Part shown: positions 1 through 64,000 of the stretch, in pieces
Numbering within the stretch: position 1 is the stretch's first letter
Layout: each line of letters begins with the position of its first letter
NCBI RefSeq assembly: GCF_003240565.2
Contig: NZ_CP117260.1
Location: forward strand, 186,001 to 250,000
Source: Rhizobium tumorigenes
GTDB lineage: Bacteria; Pseudomonadota; Alphaproteobacteria; Rhizobiales; Rhizobiaceae
Length of the DNA: 64,000 bases
Direction: 5' to 3'
Program-made: the position numbers and the translations under genes
Notes under the pieces: model-generated
Told to the model about the DNA's origin: nothing
What the model saw: only the letters and a program-made list of their open reading frames with translations
Database searches by the model: none

Positions 1-896
1 TGCTGCCGACGATCCGAAGGCCGCATGAGGTTGTCGGAACCGTTCTGGCGAATATGCCGGGATCGCTCAGCAAGATTGCAGGTGCAGCGGTGTTTTGCGG
101 GTCCAACGACACATGGACGGCGGCGGCGGGGATTGGCGCCCTCAAGCCTTCAAGGGGATACTGCATTTCTGGCTCATCGGAAGTGTTCGGCATCATGTCC
201 GATGAGAAGGCCGAGGCGCCTGGTTTAGTGACGATCCCGTGGGGCGAGGCCATGTGGCAACTCGGCGGCCCCGGACTGAATGGCGCAAACGTGCTGACCT
301 GGATGGTCAATAGCCTTATGCCGGACGAGCGTCCGTTCGAAGAACGGTTAGCGATCCTGCTATCTCAGCAGACCGGCTTACCGCTTCTTTTTCATCCCTA
401 CCTTCATGGCGAACGCACGCCGCTATGGGACCGGGATATCCGCGCATGCTTCATGGGACTGATGGCCGCGCACAAGCCCGGTGATCTCGTGCGCGGCACC
501 ATGGAAGGCATCAGTTTCGTGAACCGCATGGTGCTCGAGAGAGCCGAGGCTGCCAGTGGGGTCGAGGTGCAAGAGATTCGCCTCGCCGGAGGTGGCGCCC
601 GGAATGCCTACTGGAATCAGATCCGGGCGGATATCCTCAAAAGGCCGGTGCTGGTCTCGGACACCGAGGAGGTCGGACTCCTGGGCTGCCTTGCATTGGC
701 CCGGCTCGGGCTTTCACTGGCAAACGACATCGGGGAGGCGGCCGACGGGATATCGACACGCTTTCTGCGCTACGAGCCACGACTGGCCGAAAGCCGCGTC
801 TACGACGACCTGTACGCTGTCTTTCAGGACACCGTAGAAACGGTTCGGCTCGCGTCCCACCGTCTGGCCGCACTGTCGCGGAATGCGCGGCACTAA
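1..896 (+). CDS. FGGY-family carbohydrate kinase, C-terminal part (cut by left edge)
   Basis: The frame is open from the first bases of the window to the TAA at 894-896, so the 5' half lies outside. The visible ~298 residues are the second actin-like ATPase domain of the FGGY kinases (xylulokinase/glycerol kinase group), which phosphorylate sugars or polyols with ATP. Seen: a GSNDTWTAAAG segment, the HPYLHGERTPLWD segment typical of xylulokinase-like members, and the adenosine-binding LAGGGARNAYWNQIRADI motif. The substrate cannot be told from this half. A short inverted repeat (TCCCGC/GCGGGA) just after the stop may be part of a weak terminator. Confidence 0.85.
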   Translation, partial: LPTIRRPHEVVGTVLANMPGSLSKIAGAAVFCGSNDTWTAAAGIGALKPSRGYCISGSSEVFGIMSDEKAEAPGLVTIPWGEAMWQLGGPGLNGANVLTWMVNSLMPDERPFEERLAILLSQQTGLPLLFHPYLHGERTPLWDRDIRACFMGLMAAHKPGDLVRGTMEGISFVNRMVLERAEAASGVEVQEIRLAGGGARNAYWNQIRADILKRPVLVSDTEEVGLLGCLALARLGLSLANDIGEAADGISTRFLRYEPRLAESRVYDDLYAVFQDTVETVRLASHRLAALSRNARH

Positions 897-915
897 TTCC
901 CGCTAACGCTGCGGG

Positions 916-1104
916 ATGTCGCTTTTCAGTTTCGCCCGCTGCGCACCACTATCGGCCGCGATTGCCGCCCAACTGGCGCACGGGTGTGATCTTCTGACAG
1001 CGATCGGAATGGCGAAACAATACGTGCACGCGGCTCTGGCCGCAGCACGGGATCTGCGGATAGGAAGGGGAAGCGGTGCAGTCCACTATTTCCATGCCCA
1101 GTGG
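916..1104 (+). pseudogene. thiD relic (C-terminal fragment of HMP/HMP-P kinase)
   Basis: A short frame translates to a stretch close to the last ~55 residues of hydroxymethylpyrimidine (phosphate) kinase: CAPLSAAIAAQLAHG (family: GTGCTLSSAIAAxLAxG), then AKQYVHAALAAARDL and IGRGSGAVHYFHAQW (family: GxGHGPVHHFHxxW). A stop at 904-906 precedes it and no N-terminal kinase sequence lies upstream, where the FGGY kinase ends. The fragment has no ribokinase-fold core and cannot be active. It reads as debris left by a rearrangement between the kinase gene and the phosphatase gene. The rest of 897-1246 holds nothing else recognisable. Confidence 0.6.
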
Positions 1105-1246
1105 ATGGACAGGGGAGCTATCGGGGAAAGTCACCGCGATGACCTCACCATAACCGCCGCCTCACCGCCGAGCTCGGTTTGGCCAGTCGGGCCGGTGCGC
1201 CATCGTAGCGACACCCGCCCCCATTTCTCAAGCGCCTCTGGTCGTA

Positions 1247-3202
1247 TCAGGCTTGGTCGAGCTTGATACTGGTCGCATCCGCCGTCAGATAACCGACGGC
1301 CGCGCCGAAGCGGTCCTTGTAGTTGGCGCGAACCAGGGGATCGAGCGTATCCTTCACCTTGGCGTGGAGCTTTTCCCAATCGCCGGGGTGCTGGAAGTTG
1401 CTCATCACATAGGTCCAGCCGTTGAGTTCATCGACCGCGTGCAGGCCCGTCGATTCCGCGCCTGCCGGCACCGACATGATGCGCGACAGCTGCTTGGTGT
1501 CGACATTATATGCCCACAGGAAATTGTTGACATGCATGCCGCTGTCCTCGCCGACGAAGAGCGTGCGCAGGCGCTCGGAAAATTTTATGTTGTCCGGATT
1601 GCCGATCTTGTCTGGATTGGCAGTGTTACCAAGGGCGTCGGCAGCGATATCTTCGCCCGTCAGGACAAAGCGGGTCTGGAATGGCACCCATTCGCTGGTG
1701 ATCGCCTCGCCGCCGCTGTCCTTCTGGGCGCCACCCAGAGTATGCTCCAGAACGCCGCCTGCCTCGAGCGGCTTGTCGAAGCCGATGCCTGACGTTTCGT
1801 AGTGACCCTTGCCGCCCTTCACCATCGAATCCTTGATGTAGGAGATCGCCGAGTAGGCAACCTTGTCCTTCGCATTGACGGTGGTGCCTTCCATCTTTGT
1901 GAACGCCATGCTGCCGCCCATGAGCGCAGCGTAGCGGTGGGTCTCCAGGAAGGCCGCTGCCTTTTCCATGCCTGGCTTCAGCTTCACCCAATGGAAGGAG
2001 CCGCTCATCGCGATGCGGGTGTAGCTCGGATCCTTGGGATCCTCCTTGGCGATCTCCATGATGGCCTCGGGCTTCACTGTGTCGGCGAGCTTTTCGATCT
2101 CCGCGCTGGTGGCATGGCCAAGCTTCACCCATGTGATCTTGTCGGCCGGTGCCGCAGTGTCGGTGGAGAGGCCGCCGCCGAGCTTGGCGACGTAGAGCGT
2201 CCCGCCGGAAAGGTCCGCTTGCCTGTCGGCAACGAACATGAAGAGGCCACCATTGGTCGCGTCGTCTCCCATCAGCAGCGTACGCTGGTCTGGCATCACC
2301 TGCACCAGTTCGTGCGAGATCCGGCCAATGCAGTAGTGCTTGGTCAGCGTGCCGGTTCCGTCGGCATTGACCTTCACTTCCGGCAGGTGCCCATAATGGT
2401 AGGGATTTGCAGCCTTCTCGTCGCCGAACAGGTTCTTGCTGTAAGCCAAGAGTTGCTTGTTCGATTCGGCCGTGAAGGCGTCGGGCTCGTATTCCTCGCT
2501 CGACAGATGGGTGTTCCAGGGCGAGAGGCTGGCGCCGCAGGTGATCCACAGACCATGCGCCTGAGCGGTGTCGACGTTGTGGTACTTCACCAGGCTGAGC
2601 TTGCCAGTGCCCGGATCCTGATCGAGCGTCAGGACGGCGATCGGCGAGGGCATGCGGCCATAGGTGTCGTCGCCCTTCTGGTCGCGCGACATGTATTCGA
2701 ACTGCACGACGGCGAAGACCGTCTCGCCCTTGACGCCCTCGACCTTCGCACCGTCAATCGGTGCCAGCAGCGAAGTACCGTCCGGACAGTCGGAGAAGAA
2801 CTGGCGTTCTTTGCCCGCCACCGAAGTATCGATGATCGGCTTGTTATGGATGTCGTAATAACCGCCGGCCAGGATTTGCCCGCCCTTGCCGTCCGGCACC
2901 ATGTCGCCGGTCGTGAAGAAAGGCTGGTAGGATAGCTTGAACGCCTGTGTATTTCCGTTGTCGAGCGTGACCGTCAGCTCCGAAGCAACCGTCGTGGTCG
3001 CCATGGCGGCCGGATCCGCCAGGGAAGGCGCGGCCATCGAACTAAACGTTGCCGAGACGAAGTTGGCCGGCGCGGCCGTGGCGCTACGTGCCGAGCCGAG
3101 TGTGAGCAGCGCGGCGGACGCCGACATGCCGAGCGGCAACATGGGCACGCTGGCGAGGAATTTCAGCGCCTGGCGGCGTGTGGCATTGGTGGATTCAAAC
3201 AT
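1247..3202 (-). CDS. PhoX/DUF839-family phosphatase, Tat-exported
   Basis: A 651-residue protein of the PhoX family (DUF839), calcium/iron-dependent periplasmic alkaline phosphatases with a beta-propeller fold. The N-terminus has a twin-arginine signal (TRRQALKFL at about residues 8-16), a hydrophobic stretch and an AxA-type cleavage region near residue 43. Family-like segments include the acidic HLSSEEYEPDAF and GRISHELVQVMPD. Length matches the family. The ATG at 3202 has a GGAGGG just upstream. It would release phosphate from organic phosphates outside the cytoplasm. It stands alone on its strand. No convincing PHO box was found upstream, so regulation by PhoB is not shown here. Confidence 0.85.
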   Translation of the reverse strand: MFESTNATRRQALKFLASVPMLPLGMSASAALLTLGSARSATAAPANFVSATFSSMAAPSLADPAAMATTTVASELTVTLDNGNTQAFKLSYQPFFTTGDMVPDGKGGQILAGGYYDIHNKPIIDTSVAGKERQFFSDCPDGTSLLAPIDGAKVEGVKGETVFAVVQFEYMSRDQKGDDTYGRMPSPIAVLTLDQDPGTGKLSLVKYHNVDTAQAHGLWITCGASLSPWNTHLSSEEYEPDAFTAESNKQLLAYSKNLFGDEKAANPYHYGHLPEVKVNADGTGTLTKHYCIGRISHELVQVMPDQRTLLMGDDATNGGLFMFVADRQADLSGGTLYVAKLGGGLSTDTAAPADKITWVKLGHATSAEIEKLADTVKPEAIMEIAKEDPKDPSYTRIAMSGSFHWVKLKPGMEKAAAFLETHRYAALMGGSMAFTKMEGTTVNAKDKVAYSAISYIKDSMVKGGKGHYETSGIGFDKPLEAGGVLEHTLGGAQKDSGGEAITSEWVPFQTRFVLTGEDIAADALGNTANPDKIGNPDNIKFSERLRTLFVGEDSGMHVNNFLWAYNVDTKQLSRIMSVPAGAESTGLHAVDELNGWTYVMSNFQHPGDWEKLHAKVKDTLDPLVRANYKDRFGAAVGYLTADATSIKLDQA

Positions 3203-3529
3203 CTGATACCCTCCGTTTTATTCTGAATTGAGACCCGGAGCGACCGCGCTCGTTGTGAGCAATGAACGGACGCCTCGCCTGTTGTCTGTTTCGAATAACG
3301 TGGCTGTAAGACGTCCTGATGAAGTGGGGTGCTGACTTTGCCCCCACGTTCTAGCCTGTCGTGTGTCGCTCCAGCAAAGTCTGCGTCAGTGGCGGGCACT
3401 CGATAAGCTACGGAAAGGGGGCATGCTTCCGCTCCACACATGACAAATCCATACCCAGACTCTCTGCAAGCGTCGTCTGAACCAGTCAAAGGCCCGCTTC
3501 AAGAAAATCCTGCAGATAGCCTGCACATC
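3203..3529. other. Intergenic region upstream of the phosphatase gene
   Basis: This 327-bp stretch separates the phosphatase start (3202, minus) from the end of the amidohydrolase gene (3530, minus). It must hold the phosphatase promoter and the terminator of the long catabolic operon, but no clear hairpin, PHO box or coding sequence was found. Confidence 0.5.
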
Positions 3530-5095
3530 TCAGTCGGCCATGGCATTGTATCGGTAGGAACGGTATCCTGGCGCCGGATCGAAGCTGCGGTGATAGGCCT
3601 CGAGATGGGGCAGGAGCGCATCGACCGCATCCCAGGCTTCTCGCTCGCCCTGCGTTTCCGCTCGCTCCAGCCGCTCGCCGATTTCCGCGAGCACCGCTTC
3701 ACGATCAATCGTAATGATCTTTCCGTCGTTGACGACGAGGCGGCCACCGACGAACACTTGCGCAATGGCATGCCGTCCGCCGCGATGCAGCACGCTATCC
3801 ACGACCGGAGTTCTCGCATTCACATGCGGCCTGCCGATCTTGCGGCGGTCCATCAAAACGATGTCAGCCTGCTGACCGGGTTCGAGCCGACCCGTAAAGC
3901 CTTTGAACCCGACGGATCTGGCGCCGTGTTCCGTCGCCATCTGCAGCACGGCGGCAGCATCGGGGCGATCGTTCCACAGGCCTGTTTCTCGGTGCAGTGC
4001 CCAGACCAATTTCATTTCAAGCGTCATGTCGCGGTCGTCGGCTATGTTCGACTGATCGATGCCGAGCGCGACCGGAATGCCGCGGCGGTGCATTTCGTTG
4101 ACGGGAGCGATGCCGCTGCCGAGCCTGAGGCCCGAGGAGGCATTGTGGCACATGCTGCAGCCGCAATCGGCGATGATGTCGAGATCCTCGCGGCTCATCC
4201 AGTTGCCGTGTCCGAGGGTGACGTTTGGCCCAAGGCATTCGAGCGCCTTCAGATGCTGAACGGCACTGTGGCCTAGTTTGCTGTGGGCGAAGCGCGATTG
4301 GCGTTCGGTTTCCAGAAGATGCATATGGATCTGCGCGTCGGTGTCGCGTGCCGTTTCGAAAATCGTCTGCAGGCACTCGTCAGTACACCAGTGCAGATTG
4401 GCTGGGGCGAGATTGATGCGGATATGATCCGGCCGGGCGTCGAGCCAGTGTTCCCTGAGCGCACGGTAAAATGTCATCAGCTCTGCGATCGGGATGTTCG
4501 ACGCCTCGAGTTTCGGCGCAATCCAGTTGCGGGTGGATTCCGGGAGGTTCGCCAGAACCTTTGCGTCGTCGTCATAAGTGAGAATGTTGCGGTCTCGGAT
4601 CATGAAGGAAAAGCCGGCCCGCATGCCTATCTCGCTGTAGGCCTCCAACGTGGCGTTTGCGGTCGTCATCCAGTTCTCCGGTGCTCCGACAAGTCCGCTG
4701 TTGATATGCTGCACCGTCGTCGTTCCGCTTTCCAGCATCTCGATTGCCGAGTAAAGCGTATCGAGGCGGACATCGACCGGGCGCATTGCCCGGAATCGGG
4801 GCAGCCACAATTCCAGTGGAGCGAAGGGTATTCCCTGCATCAGCGGGGTGATCCCGAAATGGTGGTGGCTGTTGATCAGGCCTGGCATGGCAATCATGTC
4901 GGGAGAGCCAAAACGGGCCAGATGGTCGTTGCCATAGGCAACGGCGGCAAGAGGCCCGATCTGCGCGATCATACCCCCTGCAACACGGATGCCGACGTCG
5001 TGGCGCATGGACATGCTGCCATCCGTCGAAACGCCAGATAGCACGGTTCCAGCTTCGATGATGCAGTCGCCGGTCACCGGTTTTTCCAGGCTCAT
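3530..5095 (-). CDS. Amidohydrolase family protein (TrzA/AtzA-like deaminase/hydrolase)
   Basis: A 521-residue metal-dependent hydrolase of the amidohydrolase superfamily, in the chlorohydrolase/cytosine-deaminase-like group. Seen: the beta-strand-1 metal motif GLINSHHHFG (about residues 72-81), HMHLLETE (His plus Glu, about 246-253), GHGNW, and GIDQSN with the catalytic/metal Asp, followed by the usual C-terminal GxLEPGQQADIVLMD. Members hydrolyse C-N or C-Cl bonds of heterocycles, or deaminate nucleobase-like compounds. It is the last gene of the minus-strand operon and overlaps the preceding gene by 4 bp. Substrate unknown; a nitrogenous compound is suggested by the importer and the creatininase gene upstream. 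Confidence 0.85.
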   Translation of the reverse strand: MSLEKPVTGDCIIEAGTVLSGVSTDGSMSMRHDVGIRVAGGMIAQIGPLAAVAYGNDHLARFGSPDMIAMPGLINSHHHFGITPLMQGIPFAPLELWLPRFRAMRPVDVRLDTLYSAIEMLESGTTTVQHINSGLVGAPENWMTTANATLEAYSEIGMRAGFSFMIRDRNILTYDDDAKVLANLPESTRNWIAPKLEASNIPIAELMTFYRALREHWLDARPDHIRINLAPANLHWCTDECLQTIFETARDTDAQIHMHLLETERQSRFAHSKLGHSAVQHLKALECLGPNVTLGHGNWMSREDLDIIADCGCSMCHNASSGLRLGSGIAPVNEMHRRGIPVALGIDQSNIADDRDMTLEMKLVWALHRETGLWNDRPDAAAVLQMATEHGARSVGFKGFTGRLEPGQQADIVLMDRRKIGRPHVNARTPVVDSVLHRGGRHAIAQVFVGGRLVVNDGKIITIDREAVLAEIGERLERAETQGEREAWDAVDALLPHLEAYHRSFDPAPGYRSYRYNAMAD

Positions 5096-6141
5096 TTTGT
5101 ATAATCTCCGATAAGTCCGAGCCGGCGGGCGACCACGACGCGATAGAGCGGGTCGCCATACACTTTCATTTCGTCGCTGGCGGAAAAGGCAAGGCTGATA
5201 TCATGTTCGTCAAAGCTCTGCGCGGCGATCGCATGCAGTTCGGCCCAGTCCGGTACCTGGATATGACGCCACCGATCGACTGTCGCCCTGTCCGGCAGGT
5301 TGGGAAACCCGAGCTCGCCCATCAGACCGGCGATCCCCTGCCAGAACACCCTCAACATCCGCTGCAGGGTCGCCTCATCGCAATGCGGCTCGAGCAGACG
5401 GATCCAGTGCAGCCCCGTGATGATGTGCAAGGCGGCGAAATGCTGGGTCGCAGCAAATATGCTGAGCGCGGTCGCTGCCATTTTCTCCATCGTGTCCGGT
5501 CCGATTTCCAGCCAGTCGACGACGGGCGCAAATTCGGGCACGTTTCCAGCGTCGCGCATGTTCTGCCATAGAAGGTCGTGAAGTTGCATTCCGTGCAATG
5601 GCTCGATCGCAGCTGTCAGGGACAAGACTTCAGCCGGATCGTCCGTGATCGCGGGCGTCCCTCGAGATCTCGGAAGCGGCAGATAGGTGGCCGCCCAGTA
5701 GGCGAGCGCAATGGCGACATCTGTCTTATCGGCGCGAAGCACGCCGTAGGCCGTTCGCATCAGCGCGTGAAAAGCGCTGGCCGCGATACCATCCGCCAGA
5801 TGCGGCAGATAGAGCGCCAGAGCCTCGTGGATTCCCAGCCGCGCCACTTCGCCGACAAAGAACAGGCGCAGGTCGGGCTCGCGCTCGCGCAGGCCGATTG
5901 CGGTTCTCCAGCTCTTTTCATCGAGCTTTCCCAGAGGCTGGGCAAAGCGCAGGAGCTGCTTGGAATCCCGATAGTGGTGAAAGAACCGCCGGAGCTGCGC
6001 CGGCGCGGCGCCGATGCGGTGGAGAGCAACGAGCACCATCGGCGCATGGTTGGCGAATGTGTGCGAAAACTCGGAACCCCATTCCGGCATGCCGGCCAGC
6101 AGGGTCTCCAGTCCTTCCGACGAACTCTCTTGTGGAACCAT
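5092..6141 (-). CDS. Questin-oxidase-like protein (DUF4243 family)
   Basis: A 349-residue mostly helical protein resembling the questin oxidase/AflY family (DUF4243). Fungal members take part in Baeyer-Villiger-type ring opening of aromatic polyketides; bacterial roles are largely undefined. Seen: the N-terminal family-type segment FANHAPMVLVALHRIGA, a downstream YRDSKQLLRF region and a histidine-rich middle (AFHALMRTAYGVL). No signal peptide or membrane segment. The start at 6141 has AAGGAG with good spacing. It overlaps the amidohydrolase start by 4 bp, so the two are translationally coupled. Family assignment is from motif memory; the reaction in this operon is unknown. Confidence 0.65.
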   Translation of the reverse strand: MVPQESSSEGLETLLAGMPEWGSEFSHTFANHAPMVLVALHRIGAAPAQLRRFFHHYRDSKQLLRFAQPLGKLDEKSWRTAIGLREREPDLRLFFVGEVARLGIHEALALYLPHLADGIAASAFHALMRTAYGVLRADKTDVAIALAYWAATYLPLPRSRGTPAITDDPAEVLSLTAAIEPLHGMQLHDLLWQNMRDAGNVPEFAPVVDWLEIGPDTMEKMAATALSIFAATQHFAALHIITGLHWIRLLEPHCDEATLQRMLRVFWQGIAGLMGELGFPNLPDRATVDRWRHIQVPDWAELHAIAAQSFDEHDISLAFSASDEMKVYGDPLYRVVVARRLGLIGDYTK

Positions 6142-6311
6142 GGGTGAACTCCTTCCTGAAACCTGCGGCTCGTGTCCTGCCGTGAAATAAGCGATGGCTA
6201 GATGTCTCCCCCCTGGCTGCCAGGCGTCACGGTGAACGGCCTTCGGCAGGCGCTAGGTTCGATGGGCTTTTGGCCCGCGGGCAATTTCGAAGATCTGGAA
6301 AGCCTTCCTGA

Positions 6312-7973
6312 TCAAGGCTCATCCCGGCTGTCCTCCAAGCCATGGTGCCCGATGACCGGCAGTTGCAGTGTCGAAGCGCCGCCGCCCAGCCGGAGCACCA
6401 GAGTGGTGACCAGCCAATCCGTCACCGCCGCGTCCTGCGGACGCACGCCAGTGCCCGGATTGATGGGGAAGCCGGGGAACGATGCCGCCTGGATGGATAG
6501 CCGCAGACAATGGCCGGCCGGTACCGTCAGATGCATGGGGCGCAGCCTGACGAGCACGGCCGAGCCGTCGCCGTCCGGCTTTACCGTCCTATGACCCGAT
6601 GTCACGCTGATCGCCGCTCCATCCGGGGCCAGCGCGCTCAAGGTGCAGTCGAGATCGAAACTCGGCCTGTCGGCGGTGACGGAGAGGGTCACTGTGGCGG
6701 CGCCTGCCATAAGGAGCGGGCGGTCGAGCGGATCCGAGGTGTATACCAAAACATCGCCCCTGTCGTCGACGGCCGCCCGGTCGGCGAAATCTGAGGGCGT
6801 TCCAAGATGCAAGCCCACGCTGGGGGCCGGACGCCAGGGATCGTGGACGAGATAGTCGGTACCTCCAATCGCTGGCTTCTCGGCAAGCGTTCCGTCGATG
6901 CTCGTCGCGGAAGCACGGCCGTCCGATGCGAGGTGAAGCACCAGTGTCTCGGCTGTCGGCAAGGTTTCGAAGCCGGCCCATCTCTTCTTGAACACATCGT
7001 AGAGCCGTACCTTGGCGTAGGGATTTTCGCGGCCCTTCAGGCTCTCGTCGAAAAAGGCGAGGATCTCGCGGTCGATACCATCCGCAGCGCCTGGCCCGGC
7101 ATCCAGCGCTCCGACCCGTCGTCCCCATGGAATGTGCGACCACGGCCCAACGGAAAGCCGCTGCAAGCCGCTGCCGGCGGAAAATGCCTCGAAGGCCGCG
7201 AACGTGCCCTCGAGCATGATGTCGTTCCATCCGCCGATATGCAGCACGGGCACGTCGAGCGTCTCGCCATGAAGCAGGGAATGCGGCGACCTTGCGCGCC
7301 AGTAGGATGGCTCATCGGCGAGCCAGTCGTGATAATGGGTGTATCGGGCTCCCTTCTCCAGCGCCATCGGCTGCGCTGAAACTGGCCCGGAAGACAGAAA
7401 GGGCACGGCGGCATGCAGCAGATGGGCTGCGTCGAGATCGCCAGCCAGCCGGGCATTTTCGACAGCCATCTGGCAGGCCCACATCTGATTGGATCGCATA
7501 CGGAACCCGTCGCCCTCGAAGGCCCAGTGGTTGCGCACATCGAAAGCCGCCATGGCGATCGCCATCGCATCAGGCGCTTTTCCGCCGGATTTCCGAGCGC
7601 CCGCCAACGCCAGGAACTGGTTCATGCCGTGGTAGCTGAAGCCGTAGCTCGCCACCTGGCCGTTGCCGCCGTTAAGATCGGCTGCCATGGAAAGCGTCTG
7701 CGCGCCATCCGCGACATCGTCCTCGAGAACTCTGAATATCCCTTCGGAATCTCCACGGCCCCGAACGTCCTGTATCACCACGACATAGCCCTGCGCCGCA
7801 TACCATGCGGGATGCGCCAGAACGACCGTCGACGCAACCTTGCGCCCGTAAGGCAGACGCATGACCAGAACGGGGTAGCGCTCGGGGCCAACGGGACGAT
7901 AGATGTCCGCGGTCAGATGTACGCCGTCCCCCATGGGCATTCGGACGGTTTCGGTGTCGCGGAGTGCCAGCAT
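6312..7973 (-). CDS. CocE/NonD family hydrolase (X-Pro dipeptidyl-peptidase/cocaine-esterase type)
   Basis: A 553-residue alpha/beta hydrolase of the CocE/NonD (peptidase S15) family. The nucleophile elbow is GFSYHG, with Ser at about residue 113, preceded by VVVIQDVRGRGDSEG. The acid is in HIGGWNDIMLEG and the base is the His in VGPWSHIPWG. The second half is the beta-rich X-Pro C-terminal domain. No signal peptide, so cytosolic. Members cleave esters, amides and acyl-peptide bonds. It starts 2 bp after the creatininase-family gene ends. The 170-bp gap to the next gene is the largest break inside this set. Substrate not predictable; a deacylation or ester-cleavage step is the simplest reading. 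Confidence 0.85.
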   Translation of the reverse strand: MLALRDTETVRMPMGDGVHLTADIYRPVGPERYPVLVMRLPYGRKVASTVVLAHPAWYAAQGYVVVIQDVRGRGDSEGIFRVLEDDVADGAQTLSMAADLNGGNGQVASYGFSYHGMNQFLALAGARKSGGKAPDAMAIAMAAFDVRNHWAFEGDGFRMRSNQMWACQMAVENARLAGDLDAAHLLHAAVPFLSSGPVSAQPMALEKGARYTHYHDWLADEPSYWRARSPHSLLHGETLDVPVLHIGGWNDIMLEGTFAAFEAFSAGSGLQRLSVGPWSHIPWGRRVGALDAGPGAADGIDREILAFFDESLKGRENPYAKVRLYDVFKKRWAGFETLPTAETLVLHLASDGRASATSIDGTLAEKPAIGGTDYLVHDPWRPAPSVGLHLGTPSDFADRAAVDDRGDVLVYTSDPLDRPLLMAGAATVTLSVTADRPSFDLDCTLSALAPDGAAISVTSGHRTVKPDGDGSAVLVRLRPMHLTVPAGHCLRLSIQAASFPGFPINPGTGVRPQDAAVTDWLVTTLVLRLGGGASTLQLPVIGHHGLEDSRDEP

Positions 7974-7975
7974 GG

Positions 7976-8794
7976 TTACCTCGTCACGGAAAAGCGGGTT
8001 TCGGAGGTAAGCCTCTTCATGTCGAAGCTGCCGGTCGCTTCGATCAGGCGCAACAAACCCTTTGCTGCCCGATCCAGTACCTGAGCGCCCTTGACGGCAT
8101 CGGCATTGGCGGCATTGCCGCTGACACCTGCAGGATGGAGATCCTGCGCCTGCCAGCCGAAGCCGACAGCACCTTCCGCCGTCAACGGACTGCGGGAACT
8201 TTCGATATCGACGGTCAGCGGCACGAAGTCCTCGGCCTTGTCCATGGCGACCAGTTCCGGTGCGATGGCGAGCATCATGCTGGTTTCGATATCGCCTCCA
8301 TGAATGCCATGAAAGATTTCCGCCGACGAAAACAGATCGTCGATCGGGGCGATCCTGAACCAGGAGCAGGCGACTGCGAGCATGTCGAGTTCGACGCGAA
8401 TATCGCGGCAGGTCATCTCCATCAGGGAGATCTGCCCGCCGTGCGAATTGAACAGGATCATCTTTCGCCCGCCCGCCCGCTTCACGCTTCTGGCTATATC
8501 GAGCCAGACGAGGCGAAGGGTTTGCGCCGATATGGTCAGCGTTCCCGGAAAGGCGAGGTGCTCGTCTGACTTGCCAACGCTGATTGCCGGCAGAATAAGT
8601 ACGTCGGCTTTTGCGTCCAGCAACGGCACCATCCGCGTGATGATGTCTGCGTTGATCGCGGCGTCGACCTGTACGGGAAGATGTGGCCCATGCTGCTCGA
8701 CTGCGGCAATCGGCAGGATGACGACGGTCTCGCTCAGATCGCGGGATGCGAATTCGGCGGTCGAGTAATCGGCCCAGTAGAAAGAACGGGTCAT
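7976..8794 (-). CDS. Creatininase-family amidohydrolase
   Basis: A 272-residue protein of the creatininase family, metal-dependent hydrolases that open cyclic or linear amides (creatinine, formamidopyrimidine-type compounds). The family signature PIAAVEQHGPHLPVQVDA is at about residues 28-45, giving Glu33, His35, His38 and Asp44 as metal ligands or neighbours. FNSHGGQ follows near residue 113 and GIHGGDIETSMML supplies the later Glu. Length is typical. It overlaps the upstream FAD oxidoreductase by 4 bp (ATGA), which fits one operon. The likely role is an amide-opening step on the imported substrate (inference). Confidence 0.88.
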   Translation of the reverse strand: MTRSFYWADYSTAEFASRDLSETVVILPIAAVEQHGPHLPVQVDAAINADIITRMVPLLDAKADVLILPAISVGKSDEHLAFPGTLTISAQTLRLVWLDIARSVKRAGGRKMILFNSHGGQISLMEMTCRDIRVELDMLAVACSWFRIAPIDDLFSSAEIFHGIHGGDIETSMMLAIAPELVAMDKAEDFVPLTVDIESSRSPLTAEGAVGFGWQAQDLHPAGVSGNAANADAVKGAQVLDRAAKGLLRLIEATGSFDMKRLTSETRFSVTR

Positions 8795-10305
8795 GACCTA
8801 CTCCGCAAGGCGAGTGTGTCAGCCTCGGGCGCGCTCGATGCCTGCCTGTTGACCTCGGCGATCACGACTTCGAAATCGTCCGGGATCGGCAGATCCGGTG
8901 AAACGTAGGACGCCAGTTCCGGCAGGATGACTGCTTCCCGATCGAGCAATAACCGGCGCAAAACACCGCGCACGAGCCGTGGAACGGCATATTTGTGCCC
9001 GCTGATCGACGTCGAATGCGGACCATGACTGACGAAACTGCTGCTGTTGAAGGCAAAGACCCGGCTGACCCATGTCTCCTCCGGATCTTTCGGCACGAAC
9101 CCGTAAAAGCCATCGAGATAGGGAAAGCGTGCAAGACGCGCATCCGCAGTGCCGTCCAGCGGCGTGTAACGCTCGCCCCAAAGCGCGACCTTGTCATGGA
9201 TGGTCTTCAGCTCCGGCCGAACGGCGAGATCGACATCCATGCCTGTCGCAAGAAGCAGGTGATCGAATTCCAGAACACCGTCGGGCGTGGTGACACGGAT
9301 CGCATCGGCCTCCTGGGAGACCGCCAGCCATGGTGTTGCGGGACGAAGCCTGAAATTTTCAAAGCGCATAGCGGTCTCGAAACTGCGCACCGGCGGCGGC
9401 TGATCGGCACTTCTAAAGAACCGGGCGATATCCCATCGCGTGCTCTCGGAGAGGTCGGGGTAATGCGTCATCATGCCGGGCGTTTCGACCGCGCGGTGGG
9501 GATTGGTGCGCGGTAGCCGCTCCCGGCGGAAGCAGAGATCGACGGAGGCAGCACCGGCTTCCAGCGCCTTGATCGAATTGTCGAATGCAGAAGCGCCATG
9601 GCCGAGCACGCCGACGCGCAATCCCTTCAATGCATCGAAATCGACGGGCCCGTTCGTGTGATCGAACTTGTCGGCTGCAAGCGCTTCGGAAACAAAGGGT
9701 GGGACCCGCCATGCGCCGGCGCCGTCGTATCCGGTGGCGAGCACCACGGTTCGTGCGATGCGTTTCTCGATCATGCCTGCCGTTCGGGTCGTAACGGCGA
9801 TCAGATCGCCGTCCGGGGCCACGTCCAGCACCTCGCAATGATTGTTTATGGAGATCTCGAAGACATCGGCATACCAATCTAGATACGCCTTCCAGTCTGT
9901 CCGCGGAATGCGCGACAGGTCCGCCCATGCCTGGCGCCCATAACGCGTTTCGAACCAGCGGCGGACAGACAGGTTGACGACATTGAACTCGTTGCCGACC
10001 TGGGTTTTCGGCGTGCGCAATTCCTCCATGCGCGCAAAGGTCAGCCATGGTCCTTCGGCGCCCGGTGCGCCGCTGTCCAGCACGCGGATAGTCCGCAACC
10101 CGTCCCATTTCAAAGCGGCAGCGATCGTCACGCCAGACTGGCCGCCGCCGACGATGATCGCATCGGCGATTTCGGCAGCGTCGGATCTCGGCAGATCGCT
10201 GAGCCATGCCGGGCCGGGGTAGCCGAGGGCTGCGAGATCGGCAAGCGCCTGCTGCTTCAGGTCATCAAGCGTCATGCGAGGCGGTTCCATTGGGGCAATC
10301 ATCAT
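8791..10305 (-). CDS. FAD/NAD(P)-binding oxidoreductase (flavin monooxygenase-like)
   Basis: A 504-residue flavoprotein with two nucleotide-binding motifs: IVGGGQSGV near residues 52-59 for FAD and VGVLGHGASA near 231-240 for NAD(P)H. VVLATGYDG and LLLATGMDVD are the usual segments before the FAD-contacting glycines. The Baeyer-Villiger fingerprint FxGxxxHxxxW is not present, so it belongs with the broader FMO/pyridine-nucleotide oxidoreductase group. Start ATGATG at 10305 overlaps the permease stop by 4 bp. It joins an importer to a set of hydrolases, which suggests an early oxidative step on the imported compound. The exact reaction is unknown. Confidence 0.82.
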   Translation of the reverse strand: MMIAPMEPPRMTLDDLKQQALADLAALGYPGPAWLSDLPRSDAAEIADAIIVGGGQSGVTIAAALKWDGLRTIRVLDSGAPGAEGPWLTFARMEELRTPKTQVGNEFNVVNLSVRRWFETRYGRQAWADLSRIPRTDWKAYLDWYADVFEISINNHCEVLDVAPDGDLIAVTTRTAGMIEKRIARTVVLATGYDGAGAWRVPPFVSEALAADKFDHTNGPVDFDALKGLRVGVLGHGASAFDNSIKALEAGAASVDLCFRRERLPRTNPHRAVETPGMMTHYPDLSESTRWDIARFFRSADQPPPVRSFETAMRFENFRLRPATPWLAVSQEADAIRVTTPDGVLEFDHLLLATGMDVDLAVRPELKTIHDKVALWGERYTPLDGTADARLARFPYLDGFYGFVPKDPEETWVSRVFAFNSSSFVSHGPHSTSISGHKYAVPRLVRGVLRRLLLDREAVILPELASYVSPDLPIPDDFEVVIAEVNRQASSAPEADTLALRSRS

Positions 10306-11099
10306 CGGTCATCTCGTCCATGGGCCAAGCGTCCGCGCAGGCGATGTCGGCGATTGATTTCGGTCAGTGCCACGATCAGCGCCGTCAAGACGAGAACGGC
10401 TACCTGCATTGCATTGAGGTCGGGCTTCAGCTCGCGCCGGAATTCCGATGCGACGATCAGCGATAGAGGCTGCGTGCGCCCGGCGAGGAACATCGAGATG
10501 GTCAGATCGGCGAGCGACAGGATGACCCCGATGGAATAGGCCGCACTCAGCGCGACGCTCAGCTGCGGCAGCAGGACGCGCCGGAAGCTTTGCCATGAGG
10601 TCGCACCGAGATCCCGTGCCGCCTCCTCAAGCCGCGGGTCGAGGCGGATCATCACGGCAGCAAGTATCGTGGTGGTGAAGGGAATGGCGACCAAGGTCTG
10701 GGCCAGGATCAGCGCCGTTGCCCCACGGCCCAGTCCCACCCAGCTCATGAGCATGGCTTGCGCAATGGAAAGCACCGTCTTCGGCACGAGAAAAGGCACC
10801 AGGACCAGGATGGCGAATGCGGCGCGAAACTTCATGCGCGGCGACGTCAGGGCCAATGCCGCCATCAGTCCAATCAGCGCGCCGAGCACACCGACGGGCT
10901 GCGCAATCAGAAAACTGGTGACAAAGCCGCCCAGAAAGGCTTGGTTCCCGAACAGATCGCCATACCAGGAGAGGGTAAAGCCGCTCAACGGGAAAGCCAT
11001 CGTGCTTGCTGCGTTGAAGGAAAAGATGCCGAGAACGACGATCGGCAGATAAAAGAAACACACGGCAAGACCGAGCGTGAGGATGACCAGACGACTCAT
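10302..11099 (-). CDS. ABC transporter permease (polyamine-type, PotC-like)
   Basis: A 265-residue inner-membrane permease of the spermidine/putrescine (PotC) group. Start chosen at the ATG at 11099 (MSRLVILTLGLAVCFFYLP), because longer open sequence upstream overlaps the previous permease and looks non-coding. About six hydrophobic segments are visible. The ATPase-contact EAA loop is EEAARDLGATSWQSFRRVLLP. It overlaps the partner permease by 4 bp (ATGA) and the following oxidoreductase by 4 bp. With the partner it forms the channel of the importer encoded at 10.3-14.1 kb. Confidence 0.88.
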   Translation of the reverse strand: MSRLVILTLGLAVCFFYLPIVVLGIFSFNAASTMAFPLSGFTLSWYGDLFGNQAFLGGFVTSFLIAQPVGVLGALIGLMAALALTSPRMKFRAAFAILVLVPFLVPKTVLSIAQAMLMSWVGLGRGATALILAQTLVAIPFTTTILAAVMIRLDPRLEEAARDLGATSWQSFRRVLLPQLSVALSAAYSIGVILSLADLTISMFLAGRTQPLSLIVASEFRRELKPDLNAMQVAVLVLTALIVALTEINRRHRLRGRLAHGRDDR

Positions 11100-11974
11100 C
11101 GCATCCCCCGCCGAAAGACTGCCCGTGCACCATCGAACCGAAGAAGGATTGCCACGAATCCGGTGGCGAAGGCGAACAGGACGACAAGAAGGCTGAGCGA
11201 GAGTGCGGACGCCAGGGGCCAATCGAACGCCGTCCCGAACAGGTTGTCGATCATGGCCATCGGGGTGGCCCCAGACGTCCCGCCGAGAAGGCTCGGCGTC
11301 ATCATGTCGCCGGCGGCGAGCGCAAAGACCGTAAAAGTGCCGACAGCAAGCCCGGGCGTGGTCAAGGGCAGAACGACCTTGAAGAACGCATCGATCGGGC
11401 GAGCCCCTAGATCCCGTGCTGCTTCTATCAACCGCTTGTCGATCAATTCCGCCGAGATCCAGATCGCCAGAACCATGAAGGGCAGATTGTTGTAGAGAAG
11501 CACGAGATGCGTGGAGAAGGGTGAAAACAGCAGGAATTTCAGTGGCTCCGAGATCGCTCCCAGCCATTTCAGCACTGCATTCACCAGACCTTCGGAGCCA
11601 AGAACCACCCGCCAGGCGTAAATCCGGACGATCTCGCCGGTGTAGAGCGGCGTCAGCAGGATGATGCTGCCGACTCCCTTCCACAGAACGGGAAGACGCG
11701 TCATCGACACGGCGATCGGATATCCGATCAAGGCTGCCAGTAAAGCCGTGCCGGCGCCCGAGAGGACCGCCTTGCAGATCAGGAAGGAGAAAACCGGGTT
11801 GGTGAACATCTGCACCCAGCTCTGTCCGGAAAAGGCCGGAATGAGCGTGAACGCATCCAAATCCACCTCGAAAACGCTGAAGACAGCTAGCAGGGCCAGT
11901 GGCAAAGCGCATCCCAGCACCAGGATGCAGGTGACGGGAATAGCAAGCTGCGCTCGATGAAAGCCCGGAGCCAT
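11096..11974 (-). CDS. ABC transporter permease (polyamine-type, PotB-like)
   Basis: A 292-residue permease with about six membrane segments and the coupling loop IEAARDLGARPIDAFFKVVLP. Start chosen at 11974 (MAPGFHRAQLAIP), where ATG shares its A with the TGA of the ATPase gene (TGATG overlap). A longer frame exists but would run far into the ATPase gene. It pairs with the next permease to form the membrane channel. The PotB-like character comes from gene order and loop sequence; the ligand is not shown by the permeases. Confidence 0.88.
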   Translation of the reverse strand: MAPGFHRAQLAIPVTCILVLGCALPLALLAVFSVFEVDLDAFTLIPAFSGQSWVQMFTNPVFSFLICKAVLSGAGTALLAALIGYPIAVSMTRLPVLWKGVGSIILLTPLYTGEIVRIYAWRVVLGSEGLVNAVLKWLGAISEPLKFLLFSPFSTHLVLLYNNLPFMVLAIWISAELIDKRLIEAARDLGARPIDAFFKVVLPLTTPGLAVGTFTVFALAAGDMMTPSLLGGTSGATPMAMIDNLFGTAFDWPLASALSLSLLVVLFAFATGFVAILLRFDGARAVFRRGMR

Positions 11975-13059
11975 CAGTCGACCCTCGTGACGAAGGCGCG
12001 ATCTCGATCGAAGACAAGCCCGACAGTCTCTCCAGGCGTCAGCGGATTGTCCGACATGAACCGCACGACCACGCCGTTGACAATGGCTTCGACGAGGTAG
12101 CGGTCGCCCTTGAACACCACATGCCGGATCGTCGTCTCGAGGCCGTCCGCACCCATGCGCACATGTTCCGGCCTGATGGCGAGGACTGCCTTGTCCCCTT
12201 TGGCCAATCCCTCCACTGCCGGGCATTGCACGATGCCGATGGCCGTGTCGATCGCCGCCAAGCCGGTGGCCCCGCTGCCATCGACGATTTCTCCGGGAAT
12301 GAGCGTTGCTGCGCCGATGAAGTCGGCAACGAAGGCGGTAGCAGGGCGAGCATAGATCGTCAGCGGCGCAGCCTTTTGCACGATGCGCCCCTTGTTCATG
12401 ACGACGACGATGTCGGAGAGCGCGAAGGCTTCTTCCTGATCGTGGGTAACGTAGACGAAGGCGATACCGAGACGTCGCTGCAGATCCTTCAGTTCGATCT
12501 GCAGGTGTCCGCGCATCTTCTTGTCCAGCGCCGAAAGTGGTTCGTCGAGCAGAAGCAGATGCGGTTCGGCGATGATCGCGCGGGCGACGGCGACCCGCTG
12601 CTGCTGACCGCCGGAGAGCTGGTGCGGATACCTGCTCCCGAACTCCCCCATGTGCACGGCATCAAGAGCTTTTTTGACGCGGGCTGTTACATCGACATTG
12701 CTCCGGCGCCGGAGGGTCAGGGAGAATGCAACATTCTCGACGACAGTCAGGTGCGGAAACAGGGCATAGCTCTGGAACACGGTATTGACTGGCCGCCGCT
12801 CCGGTGGAACGCCGGCCAGCGAGCGGCCGTCGAGCACGATCGATCCTGCGTCCGGCGTTTCGAAGCCGGCTATCATCCGCAGGATCGTCGTTTTGCCGCA
12901 GCCGGAAGGGCCAAGGAAAGTCGTGAACGCCCTTTCCGGAATATCGAGATCGATACCATCGACCACGCGCTGCCCGGCATAATTCTTGGTCAGGCCGCGG
13001 GCCGACAGCAGCAATCCCGATCCGGAGAGATCACGCTCCCTGTTAGGCATAGTCGACAT
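11974..13059 (-). CDS. ABC transporter ATP-binding protein (PotA-like)
   Basis: A 361-residue ATPase of the PotA/FbpC/MalK type. Walker A GPSGCGKTT, Q-loop VFQSYALFP, signature LSGGQQQR, Walker B LLLLDEP and switch His in VTHDQEEA are all present. The C-terminal ~120 residues form a TOBE-like regulatory domain. All catalytic residues are intact, so it should power the adjacent permeases. It lies 2 bp after the binding-protein gene and overlaps the first permease gene by one base. Confidence 0.92.
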   Translation of the reverse strand: MSTMPNRERDLSGSGLLLSARGLTKNYAGQRVVDGIDLDIPERAFTTFLGPSGCGKTTILRMIAGFETPDAGSIVLDGRSLAGVPPERRPVNTVFQSYALFPHLTVVENVAFSLTLRRRSNVDVTARVKKALDAVHMGEFGSRYPHQLSGGQQQRVAVARAIIAEPHLLLLDEPLSALDKKMRGHLQIELKDLQRRLGIAFVYVTHDQEEAFALSDIVVVMNKGRIVQKAAPLTIYARPATAFVADFIGAATLIPGEIVDGSGATGLAAIDTAIGIVQCPAVEGLAKGDKAVLAIRPEHVRMGADGLETTIRHVVFKGDRYLVEAIVNGVVVRFMSDNPLTPGETVGLVFDRDRAFVTRVD

Positions 13060-13061
13060 GA

Positions 13062-14147
13062 TCAGCTTGCCTTGACTTCATTCCAGACCTTCAGCCATTC
13101 GGAGTAGTTCTCCGGCGCCACCGGCCACATGAAGGACTTCATCACGTCCATGTCGTCGACGAAGATCGCTTCCTGCTGTTCCTTCGACAAGCTGTCGCGG
13201 ATGACCGAGGACGTCGTTGCGTAGTTGCCGATCTTGGCGATCTCTGTCGCGAATTCGGGGCCAAGCAGATAGTCGATGAACTTGTAGCCGATCTCGCTCT
13301 TTTCAGGCGACAGCGTCGCTGGCATGGCAAAGCAGTCGCACCAGCCCATGATGCCCGCTTTCGGCTTGGCCATTCCCATGGCCAGCTTATCCTTGAGGGC
13401 GTCGTAGGGAACCCGCCACGAAAATGCGCAGGAAACTTCGCCCGTGGCGAACAGATTTGTGAGGTCACCGATCGTCTGCCAGTAGGTGCGCAACAGCGGC
13501 TTCTGCGCTATCAGCAGCTTCTTGGCTTCCGCCAGCTCCCTGGTCTGCATGACGAAGACCTTGTCGCGCGGCACGCCGGCAACGAGGCCTGCGATCGCGA
13601 TGGATTCCAGCGCATAGTCGCGCATCGCGAGCTGGCCCTTGTACTTCTCGTTGAACAGTGTCGTGTAGTCAGGCTCGCTGTCGAACTTGTCCTTGCGGTA
13701 GACGATGGGATTGAGGCCCCAGAGATAGGGAACCGCAAACTGCTTGCCGGAGGCATCGAGCACCTTGGGCGTTGTCTTGAAGACATCGTACATCTTGGCG
13801 GCGTTGGGGATCTTCGCCATGTCGATTTCTTCCAGAAGTCCGGCCTTGATATAGCGCCAGCTGCCGTTCAGAGACGGGTTGATCATGTCCCAGTCCGAAG
13901 CCGTGCCGGTTTTCAGCGCCGCGAATTGTGCATCCTCGCTGGACAGGTACGAGAGCTTGATTTTGACGCTGGTCTGCTTTTCAAATGCGGCGATGTATTC
14001 AGGATGCCCGTTGGAATCCCAGGTTGCCCAGACCATTTCGGAAACGGCAGCGCGGGCACTGCTCGAGAAACCGAAAGTCGCTGTCGCCGCGCCGGCGGCG
14101 ATCCCTGCAAGCACGTCACGTCGGGTAAATCCTGAACCTGCCATCAT
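13062..14147 (-). CDS. Extracellular solute-binding protein (polyamine-type, PotD-like), Tat signal
   Basis: A 361-residue periplasmic binding protein. The N-terminus carries a twin-arginine signal (TRRDVLAGIAAG) with cleavage near SARA|AVSEM, about residue 33. The mature part begins EMVWATWDSNGHPEYIAAFEKQT, as in family 1 binding proteins of spermidine/putrescine importers. It would deliver ligand to the PotBC-like permeases and is the first gene of the import-degradation operon, 115 bp downstream of the LysR gene. The polyamine-type family fits a cationic or nitrogen-containing ligand but does not prove it. Confidence 0.88.
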   Translation of the reverse strand: MMAGSGFTRRDVLAGIAAGAATATFGFSSSARAAVSEMVWATWDSNGHPEYIAAFEKQTSVKIKLSYLSSEDAQFAALKTGTASDWDMINPSLNGSWRYIKAGLLEEIDMAKIPNAAKMYDVFKTTPKVLDASGKQFAVPYLWGLNPIVYRKDKFDSEPDYTTLFNEKYKGQLAMRDYALESIAIAGLVAGVPRDKVFVMQTRELAEAKKLLIAQKPLLRTYWQTIGDLTNLFATGEVSCAFSWRVPYDALKDKLAMGMAKPKAGIMGWCDCFAMPATLSPEKSEIGYKFIDYLLGPEFATEIAKIGNYATTSSVIRDSLSKEQQEAIFVDDMDVMKSFMWPVAPENYSEWLKVWNEVKAS

Positions 14148-14218
14148 GCCCTCATCTGGTTGCGAGTGAACTTCGACCAGTGTGGTGTGTTTGGACAGGA
14201 AAGCCTATAACGGAACCC

Positions 14219-14233
14219 CAATAGACTATATTG
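14219..14233. promoter_or_regulatory. Dyad upstream of the importer operon (possible LysR-type site)
   Basis: CAATAGACTATATTG has perfect 5-bp arms (CAATA/TATTG) around 5 bases, 72 bp upstream of the binding-protein start and just after the LysR stop. It resembles the AT-rich dyads bound by LysR-type regulators. Assignment is inferred from position and symmetry only. Confidence 0.35.
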
Positions 14234-14262
14234 CGCTTTGTCAGTTTGCGGCGGTTCGGTCG

Positions 14263-15273
14263 TCAAGCAGTCCGTAGCGCCGCTCCGTTGTAGACCGGCG
14301 TCTGAGAAACAAGGTACTCGATCGTTGCCGGCTTCTGATCGCAAGCGCGTATACCGGCGGCCACCGACTTGATCATCTGCCGCAGCCATACGTGATCAGG
14401 CGACTGATGCTTGCACTCGTGCCAGAGCATGTAGAACTGCATCTGCCCAAGTTCGCGCGGTGCTTCCAGAACTTCCAGCGGAAATGACTGTGCAATTTGC
14501 TCGGCAAAAATTCGACCGGTGGTGAAGACTAGGTCCGATTGTGTTAGAACATAGGGGGTGATGGCGTATTCGGGCACGGATACGGCGATGTTGCGCTTGA
14601 GGCCAAGTTCTATCAACCGCCCATCTATCGGGCTGAGGTGGGCACGCTTGTCGGACGTTGGAGAAAGGTGCTTCTCCTTCAGGAACTCGTCCATCGTGAT
14701 CGGCCCAAGTTGCCTTGCCAGACGATGGTTTGATCGAACGACGCACACGATGTCAGTGGTCAACAACGGCGACATCCGCAGATATTCAGGCGGGTGCGGC
14801 CAGTTGCCGATGACAGCGTCGATGGATCCATCCGATAGTTGGCTGATCAGATCCTCGTAGCTCGGCATGTGAGACGCATCGACACCGACATTGGGCGCGT
14901 TTTGTGCAATTTTTCCGACGAGCTGGGGCAAAAACACGGCTCCAAGGCAATTGTCGGCAATGATACGGAAGTTTCGCTTCGCGGTCTTCGGATCGAAGGT
15001 GGCATGAGGCGCAAGATGTGTGTTGATCTGGCCAAGGATATCGTGAAGCGCCTGCTTCAGGGCCAAACCTCGCTCTGTCGGGACCAACGTTCCCCCGGAC
15101 CTGACCAAAATTGGGTCGTCAAGCATATCGCGCAGCTTTTTCAGGGTCAGGCTAACCGTCGGCTGCGCCTGCCCCAGGATATCTGCCGTTCGCGAGACGC
15201 TGCATTCCGTCAGCAAGGTCAACAGCGTGCGCATCAACCGAACATCCATCATACCATTTGCCTGACGCGTCAT
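14263..15273 (-). CDS. LysR-family transcriptional regulator
   Basis: A 336-residue LysR-type regulator. The N-terminal winged helix includes SVSRTADILGQAQPTVSLTL and the typical LVRSGGTLVPTERG that closes the DNA-binding domain. The rest is the two-lobed effector-binding domain. The ATG at 15273 is preceded by GAGG at suitable spacing; the internal MM at residues 8-9 has no such signal. It is transcribed toward, and lies immediately before, the importer/degradation operon, so it probably controls that operon in response to substrate or a metabolite (inference). Confidence 0.88.
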   Translation of the reverse strand: MTRQANGMMDVRLMRTLLTLLTECSVSRTADILGQAQPTVSLTLKKLRDMLDDPILVRSGGTLVPTERGLALKQALHDILGQINTHLAPHATFDPKTAKRNFRIIADNCLGAVFLPQLVGKIAQNAPNVGVDASHMPSYEDLISQLSDGSIDAVIGNWPHPPEYLRMSPLLTTDIVCVVRSNHRLARQLGPITMDEFLKEKHLSPTSDKRAHLSPIDGRLIELGLKRNIAVSVPEYAITPYVLTQSDLVFTTGRIFAEQIAQSFPLEVLEAPRELGQMQFYMLWHECKHQSPDHVWLRQMIKSVAAGIRACDQKPATIEYLVSQTPVYNGAALRTA

Positions 15274-15364
15274 GAATAGCCTCGTTCTTTTGGACTGTTA
15301 CAAGCTGTTGAGAAGCATGTTTCATGCCAATAACTCGACTGATCTGGATGACGTCAACGTGGTG

Positions 15365-16270
15365 TCATTTTTTGCTTGGCCTCACGGCGCTACGCAACTC
15401 GATAAGACGATCAAGCGATCGCAATGTTTTACCTCGCGCGACTGTGGCTAGCGCCAGCATCAACGCTTCGATGCAAACCATGGTGGAGCCGTGCAGGGCG
15501 ACGTGTTCCGTCTTCGCCCGTGGAATGACGATCGATGCATCCGCATGTCGGCGCAACACGGTGTCGGGCTGTCCTACCAGCATGACGATGGGGATACCGA
15601 GACGCTTGGCTTCGCCGATTGTGGCCATGGCTTCACGATGTGGTCGGCCGTATGCCATCATAATGAGCGCGTCGCCGCTCTCCATCGACAGCAACTGCTC
15701 GGCAAGAGCGATCCCAGTAGCGTTCAGCGCATAGGATCGGTAGCCGTTTCTCTGGAAAAGGCGGGAGGCGTAGCTTGCGATGATGCCGGAAGCGCCTATC
15801 CCGAAGACCCCGATGGATCGTGCCTCCAGAAGCAGGGGCACCGCCTGTTTCAGGGCCTCGCGACTGGATGGTTCCGCTAGTGCTACCATCGCCTTTCGAT
15901 GATCGTCTATCACAAAATCGATCGCGGCATCCGCGCCGCTGTCGAGTGCCTCCGTTGTCGCCGCCATCTTTTCGGAAGGCGAGTCTGTTTCGCCGATATG
16001 AGCCTCTAGCGTATCCTTGAGGTCGACTAGGCCTTCGAAGCCGAGCGCCTGGATCGCGCGGATGACGGTCGCATCCGAGGTCACGGTGTCAGCGGCAATT
16101 TCGAGCGCAGATTTACCAAGGACCGCGTGGCGGTGCTGATCGATGTAATCCACAACGCTGATCAGGCTTGGCGAAAGAGACCCGCGGCGGCTCTTCAGTC
16201 TTTCGCCAAAGCGATCAATGCGTCGCGGCCGCCGTGGCTTTTCAGGCGGGCCGTCAGGTTCTTTTGGCAT
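15365..16270 (-). CDS. RpiR-family transcriptional regulator (HTH + SIS domain)
   Basis: A 301-residue regulator. The N-terminal HTH_6 domain (about residues 25-100) contains LGKSALEIAADTVTSDATVIRAIQ split over its helices. A SIS phosphosugar-binding domain follows (about 130-270), with GVFGIGASGIIASYASRL and DALIMMAYGRPHREAM. RpiR proteins usually sense phosphosugars. Here it lies 51 bp downstream of the siderophore-binding protein gene on the same strand, so it may be co-transcribed with the iron operon. This is an unusual partner; some rhizobial RpiR-type proteins are known outside sugar metabolism, but a link to iron here is inference only. Confidence 0.88.
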   Translation of the reverse strand: MPKEPDGPPEKPRRPRRIDRFGERLKSRRGSLSPSLISVVDYIDQHRHAVLGKSALEIAADTVTSDATVIRAIQALGFEGLVDLKDTLEAHIGETDSPSEKMAATTEALDSGADAAIDFVIDDHRKAMVALAEPSSREALKQAVPLLLEARSIGVFGIGASGIIASYASRLFQRNGYRSYALNATGIALAEQLLSMESGDALIMMAYGRPHREAMATIGEAKRLGIPIVMLVGQPDTVLRRHADASIVIPRAKTEHVALHGSTMVCIEALMLALATVARGKTLRSLDRLIELRSAVRPSKK

Positions 16271-16321
16271 CGTTTATTCCCAAAGTTTCAAGGCCAAAGC
16301 GCCGTCTTGTCCCACCCGGTT

Positions 16322-17290
16322 CTATTTCAGCGGCATCGGTGGCTGGCGGCCTGAAATTTGAGACTGGACGACAGAGACCATCAACGAAAGTGCCGCGTAA
16401 GAATTCGAGATTGCTTCCTCCCTCGGGAGGACAATATAGCGACCTTCGCGGCAGGCCGCGAGGAATCGGCAATAGTCCGGCAGTATCTTGTTCATGGCCG
16501 CGATCTCGTCTGCAGGCGTGCCGCCGATGTCTGACCGGTAGGTATCGAAGATATAATCGGCATCGAGCTCCGGCAGTCGTTCGGCACTGACTTCCACGCG
16601 GCCGCCCTCCGGAATGCTGTCGATGATCTCGGGAAACCTGAAACCGGCATCGCGGAGGACACGACCGAGCGAACGGTAGGTATGGTAGATGCTAACCTTG
16701 CCATTCTGGGCCTGCAGTACGGAGACGGTGACCTTGGAGGTATCCACCAGCTTTTTCAGTTGCTCTATCTGGACCTTGTAGCGCCGGTCGAGCACCGCAA
16801 GGCGGCCTTGAGTTCCCGTCAGGTCAGCGAGTTTCTCGTATATGTGCGGCGCCCCGCCCGACGTATCGTCGATGACGACTGTCGGGGCTATCCTGGCGAG
16901 TTGCTCGACGGGCGTCGTGCGACCCGGTTCCGTGATAATAAGGTCCGGCTTTGCGGCGACCACAGCTTCCATGTCGGCGGTGACCGCGCCAATGTACTGA
17001 ATGCCGGAATTGTCGAAGTCCACACCTGTCAGGATCGGGCTCGACCGCAGATATGGCTTGCCGTCGACGCCGGCACGGCCATGGCTGGCGACAGGGGGTG
17101 CGCCAAGTTCAATCAGCGGTATCGTGATATCGAGGTCGTGCATCGAGACGATCCGAAGCGGACGCTTCGGCAATTCGACGACCCTGCCGGCGTCGTCGGT
17201 AAAGGAGCGCATCTCTGCTGCGTTGGCTGCAGTAAACGAGGCCATCGACAGAGCGATGATGGCGGCGGCAAATGCGGAAGATCTTTTCAT
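16322..17290 (-). CDS. Ferric-siderophore ABC transporter, periplasmic binding protein (FecB/FepB-like)
   Basis: A 322-residue binding protein with a Sec signal peptide (cleavage near ANA|AEM, residue 24). It begins with the family-typical FTDDAGRVVELPKRPLRIV and contains VVAAKPDLIITEPGRT, as in type III binding proteins for ferric siderophores and B12. It would take the iron complex delivered by the TonB receptor and hand it to the two permeases encoded just upstream (9-bp gap). The siderophore type cannot be read from sequence alone. Confidence 0.88.
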   Translation of the reverse strand: MKRSSAFAAAIIALSMASFTAANAAEMRSFTDDAGRVVELPKRPLRIVSMHDLDITIPLIELGAPPVASHGRAGVDGKPYLRSSPILTGVDFDNSGIQYIGAVTADMEAVVAAKPDLIITEPGRTTPVEQLARIAPTVVIDDTSGGAPHIYEKLADLTGTQGRLAVLDRRYKVQIEQLKKLVDTSKVTVSVLQAQNGKVSIYHTYRSLGRVLRDAGFRFPEIIDSIPEGGRVEVSAERLPELDADYIFDTYRSDIGGTPADEIAAMNKILPDYCRFLAACREGRYIVLPREEAISNSYAALSLMVSVVQSQISGRQPPMPLK

Positions 17291-17299
17291 TCTGTCATC

Positions 17300-18352
17300 C
17301 TAAAGCTGGTCACGGCGTTTCCAGAGAAGTGTCAAGAGAACGGGGACGCCGACGATCGACATGACGATGCCGGCCGGCAACTGGTGCGGAGCAAATGCAG
17401 CGCGCCCGATCGTGTCTGCGGCCAGAACCAGCGCTGCGCCATAGAGCGCGCTTGCGCCCAGCAAAGCGCCCTGGCTGCCACGAACCGAAAGCCGGGCGAG
17501 GTGAGGGGCAATCAAACCCACGAAGCCAAGACTTCCAACCAGCGCCACGCAGGTAGACGTCAGCAGCACGGGTGCCGTGAACCTTATTATTGCGAGTGTT
17601 TTCAGCGACACGCCGAGCCCTGCCGCTGCCTGAGGACCGAGCATCGCGGCATCGGCTGCGCCTGCAGTCAGGAAGAGCAGGCAGGCACCAATGAACATCG
17701 CGGCAAAAGCGATCGGTACCGCTTCCCACGAAGCGCCGTTCAGGCTTCCGGCAAGCCATACGAGGGCCGCCTGGACATCGCGGATATCGGCAGTCGTGAC
17801 GATGACGGATACGACTGCGGCTGCAAGCCAGGACGTGCCGATGCCGACCATCACAAAGCGCATGCGGGTCACGCCGCGGGCGATCAGAACAACAACGAGC
17901 GCAATCGCAAGCCCTCCCGCCATGCCGGCAGCAGTCCGCCCGTAAAGCCCGGCAAAAGGCGCGTACAGCGAAAAGACGATCGCAGCGGCGCTGGCACCTT
18001 CCTTGACGCCAAGCAGGCCAGGATCGGCCAGTCCGTTGCGCGTCAGCGTCTGCATTGCCGTGCCGGCAAGTCCGAGCATGGCGCCGACCATCAGTGCCAG
18101 GAAAACGCGTGGCAGTCGCAGATCCCAAAAGATGCGCATGGTTTCATTACTGAGGCGCGCCGGATCCACGACGAGATCGAAAGCATCCCTGAGGTTTATC
18201 GGCTGGCTTCCGGCAAGGATGGCAAACAGGGTCAGGCAAACTGTGCCGAATGCCAGGCCCAGAATGGTGATCGAGGTGGCCACATGAATGCGTCTCGAGA
18301 AAAACGGACCGCTGACGACCAGGTGCGGGTTCGGAGTGTCGTAACCGGTCAT
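17300..18352 (-). CDS. Iron-siderophore ABC permease (FecD/FepG-like)
   Basis: A 350-residue FecCD-type permease with about ten hydrophobic segments. Start chosen at ATG 18352 (MTGYDTPNPHLV), which overlaps the TGA of the preceding permease (ATGA). Family segments seen: LRLPRVFLALMVGAMLGLAG, GVKEGASAAAI, and the coupling region GSLGFVGLIAPHLARL. It pairs with the neighbouring permease for ferric-siderophore passage across the inner membrane. Confidence 0.9.
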   Translation of the reverse strand: MTGYDTPNPHLVVSGPFFSRRIHVATSITILGLAFGTVCLTLFAILAGSQPINLRDAFDLVVDPARLSNETMRIFWDLRLPRVFLALMVGAMLGLAGTAMQTLTRNGLADPGLLGVKEGASAAAIVFSLYAPFAGLYGRTAAGMAGGLAIALVVVLIARGVTRMRFVMVGIGTSWLAAAVVSVIVTTADIRDVQAALVWLAGSLNGASWEAVPIAFAAMFIGACLLFLTAGAADAAMLGPQAAAGLGVSLKTLAIIRFTAPVLLTSTCVALVGSLGFVGLIAPHLARLSVRGSQGALLGASALYGAALVLAADTIGRAAFAPHQLPAGIVMSIVGVPVLLTLLWKRRDQL

Positions 18353-19368
18353 TTGAGAGCCCGCGAGGCGATGGCGACGAAGAGAGGCGCTCCCAGCATG
18401 GCGGTCATGATGCCGGTTGCCAACTCGTACGGCGTGAACAGGGTGCGCGCGCCTATGTCGGCAGCGACGAGCAACGCTGCACCGAGAAGTGCGGCAAGCG
18501 GCAGGGCAATGCGCGCATCTCCGCCGGCAGACCATCGTGCGATGGCAGGCACGATCAAGCCGACAAACCCGATCGGCCCGGCGATGGAGACAGCAGTTCC
18601 GGCGAGAATTGCCGTTGCGCAGAGGCCAACGAACCGTGTCGTCCAGATCGGAACGCCGAGCGCCTTCGCTACGGTATCGCCAAGTGCCAGAGCGTTGAGC
18701 CTTGGGCCAATGAAAAAAGCGAGCAGAAGGCCAACTGCTATCGGCACGAGCGCTGCTGCAATGGTGCCGTAGCTGACGCCGGCCAGATCGCCCGCAAGCC
18801 AGAAACGCAAGGATTGCAGGGTCTCCTCGTCGAAAAGCAGTATGGCCGAGGTGATGGACGAGGCCAGCGAAGACAGCGCGATGCCGCAGAAAGTAACCTT
18901 GAGCATCGTAGGGCCGGAGCGACCAGCGGAAGACACTGCCAGCACAAGGATAAACAAAGTGGCGGCGCCGACGGACGCGACCAGCGGACGACCGAGACCG
19001 CCAGACAGGAAAGGCACGCTGCTTGTCGCCGTGACCGCCAGTGCGGCACCGGCATTGAGGCCGAGAATATGAGGCTCACCCAGCGGATTGTGCAGTAGCC
19101 CCTGAAGGAGAAGCCCGGAGACGCCGAGTGCCGCACCGACGAGCAGGGCGGCTGCCAGGCGTGCAAATCGCAACTTGACCAGCAGTTGATGATCGAAATT
19201 AGCGGGATCGAAATGGAAGACCGCTTGAAAAAGGGTCAGCGGTGAAACCGCTCTGGCGCCTATACTCACATGGATGCAGGCCAGTGTCAGGATCGCCAGG
19301 AGAAGCGCGCCCGTTACAAGGCCGGCGCGAATCCTGCCTGAGGGCTGGCGCCTGGTATCCGAGGACAT
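18349..19368 (-). CDS. Iron-siderophore ABC permease (FecC/FepD-like)
   Basis: A 339-residue FecCD-type permease. Seen: LRFARLAAALLVGAALGVSG, HNPLGEPHILGLNAGAAL and the loop GPIGFVGLIVPAIARW. The ATG at 19368 is used here. A GTG at 19380 would overlap the ATPase stop as GTGA and add four residues, which is a plausible coupled start. It forms the channel with the FecD-like partner. Confidence 0.9.
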   Translation of the reverse strand: MSSDTRRQPSGRIRAGLVTGALLLAILTLACIHVSIGARAVSPLTLFQAVFHFDPANFDHQLLVKLRFARLAAALLVGAALGVSGLLLQGLLHNPLGEPHILGLNAGAALAVTATSSVPFLSGGLGRPLVASVGAATLFILVLAVSSAGRSGPTMLKVTFCGIALSSLASSITSAILLFDEETLQSLRFWLAGDLAGVSYGTIAAALVPIAVGLLLAFFIGPRLNALALGDTVAKALGVPIWTTRFVGLCATAILAGTAVSIAGPIGFVGLIVPAIARWSAGGDARIALPLAALLGAALLVAADIGARTLFTPYELATGIMTAMLGAPLFVAIASRALK

Positions 19369-19376
19369 GACATAGT

Positions 19377-20213
19377 TCACGTGATCGGTCCCGTGCCATG
19401 GGCAGGAACGAAAACCGGTTTTCCAGTTTGCGGATGGGTCAGTCGAATGACCTGCACGCTGAAGACATCCTCTATGAGTTCGGCAGTGCAGGTACCTGGA
19501 TCCGCCGCAATGTGCCGAATGGCCCCGTTTTTCAGGAAGACGACGCAATCGGCATACTGGACGGCGAAGTTCAGGTCGTGCAGCACGACAACGATCGTCC
19601 GGTCGTGATCCCGGGCCAGATGCCTCAGCAGTTCCATCACCTCCACCTGATAGTGGAGGTCGAGGTAGGTCGTCGGTTCATCCAGCAGGATAACCGGGGT
19701 TTGCTGCGCGAGAGCCATGGCGATCCAGCACCGCTGCCGCTGGCCACCGGAAAGGCTATCCACCGGGCGGTGGAGGAGATCGGACAGATCTGTGACCTCG
19801 AGCGCTTGCCTGACCGCTTGCTCGTCCTTGTCGGTCCACTGTTTCAGAAAGCCCTGGTGCGGATGGCGGCCACGCGACACGAGGTCATAAACCGTCAAGC
19901 CTTCCGGAACGACGGGGCTTTGCGGCAGGAGGCCCAGCTTCCTCGCCACCGACCGCGTCGGTAAAACGTGGATGTCGTGTCCTTCCAGAAGCACATTGCC
20001 AGCGCTGGGCTTCATCAGGCGGGCGAGGGTCGCCAGAATCGTCGACTTGCCACAGCCGTTGGGGCCAACCAGCGCGGTCAGCTTGCCTGCACCGATGTCG
20101 AGCGATATTCCGGCTAAGACTGTCTGCCGTCCGTAGCCTGCAGAGACGTCGCGTGCGGAGAGGGGAGGCCCTCGCTCGGCTGCTCGAACGTTCGAGTTTA
20201 ATCTGTCCGTCAT
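19377..20213 (-). CDS. Iron-siderophore ABC ATPase (FecE/FepC-like)
   Basis: A 278-residue ATPase with Walker A GPNGCGKST, signature LSGGQRQRCWIAMALAQ, Walker B VILLDEP followed by TTYLDLHYQ (typical of siderophore and B12 importers), and switch His in VVLHDLNFA. It is the first gene of the minus-strand iron operon: ATPase, FecC-like, FecD-like, binding protein, possibly RpiR. The start lies 77 bp from an operator-like repeat that is mirrored in front of the divergent receptor gene. Confidence 0.9.
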   Translation of the reverse strand: MTDRLNSNVRAAERGPPLSARDVSAGYGRQTVLAGISLDIGAGKLTALVGPNGCGKSTILATLARLMKPSAGNVLLEGHDIHVLPTRSVARKLGLLPQSPVVPEGLTVYDLVSRGRHPHQGFLKQWTDKDEQAVRQALEVTDLSDLLHRPVDSLSGGQRQRCWIAMALAQQTPVILLDEPTTYLDLHYQVEVMELLRHLARDHDRTIVVVLHDLNFAVQYADCVVFLKNGAIRHIAADPGTCTAELIEDVFSVQVIRLTHPQTGKPVFVPAHGTGPIT

Positions 20214-20289
20214 GCCCGCGGCGGTCCTGTTTTTTAAAATCCGACCCCTCCTACCGTCTCGAAACCGCGCGAGAAAGAGAATTCTTGAG

Positions 20290-20307
20290 TGTAGTAGTCA
20301 ATTTTAA
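20290..20307 (-). promoter_or_regulatory. Operator/promoter-like element of the iron-uptake operon
   Basis: Read on the minus strand this is TTAAAATTGACTACTACA, 76 bp upstream of the ATPase start. An almost identical copy (17 of 18 bases) sits in front of the divergent receptor gene in the matching orientation. The inner TTGACT could serve as a -35 box, though the -10 region here is weak. A shared binding site for an iron regulator is the natural reading, but no known Fur, RirA or Irr box is claimed. Confidence 0.55.
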
Positions 20308-20498
20308 ATTCGCAAAGATGCGATCGCCATTGTTTGCTGCGCCTACGTGACAGCCATATCGCGGCTCGCCTCTCCCGCAGGCGCACGCCCAACACATTGC
20401 ATCTATTTTTATATTAGGGGCATCTCAGGGTCGAGAGCCTGATGGGAACGGGAACGCAGGTAAGCACGCCCGGCATAAAAATGCGGATATCTCGGCAA

Positions 20499-20516
20499 TT
20501 AAAGTTGACTACTACA
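20499..20516 (+). promoter_or_regulatory. Operator/promoter-like element of the TonB-receptor gene
   Basis: TTAAAGTTGACTACTACA on the plus strand, 86 bp upstream of the receptor ATG, is the mirror copy of the element at 20290-20307. TTGACT is followed after 17 bases by ATACCT, a passable -35/-10 pair. The same spacing and orientation relative to both genes point to common control. The rest of the ~390-bp divergent region (20214-20602) shows nothing else. Confidence 0.55.
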
Positions 20517-20602
20517 TTCATGAAATCATACCTGCCATCGGCTCGCAGGCGGGCAAGGGGTAGTTTCTGACGAAGATATCCGTGAGGATATGGGGGTACG
20601 AC

Positions 20603-22807
20603 ATGATTGAACGGCGAGCCGCGGGGCGCTACGGTTACAATATCCTGAGGGCGACTGTCTTGGCGCTGGCTGCCTGCGCCGCCTATCCGGCATTCGGCGA
20701 AGACGCTCAACCAACTGCAACGGCCGAGACCGATGTGTTGCCCAAGGAGAGCCGGATAAAGGGCGACACCGTGCTGAAGCCGATCGTCGTCGGTAAAGGC
20801 AGCAACGCCGCGACGCAGGGCTATCAACCGATCTCGACCGTAACCGCGACCCGCACGGATACACCTCTACTCGATATCCCGCAGGCCGTGAACGTTGTCA
20901 GCCAGGACGTCCTGAGGGACCAGAATGCCCGATCGCTGGACGATGCACTTGCAAATATCAGCGGTGTTGCGCAATCGAATACGCTCGGGGGCACGCAGGA
21001 AGCCGTCATCCGCCGCGGTTTCGGGGACAACAGGGACGGTTCGATCCTCATCGATGGCATGAAAACCGCGATGTCTCGCAGCTTCAATGCAACGACCGAT
21101 CGCGTCGAAGTGCTGAAAGGGCCGGCGTCGACACTTTACGGCATTCTTGATCCCGGCGGCATGATCAACATCGTGACGAAGAAGCCGGAACAGACTTTCA
21201 GCGGCAAGACCTATACCAGCGTTTCAAGCTTCGGCGGTGGCTCTGCCGGATTTGATTTCACGGGCCCGATCGAAGGCACCGATTTAAGCTATCGCGTTGT
21301 CGGCGACTACAAGCACGTCGACTACTGGCGCAATTTTGGCGTCAACAAGGATTGGGTGCTCTCACCGTCGCTCACGTGGTCCGGTGACGATACCGAAGTG
21401 ACCGTCTCCTACACGCATGAAGACTATAGTGTCCCCTTCGACCGCGGGACGATCTTTGATCTCGCCACCGGCCATGCCGTCAATGTCGACCCGAAGATCC
21501 GCTTCGACGAACCCTATAACATCAGCGACGGGCAATCGAACCTTGCGTCTGTCCACGTCAAGCGCGACCTTGCCGAAGACTGGAAGCTGACATTCGATTA
21601 CACCTACAGCATCAATACCTATTCTGATAACCAGGCCCGCGTAATCTCCTATAATGCAGCGACCGGGATCCTGACGCGGCGGGCGGATGCGACGCAGGGC
21701 TCGACGATCTACAATCACGCCGTTCGAACAGATCTGTCCGGTGACGTCGATATTGCCGGTTTCCGAAATGAGCTGCTGTTCGGGACGTCCTACGATTATG
21801 CGGATACGCTCCGGACCAAGTTGATCCGCTGCGCCAATCGCTCCGGGTTCAATATCAATAATCCGACCTACGGTACGCTACCGGAATGCACCACCGTATC
21901 GGCTGCCGACAGTGACCAGACAGAGCAGATCTCGACGGCTTCCATCTATGCCCAGGACGCGTTGCATCTCAGCGATCAATGGATCCTGGTCGGCGGTTTT
22001 CGGTATCAATATTATGATCTGATGGCCGGCAAAGGGCGTCCTTTCAACGAGAATACCGATAGCAACGGCACTTCTTTCGTTCCACGGGGCGGCATTGTCT
22101 ACAAGATGACCCCGGACTTCTCGCTGTACGCGAACGCTGCCAAGACGTTCCGTCCGCAGTCTTCCATCGCCAGTTATTACGGCAATCTCGACCCCGAAGA
22201 AGGCGTGGCCTATGAGGTCGGTGCCAAATTCGACGTGCTTGACGGCATCACCGCGAACGTCGCGCTGTACACTAGCGACAAGAAGAATGTCGCTTATTCC
22301 AGCCTCGATCCGGTGACGGGCGATACGGTGGTGAAGACGGCAGGCCTCGTGCGGGCAAGCGGCATCGAAGCCGATCTGGCGGGCGAAATCACCGATGAGA
22401 TGAGTTTCATTGCAAGCTACGGCTATACGCACGCGCGGATCCTCGAGGATCCCGACTACGCCGGAAACGAGCCGGTCAATGTACCGCATCATACGGGCTC
22501 GCTCTATCTCACCTATGATTTTGGTGAGATCGACAGTCGTGGTGATTCACTGAAGCTTGGAGGCGGTGTTCGCGCCGTCGGGCGGCGTCCCGGGATCAAC
22601 ACGAACGCCTACTACCTGCCGGGCTATATGGTGGCTGACGCATTTGCAGCCTACACTTGGAAAAACGACCGCCCGTTGACGCTCCAGCTCAACCTCAAGA
22701 ATATATTCAACAAAACCTACTACACGTCATCGATCGGCACGACAGCGTTGGGAAACCAGATCGGCGAGCCTTTCAGCGCGGTATTGTCAGCGAGCATCCA
22801 GTTCTGA
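20603..22807 (+). CDS. TonB-dependent ferric-siderophore receptor
   Basis: A 734-residue outer-membrane receptor. Start chosen at ATG 20603, preceded by a G-rich GATATGGGGG; an in-frame GTG 21 bp upstream is less likely. Signal peptide cleaves near AFG|EDAQ. A plug domain follows (TDTPLLDIPQAVNVV, RRGFGDNRDGSILIDG, EVLKGPASTLYG), with PGGMINIVTKKP at its end, then a 22-strand-type barrel ending in ...SASIQF with the expected terminal aromatic. This is the siderophore-receptor subfamily (FhuA/FoxA/FpvA-like). The divergent ABC importer completes the uptake route. Confidence 0.92.
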   Translation: MIERRAAGRYGYNILRATVLALAACAAYPAFGEDAQPTATAETDVLPKESRIKGDTVLKPIVVGKGSNAATQGYQPISTVTATRTDTPLLDIPQAVNVVSQDVLRDQNARSLDDALANISGVAQSNTLGGTQEAVIRRGFGDNRDGSILIDGMKTAMSRSFNATTDRVEVLKGPASTLYGILDPGGMINIVTKKPEQTFSGKTYTSVSSFGGGSAGFDFTGPIEGTDLSYRVVGDYKHVDYWRNFGVNKDWVLSPSLTWSGDDTEVTVSYTHEDYSVPFDRGTIFDLATGHAVNVDPKIRFDEPYNISDGQSNLASVHVKRDLAEDWKLTFDYTYSINTYSDNQARVISYNAATGILTRRADATQGSTIYNHAVRTDLSGDVDIAGFRNELLFGTSYDYADTLRTKLIRCANRSGFNINNPTYGTLPECTTVSAADSDQTEQISTASIYAQDALHLSDQWILVGGFRYQYYDLMAGKGRPFNENTDSNGTSFVPRGGIVYKMTPDFSLYANAAKTFRPQSSIASYYGNLDPEEGVAYEVGAKFDVLDGITANVALYTSDKKNVAYSSLDPVTGDTVVKTAGLVRASGIEADLAGEITDEMSFIASYGYTHARILEDPDYAGNEPVNVPHHTGSLYLTYDFGEIDSRGDSLKLGGGVRAVGRRPGINTNAYYLPGYMVADAFAAYTWKNDRPLTLQLNLKNIFNKTYYTSSIGTTALGNQIGEPFSAVLSASIQF

Positions 22808-22893
22808 CAGGTAGCTGATAAAATCGCTTGTCGATGGGTGGCTTGACGGCAGGCTTCCGTGAAGTCTTTTCACCAGCCTCTTTGGCTCGTTTT

Positions 22894-22924
22894 CCGTAGT
22901 CCGCTTTCGTGAGGCGGACTACGG
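22894..22924 (+). terminator. Hairpin downstream of the receptor gene
   Basis: Perfect 11-bp stem CCGTAGTCCGC/GCGGACTACGG with a 9-base loop, 86 bp after the receptor stop. A T-run precedes it rather than follows it, so it may be a factor-assisted terminator or an mRNA 3'-end stabiliser. Confidence 0.4.
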
Positions 22925-23049
22925 CCGCTCCTATCCTTTGTCCGCAGCGTTGGCATCTCTGTCGGAAAACACACCCACCGTCCGGATCTCCCGTCGCCTA
23001 TCTCGCAGCTCCTCAATCCATGAGGAATCCCTGCAGATACATCTGGGCC

Positions 23050-23120
23050 AGAGCCTTTGGCCGCCCCCCCTTCAAACCCGAAATCATCCTGATTGTGGCG
23101 GCAAGGTGGGCCGCCGCAAC
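23050..23120 (+). pseudogene. Possible relic of an IS6-family transposase N-terminus
   Basis: In one plus-strand frame the DNA reads FGRPPFKPEIILIVAARW followed by AAATSL. This resembles the start of IS6-type transposases (F-x-P-E-I-I-L-x-A-V-R-W-Y-L-x-x-S-L). The similarity stops after about 25 residues and no terminal repeats were identified. It would be a mobile-element scar next to the peptide-export genes. The match is short. Confidence 0.3.
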
Positions 23121-23181
23121 ATCTCTCAATATAACTAGACCCAACTCAATAATGAGCCATGCCATACCTTTGGACACGGCA

Positions 23182-23223
23182 GCTTGATTGCCACGCAGGA
23201 ATTGCGAGTGCAGGCAATCAAGC
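23182..23223. repeat. Perfect 11-bp inverted repeat upstream of the exporter operon
   Basis: GCTTGATTGCC (23182-23192) and GGCAATCAAGC (23213-23223) are exact reverse complements separated by 20 bases, about 220 bp before the exporter start. It could be an operator, a hairpin ending transcription from the left, or the end of a lost mobile element. The rest of 22808-23442 shows only the receptor hairpin and the short transposase-like stretch. Confidence 0.5.
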
Positions 23224-23442
23224 GCCGACAACGATCCAAGGGAGCTTTGACGTATGTTCTTACATCACTCATCTGCACGGAATTCGGGACCAGTCAGTAC
23301 CCTTGGTCTGATGCGAGTTCTGAACTGGATGTAAAAGTCCAAATCTCCCGAACTTAACCATCGTGTGCAGAAAAACTCGTCGACGGCCCTGTCGTGAGCG
23401 GACGGTCGTCGGCCGGAATAACGGCCGGGCTTTCGTCGAAAA

Positions 23443-25623
23443 TTGCATCCCATTTCTCATTTTTCACCACCGCTAAAGCGAGATCGTCAGTTGTTTCTCA
23501 CGGCCCTCCATAAACGCTACGGGATTGAGCCTCTGCTACAATCCGAAGCCGCTGAATGCGGGCTTGCGTGCCTGGTGATGGTGGCCGGCTTTCACGGTCA
23601 TCGGATAACCTTGTCAGAACTTCGCCGCCGCCACGCTGCATCCGCAAACGGTACGACCCTGAAAACGCTCATCGCCGTCGCTGACGATCTCGGTTTGACG
23701 AGTCGGCCGCTGAAGCTGGAAATGGCAGATATCGGCAAGCTGAAGACACCCTGCATTCTCCACTGGGATATGTCGCACTACGTCGTGCTGACGCATGCAT
23801 CCGGCCGGTGGGTGGACATCCACGATCCCGCGAGCGGCCAGCGGCGGCTTTCCCTCAACGAAGCATCGAAACATTTTACCGGGATAGCGCTGGAACTCAC
23901 GCCGGCAACCACCTTCCGAACACGCAAGGTGGTCGAGCGGGTGCGCCTGGCCGACCTGTGGTCCCGGAGCGCAGGCTTCATTCCGAGCCTGCTGCAGATC
24001 CTGGCGCTCTCCACCCTGTTGCAATTCTTTGTTCTGCTGTCGCCGCTGGTCAACCAGATGATTGTCGACGAGGCCATCTCAAAAGGTGATTTCAGTCTCT
24101 TGAACGTCATAGTCATCGGCGCGGGATTGCTGCTGCTGGTCCAGAGCGCCACGACCTTGTTGCGCGGGTACGTGCAGATGCACTTCAGCACGCTTCTCAC
24201 CTTTCAGATGCGCGGCAATCTGTTGCGCCATGCCTTGCGCCTTCCTGTCCCGTGGTTTGAAAAACGTCGTCTCGGCGATATCCTGTCGCGTTTCAACTCC
24301 CTTCAACCGGTTCAGGATCTGCTGACAGGTGGCTTTGTGTCAGGCGCGCTGGACGGTTTGATGGCGATCATCACGCTGGCTGTGATGTTGATCTACGCGC
24401 CCTATCTGGCAGGCATTGTGCTGGCCTCGCTGGCGCTGGTCATTTGCATCCGCTTGGGGACTTTCCCTTGGCTTCGCAGCCTGACCAACGAGGGCATCCA
24501 GCACCAGGCCAAGGTGGATGGTATCCTCCTCGAAACTATCCGTGGAGCGCGAGCATTCAAGCTGTTCGGACGTGAACTGGAACGCCACGGTGTCTGGCAA
24601 AATGCCTATGCCGACAGCATCAACAACAATGTACGCGTCCAGAAAATCAGTCTCAAAGGCTCGGCAGGCCTATCCTTCCTGACGGGTGCCGAGATGCTTC
24701 TGGTCTTCTATTTCGGCGCCGGCAGCATCATCAGGGGAGAGATGACGCTCGGCATGCTGCTGGCTTTCCTTTCCTATCGGAGCCAGTTCAGCACGGCAGC
24801 GTTTTCACTCGTCGATCAGTATTTCAAATTTCGCATGATCGGCCTTCATCTCGAGCGCCTGGCCGATGTGGTGCATCAGGATCCCGAGCCCGCCCTCAAT
24901 GCCGCAGCACGCGAGGATCGTCCCCTTGCCGGATCGCTCCTCGTGCGCAACCTCTCCTTTCGCTATGCCGAACGTGAGGCATGGGTTCTGAAGGATGTAT
25001 CCCTCTCCATAGAGGCGGGGCAGTCCGTCGTCTTTGTTGGCCCTTCCGGCGGCGGCAAGTCTACCCTCTTGAAATTGTTGATGGGCCTCTATCCGCCGGG
25101 CGAAGGCGAGGTGCTTGTCGACGGTCTCCCGCTCGGGGCGTTCGGGATGCGCGCCTATCGAGCCAAGGTTGGTGTGGTGATGCAGGACGACCAGCTTTTT
25201 GCGGGGACGATTGCCGACAACATCGCCTTTTTCGATCCTGAGATCGATATGGCGCGGGTCGAAGAAGTAGTCCGCCTCGTTGGCCTTCATGACGAAATCA
25301 TGCGTATGCCAATGGGCTACATGACCCTGGTTGGCGATCTTGGATCGACGCTGTCGGGTGGGCAGCAGCAGCGAGCTCTCCTCGCCCGTGCGCTTTACCG
25401 CAAGCCGTCCATATTGTTCCTCGACGAGGGGACGGCCAACCTGGATGTTCTGTCGGAGCGCCGCCTCATGCAATCGCTGAGCAAGCTCCGTATCACCCAA
25501 GTGATGGTCGCACATCGCGCCGGAGCCATCGAGGGAGCTGCCCGCGTCTTCGCAGTGGAGAACGGCAATATACGCGAGCTGAAGCGCGACGTGCCGGCAC
25601 AGCCGCTGCAGGTGGTGCCATGA
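23443..25623 (+). CDS. Peptidase-containing ABC exporter (C39 peptidase, bacteriocin/microcin type)
   Basis: A 726-residue three-domain exporter of the CvaB/MchF type that cleaves double-glycine leaders and exports the peptide. N-terminal C39 peptidase: Gln33 and Cys39 in QSEAAECGLACL, His112 in DMSHYVVL, Asp128 in IHDPASG. A membrane domain with about six segments follows (roughly 165-440), then an ATPase (about 485-720) with GPSGGGKST, LSGGQQQR, LFLDEGTANLD and VAHRAG. All catalytic residues are intact. The frame has no ATG before the active-site Cys; upstream of that the frame opens after TAA at 23419, so the start is probably the TTG at 23443. The adaptor gene overlaps by 4 bp and a leader peptide gene follows. 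Confidence 0.9.
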   Translation: MHPISHFSPPLKRDRQLFLTALHKRYGIEPLLQSEAAECGLACLVMVAGFHGHRITLSELRRRHAASANGTTLKTLIAVADDLGLTSRPLKLEMADIGKLKTPCILHWDMSHYVVLTHASGRWVDIHDPASGQRRLSLNEASKHFTGIALELTPATTFRTRKVVERVRLADLWSRSAGFIPSLLQILALSTLLQFFVLLSPLVNQMIVDEAISKGDFSLLNVIVIGAGLLLLVQSATTLLRGYVQMHFSTLLTFQMRGNLLRHALRLPVPWFEKRRLGDILSRFNSLQPVQDLLTGGFVSGALDGLMAIITLAVMLIYAPYLAGIVLASLALVICIRLGTFPWLRSLTNEGIQHQAKVDGILLETIRGARAFKLFGRELERHGVWQNAYADSINNNVRVQKISLKGSAGLSFLTGAEMLLVFYFGAGSIIRGEMTLGMLLAFLSYRSQFSTAAFSLVDQYFKFRMIGLHLERLADVVHQDPEPALNAAAREDRPLAGSLLVRNLSFRYAEREAWVLKDVSLSIEAGQSVVFVGPSGGGKSTLLKLLMGLYPPGEGEVLVDGLPLGAFGMRAYRAKVGVVMQDDQLFAGTIADNIAFFDPEIDMARVEEVVRLVGLHDEIMRMPMGYMTLVGDLGSTLSGGQQQRALLARALYRKPSILFLDEGTANLDVLSERRLMQSLSKLRITQVMVAHRAGAIEGAARVFAVENGNIRELKRDVPAQPLQVVP

Positions 25624-26855
25624 GTACCTTGTTCCGCACCGAAGCCACTGAACATCGCCGCCGTATTGGCGGGGAGGTGATGATCGCACAACCGGTGAGC
25701 CACGGGATGATGACGGCCGTCCTCGGCTGCCTCGTGGTGGTAGGTGCAGCCTATCTCATGACCGGCACCTATGCGCGCAAGGAGACGGTGCAGGGCTACA
25801 TCGCCCCGACTGGCGGCCTGGCGCAGATCTACGCCGCCAGGGGCGGTACGGTAACACGCGTGCTCGTCCATGAGGGAGACCTGGTCATCCAGGGACAGCC
25901 GATGGTGGAGCTGTCGCTGGAGATGACCGGCGCTGACGGCACGGTTGGTGAAAAATTGCGGATCGAGACGCAAGCCCGTATCCAGTCCATCGACACACAG
26001 ATCAAGGCATCCAACACCCGCTTCGACCAGGAGGAGCGGCGCCTGTCTTCCCGTGTCGAAGGACTGGGCAGCGAACTGGCGAGCCAGGAGCAACGTCTGG
26101 AGTCTGAACGCCGGCTGCAAGCCCTGCAGACAGACGATACCGGCCACTACGCCAAGCTCCAGGTCAATGGCGGCGGCACGCGTTTTGAACTATCGCGCCG
26201 CCAGCAGCAGATCTTTGCCCAGGAGAGCGTCATCCACGAACTCGAGCGGCAAAAGGAACAGCGGCAAGGCGATCTTGTCGATGCCCGCTCGCAATTGGCC
26301 AGCCTGCCGGCTGGAAGGGACGACAAGCTCGCTCAGCTACAAGGTCTTCGCAGCGAGCTTGAGCAATCCCTCGCCCAATTGCAGGTCAACCGCGCCTATG
26401 TGGTCGTCGCGCCGGTGGCCGGCCGGGTTGCGGCGCTGCAGGCCCAGCCCGGGCAGACTGCCATCGCCCAATCGCCTCTTGCCGCCCTCGTGCCTGGTGG
26501 CAGCAACCTCGAAGCCAATCTCCTCGTTCCGCCGCGCGCTGCTGGCCTTATCCAGCCAGGGCAGGAAGTACGGCTCAAGGTCGATGCCTTTCCATATCAG
26601 CGTTTCGGGATGCTTTTAGGACATGTCGTTCAGGTCTCCCGCGCAACCTATCGCGAGGGTGAGCTTCTGGCTCCCATCGCCCTCACAGCTCCCGTCTACC
26701 GGGTCACAGTCAGCCTCGAGCGTACCAGCATCGCCGCGTATGGCGAAGAGCGTCCGCTGACCCCCGGTATGACCCTAATCGGCGATATCGTCACAGATCG
26801 CCGACACTTCACCGACTGGATATTGGACCCTCTGATGGCCATAGGCAGCCGGTGA
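25620..26855 (+). CDS. HlyD-family periplasmic adaptor of the peptide exporter (CvaA/MchE-like)
   Basis: A 411-residue membrane-fusion protein. One N-terminal membrane segment (about residues 28-50, MMTAVLGCLVVVGAAYLM) is followed by a biotinyl-lipoyl-like half (ARGGTVTRVLVHEGDLVIQG), a long Gln/Glu/Arg-rich coiled coil (about 110-255) and the second half (VVVAPVAGRVAALQAQPGQ). Family: bridges the inner-membrane exporter to a TolC-type channel, which is not encoded here. Its ATG overlaps the exporter stop by 4 bp, so the two are made together. Confidence 0.9.
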   Translation: MSTLFRTEATEHRRRIGGEVMIAQPVSHGMMTAVLGCLVVVGAAYLMTGTYARKETVQGYIAPTGGLAQIYAARGGTVTRVLVHEGDLVIQGQPMVELSLEMTGADGTVGEKLRIETQARIQSIDTQIKASNTRFDQEERRLSSRVEGLGSELASQEQRLESERRLQALQTDDTGHYAKLQVNGGGTRFELSRRQQQIFAQESVIHELERQKEQRQGDLVDARSQLASLPAGRDDKLAQLQGLRSELEQSLAQLQVNRAYVVVAPVAGRVAALQAQPGQTAIAQSPLAALVPGGSNLEANLLVPPRAAGLIQPGQEVRLKVDAFPYQRFGMLLGHVVQVSRATYREGELLAPIALTAPVYRVTVSLERTSIAAYGEERPLTPGMTLIGDIVTDRRHFTDWILDPLMAIGSR

Positions 26856-26916
26856 TGACTGAAGGAGGGGAAGGCCAGGCAGGCCACCCCCCAACCCAAC
26901 CTGAAAGGAGACTAAC

Positions 26917-27156
26917 ATGAACAACATCATCGAACTCGACATCGCCCAGCTGGATCTCGTGAGCGGCGGCGCCTCCACGGTCGCTTCCACGGTCACCATC
27001 GGTGCCGATGGTGCTGTCAGCGGCAGCTACACCTTCGGTTCGAAGTCAGGCACGTTTTCGGCATCGCTGCCGGCTGAAGTTGTACAGAAGGCTGGAACAT
27101 TCTCGTTCAGCAACGCGTCTGGCGGCTTCAACTTCAATAGCTCGTTTGCTAGCTAA
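26917..27156 (+). CDS. Double-glycine leader peptide precursor, putative microcin/bacteriocin
   Basis: A 79-residue precursor 61 bp after the adaptor gene, with a strong AAGGAG ribosome site. The first 18 residues are a classic double-glycine leader (hydrophobic L7, I9, L12 and V15 before SGG at 16-18), the signal cut by C39 exporters such as the one encoded upstream. The predicted mature peptide is 61 residues, starting ASTVASTV. It is rich in Ser (14), Ala (9), Gly (8) and Phe (7), has no Cys, Met, Trp, His or Arg, and carries two Lys, one Asp and one Glu. Two similar motifs occur (SGTFSAS, AGTFSFS). No known bacteriocin was recognised. No immunity gene lies nearby. A secreted signal or toxin are both possible. 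Confidence 0.75.
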   Translation: MNNIIELDIAQLDLVSGGASTVASTVTIGADGAVSGSYTFGSKSGTFSASLPAEVVQKAGTFSFSNASGGFNFNSSFAS

Positions 27157-27177
27157 ACGCCTCTGATCGCATGAATT

Positions 27178-27202
27178 CCGGCAGCCGGTTCCCGGCTGCC
27201 GG
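27178..27202. terminator. Strong hairpin between the peptide gene and the convergent regulator gene
   Basis: Perfect 11-bp stem CCGGCAGCCGG/CCGGCTGCCGG with loop TTC, 21 bp after the peptide stop and 60 bp before the end of the convergent gene. It could stop transcription from both sides. No T-run follows. Confidence 0.55.
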
Positions 27203-27261
27203 TCCATCCGGGCCTGATCGGCACTAACGCCTGGGCATTGAAGCGGCCAGCCTCTGGCTTT

Positions 27262-28968
27262 TTAGCGCCGACTTCCTGGGCCTGCACGGAGCTGCAGGTC
27301 TACCTGCCTTGCAGCGTCATCGAGTGCCGCTCTGTCAGATTTAAACCCCGACAGGGCGTTGTGGACCTCTTCGCCGAGAATTCGCTCTATCGCCGTATAC
27401 TGGGGGATATTCGGCCGTTGCCAGGTGTGCAGAAGGTTCTTTTTTGCCAGCTGATCGACGAACCTGACGATTGGCGAGCTTGCCGCTGCCTCCGGGTCGG
27501 CGCTGACCGAAAAACGCGGCGCAATGGGAAAGCCGTTCTTGACGTGAGCCTTCATCGCCTCGCGCGATGCCATCCAGGCGATGGCGTCGGCAGCGAGCTC
27601 CACCCGTTCTTCCGGCAGGTTGGTCGGAATGCAGAAAAGAAACCCGCCGATGGGTGACGCGCGGGTGCCGCCGGGTCCCGCGGGCTGGGGTAGATATTCG
27701 ACCCGTCTCTTGACCACGGAATGGACGTCGTATTCGAAACGCGCGGTGCGCATCGTCCAGAAATAGCCGAGACTGGCCTTGCCGGTCATGAATACGTCGA
27801 GTGTGCGGTCCCATGCCATGTTGAGGATGTCAGGAGGCGAGATCTCGATCAGGCGGCGCATGAAATCCAGAGCCGCCAAACCGGCATCGGAGGAAATCGT
27901 GCAGTGCAACTGTTCGAGATCGACGCCTTCCAGGGTAAAGCCGGCACGGGTTTTTCTCAGCGAGATTGTCGGCTGGCCGCAGGCGCCGAGGAAGAACATG
28001 AAGCTCGAGGCTATCGGCATGCCGCGTGCACCGTCCCACACCGCGCCGTACATGCCATGGTTCGGCGCGTGAAAATGCCGCCCGGCCGCGATGACGTCTT
28101 CGAAATTGCGCGGGAAGTCCAGGCCTGCATCGGCAAAGAGGTCCTTGCGCGCCGCCAGGATTTCGACGGTGCAGTAGCCGGGAACGCCGTAATCCTGCCC
28201 GTCCCATCTCGCCGTCGACCATATGGATGGGTGAAAATCGAGTGGATTGATGCCTGTCTTCTGGACCAGTGCGTCGATCGGACGAATGATGTCCTTTTCA
28301 ACGAACTCCCCGAGCCACGGCATGTTGATGGCGATCACATCGTATTCGGAGACCGTCTTCTTCCGGTTTTCGAGGGCCCTGTTGTACAGATCCGGAAGCG
28401 ACAGGAGATCGAAGCTTTTCCGGGATGCAAGGTTGTTGCGGAAATCGGCCCACATGTTGCGCATCGCCGAGAAATAATTGTCGTTGTTGAGCAGGAAGCG
28501 CAGCTCGATCTGGGATTCGGCACGTTTCTGCATCAGCCGCATCGGTGGAATGATGTGCGAGCCGAGCGGGGTACCGCCAAAATAATAGTCGTCTTCCTGC
28601 TCGCCGCTTCTGAGGCCCAACGTCTGCGCGAGCAGGGACTTGGTCTTGCCGGCATAGGCCTGGAAGGCCTTCAGCAAGCTTTCGCTCGGTTGCAGCGCAA
28701 AGCTCTTGCCCGTCGTTCCCTTGGCGACCTTGAGAATATATCCGCTGTCGACGAGCCGGTTTATCAGCCGCATGGACGTGGCATAGGGCAGGCCGGATTC
28801 CTGGCCCAGCGTCGAGATCGATACGGTCTGGGTGTGGATGTGGGACTTGATGAGATACATGACGATCCTCCAGACAGGATCTTCGTCAAAGCCGACGACG
28901 ACGTCCTGAAAAGGCCTGCGGGTCCTTTCCAGAAATTCGATCACGCGCAGCATTTCGTATTCGTTCAC
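27262..28968 (-). CDS. Winged-helix regulator fused to a sugar-type solute-binding-protein domain
   Basis: A 568-residue protein without signal peptide or membrane segment. Residues ~1-120 form a winged helix-turn-helix (TLGQESGLPYATSMRLINRL, then GYILKVAKGTTGKSFALQPS). Residues ~140-560 resemble a full family 1 (MalE-like) solute-binding protein: YDVIAINMPWLGEFVEKD, GQDYGVPGY, FMTGKASLGYFW and SPIGGFLFCIPTN. This would be a one-component regulator that senses its ligand in the cytoplasm with a transport-type fold. It sits at the edge of the hydroxyquinol/sugar-transport island and probably controls it. Automatic annotation may wrongly call it a periplasmic binding protein. Confidence 0.75.
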   Translation of the reverse strand: MNEYEMLRVIEFLERTRRPFQDVVVGFDEDPVWRIVMYLIKSHIHTQTVSISTLGQESGLPYATSMRLINRLVDSGYILKVAKGTTGKSFALQPSESLLKAFQAYAGKTKSLLAQTLGLRSGEQEDDYYFGGTPLGSHIIPPMRLMQKRAESQIELRFLLNNDNYFSAMRNMWADFRNNLASRKSFDLLSLPDLYNRALENRKKTVSEYDVIAINMPWLGEFVEKDIIRPIDALVQKTGINPLDFHPSIWSTARWDGQDYGVPGYCTVEILAARKDLFADAGLDFPRNFEDVIAAGRHFHAPNHGMYGAVWDGARGMPIASSFMFFLGACGQPTISLRKTRAGFTLEGVDLEQLHCTISSDAGLAALDFMRRLIEISPPDILNMAWDRTLDVFMTGKASLGYFWTMRTARFEYDVHSVVKRRVEYLPQPAGPGGTRASPIGGFLFCIPTNLPEERVELAADAIAWMASREAMKAHVKNGFPIAPRFSVSADPEAAASSPIVRFVDQLAKKNLLHTWQRPNIPQYTAIERILGEEVHNALSGFKSDRAALDDAARQVDLQLRAGPGSRR

Positions 28969-29066
28969 GTCGGCCCTCCCGCCCGTCGCGTCATGACATA
29001 TGGTCGTAGCTCTACCTGATCCTTTTGGCTAGGATCGGTGCAGATAGGGACCAGAATGCCGGCGGG

Positions 29067-29969
29067 CTATTTTTCGGTAGGAGGGGCAAGTCCGGCGAGG
29101 CGTTCCGATTGCTCGAAGAGCACGAAGAAGTCCTTGTCGGCCTGGCCGCCGGCGTAGGCCGCCTCGTATTGCTGGCGGATCATCGATGCCAGATACATCG
29201 GAGTGTGGTCGGCCCGTGCCGCATCCAGGATGAGGTCGAAATCCTTCATCATCTGGGATACAGAGAATGCAGGATCGAAATTGCGGTTGACCAGCAGGTC
29301 CCGCTTGTAGGCGATCAGCGGTGAGGCCACGGCGCTCTCGCAAATCACCGACAGCATGGTCTCGACCGTGAGATTGCCCTTCAACCCGAGGGTAAGGGCC
29401 TCTCCCAGAAGCGCCGACGTTGCGCCGACGAGCGCATTGAGTACGAGTTTAAGGTAGCGCGCCTCCTCGGCCTGGCCGACATAAAAGCGGCGGGACGCAA
29501 AGCATTCGAACATCGGCTCCACGCGCTTGTAGGCCTCCTCAGGTCCCGACGCCATGACCGACAGGGTTCCGGACGATGCGGTCGCGGTGCTGCCGGAGAC
29601 TGGTGCGCGCAGGTATGAAACGCCAAGCGCCGACATTGCCTCGTTGACTTCCGTAGAAATTGCCGGCGACACCGTGCTCATTTCGACCAGGATCTGTCCG
29701 GTCTTCATCGTGGTGGCAAGGCCGCCCGGCGAGAAAACGAGCTCCCGCAGAACGGCGTCATTCGGGATTGTCAGAACGATGACGTCGGAAGCGGCTGCCA
29801 GATCTTCCAGCGAATGCGCCACATTGGCGCCCTCGGCAACGATGGTGGCGCGGTTCTCGGGCAAGGGCTCGTAGACGTGCAAGGCATAGCCGGCATCGAG
29901 AACGCGGCGGCTCATCGGGGCACCCATTTTGCCTATGCCTGCCCAGCCTACTGTAAATCTCTCGCTCAT
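29067..29969 (-). CDS. NAD(P)-dependent beta-hydroxyacid dehydrogenase (HIBADH family)
   Basis: A 300-residue enzyme. Start at ATG 29969 (MSERFTVGWAGIGKMG), preceded by GGGAGAGG; open sequence further upstream looks non-coding. Seen: the nucleotide-binding GWAGIGKMGAPM, the substrate-binding APVSGSTATASSGTL and the catalytic Lys region LKLVLNALVGA. Members oxidise 3-hydroxyisobutyrate, tartronate semialdehyde, 6-phosphogluconate-like or other 2/3-hydroxyacids. It lies 98 bp downstream of the start of the winged-helix regulator, on the same strand, and diverges from the dehydrogenase at 30560. Substrate unknown. Confidence 0.87.
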   Translation of the reverse strand: MSERFTVGWAGIGKMGAPMSRRVLDAGYALHVYEPLPENRATIVAEGANVAHSLEDLAAASDVIVLTIPNDAVLRELVFSPGGLATTMKTGQILVEMSTVSPAISTEVNEAMSALGVSYLRAPVSGSTATASSGTLSVMASGPEEAYKRVEPMFECFASRRFYVGQAEEARYLKLVLNALVGATSALLGEALTLGLKGNLTVETMLSVICESAVASPLIAYKRDLLVNRNFDPAFSVSQMMKDFDLILDAARADHTPMYLASMIRQQYEAAYAGGQADKDFFVLFEQSERLAGLAPPTEK

Positions 29970-30135
29970 CGACCTCTCCCTTGTTCCCGACGACCAGCAG
30001 CGCCGGTTTGCCGATCCCTTGCCTGCGGGGGGAACGTGCGTGTCGACCAATGCTCGGCATTCGGCCGCATAAACTGTCTCCGTCCTCCCGGAGAAATTAA
30101 TAGGACGAAGTCGGGATGGAATGCTTGGCAGAAAA

Positions 30136-30164
30136 TATCCAATCCGGACAAATATAGGTTTGTC
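30136..30164. promoter_or_regulatory. Operator candidate upstream of the HIBADH gene
   Basis: TATCCAATCCGGACA (30136-30150) recurs exactly at 37778-37792, upstream of the transporter operon of the same island. The first copy runs into a dyad, GACAAA-N6-TTTGTC (30147-30164). A site for the island's regulator is the simplest explanation; it is not proven. Confidence 0.45.
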
Positions 30165-30331
30165 GGACATCGTGTTTATCCACTAGCTTCCTGACAGGAT
30201 GGTCAGCCGTTCCCGGGAGGAACACGAACCGACAATTTTGCAAATTGGCACGCTTTACTTCGGTAATGCGGCACCGTTGCCTGTTGTCGATATTCCGGGA
30301 CTGGAGGATCTGGGGTGAGGAGGAGGACTTG

Positions 30332-30429
30332 ATGATTGGATCGCTGCAGGAAGGGTCGTTGCCGTAACCGGCTTTCGGTCACCCACCATTGAATTCCTGG
30401 CGTCTGCCGTGTCCGACCAAATCACCTGA
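30332..30429 (+). pseudogene. SDR relic, 5' piece (frameshifted and internally deleted)
   Basis: A strong AGGAGG (30318-30327 region) precedes an ATG at 30332 reading MIGSLQ. After a one-base shift the DNA reads GRVVAVTG, the classic N-terminus of short-chain dehydrogenases. This joins directly to TIEFLASAVSDQIT, which resembles the near-C-terminal FLASxxSxxITGQ of the same family, so most of the gene is deleted. It ends at TGA 30427-30429. A matching C-terminal piece lies beyond the following dehydrogenase gene. Confidence 0.5.
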
Positions 30430-30559
30430 ATTGAAGAGAGCGAGGAGCGCGCATGCTACCCGCTTCCGCGAATTAAGTCTGAGGGCGAGGCCGGTGCGCC
30501 TTGCCAGCCGCAATCATTCAAACGCGCGGCTTGCCACGTGAAAATGAGAGGATCTCCGT

Positions 30560-31633
30560 ATGAAAGCCGTTCGATACTATTCGAAGAAAGACATTCGCGT
30601 TGAAGATGTACCCGCTCCGTCCGGGCCGCTGGGCGATGACATGGTTCTCATCGAGCCGCTGGTTTGCGGCATCTGTGGAACCGATCTGCATGAATATATT
30701 GCAGGACCGATCGTCACGCCGAGCACGCCGCACGTCTATTCCGGCGCGGTCCTGCCGCAGATCCTCGGGCACGAACTGTCTGCCCGGGTCCTGGCGGTCG
30801 GCAAGAACGTGACGCACGTCGCGCCGGGATCGCGTGTCTCGATCCAGCCGCTGATCTCGCCCCGCGACGACTATTACGGTCGCCGGGGACTGTATCATCT
30901 CAGCGAAAAGATGGCCTGCTTCGGCCTGTCCTGGGAATGGGGTGGCATGGGGGAACAGGCGGTCGTCAACAGCTACAATGTCTTTCCGGTGCCGGACAGC
31001 GTCAGCGATGTGCAGGCAGCCATGATCGAGCCGGCAGCGGTTGCTCTCTACGGCGTCGATCGCGGCGGCGTGGAGGCAGGCAGCACTGTGCTGGTCTCCG
31101 GCGTCGGCCCGATTGGCGCGCTGGTTCTGCTTGCAACGCGGGCAGCCGGTGCGACGACCATTTTCGTTTCCGAACTGAACCCGAACCGCCGCGCCCTTGC
31201 CAGTAAGCTGGTGCCGGAGGCGATCGTCTTCGATCCGCGCGAGGTGAATGCCGAAGCGCTGTTCCGCGAGCACACCGAGGATGGCGTCGGCGTCGACGTG
31301 GCGCTCGAATGCGTCGGCGCGGAGGCTTCGCTCAACCTCTGTGCCAGGGCCGTCAAGCGTCAGGGTACGGTCGTGCAGGTCGGTCTGCACGTCAAGCCGG
31401 CTGCCATCGATGCGATGCTCTGGGCTCTGAAGGACATCACGGTCGAGGCGACCTGGTGCTACCCGGTGACGATCTGGCCAAGGATCGCGCAGATGATCGG
31501 ATCTGGCATCTTCCCTGTCGAGCAGATCGTCACCGCGCAGATTTCTCCGGACGACGTAGTCGAAAAGGGCTTCGAGGCGCTGCTCGATCCCAATGCGTCC
31601 CACATGAAGATACTCGTCAATATGAAAGCTTGA
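30560..31633 (+). CDS. Medium-chain zinc-type alcohol dehydrogenase (2,3-butanediol/sorbitol DH-like)
   Basis: A 357-residue MDR-family dehydrogenase. Catalytic-zinc residues are in VCGICGTDLHEYI (Cys) and LGHELSARV (His-Glu). The Rossmann motif is VSGVGPIGALVLLATRAAGA, and VALECVG follows. The four structural-zinc cysteines expected near residues 95-110 are absent; that lobe reads SPRDDYYGRRGLYHL, so the protein likely lacks the second zinc. It probably oxidises a sugar- or polyol-like secondary alcohol with NAD. It is the first intact plus-strand gene of the catabolic island and lies between two pieces of a dead SDR gene. Confidence 0.87.
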   Translation: MKAVRYYSKKDIRVEDVPAPSGPLGDDMVLIEPLVCGICGTDLHEYIAGPIVTPSTPHVYSGAVLPQILGHELSARVLAVGKNVTHVAPGSRVSIQPLISPRDDYYGRRGLYHLSEKMACFGLSWEWGGMGEQAVVNSYNVFPVPDSVSDVQAAMIEPAAVALYGVDRGGVEAGSTVLVSGVGPIGALVLLATRAAGATTIFVSELNPNRRALASKLVPEAIVFDPREVNAEALFREHTEDGVGVDVALECVGAEASLNLCARAVKRQGTVVQVGLHVKPAAIDAMLWALKDITVEATWCYPVTIWPRIAQMIGSGIFPVEQIVTAQISPDDVVEKGFEALLDPNASHMKILVNMKA

Positions 31634-31684
31634 CCGGAGCACTGCCCATTGGATTTCGGCGGCCGCATTAGGGCGGTGGCGTTG

Positions 31685-31756
31685 GTAACCGCCGAAACCA
31701 TCGGCGGCGCTATGGGTCAATGTCCGATGATAGACGGCGGCTATTCGATCGCCTGA
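31685..31756 (+). pseudogene. SDR relic, 3' piece
   Basis: In frame after the dehydrogenase stop, the DNA reads to GQCPMIDGGYSIA and TGA at 31754-31756. This is the typical SDR ending (ITGQxxxVDGGYS). The 5' piece ends ...SDQIT at 30426, so the two ends would join as ITGQ, as if the region with the alcohol dehydrogenase had been placed inside an SDR gene. No start codon or core is present. Confidence 0.5.
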
Positions 31757-31775
31757 ACAACGAAGAGGTTTTGTA

Positions 31776-32060
31776 ATGCACTATATCGTTCACTGCCTGG
31801 ACCATCCGGGCGCCGTGGAAAAGCGGCTTGCCAACTACGAAGCGCACAAGGCCTATCTCGGCGCCGCAAAGACCAAGACCATCATTTCCGGGCCGCTCCT
31901 CGCCGATGACAACGAGACGATGATCGGCTCGCTCTTCCTGTTCGAGGCAGACACCATCGAAGAGATCGTCGCTTTCAACAAGGCCGATCCGTTCACGGCA
32001 GCCGGCGTCTGGAAGTCGGTCAATATCCATCCCTTCAGCAAGCGGGTGGACAACAGATGA
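31776..32060 (+). CDS. YciI-family protein (dimeric alpha+beta barrel)
   Basis: A 94-residue YCII-domain protein: MHYIVHCLDHPGAVEKRL, then HKAYL, IISGPLLADD and GSLFLFEADT are family-typical, with the conserved His and Asp of the putative active site present. One family member, TftG, removes HCl from chlorohydroxyquinol in aromatic degradation, so a lyase or dehydration role beside a hydroxyquinol pathway is attractive (inference). Its stop overlaps the next start as ATGA. Confidence 0.85.
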   Translation: MHYIVHCLDHPGAVEKRLANYEAHKAYLGAAKTKTIISGPLLADDNETMIGSLFLFEADTIEEIVAFNKADPFTAAGVWKSVNIHPFSKRVDNR

Positions 32061-33070
32061 CAATGATCGAAAACAAGCCGGTGCTTGCTGCCATCGTCGG
32101 CCTCGGCTGGTGGGGCAAGAAGATGGCGACCCTGGTCAATGCCGGGGGTGCGGAAATGCACTTCGTTCGTGCTGTAGATCCGAGCCCGGAGGCAGAAAGC
32201 TTTGCCGGCGAGATGGGCCTGCAATTCTCCTCGGATATCGCCGATGCGCTGGCCGATCCCGACATCGAGGCTGTTGTCCTTGCAACGCCCCACTCCCTGC
32301 ATCAGAAACAGATCGCCCAGGCAGTGGCTGCCGGCAAGCACGTATTCTGCGAAAAGCCGCTGGCGATGACCAGGAAGGATGCCGAAACCTCCGTGGCGTT
32401 GTGCCGTGATGCCGGGCTGGTTCTCGGCATGGGCCACGAGCGTCGTTTCGAGCCGCCGATTGCCGAGATCCTCCAGGCGGCAAATAGCGGCAAGCTCGGT
32501 CGTCTGCTGCAGATAGAGTCCAATTTCAGCCACGACAAGTTCCTCACCCTCGATCCGTCGAACTGGCGGCTGAACGCGGAGCAGGCGCCTGCCGGTGGCA
32601 TGACGGCAACCGGCATCCATCTGACCGACCTATCGGTCAAGCTTATGGGGCCTGCAAAGGATGTCCGTGTCATCTGCGAGAACCTCGCTTCGGAGATCCC
32701 GCAGGGGGATACGATGAGCGCCCATATCCGCTTCGAAAACGGCGGTTCGGCCTATGTGTCCGCGACGCTGGCCACACCGTTCATCTCGCGGTTCGCGGTC
32801 TTCGGGACGTTGGGTTGGATCGAGGTGCGCGACAAGGCGCACGTCGAATCGCCGGACGGCTGGATCGTTACCGAGGGTTGGAAGGGCAAGCCCATCACCG
32901 TGCGCGAAGTCGCGCCGGCCGAGCCGGTTCGCGACAACCTGCGAGCGTTTGCCCGAGCCGTGCGCGGCACCGATCCATATCCGATCAGCGGCGAGGAGAT
33001 GATCAACAACATTGCGCTTCTCGAAGCGATTATCCGCTCCGCACGCTCCGGCGTCGTCGAGCAACTTTGA
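32057..33070 (+). CDS. Gfo/Idh/MocA-family oxidoreductase
   Basis: A 337-residue NAD(P)-dependent dehydrogenase. N-terminal Rossmann motif VGLGWWGKKMA, the family Lys motif FCEKPLAMTR near residue 97, and a C-terminal beta-sheet domain. Relatives oxidise inositol, glucose-fructose or other cyclic polyols. It overlaps YciI by 4 bp and precedes a second zinc-type dehydrogenase by 13 bp. In context it may oxidise a cyclitol or sugar-like ring imported by the island's transporter (inference). Confidence 0.88.
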   Translation: MTMIENKPVLAAIVGLGWWGKKMATLVNAGGAEMHFVRAVDPSPEAESFAGEMGLQFSSDIADALADPDIEAVVLATPHSLHQKQIAQAVAAGKHVFCEKPLAMTRKDAETSVALCRDAGLVLGMGHERRFEPPIAEILQAANSGKLGRLLQIESNFSHDKFLTLDPSNWRLNAEQAPAGGMTATGIHLTDLSVKLMGPAKDVRVICENLASEIPQGDTMSAHIRFENGGSAYVSATLATPFISRFAVFGTLGWIEVRDKAHVESPDGWIVTEGWKGKPITVREVAPAEPVRDNLRAFARAVRGTDPYPISGEEMINNIALLEAIIRSARSGVVEQL

Positions 33071-33083
33071 CAGGGAGAGTGTC

Positions 33084-34067
33084 ATGAAAGCTTTGGTATT
33101 CGAGGCCCCTGACAGGCCGGCAATCGTCGATGTGGCGATGCCGGAGGTTTCGGCCAACGAAGTGCTCGTCCGCACGCGCGCTGTCGGCATTTGTCACTCG
33201 GACTACGAGTTGCTCGCCGGACGATACATCATCCCGATCTCCTATCCGGTGACGCCGGGGCACGAGTGGAGTGGCGAGATCGTCGAGGTCGGTCGCAACG
33301 TGACGGGCTTCAAGGTCGGCGACCGCGTCGTCGGCGAATGCGTCGTGCGCACGCCGGAGCGGCTCCATCATTTCGGATTTTCGATGAGCGGCGCCGATCG
33401 CGAATTCTTCAACGTCAATCCGGAATGGCTACACAAGCTGCCGGATGCGGTCGATGACAAGAAGGCGGCACTGATCGAGCCCTTTACATGCGGCTTCTAT
33501 GCGGTGCTGCGCTCCGGGGGCACCAATGCCAGCGAGACTGTGGTCGTTTCGGGCGGCGGCACCATCGGCCTCGTGTCGGCAGCGGCTGCTATCGGCATGG
33601 GCGCACGCGTCATCGTGGTCGATCCGCTGGCTACCCGCCGCGACGTGGCCCTGAGGCTCGGGGCAGACGCCGCGCTCGATCCGTCCGACGGGGGTGCCGC
33701 GGACCGTATCCGCGAAATGACCCGCGGTCACGGCGCCGACCTGGTTGTCGAGGCATCCGGTCACGATGCATCGCTGGCTGCGGCCTTCGACTACGCACGG
33801 GAAGACGGCCGCATGTCGATGGTCGGGATCAATATCGGGCGCAAGGTGCCGGTCGTCATCGGCCAGATCCAGATAAAGAACCTGACCGTCAGGGGATGCA
33901 TCGGTTCGCCGGGCGTGTGGCCTGCAGCGATACGCTTCCTAGATCGTACAGGGATCGATCTCTCACCGATCCAGACTCACGACTACGCGCTGACGGACGC
34001 CGTCGATGCTTTCAGCTTCGGCAAGGACGCAACCAAGAGCGTCAAGATCACCCTCCTGAACAACTGA
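33084..34067 (+). CDS. Medium-chain zinc-type dehydrogenase
   Basis: A 327-residue MDR dehydrogenase. Start at ATG 33084 with CAGGGAGAG upstream. Catalytic zinc residues are in VGICHSDYELLAG and TPGHEWSGEI. The coenzyme motif is VSGGGTIGLVSAAAAIGMGA. As in the first dehydrogenase of this island, the structural-zinc cysteines are missing; the lobe reads RTPERLHHFGFSMSGADREF. The likely substrate is a polyol or sugar-derived alcohol. The stop codon is part of a perfect 10-bp hairpin. Confidence 0.87.
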   Translation: MKALVFEAPDRPAIVDVAMPEVSANEVLVRTRAVGICHSDYELLAGRYIIPISYPVTPGHEWSGEIVEVGRNVTGFKVGDRVVGECVVRTPERLHHFGFSMSGADREFFNVNPEWLHKLPDAVDDKKAALIEPFTCGFYAVLRSGGTNASETVVVSGGGTIGLVSAAAAIGMGARVIVVDPLATRRDVALRLGADAALDPSDGGAADRIREMTRGHGADLVVEASGHDASLAAAFDYAREDGRMSMVGINIGRKVPVVIGQIQIKNLTVRGCIGSPGVWPAAIRFLDRTGIDLSPIQTHDYALTDAVDAFSFGKDATKSVKITLLNN

Positions 34068-34092
34068 TCGCCGCCTGCGGTTGCGGCGATCA
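34065..34092 (+). terminator. Hairpin covering the stop codon before the dioxygenase gene
   Basis: TGATCGCCGC/GCGGCGATCA form a perfect 10-bp stem with an 8-base loop, starting at the TGA of the dehydrogenase gene. No T-run follows. It may partly separate the upper dehydrogenase genes from the ring-cleavage genes or protect a processed 3' end. Confidence 0.4.
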
Positions 34093-34160
34093 GGGAACGA
34101 CCAAACCCTCACGGATGCGACCGGATCGTGCCGCGGGGCCTATGGGAAAGGACAACGGAA

Positions 34161-35075
34161 ATGGCTGACCAGCAGACGAAACATGACGCTGAGAGCGGAT
34201 ACTTCTCCGAGGAGAGCTCGGTCGAAGTAGTCCTGGCACGGATGGCAGGGAAAACCGATCCGCGTCTGCGCGAAGTCATGAGCGCAGCAATCCGCCACCT
34301 GCATGCGTTCGTCAAGGAAGTGGAGCCCAATCAGCAGGAATGGGGCATGGCCATCGATTTCCTGACCGAAACCGGCCAGATCTGCAACGAATGGCGGCAG
34401 GAGTTCATCCTGCTTTCCGACATTCTCGGCGTTTCCATGCTGGTCGATGCGATCAACAACCGCAAGCCATCCGGGGCGACCGAGACTACGGTGCTCGGTC
34501 CGTTCCATGTCATGGACGCACCGCAATACGAGAATGGCGCCAATATCTGTCTGGATGGCAAGGGCGAACCGCTGCTGGTGAGGGGGCGCGTCACCGATAC
34601 CGACGGAAAGCCGATCGCCGGCGCGATGCTCGATGTCTGGCAAGCCAACGACGAGGGCTTCTACGATGTCCAGCAGAAGGGCCTGCAGCCCGAGATGAAC
34701 CTGCGCGGCATCTTCAAGACGGATGCCGACGGGTCATACTGGTTCAAGTCGGTTCGGCCAAAATTCTATCCGATCCCCGATGACGGCCCTGTTGGCAAGC
34801 TGCTCGGCCAGATGGGGCGCCATCCATTCAGGCCAGCCCACATCCACTTCATCGTCGGGGCTGCCGGCTTCGAGCCCATCACAACACATATCTTCACGCC
34901 CGATTGCCCCTACCTTCATTCGGATGCGGTTTTCGGGGTGAAGGAAGACCTGATTGCCGATTTCGGCAAGCTGGACGATCCGAAGCGCGCTGCCGAGCTC
35001 GGCTTCGACAATCCGTTCGAGGCCGTGACCTGTGACTTTGTGCTGGTCACGCCGCAGCAGAAGCTGGAGGCATAG
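34161..35075 (+). CDS. Hydroxyquinol 1,2-dioxygenase (intradiol)
   Basis: A 304-residue intradiol dioxygenase. Start at ATG 34161, with GGAAAGGA upstream. An N-terminal helical dimerisation domain (about 20-105) precedes the catalytic beta-sandwich. Iron ligands are visible: Tyr168 (GFYDVQ), Tyr203 (KFYPIPDDGPVG), His227 and His229 (RPAHIHF). The GFYDVQ, EMNLRG and YPIPDDGPVGKLL segments match hydroxyquinol enzymes rather than catechol ones. The enzyme splits 1,2,4-trihydroxybenzene to maleylacetate, which fits the maleylacetate reductase gene starting 2 bp after its stop. Confidence 0.9.
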   Translation: MADQQTKHDAESGYFSEESSVEVVLARMAGKTDPRLREVMSAAIRHLHAFVKEVEPNQQEWGMAIDFLTETGQICNEWRQEFILLSDILGVSMLVDAINNRKPSGATETTVLGPFHVMDAPQYENGANICLDGKGEPLLVRGRVTDTDGKPIAGAMLDVWQANDEGFYDVQQKGLQPEMNLRGIFKTDADGSYWFKSVRPKFYPIPDDGPVGKLLGQMGRHPFRPAHIHFIVGAAGFEPITTHIFTPDCPYLHSDAVFGVKEDLIADFGKLDDPKRAAELGFDNPFEAVTCDFVLVTPQQKLEA

Positions 35076-35077
35076 CG

Positions 35078-36157
35078 ATGCAGGCCTTCACCTATAACGC
35101 CAATCCCGGGCGCGTGATCTTCGGGCACGGCACGATCGCAAGGCTTGGAGAAGAGGCTGACCGTCTGTCGGCCGACAAGGTTCTCGTCCTGTCGACACCG
35201 GAGCAGGCCGAACAGGCGCGGGCCGTGGCCGATCATCTCGGACCGCGTTTTGCTGGCAGCTATACGAAGGCGCAGATGCACACGCCAGTCGACGTGACCG
35301 TCGATGCGATGCGTGAAGTCGAGCGGCTGAAGGCGAACGCGGTGCTGGCAATCGGCGGCGGATCGACGACGGGGCTCGGAAAGGCCATCGCCTTTCGCAC
35401 CGATATTCCGCAGATCGTGGTGCCGACAACCTATGCCGGCTCCGAGGCGACGCCTATCCTTGGCGAAACTGAGAATGGTCGAAAGGTCACGAAGTCAGAC
35501 CCGCGCATTCTGCCTGAGGTCATCGTCTACGACATCGACCTTACCCTGACACTGCCGGGCTCGATGTCCGTCACTTCAGGCCTCAATGCCGTGGCCCATG
35601 CGGTCGAGGCACTGTATGCGCGCGAAACCAATCCGATCATTTCGCTATTGGCGGAGCAGGGGATCGCGGCATTCTCGCGCGCCTTGCCGGTTATCGCGAA
35701 AAACCCGGAAGATCCCGAGGCAAGAGCCGATGCGCTGTACGGGGCGTGGCTTTGTGGCGTCTGCCTGGGTTCCGTCGGCATGGCGCTCCACCACAAGCTC
35801 TGCCACACCCTCGGCGGCATGTTCAACCTGCCGCATGCGCCAATGCACACCGCTGTCCTGCCGCACGCCGTCGCCTACAACGCGCCGGCGGTACCGGAAG
35901 CGATGGCGCGGATTGCCAAAGCGCTCGGCGCTGACGATGCGGCGACGGGCTTGTTCGATCTCGCCTCCGGTCTCGGTGCGGATATGGCCCTCAAGTCATT
36001 GGGCATGCCCGGCGATGGGATCGACGCGGCGGTCGAGCAGGCGATGTCCAATGCCTACTGGAACCCGCGCGCATTGGAAAAGGATGGTCTCCATCATCTG
36101 CTGTCTCGTGCCTATGAGGGCGCAAGGCCGGCAGGCGCGTCTGCGTCGTCAATCTGA
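35078..36157 (+). CDS. Maleylacetate reductase
   Basis: A 359-residue iron-type alcohol dehydrogenase-fold enzyme. Seen: FGHGTIARLGEEADRL near the N-terminus, the NAD(P)-binding AIGGGSTTGLGKAI, the GLNAVAHAVEALYA segment and the HKLCHTLGGMFNLPHAPMHT region. These match maleylacetate reductases, which turn maleylacetate into 3-oxoadipate with NAD(P)H. It directly follows the dioxygenase gene (2-bp gap), a standard pairing. 3-Oxoadipate would then enter central metabolism through enzymes encoded elsewhere. Confidence 0.92.
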   Translation: MQAFTYNANPGRVIFGHGTIARLGEEADRLSADKVLVLSTPEQAEQARAVADHLGPRFAGSYTKAQMHTPVDVTVDAMREVERLKANAVLAIGGGSTTGLGKAIAFRTDIPQIVVPTTYAGSEATPILGETENGRKVTKSDPRILPEVIVYDIDLTLTLPGSMSVTSGLNAVAHAVEALYARETNPIISLLAEQGIAAFSRALPVIAKNPEDPEARADALYGAWLCGVCLGSVGMALHHKLCHTLGGMFNLPHAPMHTAVLPHAVAYNAPAVPEAMARIAKALGADDAATGLFDLASGLGADMALKSLGMPGDGIDAAVEQAMSNAYWNPRALEKDGLHHLLSRAYEGARPAGASASSI

Positions 36158-36174
36158 CCCGGGAAACAGAAACG

Positions 36175-36474
36175 ATGATCAAACATATCGTCATGTGGAA
36201 CGTCCGCGGTGACACGGCCGAGGAAAAGCAAGAGGCGGCGCGCAACGTCAAGCACAAGTTCGAGGGTCTGGTCGGCCAGATCCCGGGCTTGCGGACGCTG
36301 GAGATCGGCATCGATATCAGCCGGATTTCCTACGCCTGCGACGTGGTGCTGTATTCCGAATTCGAGAGCCAGGCCGATCTGCAGGGATACGCGGAGCATC
36401 CGGCTCACCTGCAGGTCAGAAACGAGCTCGATGGGGTCCGCACGGACCGCTATCAGGTCGACTATATCCCCTGA
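36175..36474 (+). CDS. Dabb-family protein (stress-responsive A/B barrel)
   Basis: A 99-residue dimeric alpha/beta barrel protein: MIKHIVMWNVRGDT at the start, a KHKFEGLVGQIPGL helix and the conserved LEIGID...YACDVVLYSEFES pattern, ending with HPAHLQVRNEL. Family members include cyclases and decarboxylases acting on polyketide- or phenol-like molecules; most are uncharacterised. Placed between ring-cleavage and reductase genes, it may catalyse a dehydration or tautomerisation (inference). Confidence 0.87.
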   Translation: MIKHIVMWNVRGDTAEEKQEAARNVKHKFEGLVGQIPGLRTLEIGIDISRISYACDVVLYSEFESQADLQGYAEHPAHLQVRNELDGVRTDRYQVDYIP

Positions 36475-36578
36475 GACGAAGCGTCCGCACGTCATCTCTG
36501 CGTCTCGCGAGGGACAGCCAATAAACTCTCTCACATGCGCTGACGATTGGGCGCGATCATACCCGAAGGAGATACCGC

Positions 36579-37637
36579 ATGAGCTGGGATAAAGAGGGCG
36601 GTCCGAGGATCGCGTTTCTGGGCACGGGCGCGCAAGGCGCTTCCATCGGCGCCGATTTCGCGCTTGCGGGCCTGGACGTAACCTTCATCGAACAGTGGCC
36701 GGATCACGTCATCGCAATCCGCGAGCATGGCATCACTGTCAACCTGCCGACACGCACGATCAATGCCAAAGTTCCAGCACTGCATCTTTGCCAGGTGGCG
36801 GAAATCAAGGAACCCTTCGATGTCGTCTTCCTGGTGGTCAAGGCCTACGATACGAAATGGGCCTGCCAGCTTATTGAGCCGGTCCTTGCGCCAGACGGCT
36901 TGGTTGTCGGCCTGCAGAACGGCATGACCCATGAGGATATTGCCGCGATCGTCGGCCGGGAGCGGACCATCGGCGCGGTGATCGAGATCGCCTCCAACAT
37001 GTGGGTGCCCGGTGTCACCAACCGTCAGAACGACCACGACACCTCTTGGTTCGCTCTTGGCGCGCTCGATCCGCAGACGCAGCCAAGGGTCGAGGCCGTT
37101 GCCGATCTGCTGCGCAATGCAGGCACGGTCGAGGTCACGGACGATATCCGTTCGGCAAAATGGATGAAGCTGGTCGTCAACGCGGCCGAACTTATTCCTT
37201 CGGCGATCATCAATCTGCCGCTGGGAGATGCAGCACGGACCCCGGGTATGCTGGAGACGATGCGTGCGGCCGGCTATGAGGCCATGCATGCGGCCCTCGC
37301 CGATGGTGCCACGATTGTACCCATCATCGGCATGCCGCCGGTGACGACAAACGACCCGGAGCGCTATGTCGACAAGATATTCGAAGAGGTACTGACGGTC
37401 TTCTCGCAAGCCGACACGTTGACAACGTCGTTGCAGGACTGGCGAAAAGGACGTCGTGCCGAGATCCAGGAGGTCAACGGCTGGGTCGTCGACACCCTGA
37501 AAGCGCACGGCCGGCCAGCGCCGGTGAACCAGCGCGTCATGGAAATCGCCTACGAGATCGAAAATGGCAGGCTCGAAGCCAGGCCGGAGAATTCGAAGCT
37601 GCTGATCGAGGCCTTTGAAGCTGCTGGCAAGAGATGA
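36579..37637 (+). CDS. Ketopantoate reductase-family dehydrogenase (ApbA/PanE-like)
   Basis: A 352-residue protein with an N-terminal Rossmann motif (IAFLGTGAQGASIGADFA), VVFLVVKAYDTKWA and GLQNGM, all typical of the ApbA/PanE family. The C-terminal helical domain includes KWMKLVVNAAEL with the family Lys. These enzymes reduce a 2-oxo acid or oxidise the matching hydroxy acid. The start has GAAGGAG at good spacing. As it lies in a catabolic cluster far from pantothenate genes, true ketopantoate reduction is unlikely. Substrate unknown. Confidence 0.85.
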   Translation: MSWDKEGGPRIAFLGTGAQGASIGADFALAGLDVTFIEQWPDHVIAIREHGITVNLPTRTINAKVPALHLCQVAEIKEPFDVVFLVVKAYDTKWACQLIEPVLAPDGLVVGLQNGMTHEDIAAIVGRERTIGAVIEIASNMWVPGVTNRQNDHDTSWFALGALDPQTQPRVEAVADLLRNAGTVEVTDDIRSAKWMKLVVNAAELIPSAIINLPLGDAARTPGMLETMRAAGYEAMHAALADGATIVPIIGMPPVTTNDPERYVDKIFEEVLTVFSQADTLTTSLQDWRKGRRAEIQEVNGWVVDTLKAHGRPAPVNQRVMEIAYEIENGRLEARPENSKLLIEAFEAAGKR

Positions 37638-37744
37638 CACGCACGTCCAAGCCAGTCTGCAGCTGAAACAGTCCAGACGGTCGGGAGTATGACGCCTTTG
37701 ATGCATGGACGGTGATGCGCCGAAGTTTCTGATTTTTTCGCGTG

Positions 37745-37792
37745 AAATCCGGACGATCAAGCTTCCAAAAAGCGCCTTATCCAATCCGGACA
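37745..37792. promoter_or_regulatory. Repeated operator-like motif upstream of the transporter operon
   Basis: Two copies of AATCCGGAC begin at 37746 and 37783. The second is within TATCCAATCCGGACA (37778-37792), identical to 30136-30150 in front of the HIBADH gene, and continues into ACATC-TTC-GATGT. The sites lie about 155 bp before the small open frame and 460 bp before the permease gene. The rest of 37638-38256 shows only the short frame described separately. Confidence 0.45.
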
Positions 37793-37946
37793 TCTTCGAT
37801 GTTTTCAGGCGCTTCAAAATGCATAAAGGTGGAGACGAGGAGTTGGGAGGAGTGCCCTTACCTCAACAAATAGATCGAAGCCGTAGCTTTCTCGAGAGGG
37901 AAGGTCTCTTGTTCTGTGACTTTATTTTGCAGTTGCTTGGAGGAGC

Positions 37947-38102
37947 ATGGATATGGACGACGAAATCTACAATTCGGCTGCCTGCAATTGCGCCGACCCA
38001 GTGGAACTGCGCGAAATGACCATGCTTTCGAGCGATAGGTATATTTCCATTCGGGCGCGTGAAGTACAAAATTCAGAATTGCTAGTAAATGCCCACGAGT
38101 AA
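37947..38102 (+). CDS. Possible small protein (51 aa) ahead of the transporter operon
   Basis: An ATG at 37947 follows a very strong GGAGGAG ribosome site and opens a 51-codon frame ending TAA at 38100-38102. It begins MDMDDEIYNSAACNCADP, continuing VELREMTMLSSDRYISI. It has two cysteines close together (CNC), no membrane segment and no recognised family. Codon use in the first half fits the neighbours; the end is more AT-rich. It could be a real small protein or a translated leader of the importer operon starting 154 bp later. Confidence 0.4.
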   Translation: MDMDDEIYNSAACNCADPVELREMTMLSSDRYISIRAREVQNSELLVNAHE

Positions 38103-38256
38103 CCGCCGGTAGTCTCAGGCTAGTGGGCTCACTTGTGCTCGTTCCGGCATGGCGCATTCGAGTATATCGGCTGCCCGAATTTTTCAGCATACGGCCATAG
38201 GCAGCCCGGGCAGCAAAGGTGTTTTTCGTGAGCGATTCCAAGAAAGGTGAGCTGAG

Positions 38257-39252
38257 ATGAACTCAAGCTCGATGACATCGACCAGCTTGCAGAAGCAAAG
38301 CCTGTTTCGGATCCCGATGGCGCGGAGTTTCATGACGGTCGTCTTCTCGACCATCCTGCTGCTGGTCGTCTGCAAGGTATTTGCGCCCTCGAGCGTCTCC
38401 TGGGGAGCGCTGTCGGGAAGCCTGCCGTTCGCAGCGATCATCGCCGTCGTCGGTCTTGGGCAGCTGCTCGTAGTGCAGCAGGGCGGGTTCGACCTTTCAC
38501 TTCCCGGCTCCGTCTCGCTCGCCGTCGTGGTTGCCACCCACTATCCTCAGCAGAACGATGCGCTGCTTTATCAGGCAGTTCTGATCGCGCTCGGGATGGC
38601 CCTCATTGCAGGTTTCGCGAACGGGATCCTCGTCAGCTTCTTCCGGTTGAACTCGATTATTGCGACGATCGGCATCAATGCGCTGCTTTACGGCGCAGTC
38701 TTTGCCACGTCGGGCGGGGTTCCTTCGATCACGACGAACCTTCTTGCGGAAATAGCCGGTGGTGAGACCTTCCGGGTCCCGAATGCTGTGTATTTCGCGC
38801 TTGCCGCCACCGTTGTCGTTTCTTTCGTGCTCAAGAAAACACTGGTCGGGCGCCGCTTCGAGGCCATCGGCGCCAGCCCTCCGGCCGGTCGTGCCGCCGG
38901 ACTTCGCGTTCGTGTTCATCAGATGATGGCCTATGTCTTCGCGCAGCTGCTCTATTGCATGGCCGGAATCCTGATCGCCGGCATCACCCGCGAGCCAACC
39001 GCGTTTCAGGGAGACACGCTTCTGCTGCCGTCTGTTGCGGTCGTTGTGCTGGGAGGCACTTCGCTCCTGGGTGGCCGGGGCTTCCCGATCTCGACTGTCA
39101 TCGCGGCCTTCTTTCTCAATCAATTGAGCCAATTCGCCCTGTCAGTAGGGGTTCCATACTCGGCTCAGACCATCATCCAGGCCCTGGCCCTGGGTTTTGG
39201 CATCGGTGTTTACTCGCTGCGTTGGCGAAGAAACGTAAGAAAAACGACCTGA
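38257..39252 (+). CDS. Sugar ABC transporter permease (RbsC-like)
   Basis: A 331-residue permease of the ribose/xylose (CUT2) type with about 8-10 membrane segments. Seen: AIIAVVGLGQLLVVQQGGFDLSLPG (split), the family-typical NGILVSFFRLNSIIATIG, AAGLRVR and the C-terminal VVVLGGTSLLGGRG motif. It would form the channel with the permease half of the fused protein at 40415. The start has GAAAGGTGAG upstream. The ligand is probably a sugar or cyclitol, from family knowledge. Confidence 0.9.
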   Translation: MNSSSMTSTSLQKQSLFRIPMARSFMTVVFSTILLLVVCKVFAPSSVSWGALSGSLPFAAIIAVVGLGQLLVVQQGGFDLSLPGSVSLAVVVATHYPQQNDALLYQAVLIALGMALIAGFANGILVSFFRLNSIIATIGINALLYGAVFATSGGVPSITTNLLAEIAGGETFRVPNAVYFALAATVVVSFVLKKTLVGRRFEAIGASPPAGRAAGLRVRVHQMMAYVFAQLLYCMAGILIAGITREPTAFQGDTLLLPSVAVVVLGGTSLLGGRGFPISTVIAAFFLNQLSQFALSVGVPYSAQTIIQALALGFGIGVYSLRWRRNVRKTT

Positions 39253-39277
39253 ACGAAAAACTGTGGAGGAGAAAAAC

Positions 39278-40345
39278 ATGAAACATTCGACATTCAAGAA
39301 GGGCTTTGCGCTCTCCGTCGCCGCCGCCGTCATGGCGCTCGGCAGCGCGGGCCTTGCCAAGGCCGAGACGCCCTCGTGGTGCGGCCCGAAAAAGGCGTCG
39401 TTGGCACTGCTCGACGGCTACGGAGGCAATAGCTGGCGCCAGGTGACGACGGCATCGGGCAAGCAGGTCGTCGATCTCTGCCCGAGCATTACCAAATATG
39501 AATATGCAGATGGCCAAGGTGATACGCAAAAGTCGATTTCAGACATCAAGGGTATGGCTGCCAAGGGTATCGACGCGCTGGTCGTGTTCGGCGACGCCGG
39601 CCCTGCCATGCTTCCGGCCATCACCAGCGTTTACAAGTCAGGCAAGGTCATCGTGCCGTACCGGGTAGCCGTTGGCGGCAAGGAGGGCGTCAACTATTCG
39701 AAGTTCATCGGCTCGTCGTTCGAGAACGATGGCGTGACCTGGGGCAACTGGATCAAGGGTATCCTCCCCAAGGGGGGCAATCTGCTGTTCCTCAGCGGTC
39801 CGGCAGGCAACAGCCAGGGTCTCGATGAACTGAAGGGCCTGAAGAGCGTCCTCGGTCCGGAGTATGTCTTCGTCAACCCGCAGCCTTTCGCGGTCACAAA
39901 CTGGGATCCGGCTTTGACCCAGAAAGTATTGACGGCCGAAATTGCCAAGAATGCCAAGATCGATGTCATAGTGTCGGACTTCGGCCCGTCGCTGGTAGGC
40001 GCGTTGCCGACATTCACCAAGCAGGGAAAGTCGATCCCGGCGCTGGCAACATCCGACGGCAATTCGCTGGGCTGCCTGTTCGATGAGAGCAAGGCCAAGA
40101 ACCCGGATTTCAAGCTGTTCACTGTCGCGACCGGCAATGACAACGTGCGGCTTGCCGTAGAATGGGCCGTTGCGCTTGCAACCGGCGGCGAGAAGCCAAA
40201 GGACGAAATCTTCAAGGCCCCTGCCTTCGAAGACTCGGTCTCCGGCACGCCGAACCCCGTCAAGTGCCGCAAGGACCTGCCTGGCTCCATCTATCTGTCG
40301 TCCGCACTTTCGGCAGAAGACCAGGCCAAGGCGGTCACCAAGTAG
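39278..40345 (+). CDS. Sugar ABC transporter substrate-binding protein (RbsB-like)
   Basis: A 355-residue periplasmic protein. Start at ATG 39278 with GGAGGAG upstream. Sec signal with cleavage near AKA|ETPSW (residue 29). The mature part follows the periplasmic-binding-protein-like pattern: GGNSWRQVTTASGKQ, QKSISDIKGMAAKGIDALVVFGD, and the hinge region VDVGA-like sites are replaced by DNVRLAVEWAVALATGG near the end. It has four cysteines (SWCGPKK, VDLCPS, LGCLF, VKCRKD) that could form disulphides. Located between permease and fused ATPase genes, it is the ligand receptor of this importer. Ligand unknown. Confidence 0.85.
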   Translation: MKHSTFKKGFALSVAAAVMALGSAGLAKAETPSWCGPKKASLALLDGYGGNSWRQVTTASGKQVVDLCPSITKYEYADGQGDTQKSISDIKGMAAKGIDALVVFGDAGPAMLPAITSVYKSGKVIVPYRVAVGGKEGVNYSKFIGSSFENDGVTWGNWIKGILPKGGNLLFLSGPAGNSQGLDELKGLKSVLGPEYVFVNPQPFAVTNWDPALTQKVLTAEIAKNAKIDVIVSDFGPSLVGALPTFTKQGKSIPALATSDGNSLGCLFDESKAKNPDFKLFTVATGNDNVRLAVEWAVALATGGEKPKDEIFKAPAFEDSVSGTPNPVKCRKDLPGSIYLSSALSAEDQAKAVTK

Positions 40346-40366
40346 CCGACGAACAGGCATGGATTT

Positions 40367-40390
40367 CCCCGGAGAGAACACTCTCCGGGG
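40367..40390 (+). terminator. Hairpin between binding-protein and ATPase-permease genes
   Basis: CCCCGGAGAG/CTCTCCGGGG is a perfect 10-bp stem with loop AACA, 21 bp after the binding-protein stop, followed by CAAGTTTTCG. Such hairpins commonly act as partial terminators or 3'-end stabilisers that keep binding-protein mRNA above the level of the downstream transporter genes. Confidence 0.55.
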
Positions 40391-40414
40391 CAAGTTTTCG
40401 AGGACGGATAACAG

Positions 40415-42913
40415 ATGTTGCAAACAGGCGTTAAAGCGGTCGAGGCAGAGACAAGGGACGTGATTATCCGTCTCTCCGGTATCTCCAAGTATTTCTCTGC
40501 CATCCCCGCACTCAGCGATGTGAACGTCGAGTTCTGCAAGGGCGAAGTGCACGCTATTCTCGGAGAGAACGGCGCCGGCAAATCGACGCTGATGAATATC
40601 ATCTCCGGCACGTTGCGCCCGACCGAGGGCGAAATCAGTTTCGAGGGTCGTCCGCTCCAGCAACTGACGCCCGAGATTGCGAAGTCGCTGGGGATCGGTA
40701 TCTGCTTCCAGCATCCGGCCATTCTCGAAGATCTATCAATCATGGAAAATCTGCGCGTGGCGCTTCCGTCTTCGGTTTTTGCCGGCCGGTCGCCGCAGGA
40801 GGTCGTACAGGAGGTTCTCGATACGGTCGGGCTTCAGGTGCCGCTCGGCATGCGTGCCGATAGCCTGACGGTGGCGCAGAAGCATCTGCTTGAAATCGCC
40901 AAGGCCCTGGCGCTGAAGCCACGGGTTCTCATCCTCGACGAGCCGACCGCTTCCCTCGACCAGGATTCGACCGACATGTTGTTTGGGCGCATCCGCGAAA
41001 TTGCGAGCGCCGGCACAGCGGTCATCTACATTACCCATCGCCTGGCAGAACTCCGCCAGATTGCCCATCGTGTCACGGTGTTGCGCGATGGCAAGGTGCG
41101 CGGTGCAGAAATGGTGCGGGACATCAGCGACGGTGATCTCGTCAACATGATCGTCGGGCGTACTCTGAAATCGGCCTTCCCCCCGAAGTCGCAGCGGGCA
41201 GAGGCCGAAACCAGCCTTTCCGTCAGCGGCATCAGCTCAAAGGAGCTGACAGACATCAGTTTCGACATGCCGCGCGGCCAGATCATTGGGGTCGCCGGCG
41301 TGGCTGGTAACGGCCAGCCGGAACTCATGCGCGTGCTGGCAGGATTGCATCCTACAGAGGGTACGATAACCCTTCGAGGTCGGCAGCTGACGCAGAGCGA
41401 ATTGCTGCGCGAAGCAGCCTTCATGCCATCCGACAGGCATGTGGAGGGGGTGGCAACCAGCCTCACCGTGCGCGAGAACGCGACTTTCTCGGCGCTCGAA
41501 AAATTCTCGGTCGGCGGCATCATGAGCCGCAAAAAGGAACTCGAGCAGGTCAACGCGATTTTCACCGAGCTTGCCGTGAAAGCGCCCGGCATGGAGGCGC
41601 CCATCCTGTCGCTTTCCGGTGGCAATCAGCAGAAGGTTGTCATGTCGCGGGCAATGCTCTCCGATCCCGGCCTCATCATTGCCGACGAGCCGACGCAGGG
41701 CGTAGATGTCGGTGCCCGCTTCGAAATCTATCGTATCCTGCGCGAAGTCTCCGACCGCGGCACGCCGGTCATCGTCAACTCCTCTGATGCCGTGGAGCTC
41801 GAGGGGCTGTGCGACAAGGTCATCGTCATGTCGCGCGGTCATCTGGTCGCTACACTGACTGGCGATGAGGTCACCGAAGGTCGCATCGTTGCCGCTGCCG
41901 TCAATGCCAGCACGCATGGAGGCGCCAGCGTTTCCAAGGCTGCGGAAAAGACCGGCGCGTTCCGCCATTTCCTGCAGTCCGACAACGCGCCTGCTGTGCC
42001 CCTCGCGCTCGTCACCATCCTGCTCGGGCTCTATGTCTACAGCCAGAACGACAACTTCTTCTCGGTCTACAACATCTACAACATCTTCCTCCTTGCAACG
42101 GCGCTCGGGTTCATTGCCCTCGGACAGACTGTCGCACTGCTGATGGGTGGCATCGATCTTTCCGTCGGCCCGCTCGCCGGCTTCCTCGTCGTCGTCGCCT
42201 CCTTCTTCATCAACGACGATAAGTCCTCTGTCATGATGCTGGCGGGCTTCGTGCTGATGCTTGCAGGTGCTTTCATCACAGGCACAATCAACGGGCTGTT
42301 GATCCGCTTTGCCAATTTTACGCCGATCGCCGCCACACTGGCCATGTATATCGCCATACAGGGCTTGAGCTTCCTGCTGCGCGACAATCCAGACGGCTAC
42401 ATCAGCGCGACTGTCACCGATTGGGTCAATTGGCAGTGGGGACCGTTTCCGGTCGCCTTCCTCGCATTGGTTGCCATTGCGGTCGGCGGGGAATATGTGC
42501 TGCGCCAGACAAAGGCAGGCTGGCGGCTGCGTGCCGTCGGTTCTGACGAGCATTCGGCACGCCGGGCCGGCATCCGCGTCGACCTGACGTTCATTGCGGG
42601 CTATATCGCCTGTTCGCTGCTCACCGGCCTCGGCGCAATCATGCTGATGACGCAGATCGGCGTAGGAGATCCCCGCCAGGGCATCAACTACACGCTGTCG
42701 AGCATCACGGCGGTGGTGCTGGGCGGCACCAGCCTGACCGGTGGCCGGGGAACGTTTATCGGAACGTTGCTGGGCGCAGTCCTGCTGACCGAGGTTCTGA
42801 ACGCCGTCACCTTCCTCGGGCTCAGCCAGACATTCCAGTATTTTTTCCAGGGCCTGCTGGTCGTCGCGGCTGCGCTCATCTATTCCGGCGTTCGCAGACG
42901 CGCCAGCAACTGA
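40415..42913 (+). CDS. Fused sugar ABC importer: tandem ATPase (RbsA) + permease (RbsC)
   Basis: An 832-residue natural fusion. Residues ~15-500 are a two-ATPase RbsA-type protein: GENGAGKST, LTVAQKHLLEIAKAL (degenerate first signature), LILDEPTASLD, then second half GVAGVAGNGQPELM, LSGGNQQKVVMSRAM and IADEPTQGVDVGA. Residues ~525-832 are an RbsC-type permease with about eight membrane segments (LLMGGIDLSVGPLAG, VVLGGTSLTGGRG). Normally these are separate. With the free permease at 38257 this would make a heterodimeric channel. The operon order is permease, binding protein, fusion. Confidence 0.92.
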   Translation: MLQTGVKAVEAETRDVIIRLSGISKYFSAIPALSDVNVEFCKGEVHAILGENGAGKSTLMNIISGTLRPTEGEISFEGRPLQQLTPEIAKSLGIGICFQHPAILEDLSIMENLRVALPSSVFAGRSPQEVVQEVLDTVGLQVPLGMRADSLTVAQKHLLEIAKALALKPRVLILDEPTASLDQDSTDMLFGRIREIASAGTAVIYITHRLAELRQIAHRVTVLRDGKVRGAEMVRDISDGDLVNMIVGRTLKSAFPPKSQRAEAETSLSVSGISSKELTDISFDMPRGQIIGVAGVAGNGQPELMRVLAGLHPTEGTITLRGRQLTQSELLREAAFMPSDRHVEGVATSLTVRENATFSALEKFSVGGIMSRKKELEQVNAIFTELAVKAPGMEAPILSLSGGNQQKVVMSRAMLSDPGLIIADEPTQGVDVGARFEIYRILREVSDRGTPVIVNSSDAVELEGLCDKVIVMSRGHLVATLTGDEVTEGRIVAAAVNASTHGGASVSKAAEKTGAFRHFLQSDNAPAVPLALVTILLGLYVYSQNDNFFSVYNIYNIFLLATALGFIALGQTVALLMGGIDLSVGPLAGFLVVVASFFINDDKSSVMMLAGFVLMLAGAFITGTINGLLIRFANFTPIAATLAMYIAIQGLSFLLRDNPDGYISATVTDWVNWQWGPFPVAFLALVAIAVGGEYVLRQTKAGWRLRAVGSDEHSARRAGIRVDLTFIAGYIACSLLTGLGAIMLMTQIGVGDPRQGINYTLSSITAVVLGGTSLTGGRGTFIGTLLGAVLLTEVLNAVTFLGLSQTFQYFFQGLLVVAAALIYSGVRRRASN

Positions 42914-43006
42914 GATCGCGCGGATACGCTTTTCGCCAATCCGGCTAGGGTTCCGATACCCTTTCCAGGCAGGGGCTCCGGCCAGGCCAATTGACGGTAC
43001 CCGGCA

Positions 43007-43663
43007 CTAGCGAAGCTTGGCCAGCAGCGCGTCCGCACCTTTTTCAACGCCCACCATCGAAGCTTGCATCGATCCCATGCTGGCGCCGATGTTCATTGCG
43101 CCCGGAAACTGCTTGCTGACATAGGCGAGCAACAGGCGGTTCGCTGTCGCATCGTAGACCTCGACCGCGTAGTTGACCGATCCCGTCATCGACCCTTCGC
43201 CTCCGCGGACAGCCTGGACTCCGTTGTAGACGCCGCCCGCGACGTCGAAATGGGACAGCGTCCCGAGCACAGGGGTATTTGCTTTCACGCCCGTTAGCGT
43301 CAGGTGCAGCCTGAGAGTGTTAGGCTGCGGAGCCGTCACGATGGAGAACCGCGTCTTCAGCCTCTCGGTGAATTCGGACTGCATGTAGCGCGCAAGAGCC
43401 AGTTTGTCATCGGCGGAAACCTTGCCAAACTGAGCGTCGGTGCCGGCATAGACAGTCACGGGATCCACGATGATCCTGGTATATTGTCGAAAGCTGGTGT
43501 CGCCCCGGAAAACATAGGGTTCGCGACCATTCTGGTCATTGGGATTGGGTTTCAGCGCTGACGCCGAAGCCAGTCCCTCGTAGACAACGGGACCGGCGGC
43601 TGTACATCCGGTAGTGACTGCGCACGCAAATGCAGTCGCGAAGATCGATTTGATTGATGGCAT
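43007..43663 (-). CDS. DUF3313-family lipoprotein
   Basis: A 218-residue protein. Start at ATG 43663 with GGAGG upstream; longer open sequence above it has no support. The signal ends in a lipobox-like CAVTTGC near residue 16, so it is probably a lipoprotein. The mature part has the DUF3313 pattern: YVFRGDTSFRQYTRIIVDPV, LARYMQSEFTERL, LRLHLTLTGV, and a VEVYDATANRLLLAY region. Function of the family is unknown. It follows the histidine kinase gene on the same strand after 125 bp. Confidence 0.75.
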   Translation of the reverse strand: MPSIKSIFATAFACAVTTGCTAAGPVVYEGLASASALKPNPNDQNGREPYVFRGDTSFRQYTRIIVDPVTVYAGTDAQFGKVSADDKLALARYMQSEFTERLKTRFSIVTAPQPNTLRLHLTLTGVKANTPVLGTLSHFDVAGGVYNGVQAVRGGEGSMTGSVNYAVEVYDATANRLLLAYVSKQFPGAMNIGASMGSMQASMVGVEKGADALLAKLR

Positions 43664-43788
43664 AGGAAGATAGCCTCCGGGGGGTAAGATCCAGGAATGA
43701 CCATCGGACATTTGTGTATTGCCGTGTCTTCTTTGATGTTCTGAAATGTTCGCAGCCAAGAATAACCCAACCGGGCGCTGCACGCCTG

Positions 43789-45117
43789 TCACGTTGCGGG
43801 CGGCAGCCGGATATCGGCCATCAGCCCTTTCGGCATATTGTCGAGCAACTGGAAAGTGCCATTGTGGCCTTTCTCGACGATGCCCTTGGTAATCGTCAGG
43901 CCAAGGCCAAAACCGCTCCCCATCGCTCCGCCCTGCCGGGATGCATCAGCCTTGAAGAACGGCTCGAGCACGCGGACTTTCATTTCGTCGGGAAGGCCTG
44001 GCCCGTTGTCCTTTACCGCGATCCGCACGCCTCCGTCTTCAAAACATTCGAGCGCTACGCAGACCTGATCTGCATAACGGGCGGAGTTTGACACCAGGTT
44101 GCTCACGGCTCTCGTCAGGCCTTGCGACTTGCAGATGTACACGACACGTCTCGGACCTTCGAACGTAACGTTGACGCCAGTGTCCGCAAAATCGCTGGCG
44201 ACCGTCTGGAGGAGGCTCGACAGATCGACTTTGCGAGTGTTTTCGACCTTGTCGTTGAGGAATGAAAGGCTTTCGTCGATCATCATGCCAAGAGTAGTGA
44301 CATCTCGCAGCATCAAATCCTTGAGGTCGGAATCTGCCAGCCGTTCGGCTCTCATTCGAAGCCGGGTGAGGGGCGTTCTGAGGTCATGGCTGATTGCGCG
44401 CAACAGCCTCGTGCGATCGACTGTCATCTGCTGGATACGGCTGCGCATGGTGTTGAGAGAGTTTGCAAGAATTCGGATCTCGCTCGCACCCTCGACCGTG
44501 AAGGGCTCTGCGTAGGTTTCGTTCAGGACCGTTTCTCGCTGGGCCGCCGTCGCGATGCGCTCCAGCGGCCGGGTTATCAGCCGGCTGCTGAGATAGGCCA
44601 TGATCGCCAGGGGAATGATGATCTTCAAAAGCCCGCTGGCAACAGCTGGAGCAAACCAGAGATATTTCGGAAACATAGGGGCTTCTATCGACAACGCATT
44701 GTCGTTGTCGAGCATGACGAGCAGGTTATGGCGGGGACTGGAATGCGAAAAGATTTCGCCGATCTCCGCAACAAAGGATTTGTCCAATAGCCTGCGAATG
44801 CCTGGGCGAACGTCTGCCTGGATCGGCACGACGGCAGCAGCATCGGCGAACTCCCTGGGATCGACCCGCCCCATGCGAAGCCCGACTGCCGCCGCATTGG
44901 CCAGTGCGGCATCCTCGTCCGCTCGAGAATTGGCCTTTTTGAATTGCTCCAGCACCGTCTCCACGCGACCGGCGAACAAGCCGATTTCGATCCCCTTGTC
45001 GTGACGGCCATAGATGAACGGCTCTGTGATCGTCGCGACAGCTGACACGAGTACGACGAGGAGAACGGCAAGCAGAAGTATCTGTATGCGAAGTGACGCA
45101 GAACGCAGCGATATCAC
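43789..45117 (-). CDS. Sensor histidine kinase (EnvZ-like)
   Basis: A 442-residue inner-membrane kinase. Membrane segments at about 10-30 and 155-178 flank a ~125-residue periplasmic region. A HAMP segment (SSRLITRPLERIATAAQ) leads to the phosphoacceptor helix AISHDLRTPLTRLR with His244. The ATPase domain has the N-box NLVSNSARYAD, DNGPGLP and GSGFGLGLTITKGIV. Its start overlaps the response-regulator stop by 4 bp. The signal is unknown; adjacent cell-envelope genes hint at envelope sensing (inference). Confidence 0.9.
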   Translation of the reverse strand: MISLRSASLRIQILLLAVLLVVLVSAVATITEPFIYGRHDKGIEIGLFAGRVETVLEQFKKANSRADEDAALANAAAVGLRMGRVDPREFADAAAVVPIQADVRPGIRRLLDKSFVAEIGEIFSHSSPRHNLLVMLDNDNALSIEAPMFPKYLWFAPAVASGLLKIIIPLAIMAYLSSRLITRPLERIATAAQRETVLNETYAEPFTVEGASEIRILANSLNTMRSRIQQMTVDRTRLLRAISHDLRTPLTRLRMRAERLADSDLKDLMLRDVTTLGMMIDESLSFLNDKVENTRKVDLSSLLQTVASDFADTGVNVTFEGPRRVVYICKSQGLTRAVSNLVSNSARYADQVCVALECFEDGGVRIAVKDNGPGLPDEMKVRVLEPFFKADASRQGGAMGSGFGLGLTITKGIVEKGHNGTFQLLDNMPKGLMADIRLPPAT

Positions 45118-45836
45118 AATATCCGCTCCACTTTTGCGGCAAACATGTAGCCGCCGAGCCGAACCGTCTTGATGAACGTCGGCTCCTTGAGGTTCGGCTC
45201 GATTTTCTGCCGAACCCGACTGATGTGCGCGTCGATGCTGCGCTCGATCGGTCCCGCAGTGCCCGCGTGGGTCATCGACAGCAGTTGCTCCCGCGTCAGG
45301 ATCTTGTTGGGATTTTGGCAGAAGGCCAGAAGCAGGTCGAACTCGGCAGTTGTCATCGACACCTGCGCGCCCTCGGCGTCGTGAAGCTGGCGACTGTTTG
45401 GATCTATACGCCAGCCCGAAAATGCCAGGGCGGCAAGCCCGCCATCCTGTTCCCGCACATAGGAAGCCCGGCGCAGGATGCTCTTGATTCGGGCGATGAG
45501 TTCGCGAGAATTGAACGGTTTGGTGACGTAGTCGTCCGCTCCCAGCTCTAGCCCGAGAATACGATCGATATCCTCCTGGAGCGCCGTCAGCATAATGATC
45601 GGGATGGTGCCGGAGGAGCGTAGCCTTCTGCAGATGCTGAAACCGTCTTCTCCGGGAAGCATCGCATCCAAAACGATCAGGTCGTATTTGTAGCGCGCCA
45701 GAAGGCGGTCCATGTCCGCACCGCTGTCGGCCGACGTCGCCTTGTAGCCATTGGCACAGACGAGTTCGACCAGCATTCCGGCGATTTCGGTGTCATCTTC
45801 AACGATGAGGATGTGAGCTTGGTCTGGAAATGTCAT
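45114..45836 (-). CDS. OmpR-family response regulator
   Basis: A 240-residue regulator. Start taken at ATG 45836 (MTFPDQAHILIVEDD), with GGGGAG upstream; an in-frame ATG at 45941 would add a 35-residue tail not typical of the family. Receiver residues: acidic EDD, phosphoacceptor Asp57 in IVLDAMLPGEDG, Lys106 in YVTKPF. The C-terminal OmpR winged helix has LTREQLLSMTHAG and SIDAHISRVRQKIE. It acts with the kinase encoded next to it. Confidence 0.9.
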   Translation of the reverse strand: MTFPDQAHILIVEDDTEIAGMLVELVCANGYKATSADSGADMDRLLARYKYDLIVLDAMLPGEDGFSICRRLRSSGTIPIIMLTALQEDIDRILGLELGADDYVTKPFNSRELIARIKSILRRASYVREQDGGLAALAFSGWRIDPNSRQLHDAEGAQVSMTTAEFDLLLAFCQNPNKILTREQLLSMTHAGTAGPIERSIDAHISRVRQKIEPNLKEPTFIKTVRLGGYMFAAKVERIL

Positions 45837-45930
45837 CTCGGCGGGCTCCCCGATCTCAGAGGCCAGTCTTACCGCAGTTGCAAGACGGCTGCTGGATTTA
45901 TCGGCTCCGGTCTTTTTTTCAAGCTCCAGA

Positions 45931-46335
45931 TCATATCCCACCGGCCATCCCCGTATCGACGATGATCATCGAGATATAGCAGGCGCGTGCCGCAACCATG
46001 AGAAAAAAGGCAATCCCGAGAGTGAGTGTCGCGTAGTGGCGCCCGCGGGAATACTTCGGCATGCCTTCGATGATCTTCATGAGAGATATCTTCAGAACCT
46101 TCGCAAACGTCAGAAGGCAAAAGAAGGCTGTCAGAACGAAACCGCTGACCGAGGCAGCGCCAATTATCCACAACATCAAAAGAGACCCTATCCAGAAGAG
46201 GAGTTCGCATTTTACCGCGGCGACCTGTGCAGGATCCAATCCTTGGGGGAGCCAGGTGAAAGCGGTCCTGCCAGTTGCCAACGTTTTCAGGCGACCAATG
46301 CAAAACATCGGGTCTGCGCTCCCATGACGCGTCAT
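45931..46335 (-). CDS. Small membrane protein of unknown function
   Basis: About 134 residues if started at ATG 46335 (MTRHGSADPMFC); an ATG at 46308 is an alternative and the frame is open further upstream. Three hydrophobic stretches are visible: ELLFWIGSLLMLWIIGAASV, SGFVLTAFFCLLTFAKVL and LTLGIAFFLMVAARACYISM. A basic loop (KYSRGRHY) separates the last two. No family was recognised. It lies between a receiver-like protein gene and the response regulator on the same strand and may belong to their transcription unit. Confidence 0.5.
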   Translation of the reverse strand: MTRHGSADPMFCIGRLKTLATGRTAFTWLPQGLDPAQVAAVKCELLFWIGSLLMLWIIGAASVSGFVLTAFFCLLTFAKVLKISLMKIIEGMPKYSRGRHYATLTLGIAFFLMVAARACYISMIIVDTGMAGGI

Positions 46336-46376
46336 GAAATCCGGGCGATGGCCAGAGAGATCGGAAATACGCACGC

Positions 46377-46898
46377 TCAGATGTCGATCCTCGCCATGGA
46401 ACGGCTTTTGAAAAAATGCACCGCTGCTTTGCGCCATCCCGCATAGCCGGGGTTCGCTGCAGCCTGCTTGCGGCCGAACTCCTTGACCTTCTCGGGCTCA
46501 CGGCCTGACCGGGGCACAGTGAGCGTCTTTATGCGGTTGACGAAGGCATTGACGTCGAACTGTTTGCCGCTGATCTCGGCGCTGTCGGCCGTGAGCGCCG
46601 CGTGGAAGAAGACCTCGAGGTTGACGACCGGGATCGTCATGATGTTCCGGACGATATCGATCTGCGGCCGGACTGTGACTGCCAATGCGAACGCATCCGA
46701 GCGAAGCGCATCGAACAGGTCCGGGACTGTCGTGACCGCCACCGCCGGATAGCCCGCTAGCTCTAGCCTGGCGACGATGGTGTTTGCCGCGTTGGCCGGA
46801 AGAAAGACAAGAATGGGGCGTCTGTTGTTTTTGCTCGCAGGTCCGCTCACGGCAAAGTCTCCTTGCTTGATCGCCTGGAGGCTTCTCCCGGGATCCAT
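46377..46898 (-). CDS. Hypothetical protein with degenerate receiver-like fold
   Basis: A 173-residue protein. Residues ~27-118 follow the alternating strand/helix pattern of CheY-like receivers (ILVFLPANAANTIVARLELAGY, AVAVTTVPDLFDALRS in sequence, ending AFVNRIKTL), but the phosphoacceptor Asp and the acidic pair are not visible. If it is a receiver it cannot be phosphorylated in the usual way. The tail is basic. It precedes the small membrane protein and the two-component genes on the same strand. The assignment rests on pattern only. Confidence 0.45.
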   Translation of the reverse strand: MDPGRSLQAIKQGDFAVSGPASKNNRRPILVFLPANAANTIVARLELAGYPAVAVTTVPDLFDALRSDAFALAVTVRPQIDIVRNIMTIPVVNLEVFFHAALTADSAEISGKQFDVNAFVNRIKTLTVPRSGREPEKVKEFGRKQAAANPGYAGWRKAAVHFFKSRSMARIDI

Positions 46899-47019
46899 CT
46901 GTTCGTTGGATTTTTGTTCCGTCTTTATTGCCGGGCTGCGGCGGCGACGGGATGGAGGTGACCATCCCGGATGGGCCGGGAAAGTCTCGTCTCGTCCTTC
47001 CCGGCCGTCCTGCCTGCGG

Positions 47020-47628
47020 CTAGAACTTGTAGCTGGCGCCGATCAGGACCTTGTTCTGGGTGGCGCCAAAATCGCCGACGCCGGCACCGAAATCCTTCTT
47101 GCCGAAATCCGAATAGCGATATTCGCCACGAACCAGGATGTTGTCGGTGATGGCGTGTTCGACACCTCCACCCGCAGTCCATCCAATGAGGATGTCGTCT
47201 TTCTTGCGTATAGCGGGGATGTCCAGCTTGCCGCTCGTCGCCGCGATGCCGGCAGTTGCGAAGATCAGCGTACGGTCAAGGGCATAACCGATACGACCAC
47301 GCCCGGACGCATCCCATTCAAGGTCGGTGTCCTTGTCTTTGGCGAAGTTGTAGTTGAAGTCGTTCTCAATTCCGTAGACGATGCTGCCCGACTGGAAGTT
47401 GTAGCCGGCGTGAATGCCTGCGGAGCCGTTGTCCAGATCTTCCTTGGTGCCGAGAACGGTGGTTTGATTCCAGCTATAGCCACCCTGGGCGCCGATGTAG
47501 AAACCTGACCAGTCATAGGCTGAATAAGCAGCAGGCGCTGCCTCCGGAACAACGGAAAGGTCCGCTGCCATTGCGGGTGCTGCCGACGAAATGGCGATAA
47601 TGGCAAATACGAATGACTTGATGTGCAC
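47020..47628 (-). CDS. Outer-membrane beta-barrel protein (RopB/Omp25-like)
   Basis: A 202-residue protein with a Sec signal (cleavage AMA|ADLSV, residue 22) and an 8-strand-type barrel. Typical features: YDWSGFYIGAQGGYSWNQ at the start, GIHAGYNFQSGSIVYGIEND, GRIGYALDRTLIFATAGIA, GWTAGGGVEHAI, VRGEYRYSDFG and a terminal Phe (LIGASYKF). These are hallmarks of the Omp25/Omp31/RopB family of Rhizobiales. It is monocistronic and faces the same way as the diguanylate cyclase gene behind it. Confidence 0.9.
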   Translation of the reverse strand: MHIKSFVFAIIAISSAAPAMAADLSVVPEAAPAAYSAYDWSGFYIGAQGGYSWNQTTVLGTKEDLDNGSAGIHAGYNFQSGSIVYGIENDFNYNFAKDKDTDLEWDASGRGRIGYALDRTLIFATAGIAATSGKLDIPAIRKKDDILIGWTAGGGVEHAITDNILVRGEYRYSDFGKKDFGAGVGDFGATQNKVLIGASYKF

Positions 47629-47796
47629 GGGAATGACTCTCTTTCATAGTGTGGATGCAGAGGCTGACCCCACAACGGGAGGCCGGTTCGCATCGCACTA
47701 TGCCTGAGAGCAATATTGCGGAGTGTCATTTTGTATTAAGTTATGTTCGCGGCGCGAACGGAACCACCGTTTTCGTTCGCGCCCCGGTCTCGTCGT

Positions 47797-49605
47797 TCAA
47801 TTTCGCAATGATCCCGAAGCACTGGAATCTGCCGTCTGCTGGCTCTGCGTCGGCCGGCTGTCGAACGTAACGCAGTTCCGGCCACTCGTCTTTGCAGCGT
47901 AGAGTGCTTTGTCGGCGCTGTGGATGACGTCTTCGAGATCGCGGGCCGCCGGCGTGCTGACGGCGCATCCGACGCTGGTCGTGAATGTGATCTTGTGAGC
48001 GCCGGTGTTGACGACGGTCGCCGCAATCTCTTCCCGGAGACGATTTGCGAGCATGACTGTCGCCGCTTCGTCGGTCTCGCGGAGCAGCACCACGAATTCT
48101 TCACCTCCGAACCGTGCGACCTTGTCGGTCGAGCGGATGCCGGCGCTGAGGATGTTGCCCATGGTGCGGATGACATAGTCACCCGCCGAATGGCCGAATG
48201 CATCGTTTATCCGTTTGAAATTATCGATGTCGAACATGAGAATGCTGAATGTGCCATTGCTTTTCTTGTAATAACTCCAGGCATCTTCAGCAAATTCCAG
48301 AAAGGCCCGCCGGTTGAGGAGTCCGGTGAGGCCGTCCGTATCGGCAAGGACCTGGAGGGTATGGAGATCCTGCCCGAACCGCCGCATCTTCTCCTCGGTG
48401 GTTCTCTTTTGAACCTCCACCTCGCGCTGCAGCGTATCGATCGTACTGTGGGCGTCCTGCTGGCCGGCTTCGGCCGAGCCAAGCCTTCGCAACAGGGAAC
48501 GGACCGCAGCGGAAAGCTGCAGAATATCCAGCGACCCGTGTTCACGCTCTACAGTCGTGCCATCTGTCTTGCGCCCGACGAGATCAAGGCTCTCGGCCAG
48601 GTTTTGCAGCGGCCTTGTGACAGCGCCGGACAGCACCCAGGCAATGCAGGAGGCGATTCCGGCCACTGCAAAGCCAACCAGCAAAATCTGAAGTACCAGC
48701 TTGTTCGCCGCCCCATAGATCACATCCACAGGCTTGCGGGCGGCAACCGTCCAGCCGAGACCCGGGTAGTCTCCATATCCCTTGGTCGGAACCAGCGCGG
48801 TCAACATATCCTTGCTGTCCGTCTGATCGATGAAGACCGTGCCCTGGTTGGTGCCTGCGGCCCCGAGACGGGAAACGTCGATCTTCGCCGTATTGTCGCC
48901 GATCAGCACCGAACCGTCGCGCCCGACGACCCACAGATCCGAAGGCGAACTTGGATCTTCGTTGCTGAGAACTGTCCGTCGGACATCGTCCGCCCATGTC
49001 CAGCTCATATGAGCGCCAAGCACGCCGGCAAGCGTGCCCTGCCGGTCCCGCACAGGCATGGCAACGTCTACAAAGCGAAACGGGGCATCGTTCGGAGAGG
49101 TGCGCAGCAGCTTGTCCAGCAGTTTTGCTTCGTGCACGTCCTCGACGGTGGGTTCTTTCAGTCCGTTCGCAAACCAGGGGCGGGCAGACACGGATTGACC
49201 TTCGAGCATGCCCTTGGTCGCAGCCCGCACGATACCGTCCGGAGATGCAAAGCCCAGCCAGGCGTATTCCGGCAAGCTCTCCTGAAGCCGCTGGAGAACG
49301 ACGCGCACGGCATCGGGCTCGCTCTCCCAGATCGACTCCAGCGGTGCCAAGTTGGAAATATTCTGGATTTCGCGGTAGCGCTCGAACATATGCTGGTCAA
49401 GACGCTCTGCCAGGTGGCGTGCCAGGGTCAGCAACTGCTGGTTCGCGCTGGAGACCGCATTCTGACGTGCCAGAATTGCAGCGCCGGAGGCAGCAATGCC
49501 AACTGCTCCGACGCAGGTTACAGCCGTCAGCAGCGCCATCTGTGCCCTGATCGTCAATCTGTCGCGAAGACTTTGGAAAGACCAACTGCGTAGTGAAATA
49601 TGCAC
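47797..49605 (-). CDS. Membrane diguanylate cyclase (Cache + HAMP + GGDEF)
   Basis: A 602-residue protein that would make cyclic-di-GMP. Membrane segments at about 23-45 and 303-325 flank a periplasmic dCache-like sensor (about 46-300; WLGFASPDGIVRAATKG, SARPWF, GLGWTVAARKP). A HAMP-like segment and a coiled coil lead to the GGDEF domain, which starts at DTDGLTGLLNRRAF. The active site reads GGEEF, with an RSTD inhibitory site five residues before it, so both catalysis and product feedback are expected. No EAL domain. The ligand of the sensor is unknown. Confidence 0.92.
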   Translation of the reverse strand: MHISLRSWSFQSLRDRLTIRAQMALLTAVTCVGAVGIAASGAAILARQNAVSSANQQLLTLARHLAERLDQHMFERYREIQNISNLAPLESIWESEPDAVRVVLQRLQESLPEYAWLGFASPDGIVRAATKGMLEGQSVSARPWFANGLKEPTVEDVHEAKLLDKLLRTSPNDAPFRFVDVAMPVRDRQGTLAGVLGAHMSWTWADDVRRTVLSNEDPSSPSDLWVVGRDGSVLIGDNTAKIDVSRLGAAGTNQGTVFIDQTDSKDMLTALVPTKGYGDYPGLGWTVAARKPVDVIYGAANKLVLQILLVGFAVAGIASCIAWVLSGAVTRPLQNLAESLDLVGRKTDGTTVEREHGSLDILQLSAAVRSLLRRLGSAEAGQQDAHSTIDTLQREVEVQKRTTEEKMRRFGQDLHTLQVLADTDGLTGLLNRRAFLEFAEDAWSYYKKSNGTFSILMFDIDNFKRINDAFGHSAGDYVIRTMGNILSAGIRSTDKVARFGGEEFVVLLRETDEAATVMLANRLREEIAATVVNTGAHKITFTTSVGCAVSTPAARDLEDVIHSADKALYAAKTSGRNCVTFDSRPTQSQQTADSSASGSLRN

Positions 49606-49839
49606 GTTGAGAACCCCCGCCTGCGAAGAAAGCCACCTTCAGAACTCATCCCCGTTTAAACGAGGCCGACCAACAGAACCACACCACCATTTAAAATTTA
49701 TGCACGTATGCCGCGCCGCCGACGCCCAAATTGGGACGTTCGTGGTTACAGGTCCATAGCCATCGTGCGGAAAATTGTAATGATTGCTGTCGAGGTACCG
49801 ATTCCGCGCATATGTCTTGAGCAGCATAAAGAGCTGGCG

Positions 49840-49868
49840 TTCGCAATTAATGGCTTTTTAAATATGAT
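49840..49868 (+). promoter_or_regulatory. Candidate sigma-70-type promoter of the chemoreceptor gene
   Basis: TTCGCA, 17 bases, then TATGAT, about 50 bp before the chemoreceptor start, in an AT-rich patch of the divergent region 49606-49917. The remainder of that 312-bp region shows no gene or repeat. Confidence 0.35.
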
Positions 49869-49917
49869 GTCCCACAATTGAGACAGCATCTCAACACTGT
49901 TTCTTTGGAGCCACGCG

Positions 49918-51618
49918 GTGGTAAATTTTCTTTCTTCGAATTCCAAGCAAGTGCTCGGCGCCCTTGATCTTTCATTTGCCGTCATCGAATTCGACATCAA
50001 CGGAAAGATTTTGGCCGCCAACAAAAACTTCTGCGATCTCATGGGGTATTCGCCATCGGAAATCATCGGGAAGCATCATCGGATTTTTCTCGACAAGGAG
50101 TACGCTGAGTCTGCCGACTACGTCGCATTCTGGAAAAAGCTCCAGAGCGGCGTATTTGAATGCAGGGAATTTACGCGCCTCGCCAAAAACGGCAGCGAGG
50201 TTTATATTCGCGGAAACTATAACCCCATCAAGAACAGTCGCGGCAAAGTCCTGAAGATCGTAAAATTTGCCAACGACATTACCCAAACCAAGATCCACGA
50301 ACTCGACAGCGCCGCGAAAATCACCGCAATGTCCCGCGCTCAGGCAATGATCGAGTTCACACCGGACGGAAAAATCCTTTCGGCAAATGCGAATTTCCTG
50401 AAGGCGCTCGGCTACACACTTGAAGAGGTCGTCGGCAAACATCACCGGCTTTTCGTTTCCGCCGCTGAAGCCAATTCCGAGAAATATGCGGAGTTCTGGG
50501 CACGTCTGCGCGGCGGAGACTTTGTCGCGGACGAGTTTACCCGTGTCAGCAAGTCGGGGCATCAGGTTTTTATCCAGGCGTCCTACAATCCGGTCTTCGA
50601 CCTCAAGGGCAAAGTGATCAAAGTGGTAAAATTCGCCACCGATGTCACCCAACGCGTTGAAAACGTCGAGCTGCTTGCCGATTGCCTGACGAAATTTGCT
50701 TCCGGCGACCTTTCGCAACGGATCGATACCCCCTTTATTTCCTCGCTGGAGAAGCTACGGGCCGATTTCAACGCAGCATCCGAAAAGCTGCAGGATGCCA
50801 TGAGAACCGTCGCGGAAAATGCCAAGGCGATTTCGGCGGGATCCAACGAAATTCGCTCGTCTGCCGATGATCTGGCGAAGCGGACGGAGCAGCAGGCGGC
50901 ATCCGTCGAGCAGACGGCGGCAGCTCTCGAGGAAATTACCACGACCGTCAAGGATTCCAGCCGACGTGCAGAGGAGGCCGGACAATTGGTCGCCCGTACC
51001 AAGGAGCATGCGCACCATTCCGGCGCGGTCGTGCGGGAGGCAATCGGGGCGATGGACCAGATCGAGAACTCCTCGCGAGCGATCTCCAATATCATCGGCG
51101 TTATCGATGAAATCGCGTTCCAGACCAACCTTCTGGCCCTGAATGCCGGGGTGGAAGCTGCGCGTGCCGGCGAGGCGGGCAAGGGTTTTGCCGTCGTGGC
51201 ACAGGAGGTGCGCGAATTGGCGCAACGCTCGGCAACGGCAGCCAAGGAGATCAAGGCCTTGATCACGGCCTCCAGTGTTCAGGTCGGCAACGGCGTTGCG
51301 CTGGTCACCAAGGCTGGTGGCGCCCTGCAGGAAATCGCGCAGCATGTCGAAAATATCAATGCCGATATCTCGGCAATCGTCGATGCTTCACGGGAGCAGT
51401 CCACGGCCCTGATGGAGATAAATCGCGCAATCAACACGGTCGATCAGGGCACACAGCAAAACGCGGCGATGGTCGAGGAGCAGACTGCTGCAAGCCACAG
51501 CCTTGCCAACGAGGCATCCGCACTCTTTAGCCTGCTAGACCAGTTCAGATTTGCCGATGGTGCCACGACCAAGTCGCAGCGCTATACGACGACCGCTGCT
51601 CTCCGAAAGGTGGCATGA
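49918..51618 (+). CDS. Soluble chemoreceptor with two PAS domains
   Basis: A 566-residue methyl-accepting chemotaxis protein with no membrane segment. It probably starts at GTG 49918, with GGAG 9 bases upstream. Two tandem PAS domains (about 12-130 and 135-255) are close repeats: GKILAANKNFCDLMGYS / GKILSANANFLKALGYT, then GKHHRIF / GKHHRLF. A short linker leads to the signalling domain with the hairpin tip IDEIAFQTNLLALNAGVEAARAGE split over its helices and VVAQEVRELAQRS. Such cytosolic receptors often sense redox or metabolic state. No C-terminal CheR pentapeptide is seen. Confidence 0.9.
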   Translation: MVNFLSSNSKQVLGALDLSFAVIEFDINGKILAANKNFCDLMGYSPSEIIGKHHRIFLDKEYAESADYVAFWKKLQSGVFECREFTRLAKNGSEVYIRGNYNPIKNSRGKVLKIVKFANDITQTKIHELDSAAKITAMSRAQAMIEFTPDGKILSANANFLKALGYTLEEVVGKHHRLFVSAAEANSEKYAEFWARLRGGDFVADEFTRVSKSGHQVFIQASYNPVFDLKGKVIKVVKFATDVTQRVENVELLADCLTKFASGDLSQRIDTPFISSLEKLRADFNAASEKLQDAMRTVAENAKAISAGSNEIRSSADDLAKRTEQQAASVEQTAAALEEITTTVKDSSRRAEEAGQLVARTKEHAHHSGAVVREAIGAMDQIENSSRAISNIIGVIDEIAFQTNLLALNAGVEAARAGEAGKGFAVVAQEVRELAQRSATAAKEIKALITASSVQVGNGVALVTKAGGALQEIAQHVENINADISAIVDASREQSTALMEINRAINTVDQGTQQNAAMVEEQTAASHSLANEASALFSLLDQFRFADGATTKSQRYTTTAALRKVA

Positions 51619-51954
51619 TCGCTTCCTGAAACGGGGTCCGAGAGGGTCGGGATCCGGACTTCCATAGGCTCTCCTTCTTTCGAACGTGGACACGGCTGCA
51701 AGGCCTTGTCCTCCGGCATTGAATGAACTGCCGTCGGTCACGGGCTGCGACCTGTTGCAATGATCGTGTTTTTGTAAGGATCGTGCCCAGCGCACAGTGA
51801 CCGGTCGGCTAGAACGCGGAGCCGGGCCATTTCTGGTCAAAATCAGTTTACAACGTGGACTGGGTAACTGCGCGCTGGTTTCAATTGCGTCCACAGAACG
51901 CGTCATTTTGCGTCCCCGACTTGCAACTGGCGCTGGCGCCAGCAATCATGGGGA
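51619..51954. other. Intergenic region between chemoreceptor and MalT-like regulator genes
   Basis: A 336-bp stretch in which no gene, clear hairpin or repeat was found. It should contain the promoter of the MalT-like regulator. Confidence 0.4.
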
Positions 51955-54630
51955 ATGACAATCGACCGACCCTTGTTTCAGCCACCAGCAAGCAACTACG
52001 CAGATATAACGCGTCGGGATATTCTTGCGCAGTTGCAGCGCTCCGGATCGCGGCGGTTGACAACGATCGTTGCTCCGGCTGGCTACGGCAAGACATCGCT
52101 TGCCGCGCAGTGGTACCAGTTGTTGAAAAGCGAGGGTGAGCGGCCGGTCTGGCTGACGCTCGACGCCGAGGATTGCAACGAGCGTCATTTTCTCCTGGCG
52201 TTGATGGATGCGCTTGCGCCGCTCTTGCCGGACGAGGGGCGGGGGCTCGATGCCAGCAGCATGGCCGTGCCTTCGGTTCTCTCGGTGTTCATCACGCGGC
52301 TGCGCCAGATCGAGATGCCCGTCACTGTGTTCGTCGATGACTATCATTTTGCCCAGACCGACGCGACGGAAGCACTTCTGGCGAGACTGCTTGCCGCAGC
52401 CGATCTCACCCATATCAGCTTTATTCTCATCTCCCGCTGCGCGCCCCGCTTTCCGCTGTCTGCACTGCGCCTCAACGGCGAACTCAGGCAGATCGGCGTT
52501 GCGGATCTGAGCTTTTCCGACGGCGAAGCACGGGAATTCTTTGCGGGTCGCTCGACACTATTGACGAGCAGGCAGATCGGCGCGTTGAACAAGCGGACCG
52601 AAGGCTGGGCCGTGGCCCTGCAGATGGTCCGGGTCTTGGTCAACGATACCACAGACAGCGGCGCGATCCTCGATTCTTTCGATGGCAGCAATGCCGAGAT
52701 GGGGCGTTACCTGTCGGAGCAGGTTTTCTCCAGCTTGCCGGAAGACATCCAGCAGTTCCTGATCGAAACTGCCTCGCTTCCGGTTATCGGGCGGACGCTT
52801 GTCGCAGCCGTCTGCGATCTGCCGGATGCTAACGGACTGTTCAATCGCCTCGGCACCTATGCGCTGCCGATCGCCGTGCTCGATGGGCAGGGAGCCTGGA
52901 TCCGGTATCACCCGGTTTTCAACGGCTTCCTCAAGGAAGAGGCTGCCCGGATCGGTATCGATCCCGGTCAGGTGCTGAGAAAGGCTGCGCGGTGGTTCCA
53001 GGCGTCCAACGATTGTGATGCGGCAGTGCGGCATGCGATGCTGGCCGACGATACGGCGCTGGCAGCCGAGATCATCGAGGCTGCCGGCGGATGGCGGCGG
53101 GTATATGCGACGACGCGCGGCGGCGCACTTCTGTTTCAGGCGCTGATCGAAAAGGCGGCGGGCATCAATCTATCGGCATTTCCGCTGACGACGCTCGGGC
53201 TTTGTGTCATCAGCGCCAAGGCCGGACAGCTCGATACGGCCAACCACTATCTGGCGCTGGCCGAGCGTACTTCCGGTGACGGTAAATTGTCACGCGACCT
53301 GAGGGTCGTCCGGGTGCTCCTGTCGCTCTATACCGACCGGCGGGCAAGTCCCGGCGATCTTTCAGCTCTTGAGGCGGATCTGTCGCAGGACAGCGATATG
53401 GAGATTATCCATCGCGCGCTTGCCTTGAACATGCTGTCCTACAATTTCCTGATCCGGACCGAGCTCGATCGTGCCTTGCACTACGGCCAACTCGCGCTTC
53501 GGGCTTTCCGCGATGGCGGCGCCGATTTCGGGGCGATGCACCTCTATACGCATATCGGTCAGGCATCGTTTTTCAGCGGAGACAGCATCGGGGCTGCCGA
53601 AGCCTATCGGAACCTCATCGTCGAGGCGCAGACGCATATTGGTAAGGGAAGCGATCTCGACGCCGTCGGGCAAGTGCTGGAAAGCGAAATACTCTCCATG
53701 CGCGGCGAGCGGCAGGCCGCATCATCGTCGCTATCCTGGGCTTTGCCGCATCTCGAGCGCCACGACACCTGGTTCGATCTTCTCGCCGCCGGTTTCATGG
53801 CGCAGCAGCGCGTACACCGGCTGAACGGCCACATCATTGCCGCCCACGCCGCCATGGACAGCGCCCGCGCGGTGGCTGCCCGGCGTGGCTTCGACCGCTT
53901 GACGCGGCTGATCGACGGCGAGCGTGTCACGCTACTGATCGCCTCTGGCCACGTCGACGAAGCAGCCCGCTTTGCCGAGGTCCAGGGAATGAGCCGGCAA
54001 AGCGCTGCCACCGACAGCTCCAACATGCTCGCCTATCATCTGCGCGGCACGGTGCCGGCGCTACTCTGGACGCGTATCGATGCTGCGCGCGGCGAAATCG
54101 CGGCCGCGCGCGCGGGGTTTCAGCGGCTGATGGACCAACAGCCCGCCAAACCGCACATCCCCCGGCGCATCGAACTCGGTTTTCTCGATATCCGCCTGCT
54201 GCTTGCCGAAGACAAGCCGCAGGAGGCCGCGGCAAAATTATCGGACATGCTGCTGTCGCTGCCGGTCTTCGATTATCGCGCCATACTTCTGCTCGAAGGG
54301 GCCGAATTCACCGAGCAACTGGTTGGGCTTGCGGCGTCGATGGACGTCCCCGACGTGGTGTCGCAAAGACTTGCCGACGCGCTCAAACTTGCGCCCGAAT
54401 GCGATCCGCTGGCAGAGGCGGTGGCTGTAATCGCCAAGGTCGAGCCGGGCGGGCTGACGGAGCGTGAGCGCGGCGTCATGCAGTTGCTCAGCGAAGGACT
54501 GAGCAACAAGGAAATCGGCCGACAGCTTTGCCTCAGCGACAACACGGTCAAATTTCACCTGCGCAACATCTTCGCCAAGCTCAATGTCACGACGCGCACG
54601 GCTGCCGTGATGGCCATCAGGGACCGCTGA
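51955..54630 (+). CDS. LuxR-family transcriptional regulator, large ATP-binding (MalT-like)
   Basis: An 891-residue LAL/MalT-type regulator. N-terminal STAND ATPase: Walker A VAPAGYGKTSLA near residues 39-50, Walker B VTVFVDDYHF near 122-131, ISRCAPRFPLSALRL as sensor region. A long helical-repeat region (about 380-800) follows, with TPR-like alternation. The C-terminal LuxR helix-turn-helix is GLTERERGVMQLLSEGL, with NKEIGRQLCLSDNTVKFHL. Such proteins bind an inducer and ATP, assemble and activate promoters. It lies directly before the hydantoinase operon and probably controls it. Confidence 0.92.
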   Translation: MTIDRPLFQPPASNYADITRRDILAQLQRSGSRRLTTIVAPAGYGKTSLAAQWYQLLKSEGERPVWLTLDAEDCNERHFLLALMDALAPLLPDEGRGLDASSMAVPSVLSVFITRLRQIEMPVTVFVDDYHFAQTDATEALLARLLAAADLTHISFILISRCAPRFPLSALRLNGELRQIGVADLSFSDGEAREFFAGRSTLLTSRQIGALNKRTEGWAVALQMVRVLVNDTTDSGAILDSFDGSNAEMGRYLSEQVFSSLPEDIQQFLIETASLPVIGRTLVAAVCDLPDANGLFNRLGTYALPIAVLDGQGAWIRYHPVFNGFLKEEAARIGIDPGQVLRKAARWFQASNDCDAAVRHAMLADDTALAAEIIEAAGGWRRVYATTRGGALLFQALIEKAAGINLSAFPLTTLGLCVISAKAGQLDTANHYLALAERTSGDGKLSRDLRVVRVLLSLYTDRRASPGDLSALEADLSQDSDMEIIHRALALNMLSYNFLIRTELDRALHYGQLALRAFRDGGADFGAMHLYTHIGQASFFSGDSIGAAEAYRNLIVEAQTHIGKGSDLDAVGQVLESEILSMRGERQAASSSLSWALPHLERHDTWFDLLAAGFMAQQRVHRLNGHIIAAHAAMDSARAVAARRGFDRLTRLIDGERVTLLIASGHVDEAARFAEVQGMSRQSAATDSSNMLAYHLRGTVPALLWTRIDAARGEIAAARAGFQRLMDQQPAKPHIPRRIELGFLDIRLLLAEDKPQEAAAKLSDMLLSLPVFDYRAILLLEGAEFTEQLVGLAASMDVPDVVSQRLADALKLAPECDPLAEAVAVIAKVEPGGLTERERGVMQLLSEGLSNKEIGRQLCLSDNTVKFHLRNIFAKLNVTTRTAAVMAIRDR

Positions 54631-54635
54631 CCTAT

Positions 54636-54676
54636 CCATATGGGTAGGGTGCAGCGAAGGCAGCCCACCCATATGG
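54636..54676. promoter_or_regulatory. 17-bp imperfect inverted repeat upstream of the hydantoinase operon
   Basis: CCATATGGGTAGGGTGC (54636-54652) and its near reverse complement at 54660-54676 pair in 15 of 17 positions with a 7-base loop. The repeat starts 5 bp after the regulator stop. It can be read as a terminator hairpin or as an operator; the hexamer GGGTAG inside it recurs nearby. Confidence 0.5.
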
Positions 54677-54707
54677 CAGGCTACCCGCAATGCGCGAGGT
54701 CACCTAA

Positions 54708-54737
54708 TCTACCCTCGATATGAATGATGAGGGTAGA
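54708..54737 (+). promoter_or_regulatory. Inverted repeat enclosing the hyuB ribosome-binding site
   Basis: TCTACCCTC (54708-54716) and GAGGGTAGA (54729-54737) are exact reverse complements around 12 bases. The right arm contains GAGGG, the evident Shine-Dalgarno sequence six bases before the hyuB ATG at 54740. As RNA, the hairpin would block the ribosome site; as DNA, the dyad could be an activator site. CTACCC/GGGTAG occurs four times between 54642 and 54736. Confidence 0.5.
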
Positions 54738-54739
54738 AA

Positions 54740-56434
54740 ATGACCCCAGGGAACATGACTGTCGATCCCGTTACCCAGGAGATCATCGAAGGCAAGCTGA
54801 TGGCGACCGTCGACGAGATGGGGATCGTCATGGCGCGCACGAGCATGAGTCCGGTAATCTATGAAGTGCTGGATTTTGCCTGCGGCCTGCTGACAGCCGA
54901 GGGAGAGCTCGTCGCCCAGATGAACGGCATCACCCTGTTCACCGGCACGTTCGGCGTCCAGGTTAAGGCGCTGATCGGCAAATTTGCCGGTAATCTTGTC
55001 GATGGCGATATCCTGCTTTCGAACGATCCCTATGCCGGCGGCACGCACGCCTGCGACTTTGCCATTGTCAAGCCGCTGTTTGCGGATGGCACGATCGTTG
55101 GCTATGCGATCAATGTCGCCCACTATCTCGACGTCGGTGGATCTGTTCCCGGCAGCCTTGCGCCGAATGCTACCTCGGTGTTTCAGGAGGGCCTGCGGCT
55201 ACCCGGCGTCAAAGTCGTGCGCTCTGAGGTGTTTTCCGACGAAATCCTCCACATCATCAGCGAAAACGTCCGCCTGCCCGAAATCGCGCTCGGTGATCTC
55301 AATGCGCAGGTCGCGACGGTGCGTGTGGCGGCGCGGCGGATGATGGAGCTTTCAGCGAAGTATGGTTCCGAAACCGTTCGGGCTGCCTTCACCAATCTGC
55401 TCGATGCCAGCGAGAAGCGCAGCCGGGCTGCCATCTCCCTCATCCCCGACGGCTGTTACGAGGCAACCGATATCATCGATGGCGACGGCGTCAGTTCGGC
55501 GCCTATTTTCGTCAAAGTTGCCGTGACGATTTCCGGCGACAGCATTACAGCCGATTTCACCGGGTGTCCGCCGGCCGTTGCAGGGCCCATCAATTGTGCA
55601 CGCGGCGCGCTGCAGTCTGCCGTCAAGACTATTGTCAAGGCGATGGTCGGGCCGCAGGAGCCCTCCAACGAAGGCTGGTTTCGGCCGTTGACGGTGATCG
55701 CTCCATCCGGAACGCTGTTTACCGCTGAAAAACCCTCGCCGACGGGCTGGTATTACGAGGGCTCGGTGCATGCGTCGGAACTGGTCTGGAAGGCGCTCGC
55801 CGCTTTGGTGCCGGGGCGATTTTCCGCCGGTTCCTATTCCAGCCTATGCGTCGTCTACATTTCCGGCCGGGATGCCAACGGGCAGCCGTTCATCCACATC
55901 GAGCCGCATCACGGTGGCTGGGGCGCCAGTGAGCATCGCGACGGCGCCAATGCCGTCATCGCACTCACGGACGGCGATACCTACAACTATTCTGTCGAGC
56001 TGATCGAAGCCCGTTTTCCGTTGCGCGTCAAACGCTACGCCTTGAACGTCGAGGGTGGAACCGGCGAGGGCCGCCGACGCGGCGGCTTCGGCATCGTGCG
56101 CGAGTACGAGATCTTGAGCGGCGGTGCATCGGCCTACGGCAGCTTCGGACGCACCAGCACCCTTCCCTGGGGGATGGATGGCGGCGGAAGCGGCACTGCG
56201 AATGTGCTGCAGATCGCGCCGGCAGATCGGGGTGCGCCGCAGTCGCATGGTCGCGTCGCCCATATCGACCTTACGACCGGCGACATCCTGCGGGTTGTCA
56301 CCGGCGGCGGCGGCGGATGGGGCGACGCCCGCGACCGGGAAACCTCCATGATCGAGCAGGATCTGCAGGACGGATTTTTGACGGAGGCCGACGCGTCCAG
56401 GCTTTACGGATATGAGAGAAGGATTGCGGGATGA
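54740..56434 (+). CDS. hyuB: Hydantoinase B/oxoprolinase-family protein
   Basis: A 564-residue HyuB-family subunit, partner of HyuA in ATP-dependent opening of hydantoins, 5-oxoproline or N-methylhydantoin. Seen: DPVTQEIIEGKLMATVDEMG, ILLSNDPYAGGTHACD, a DVGGSVPGSLAP stretch with metal-binding potential, and the GGGGGWGD end region. An internal ATG at residue 6 is an alternative start, but the ribosome site fits 54740. Its stop overlaps the hyuA start by 4 bp. The exact lactam is unknown. Confidence 0.9.
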   Translation: MTPGNMTVDPVTQEIIEGKLMATVDEMGIVMARTSMSPVIYEVLDFACGLLTAEGELVAQMNGITLFTGTFGVQVKALIGKFAGNLVDGDILLSNDPYAGGTHACDFAIVKPLFADGTIVGYAINVAHYLDVGGSVPGSLAPNATSVFQEGLRLPGVKVVRSEVFSDEILHIISENVRLPEIALGDLNAQVATVRVAARRMMELSAKYGSETVRAAFTNLLDASEKRSRAAISLIPDGCYEATDIIDGDGVSSAPIFVKVAVTISGDSITADFTGCPPAVAGPINCARGALQSAVKTIVKAMVGPQEPSNEGWFRPLTVIAPSGTLFTAEKPSPTGWYYEGSVHASELVWKALAALVPGRFSAGSYSSLCVVYISGRDANGQPFIHIEPHHGGWGASEHRDGANAVIALTDGDTYNYSVELIEARFPLRVKRYALNVEGGTGEGRRRGGFGIVREYEILSGGASAYGSFGRTSTLPWGMDGGGSGTANVLQIAPADRGAPQSHGRVAHIDLTTGDILRVVTGGGGGWGDARDRETSMIEQDLQDGFLTEADASRLYGYERRIAG

Positions 56435-58488
56435 TCAGAATGGCAACGGATGTCGGGGGCACGTTCACGGACCTCGTCGGCTATGACGAGCAAAGTGGCG
56501 AACTGTTTACCGCCAAAAGCCTGACGACCGTCGACGACCAGTCGATCGGCGTACTCGACGCCATCGCTGCTGCCGAAGCAAAAGACGGGTTGCGCACACG
56601 GGACGTGACATTTTTTGCCCACGGCGGGACGACGGTCATCAATGCGATTACAGAGCGAAAGGGCGTGCGCACTGCGCTGGTGACCACTGCGGGCTTCCGC
56701 GACGTTCTGGAAATCGGCCGTGGCAACCGGCCCGATCTCTATAACCTACAGTTTCACAGCCCCGAGCCGTTCGTGCCCCGGCATCTCCGTTTCGAGGTTC
56801 GGGAACGCCTCGATGCTTCCGGTAAGGTGCTGATGCCCCTGGAATGCGACGACCTGCGGCCGATCATCGCGAAATGCCTCGAGGAGGATGTCGATGCAGT
56901 GGCCATCCTCTTTCTTCACAGTTACGCGAACCCCGAGCACGAGATACTGTGTGCCGGGATCCTGGCCGATGCGCTGCCTTTTACGACCATCTGTGCGAGC
57001 CATGAAGTCTCGCGGCAGTGGCGGGAATACGAGCGCTCGAACACAGTCGTGTTGAATGCCTATGTGCAGCCGATCATTCGCAACTACTTTGCGCAGCTGG
57101 AAAGCTCGCTGACGGGCCGCAACCTGACCTGCCCCTATTATGCAATGCAATCGAACGGCGGGATCTCGACATTCGACCAGGCCGTCAACAGCCCGCTGAC
57201 GCTGGTGGAATCGGGACCGGCGGGTGGTGTTGCCGGGGCGGCACGTATTGGTACCGCCATTGGCGAAAGTGAGGTTCTGTCGCTGGACGTCGGGGGGACG
57301 ACGGCAAAATGCTCGCTGATCCACGACGCCCGCCCGACCCTGAATGTCGAATACAAGCTGGAACACACACGGATTGCGCCCGGCCACGCCATCCAGGTTC
57401 CGGTTGTCGATATTGTCGAAATCGGCTCCGGTGGTGGCTCTATTGCGCGCATCGACGATCGCGGCGCGCTGATCGTTGGCCCGCAAAGTGCCGGCTCGAC
57501 ACCGGGTCCCGCCTGCTACGGGCGCGGCGGCACGCAACCGACCTTGTCCGACGCCATCCTTGCCATAGGGATTTTCGATCCCGCGACATTTGCCGGCGGC
57601 AGCATGCATCTGGACAAGCAGAAGGCAGAAGACGCGATCGCGACTGTCGCCAGGCCGCTGGGGCTAAGTATCGAGGATGCTGCGCTGGCGATCATCGATA
57701 TAGCCCATGCGAGCATGATCAATGCCCTCAAGCTGGTGACCGTCCAGCGCGGTCACGATCCGCGCGATGCCGTCTTTGTCGTCAGCGGCGGTGCCGGACC
57801 TGCACTCGCGACCCGTCTCGGCCGCGATCTCAGTGTCAAGGCGACCATCATTCCGCCGCATCCCGGGATCTTTTCCGCATGGGGCATGCTGGCGGCGGAA
57901 CCTCGGGCGGACTTTCGCGGCACTTGGTTCGTGCAATTGTCGGCAGGCGCTCTGGCGGAGATGGGTCCACGGTTCGAGAGCCTGGAGACGGAGGCCATCG
58001 CCTACTTCGCCAAGGGGCAGGAGGCCGATATCAGGTTCACCTATCAGGTCGAAGCGCGTTATCGCGGACAGGAGCATGGCGTCTACGTGCACTTCCAGCA
58101 CGAAGACGATGTCGACAGCCTTGCAGAACGCTTCCATGCGGCGCATGAACGATCCTATTCCTTCAGGCTCGCGGATGCGGCTATCGAGATCACGACACTG
58201 CATCTCGAAGCGGTTCTGAACGGAACGGTCATTGCCTTGCCGAAGATAAAGTCGGCCGTCGAGCGCGTCGCGCCCAGCGGACAAAGAAATGTCTATTTCG
58301 GCGGTTCGAAGGGATGGATCGCGTGCCCCGTCTATGCGCGTGACAAGCTCTGCGGTGGCCAGCAGATCGAAGGGCCGGCTATCGTGGAGGAGGCGACGGC
58401 AACGACCTTGATCCAGGAAAATCAGACATTGAGCGTCACCGATAACGGCATTCTGATCGTTCGCGAAACCAGCGCCAAGGCAGGGTAA
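56431..58488 (+). CDS. hyuA: Hydantoinase A/oxoprolinase-family ATPase subunit
   Basis: A 685-residue HyuA-family protein with an actin-like ATPase fold. The phosphate motif MATDVGGTFTDLVG is near the start, HGGTTVINAITERKG follows, then ESGPAGGVAGAARIG and SLDVGGTTAKCSL, and the late VVSGGAGPALATRLGRDL. It uses ATP to activate the lactam ring for the HyuB half. Start overlaps hyuB (ATGA) and the importer ATPase gene begins 2 bp after its stop, so uptake and ring opening are co-expressed. Confidence 0.92.
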   Translation: MIRMATDVGGTFTDLVGYDEQSGELFTAKSLTTVDDQSIGVLDAIAAAEAKDGLRTRDVTFFAHGGTTVINAITERKGVRTALVTTAGFRDVLEIGRGNRPDLYNLQFHSPEPFVPRHLRFEVRERLDASGKVLMPLECDDLRPIIAKCLEEDVDAVAILFLHSYANPEHEILCAGILADALPFTTICASHEVSRQWREYERSNTVVLNAYVQPIIRNYFAQLESSLTGRNLTCPYYAMQSNGGISTFDQAVNSPLTLVESGPAGGVAGAARIGTAIGESEVLSLDVGGTTAKCSLIHDARPTLNVEYKLEHTRIAPGHAIQVPVVDIVEIGSGGGSIARIDDRGALIVGPQSAGSTPGPACYGRGGTQPTLSDAILAIGIFDPATFAGGSMHLDKQKAEDAIATVARPLGLSIEDAALAIIDIAHASMINALKLVTVQRGHDPRDAVFVVSGGAGPALATRLGRDLSVKATIIPPHPGIFSAWGMLAAEPRADFRGTWFVQLSAGALAEMGPRFESLETEAIAYFAKGQEADIRFTYQVEARYRGQEHGVYVHFQHEDDVDSLAERFHAAHERSYSFRLADAAIEITTLHLEAVLNGTVIALPKIKSAVERVAPSGQRNVYFGGSKGWIACPVYARDKLCGGQQIEGPAIVEEATATTLIQENQTLSVTDNGILIVRETSAKAG

Positions 58489-58490
58489 AG

Positions 58491-59549
58491 ATGGCGATAT
58501 CGATCCAGATCGATCATGTCAGCAGAGAGTACGGGCCTGTCAAGGCGCTCGACGACGTGACGCTCGAGATCAAGGCGGGCGAATTCTTCACGCTGCTTGG
58601 ATCGTCCGGATGCGGGAAAAGCTCGCTCTTGAAGCTGATCGGCGGCTTTGACCGCCAGACCTCGGGTCGTGTTGCGTTCGACGGCAAGGATGTCGGCGAC
58701 GTTCCGGCCAATCGTCGGCCGGTCAATACCGTCTTCCAGAACCTGGCATTGTTTCCGCATATGAGCGTTGCCCAGAATATCGGCTACGGGCTTCGTCTGA
58801 AGGGGATGTCCAACGCGACGCTTCAGGCAAAAGTAGATGATGCGCTGGATCTTGTCGAACTCTCAGGCTTCGGGCCGCGCGACGTCAATCTGCTCTCCGG
58901 CGGCCAGCGGCAACGGGTGGCGCTCGCCCGCGCCCTGGTCATGGAGCCGGGCATCCTGCTGCTGGACGAACCGCTGACCGGGCTGGACGAACGCTTGCGC
59001 CAGCAGATGCGCGACGAATTCGGACGCTTGCACAAGCGCACCGGCGCGACCTTCATTCTGGTCACCCATAATCAGGACGAAGCTCTCAGCCTCTCCGATC
59101 GCATGGCGGTCATGCATCGCGGCCGCATAGAGCAGGTCGACGTGCCGGCGCAGTTTTTCGAGACACCGGCGAATGCCTTCGTCGCCCGTTTCGTCGGCAT
59201 CGATACGGTGCTGCGGCCGGAGGCGGTGATATCGGTTGGCGATCATGCGCAGGCCACTGTCGCCGGTCAGGTGATGCCCGTGCGCACGGCCGGACCGTTG
59301 GACCCGACGGCCAGTGTCGTTGCCATTCGGCCGGACCGCTTGTTTCTGACGCCGTCGGGCGCCTCTCCGTCGCTGCGGCTCACCGTTGTCGACACGACTT
59401 TCCGGGGCCTGCATCGGGATCTGAAACTCGCCTTTGCCGATGGGCAGACGCTGATGATCGTGATTGATGCCGATAGCGGGGATCTCGCTATAGGGCAGGA
59501 GGTGTCAGTTGGCCTGAAGCCCGGTGCGGCAGTCCTGATTGCAAGTTAG
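58491..59549 (+). CDS. ABC transporter ATP-binding protein (PotA-like)
   Basis: A 352-residue ATPase: Walker A GSSGCGKSS, Q-loop VFQNLALFP, signature LSGGQRQRVALARAL, Walker B ILLLDEPLTGLD, switch His in VTHNQDEA, then a TOBE-type C-terminal domain. All motifs are intact. It belongs to a second polyamine-type importer encoded behind hyuBA, with a different gene order (ATPase, binding protein, two permeases) from the importer at 10.3-14.1 kb. Confidence 0.92.
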   Translation: MAISIQIDHVSREYGPVKALDDVTLEIKAGEFFTLLGSSGCGKSSLLKLIGGFDRQTSGRVAFDGKDVGDVPANRRPVNTVFQNLALFPHMSVAQNIGYGLRLKGMSNATLQAKVDDALDLVELSGFGPRDVNLLSGGQRQRVALARALVMEPGILLLDEPLTGLDERLRQQMRDEFGRLHKRTGATFILVTHNQDEALSLSDRMAVMHRGRIEQVDVPAQFFETPANAFVARFVGIDTVLRPEAVISVGDHAQATVAGQVMPVRTAGPLDPTASVVAIRPDRLFLTPSGASPSLRLTVVDTTFRGLHRDLKLAFADGQTLMIVIDADSGDLAIGQEVSVGLKPGAAVLIAS

Positions 59550-59618
59550 AGACTGCCAACTGACGGTTCTGCAAGCGGATCAAGCAATGCATGCCAACAA
59601 CAAAAAAGGGGAATGACA

Positions 59619-60794
59619 ATGACGATCCATGACAGACCACTTTCATCCAACCGGAACAGCAATGTGCAGCGCCGCGATTTCCTGAAGCTGATGGGCGCAG
59701 GTGCTGCCCTGTCTGCCGGCGGCCTGGGTTTCGCCTCGCGTCTTGCCGCGCAAGGGGCTGGCACGGTTGCCTTCTGGGCCACGGCAACGCTGGACATCGG
59801 CGACAAATGGCAGGCGTTTGCAAAGCAGAGTGGCGTAACTCCTGAATTTACCGACAACGGCAACGACCTCGGTCCGGTGATCGCCCGCCTCAAGGCGGGC
59901 AATGCCAATGATCTTTTCGACGTCGGTGGCTTCCAGGGCGGTGCCGAAAAGGAGCTTGCGCGCCAAGGCGTCATCGTTCCCTGGGACCTTTCGAAGATCC
60001 CGAATTACGAGAGCGTGTGGCCGTGGGCAAAGAACATTCCCTACCTGAAGCAGGACGGAAAGCAGTACGGCATACCGACCGTGGTCAACGCCGACTCGAT
60101 CATCTATAGGCCCGACAAACTGGGCAAGATCGACAGCTACGGTGCGATCTTCGATCCGAAGCTGAAAGGTCGCGTTGCGATGGAGGATGCGTGGATAAAT
60201 AGCGTCATCTTTACCGCCATGTACCTGAAGGAAAGCGAAAACAAGCCGATCGTCGATCCCGGCAACCTGACCGAGTCCGAACTCGGTATGGTCATGGAGT
60301 TCCTGATCAAGCACAAGACCGACGGCCAGTTCCGCACGTTCTGGAATGGCTGGGAACAGGGTGTGCAACTCGTTGCCGACCAAGAGGTCGACGCGATGAC
60401 CGGATGGGAGCCTATTGTCTACGAAGGCCGCAAGCGCGGGCTGCAGGTGGAATACGCCGCACCCGTCGAAGGTTACGAAGGCTGGGGCAACAACACCGTT
60501 CTCCTCAAGGGGGCTGCCGATCGCGGTGTAGCCGACGCCGCGCATGGCTTCGTCAATGGCCTGCTCGGCGGCCTCTACGGCTGCGAGCTCGGCCAGGCGC
60601 GCGGCTATCTGGTGCCGACCGACAACAACGTCGCCTATGCCAAGGCGCATCCAGAAGAATACAAGCCGGAAGAGATTGAGAAGCTGGCCGAACACGTGAA
60701 AGCCAAGTTCGCCGGCAAGATCTACTGGCAGAATGCCAGGCCGGACAATTTCCAGCTTTACGAAGAGTGGTGGCAGAAGCTGCGCAACGCCTGA
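59619..60794 (+). CDS. Extracellular solute-binding protein (PotD/PotF-like), Tat signal
   Basis: A 391-residue periplasmic protein. The ATG at 59619 is preferred because AAAGGGG sits 7-8 bases upstream; the ATG at 59613 is too close to it. Twin-arginine signal QRRDFLKLMGAG with cleavage near LAA|QGAG. Mature part: VAFWATATLDIGDKWQAFAK, GNANDLFDVGG, GIPTVVNADSIIYRPDKL and AMTGWEPIVYEGR. It should capture the lactam- or amine-like compound used by HyuAB; the ligand is not shown. Confidence 0.9.
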   Translation: MTIHDRPLSSNRNSNVQRRDFLKLMGAGAALSAGGLGFASRLAAQGAGTVAFWATATLDIGDKWQAFAKQSGVTPEFTDNGNDLGPVIARLKAGNANDLFDVGGFQGGAEKELARQGVIVPWDLSKIPNYESVWPWAKNIPYLKQDGKQYGIPTVVNADSIIYRPDKLGKIDSYGAIFDPKLKGRVAMEDAWINSVIFTAMYLKESENKPIVDPGNLTESELGMVMEFLIKHKTDGQFRTFWNGWEQGVQLVADQEVDAMTGWEPIVYEGRKRGLQVEYAAPVEGYEGWGNNTVLLKGAADRGVADAAHGFVNGLLGGLYGCELGQARGYLVPTDNNVAYAKAHPEEYKPEEIEKLAEHVKAKFAGKIYWQNARPDNFQLYEEWWQKLRNA

Positions 60795-60853
60795 GCCCAA
60801 CAATCGGCGGCGGTCGTTTTCACCACCGCTGCCACCGAACCCCGGAGATGCCG

Positions 60854-61723
60854 ATGGCGAGACTGCGCCTGCCTATGTCGTCGATGCTGATGACGCCGCC
60901 GCTTCTGGCGATCCTGACGCTTGGGCTCGCGCCGCTGACCATCGTCGTCGTCTGGAGCTTCTGGAGCTGGGACCCCCAGACCTATTGGATAAAACCGGAT
61001 CTGAGCCTTGCCGGCTACGAAGCCATTCTGGACGCGGGCCGCTGGACCGTCATCGTCTCGACGCTGGTGAAGGCTTTCGCCACGGCGTTCCTCTGTCTGC
61101 TGATTGCCTATCCCACCGCCTATGCGATCCATTTTCTCGCAGGCCGGCGGTTGAACATCCTGCTTCTCGCGCTGATTACCACCCCCTTTTTCACGTCATA
61201 CCTTATCCGCTCCTTTTCATGGCGGCTCGTGCTCGGCCGCACGGGTGTCATCAATACGATGCTGCAGCAATTCGGCATCACCCACGCACCCCTCGACTGG
61301 TTGCTTTTCAGCAATTTCGCGGTCGTGGTCGGACTTGTCGCTTCCTATCTGCCGTTCGCGATCTTCCCGTTGCTGTTGTCGATGCGCCGTGTCGATCCAA
61401 CATTGCTGGCGGCGGCCCAGGATCTCGGCGCCGGCTTCTGGAGAAGCCTTGCGACCATTCTGCTCCCGCTGACATTGTCGGGCATTTTCGCCGGCTTCCT
61501 GTTCGTCTTCGTCATGGTGGTCGGGTCTTCGACAGAGGTCCAGATGCTCGGCGGCGCAGGCGCTTCGATCGTTTCTGTAATGATCAACGACGTTATGCGT
61601 GTCGCCAACTATCCGCTGGCCTTTGCAATCTCGACGGTGGTCCTTGCTGTCATCTTCGGTCTGGTGCTGGTCGGCAACCGGCTTTTCGGCCTTGCCTCGC
61701 TCTTCGAGGACCAGTCACCATGA
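60854..61723 (+). CDS. ABC transporter permease (PotB-like)
   Basis: A 289-residue permease with about six membrane segments and the coupling loop LAAAQDLGAGFWRSLATILLP. The ATG at 60854 (MARLRLPM) is 6 bases after GGAG; an ATG at 60848 in the same frame lies too close. It overlaps the next permease by 4 bp (ATGA). Confidence 0.88.
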   Translation: MARLRLPMSSMLMTPPLLAILTLGLAPLTIVVVWSFWSWDPQTYWIKPDLSLAGYEAILDAGRWTVIVSTLVKAFATAFLCLLIAYPTAYAIHFLAGRRLNILLLALITTPFFTSYLIRSFSWRLVLGRTGVINTMLQQFGITHAPLDWLLFSNFAVVVGLVASYLPFAIFPLLLSMRRVDPTLLAAAQDLGAGFWRSLATILLPLTLSGIFAGFLFVFVMVVGSSTEVQMLGGAGASIVSVMINDVMRVANYPLAFAISTVVLAVIFGLVLVGNRLFGLASLFEDQSP

Positions 61724-62526
61724 TGCTCCGTGAAGGACTTTCTAACCGCATCCTGCTCTGGGTCGTCACCATCGCCGGACTGCTCGTCATCTATGCACCG
61801 CCGCTCTATCTGCTTGCCGTGTCGTTCAATCCGGCGCTTCAGCCGGGTCTTCCGAGCCTGTCCAACCTCAGTCTTCAGTGGTACCTCGCGCTGCCAAAGG
61901 AAACGGCGCTGATGTCGGCGTTGGAACAGTCGCTGATCATTGCGCCCGTCACGGCATTTCTGGCGACAGGGATGTCGCTGCTCGCAGCCCTTGCCTATTT
62001 CGAGTTGCGGGCCCGGCGACCGGCATGGTTCCTGATGGTCATCCTGCCAATGTTCGTGCCCGGCGTCATTCAGGGGCTGGCTCTTTCGGCGGTTTTTACG
62101 CGAGCCGGTATCAAGGCATCGAGCGTGACGGTCATCGCAGGCCACGTGCTGTGGGCGATGCCGTTTGCCTTCATCGTTATCCTCACTAGCTTTGCCGCCG
62201 TTCGCCGGTCCTATCTCGTCGCGGCCGCTGATCTCGGCGCTACCCGCTGGCGGCAGTTCATCGATATCACGTTGCCGCTTATCCGGCCGGGCCTGATAAG
62301 CGCTTTCATATTCTCTTTCCTGCTTTCGCTGAACGAATTCACCCGTGCCGTCTATCTGGCGGGCCGCCAGAACACGCTTCCGGTGGTGCTGTTCGGCAAG
62401 ATGAATTCCGGTGCGTCGCCAGTTATCTACGCAATGTCAGGCGCCATTTTCCTGGTGTCTCTCGCCTGCGTCGCTCTCATCGCCATCCGCTCGTTCATTC
62501 GCAGGGCTGGCCCGGCGACAGGCTGA
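61720..62526 (+). CDS. ABC transporter permease (PotC-like)
   Basis: A 268-residue permease with about six membrane segments and the coupling loop VAAADLGATRWRQFIDITLP. Starts at ATG 61720, sharing ATGA with the previous stop. It ends the LAL-hyuBA-importer block, followed by a GC-rich hairpin and the convergent heat-shock gene. Confidence 0.9.
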   Translation: MMLREGLSNRILLWVVTIAGLLVIYAPPLYLLAVSFNPALQPGLPSLSNLSLQWYLALPKETALMSALEQSLIIAPVTAFLATGMSLLAALAYFELRARRPAWFLMVILPMFVPGVIQGLALSAVFTRAGIKASSVTVIAGHVLWAMPFAFIVILTSFAAVRRSYLVAAADLGATRWRQFIDITLPLIRPGLISAFIFSFLLSLNEFTRAVYLAGRQNTLPVVLFGKMNSGASPVIYAMSGAIFLVSLACVALIAIRSFIRRAGPATG

Positions 62527-62527
62527 T

Positions 62528-62560
62528 GGCGCCGGAAGGGGCGCCGAAAACCAGCGCCCC
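62528..62560. terminator. GC-rich hairpin between convergent genes
   Basis: GGCGCC-GGAAGG-GGCGCC (62528-62545) overlaps a second stem GGGGCGC/GCGCCCC (62539-62560) whose loop holds AAAA. It sits between the permease stop and the convergent heat-shock gene end and may stop transcription from both sides. Confidence 0.4.
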
Positions 62561-62586
62561 CAATGCTCATACGTTCGCTGACATAT

Positions 62587-63063
62587 TCAGGCAGCTTTCT
62601 TGGCTTCAATTTGTGGAGCGGTCGTGCTGGCGGCCAATGTCGGGCCTGTCTGGATCTCGATCTTGCGCGGCTTCATCGCTTCCGGAATTTCCCGGACCAG
62701 ATCGATGGACAGCAGGCCGTTGGAGAGACCGGCGCCGGAGACGCGGACGTGGTCTGCCAATTCGAAGCGATGTTCGAACGGGCGACCGGCAATTCCGCGG
62801 TGCAGATAACCTTCACCATGCGTTTCCGCCTTGTTTCCGGTAACCGTCAGCAGGTTCGACTGGAACGTCAGGCTCAGCTCGTCCTGCGAGAAACCGGCGA
62901 CCGCGACCGAGATGCGGTAGGTATCGTCGCCCGTCTTTACGATGTCATAGGGCGGCCAGTCGCTGATCGAACGCGCGCGCTGTGCATTTTCGAGAAGATT
63001 GAAGATCCTGTCGAAGCCGACGCTCGAGCGGAAAAGCGGTGCATAGTCATAAGATGTTGCCAT
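62587..63063 (-). CDS. Small heat-shock protein (Hsp20/IbpA family)
   Basis: A 158-residue chaperone. Start taken at ATG 63063 (MATSYDYAPLFRSSVGFDRIF), with AAGGAGG 8 bases upstream; an ATG two codons earlier is too close to it. The N-terminal region matches IbpA-like proteins (LFRSSVGFDRIFNLLE). The alpha-crystallin domain spans about 35-130 (YDIVKTGDDTYRISVAVAGF, GYLHRGIAGRPFEHRFEL, GLLSIDLVREIPE). It binds unfolding proteins at high temperature. Upstream signals indicate heat control of both transcription and translation. Confidence 0.92.
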   Translation of the reverse strand: MATSYDYAPLFRSSVGFDRIFNLLENAQRARSISDWPPYDIVKTGDDTYRISVAVAGFSQDELSLTFQSNLLTVTGNKAETHGEGYLHRGIAGRPFEHRFELADHVRVSGAGLSNGLLSIDLVREIPEAMKPRKIEIQTGPTLAASTTAPQIEAKKAA

Positions 63064-63148
63064 AGCCATATCCTCCTTGAAGCAACATGGGTACGAAGAC
63101 GCCGAAGCAACCGGCGCCTCGGTGATCGCTGGCCCTTTCTGGCATCCA
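63064..63148 (-). ncRNA. ROSE-like RNA thermometer in the heat-shock leader
   Basis: On the minus strand, the end of the leader reads UUGCU-UCA-AGGAGGA, then AUGGCUAUG. The UUGCU block (63085-63081) facing the Shine-Dalgarno is the hallmark of ROSE elements of rhizobial small heat-shock genes, where it masks AGGAGG at low temperature. An upstream stem (GGCGCCGG with UCGGCGUC around UUGC) gives the usual multi-hairpin layout. The leader would be about 85 nt from the predicted start. Confidence 0.65.
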
Positions 63149-63155
63149 GCAACAA

Positions 63156-63186
63156 TTATCTGGTTTTCCAAAAATTCGGTTTCAAG
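63156..63186 (-). promoter_or_regulatory. RpoH (sigma-32)-type promoter of the heat-shock gene
   Basis: On the minus strand CTTGAAA (63186-63180), 16 bases, then CCAGATAA (63163-63156). The -35 box is a perfect match to the heat-shock consensus and the -10 is near to it. It is placed to start the ROSE-like leader. Confidence 0.55.
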
Positions 63187-63255
63187 AGTTGTTTTGCGAA
63201 AAAAGTGAGGGCTTCCGGCGGACTGAATTTGGTCTCGCCGCGCCGGCACCGGGCG

Positions 63256-64000
63256 TCATTTCTCTGACAGCCTCTCCACGAGCCAGCGACCCGCCGTGCC
63301 CAGGGCAGTACCTTTTCGCCGTGCGACGACAAAGGGAAATCTCGGCATACTGTCCAATCCATCCCATTGCGTGGGGTGGAGCTCCACGAGCGTCCCCGCT
63401 GCAATATCGGCTTCTACCCGCGACCGTGGCATGCTTCCCCATCCGAGGCCGACAAGCAGCATAGCGTGCTTGGTCTCGAGCTCGGTCGTGTACCAGCGAT
63501 TGACGGCGATGATCCCGTGATCCTGCTTTGTCGAAACGGAGGGACGTGCTGCAAGAATGAGCTGCAGGTGATCTCGCAGAACTTCAGGCTCGATGGGGCC
63601 GGCGATCCTAGCAAGCGGATGTGCAGGTGCCGCGACCGCAACGAGTTCGATCAATCCGCAGGCGCTGCGTTCCAGCTGGTTGGTCAAGGGGAAATAATCG
63701 ACGGTTATCGCGACATCTGCCCAACCATCCGTAATCGCCCGGACGGAAGTCTCGACCGGCTCGACCATGAGGCGCACCTGCAGGGTCGGGAAGGTCTCGT
63801 GGAAAGCTTTCAGTGTTGTCGTCACGAGATCCATTGGAATGAACGGATCGATGACGAGCCGGACCTCCGTCTCGACGCCTTTTGCCAGACCCGTGGCAAC
63901 GAGGTGATATTCCGCGACGACATCGAGGATTCTTCGCGCGCGCGGCAACAGCGCAATGCCCGCTTCGGTCAGCAACGGACGGTAAGCTGAGCGGTCGAAG
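63256..64000 (-). CDS. LysR-family transcriptional regulator (N-terminus cut by right edge)
   Basis: The frame runs through the right edge (FDRSAYRPLLTEAG at the edge), so the helix-turn-helix lies outside the window. About 248 residues are visible: the end of the DNA-binding domain (LTEAGIALLPRARRIL) and the two-lobed effector domain (VRLVIDPFIPMDLVTTTLKAF, VAITVDYFPL, LVGLGWGSMPRSRV). It ends 70 bp from the heat-shock promoter, on the same strand. Target unknown. Confidence 0.88.
   Translation of the reverse strand, partial: FDRSAYRPLLTEAGIALLPRARRILDVVAEYHLVATGLAKGVETEVRLVIDPFIPMDLVTTTLKAFHETFPTLQVRLMVEPVETSVRAITDGWADVAITVDYFPLTNQLERSACGLIELVAVAAPAHPLARIAGPIEPEVLRDHLQLILAARPSVSTKQDHGIIAVNRWYTTELETKHAMLLVGLGWGSMPRSRVEADIAAGTLVELHPTQWDGLDSMPRFPFVVARRKGTALGTAGRWLVERLSEK

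What the first reader, a model, noticed from the sequence alone, without database searches (positions are those of the whole stretch)
23443..27156. Compact peptide-export locus with an unrecognised double-glycine precursor (microcin-like)
Exporter with an intact C39 peptidase (Cys39, His112, Asp128), an overlapping HlyD adaptor, and 61 bp later a 79-residue peptide with a textbook leader ending SGG at residues 16-18. The mature part (61 residues, Ser/Ala/Gly/Phe-rich, no Cys, near-neutral) matches no bacteriocin I know. The gene set is the minimum of a class II microcin system but in an alphaproteobacterial setting and in the order exporter-adaptor-peptide. It may be an antimicrobial or an inter-cell signal.
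Basis: partly seen in the sequence, partly recalled or inferred. Interest (0 to 1): 0.85.

Follow-up and report, generated by a model that had tools for sequence, protein, structure and literature searches.

The report
Mobile peptide-export cassette, beta-sheet cargo
Crown-gall bacteria and their relatives carry a small, apparently movable three-gene unit that looks built to trim and export a tiny beta-sheet protein; it resembles antibiotic-peptide systems but has no recognisable self-protection gene, so the cargo may be a surface or biofilm protein rather than a toxin.

Summary
The window carries a C39-peptidase ABC exporter (likelier start TTG 23491, 710 aa), an overlapping HlyD adaptor and, 61 bp on, a 79-aa double-glycine precursor. 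The precursor is a real gene: it follows the adaptor in 29 of 29 close loci checked, the same 13 plasmids hold both, and its core has dN/dS 0.10-0.17 (exporter 0.07-0.08). The conserved unit (about 23063-27221) ends in a covarying hairpin after the precursor; neighbours differ between loci, and no immunity-like ORF under coding constraint was found in it. The genome, by replicon sizes R. tumorigenes 1078T, has two copies and no other C39 protein. The core is no glycine zipper or membrane helix; it has beta periodicity, and AlphaFold2 gives a five-stranded meander (pLDDT 84, good in 2 of 5 models) without significant solved match. Public records call it "Blp family class II bacteriocin" or "flagellar hook protein". 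"Peptide-export locus" is well supported, "microcin" partly. I slightly favour an exported, self-associating surface/matrix protein over an immunity-less bacteriocin. No activity is shown.

The parts
23063..27221 (+). conserved cassette as a whole (limits where similarity to most relatives ends)
   Evidence: blastn of window 22000-30000 against 18 loci: 17 match only from 23029-23491 to 27149-27221 (two more, L007 and L010, counted among the 17, start at a locus edge near 25420); L037, strain 932's equivalent replicon, matches throughout
23118..23151 (+). conserved upstream element, putative promoter/regulatory site (AACATCTCTCAATATAACTAGACCCAACTCAATA)
   Evidence: clear in 8 of 11 aligned rows, altered in L002, not recognisable in L042 and L005; core pattern exact in 12 of 110 loci held; only 2 places in the genome, both upstream of a cassette. 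The minus strand of this block lies in a short ORF with a hydrophobic stretch, but its changes show no coding constraint. Function inferred
   Evidence: Pfam PF03412, PF00664, PF00005; relatives annotated at this start
23536..23910 (+). C39 peptidase domain; catalytic C23, H96, D112 and Q17 (710-aa numbering)
   Evidence: residues conserved in 16 of 16 copies besides the window
25620..26855 (+). HlyD-family periplasmic adaptor, 411 aa
   Evidence: Pfam PF13437 53.2 bits over cut-off 22.2
26905..26910 (+). ribosome-binding site AAGGAG of the precursor
   Evidence: GGAGACTA in front of the ATG in 29 of 29 loci
26917..27156 (+). 79-aa double-glycine precursor
26917..26970 (+). 18-residue leader ending SGG (L12 D13, V15, G17 G18 invariant in the 17 aligned family members)
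   Evidence: alignment A9
26971..27153 (+). 61-residue core; predicted five-stranded beta meander
   Evidence: dN/dS, periodicity, AlphaFold2
27178..27202 (+). 11-bp stem hairpin that closes the unit (terminator-like; U-run weak or absent)
   Evidence: stem of 10-11 pairs in 11 of 11 sequences, with C-G to T-A changes; the strict terminator scan did not list it

Best explanation
A self-contained, horizontally moving type I peptide-export cassette. The C39 domain binds the amphipathic leader and cuts after Gly18. The exporter, the HlyD adaptor and a TolC-type channel encoded elsewhere pass the 61-residue core out in one step. Outside, the core folds into a small beta-sheet protein with a mainly hydrophobic/aromatic face and a mainly Ser/Thr/Asn face. 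I think it most likely works by self-association at the cell surface or in the matrix (as EbfG proteins do in Synechococcus), rather than as an immunity-paired pore-forming bacteriocin. Likelihood by step: real gene 0.95; cut and exported by its neighbour 0.9; beta fold 0.75; surface/matrix role rather than toxin or signal about 0.43. Only gene conservation is shown; processing, export, fold and role are inferred.
For: Adjacency: 29 of 29 close loci (several the same record from two collections); 13 of 13 plasmids with an adaptor of at least 80% identity hold the precursor, and the 13 plasmids with the precursor are the same ones. Purifying selection on the core, dN/dS 0.10-0.17 against diverged relatives (adaptor 0.06-0.11, exporter 0.07-0.08). 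Only two C39 proteins in the genome at E 0.001, both from this cassette; three OEP (TolC-type) proteins over cut-off elsewhere. Unit closes with a hairpin after the precursor. No immunity-like ORF under coding constraint in it. Core: no GxxxGxxxG, highest 19-residue hydropathy 0.78; beta periodicity p about 0.01-0.02 and none at the helical angle; p<0.05 in 16 of 17 family members, window included, down to 43% identity (the members are related, so not independent tests); five strands at block pLDDT 85-94. Precedent for C39-exported GG proteins acting in biofilm matrix: EbfG1-4/PteB (passages of PMC4997328, PMC9981879).
Against: The GG peptides of Gram-negatives in the papers seen are mostly antimicrobial. 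More distant relatives of this adaptor sit beside other GG peptides, 7 of the 12 cores I tested with GxxxGxxxG, so cargo does turn over along this exporter line, as in microcins. The core's dN (0.09-0.17) is above the exporter's (0.07-0.08), and precursor identity to diverged loci (75-85%) is a little lower than the exporter's (86-88% where complete). A class of Bacteroides GG bacteriocins without immunity protein exists (passage of PMC10233263); an unlinked immunity gene was not sought. The fold rests on 2 of 5 models (84.3, 79.7; others 60.5, 57.5, 53.4), and a shallower alignment gave pLDDT 53. No sequence link to EbfG was tested; no adhesion or matrix genes lie in the unit. The 1078T replicon with the window is a putative chromid without conjugation genes, so recent mobility of this copy is not shown.
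Confidence: 0.43

Rival explanations
1. A bacteriocin (microcin-like) without a dedicated immunity protein: the exported core kills or inhibits related rhizobia/agrobacteria, and producers are protected by the exporter, by target insensitivity or by an unlinked gene.
For: Leader and exporter are those of class II microcins; weak PF10439 similarity in all 18 family members scanned, all below cut-off; patchy carriage, two copies in some hosts; distant adaptor relatives beside glycine-zipper peptides; GG bacteriocins without immunity protein exist in Bacteroides (passage). A minus-strand ORF with a membrane-type stretch (23231-23013, 72 aa, hydropathy 1.82) overlaps the conserved upstream element.
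Against: That ORF shows no coding constraint in its conserved part (pooled dN/dS about 0.8-0.9, third codon positions least variable), its length and C-terminus vary (37-97 aa from the shared ATG in 12 loci), and the block is not recognisable in L042 and L005. No other immunity-like ORF with constraint. Core not cationic, no membrane helix or glycine zipper.
Confidence: 0.4
2. A cell-to-cell signal: the exported core or a fragment is sensed by neighbours.
For: Conserved core, no immunity gene found; a response regulator and an ATP-binding protein (annotated so; sensor kinase is my guess) lie a few kb upstream in 2 of 10 annotated stretches, and the ATP-binding protein alone at the edge of a third.
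Against: No receptor or regulator gene is part of the unit; the pair is absent from the other annotated stretches; 61 folded residues is large for a peptide pheromone (my judgement).
Confidence: 0.11
3. The exporter's true substrate is another protein and the peptide is incidental or a decoy.
For: One PCAT and adaptor can export several microcins of a cluster (passage of PMC10233263).
Against: 29 of 29 adjacency with shared RBS context; core under purifying selection; in the 337 kb of own sequence scanned (replicon C6 plus 35 kb of C2) only the two copies of this peptide convince me among 21 leader-like ORFs. The chromosome and most of C2 were not scanned.
Confidence: 0.04

Closest known systems
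Class II microcins (MccV: CvaC/Cvi/CvaB/CvaA)
   Same: GG leader, C39 ABC exporter, HlyD-type adaptor, TolC-type channel elsewhere, core of about 60 residues, often on plasmids
   Different: no adjacent immunity gene found; order exporter-adaptor-precursor; core beta-patterned; no siderophore-attachment genes in the unit; no activity known
Cdz system of Caulobacter (CdzABCD-CdzI) and Cdz-like systems
   Same: alphaproteobacterial (Cdz itself), exporter and adaptor with small secreted proteins of 60-151 residues and a G[G/A/S] leader; surface retention and aggregation conceivable
   Different: no GxxxGxxxG zipper, one cargo protein, no CdzI-like protein found, precursor in the same operon
EbfG1-4/PteB of Synechococcus elongatus
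   Same: small GG-motif proteins cut and exported by a C39 transporter; matrix/amyloid role shown for EbfG (passages)
   Different: no sequence relation known (not tested); four cargo genes, another phylum; function here unproven
Pfam PF10439 Bacteriocin_IIc / 'Blp family class II bacteriocin'
   Same: leader and the first core residues match weakly in all 18 members scanned
   Different: none reaches the cut-off in the library used here (best 26.1 of 27.1 bits, P0004); the match ends at residue 28-48, in P0015 at 60
NCBIfam NF038167 CTB family bacteriocin (model name cyan_ocin_like)
   Same: spans leader and part of the core in the most distant homologues (P0013 25.3 bits, E 1.3e-5; P0017 21.7)
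   Different: below cut-off 32 in every member that matched; window peptide only E 0.38

Membership tests
C39 peptidase-containing ABC exporter (PCAT) with GG substrate | N-terminal C39 domain with catalytic Cys, His, Asp fused to ABC exporter | tested here: met
C39 peptidase-containing ABC exporter (PCAT) with GG substrate | cognate small precursor with GG leader (hydrophobic -12, -7, -4; GG at -2,-1; consensus recalled) | tested here: met
C39 peptidase-containing ABC exporter (PCAT) with GG substrate | cleavage after GG and export | not testable with these tools
   needs mass spectrometry
class II microcin | exporter, adaptor and GG precursor in one locus | tested here: met
class II microcin | adjacent self-immunity gene (small, TM) | tested here: not met
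   37 further ORFs of 40 aa or more overlap the unit; one, 23231-23013 (-), has a membrane-type stretch (1.82), but without coding constraint, with no fixed length, and its block is missing from L042 and L005. The small convergent ORF after the hairpin has a match only at tumorigenes-clade loci. An unlinked gene is not excluded
class II microcin | antibacterial activity | not testable with these tools
   -
class II microcin | highly variable core beside conserved exporter | tested here: inconclusive
   among close cassettes the core is constrained (dN/dS 0.10-0.17); beside distant exporters the cargo is different
Cdz-like system | glycine-zipper GxxxGxxxG in mature protein | tested here: not met
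   two isolated GxxxG, no GxxxGxxxG
Cdz-like system | contact-dependent killing | not testable with these tools
   -
EbfG-type matrix protein | GG protein exported by C39 transporter | tested here: inconclusive
   gene arrangement fits; export not shown
EbfG-type matrix protein | surface/matrix localisation, amyloid formation, biofilm phenotype | not testable with these tools
   -
EbfG-type matrix protein | sequence relation to EbfG | not tested
   EbfG sequences were not fetched; NF038167 did not ring in the Synechococcus elongatus control genome
PF10439 Bacteriocin_IIc | score over Pfam gathering cut-off 27.1 | tested here: not met
   window 17.8; homologues 14.2-26.1; a precomputed PF10439.16 label exists on P0004
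NF038167 CTB family bacteriocin | score over cut-off 32 | tested here: not met
   window 11.0; best homologue 25.3

The most novel reading that the evidence does not exclude
A new family of GG-exported, single-sheet beta mini-proteins carried by a moving three-gene cassette in crown-gall and other plant-associated rhizobia: microcin export machinery turned into a portable surface/matrix (public good) module, with no toxin and therefore no immunity gene.
Probability: 0.38. Interest if true: 0.75.

Novelty: new variant of a known kind. Interest (0 to 1): 0.5.

Why it matters
Genome pipelines label such peptides "bacteriocin" or "flagellar hook protein" on slight similarity. Here the gene evidence (no immunity gene found, constrained beta-patterned core, sharp unit borders) leaves it open that the cargo of a microcin-type exporter is not a toxin. 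The cassette sits in plant-pathogenic agrobacteria and relatives, on Ti, megaplasmid and chromid-like replicons, so it bears on how these bacteria compete or settle on plants. The question can be answered with two deletion strains and one purified 5.9-kDa protein.

Tried and rejected

Weak points told: the scan beside distant adaptors found leader-like ORFs in 15 of 26 loci against 2 of 27 control loci, but some of the 30 hits are fragments of the adaptor itself (L054, L070, L071), the only hit of L068 looks like a Sec signal and one of L074 like chance. Loci L048, L049, L067 (own and near) were left out of that test, and L006 was never scanned. On own DNA the same scan gives 21 hits in 337 kb, 19 of them not convincing. 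In the family-wide search 27 of 394 genomes matched at E 0.1, but I count only 2 (own and G247) as homologues; the rest lie at E 0.0016 or worse. The leader and C39 values rest on few sites. The alternation p-value uses strands predicted from the same sequence, so it is partly circular; searches are not. P0010-P0020 come without genomic context.
Full report
What is there. The window carries, on the + strand, a peptidase-containing ABC exporter, an HlyD adaptor overlapping it by 4 bp and a 79-aa precursor 61 bp later. Pfam finds Peptidase_C39, ABC_membrane and ABC_tran far above cut-off, and HlyD_3. The main DNA match to 6 of 8 diverged loci begins at 23468-23491, the sequence around TTG 23491 is conserved, and four diverged relatives (L040-L043) are annotated from it, while tumorigenes-clade records carry various starts. 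The C39 site (Q17, C23, H96, D112 in the 710-aa form) is intact in the window and in 16 of 16 other complete copies examined.

Where it lies. The genome's contig sizes (3,664,408; 834,411; 302,267) equal those given for the chromosome, pRt1078 and putative chromid 3 of Rhizobium tumorigenes 1078T (Table 2 of PMC10064268, passage). So the window is, by inference, on putative chromid 3. A second cassette with an identical precursor lies on contig C2, i.e. pRt1078. These two exporters are the only C39 proteins found in the genome. Three outer-membrane OEP proteins over cut-off, and one weak match, are encoded elsewhere.

The precursor is real. tblastn finds it on 13 plasmids, exactly the 13 of 34 adaptor-bearing plasmids (E 1e-40) whose adaptor is at least 80% identical. 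Among them are pTi plasmids of Rhizobium sp. L51/94, R. rhizogenes CA75/95 and A. larrymoorei. In species-level genomes it is rare: 7 of 148 in its own genus, own genome included, and 4 of 39 in the genus of G247 (Agrobacterium by matching coordinates, my inference). In 29 of 29 loci where both were sought (some the same record from two collections) the adaptor lies directly upstream on the same strand, 59-68 bp away, with GGAGACTA before the ATG. Against diverged copies the core gives dN/dS 0.10-0.17, the adaptor 0.06-0.11, the exporter 0.07-0.08. The core's dN (0.09-0.17) is somewhat above the exporter's (0.07-0.08). The leader is looser (dN/dS 0.3-0.7, few sites), and the C39 domain changes about twice as fast (dN 0.12-0.15) as the exporter as a whole, as if leader and peptidase drift together (inference).

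A unit with sharp ends. Of 18 loci compared, L037 (the equivalent replicon of strain 932) is alike throughout. The other 17 match only up to 27149-27221 at the right; at the left 15 of them begin at 23029-23491 and two at a locus edge. Annotated neighbours differ: siderophore uptake, RND pumps, MFS pumps, VirK/P450, response regulators and others (L044 has no annotation). Upstream lies a conserved element (23118-23151), clear in 8 of 11 aligned rows, that occurs in this genome only before the two cassettes. Just past the precursor comes a hairpin present in 11 of 11 sequences with C-G/T-A exchanges in the stem. Two copies are broken: L002 in the exporter frame, L047 in the adaptor frame.

Is there an immunity gene? 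Besides the three genes, 37 ORFs of 40 aa or more overlap the unit. One, 23231-23013 on the minus strand, has a membrane-type stretch (hydropathy 1.82) and runs through the conserved upstream element. From the ATG shared by 12 loci it runs for 37-97 aa with unlike C-termini. In its 16 conserved codons the pooled dN/dS is 0.82-0.86, and 7, 6 and 4 of 16 first, second and third positions vary, the reverse of coding constraint. The block is not recognisable in L042 and L005. I therefore read it as a DNA element, not an immunity gene. The ORFs that stay open in at least 5 of 6 diverged relatives all overlap the three genes and have no membrane-type stretch. A gene elsewhere in the genome is not excluded.

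What the cargo is like. The searches give a family of 20 proteins; in the 17 aligned, L12 D13, V15, G17 G18 and core residues A30, G32, Y38, G45 are invariant down to 43% identity. Of 18 members scanned with Pfam and 14 with NCBIfam none passes a cut-off. The window core has no GxxxGxxxG and no membrane-type stretch. Its hydropathy is periodic at the beta angle (p about 0.01-0.02) and not at the helical angle, and 16 of 17 family members, window included, have p<0.05. Of 4 cores beside distant exporters none is periodic at the beta angle and 3 are at the helical angle. AlphaFold2 with 21 sequences gives a helical leader and five strands (22-28, 33-40, 43-50, 60-67, 70-77) at mean pLDDT 84.3; the second model has 79.7, the other three 53-61; with 9 sequences the result was poor. 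One side of the strands is mainly V/I/Y/F, the other mainly S/T/N. A lone sheet with an exposed aromatic face should pair or stack with itself or a partner (inference). No solved structure matches significantly.

How it probably works. From established knowledge of PCATs: leader bound by C39, cut after GG, core passed through exporter, adaptor and TolC in one step. What the core then does is not shown. Against a textbook microcin speak the missing immunity gene and the polar beta pattern. Passages of PMC10233263 and PMC9746304 state that class II microcins have an adjacent immunity gene and highly variable cores; PMC5380434 (abstract, passages and sections 13 and 18) says that Cdz-like cargo varies more than its exporters. 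Here the core is constrained among close cassettes. But adaptors at 24-44% identity sit next to other GG peptides (leader-like ORFs in 15 of 26 loci against 2 of 27 controls; 7 of 12 cores tested with GxxxGxxxG), so at that distance the cargo does differ, as in microcins. A precedent for a non-toxic role exists: EbfG1-4, exported by the C39 transporter PteB, act in the biofilm matrix, some of them as amyloid (passages of PMC4997328 and PMC9981879). GG bacteriocins without immunity protein exist too (PMC10233263 passage). I put surface/matrix at about 0.43, bacteriocin at 0.40, signal at 0.11.

Print status. Judged from the listings, none of the papers returned (no paper) and 108 describes this cassette. 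In three papers on these genomes (PMC10410297, PMC10064268, PMC8554961; word finds only) the words bacteriocin and microcin do not occur. A 2004 genome screen for GG peptides (Dirix et al., seen only as a reference in PMC9746304) was not read, and the library lacks most subscription journals.

Noticed in passing
window 27265-28968 (-): 568-aa protein with a weak winged-helix (MarR-like, below cut-off) N-terminus and a solute-binding-protein domain in one chain: possibly a regulator/solute-binding fusion.
   Followed up: no
window 26917-27156 and homologues: Public records name the same peptide 'flagellar hook protein' in the tumorigenes clade and 'Blp family class II bacteriocin' in Agrobacterium, R. 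rhizogenes and R. lusitanum: a spreading misannotation.
   Followed up: yes
window 23231-23013 (-): Divergent short ORF with a membrane-type stretch over the conserved upstream element; shared ATG in 12 loci but no coding constraint and no fixed length.
   Followed up: yes
window 23536-23910: The C39 domain evolves about twice as fast (dN) as the exporter as a whole, and the leader faster than the core, suggesting leader-peptidase co-change between the two clades.
   Followed up: partly
L002, L047: Broken copies: R. rhizogenes 17-2069-2c exporter frame breaks near residue 91, Rhizobium sp. K1/93 first adaptor near residue 334; the K1/93, K15/93 and B21/90 plasmids each show two places for the peptide.
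   Followed up: partly
P0013, P0017: The most distant homologues score 25.3 and 21.7 bits (cut-off 32) with NF038167 (CTB family bacteriocin, cyan_ocin_like) over leader and part of the core: possible remote link to cyanobacterial GG peptides.
   Followed up: partly
L050, L059, L069, L071, L073, L074, L076: Distant alphaproteobacterial exporters have one to four GG peptides beside them, several with strong glycine zippers or proline repeats.
   Followed up: no
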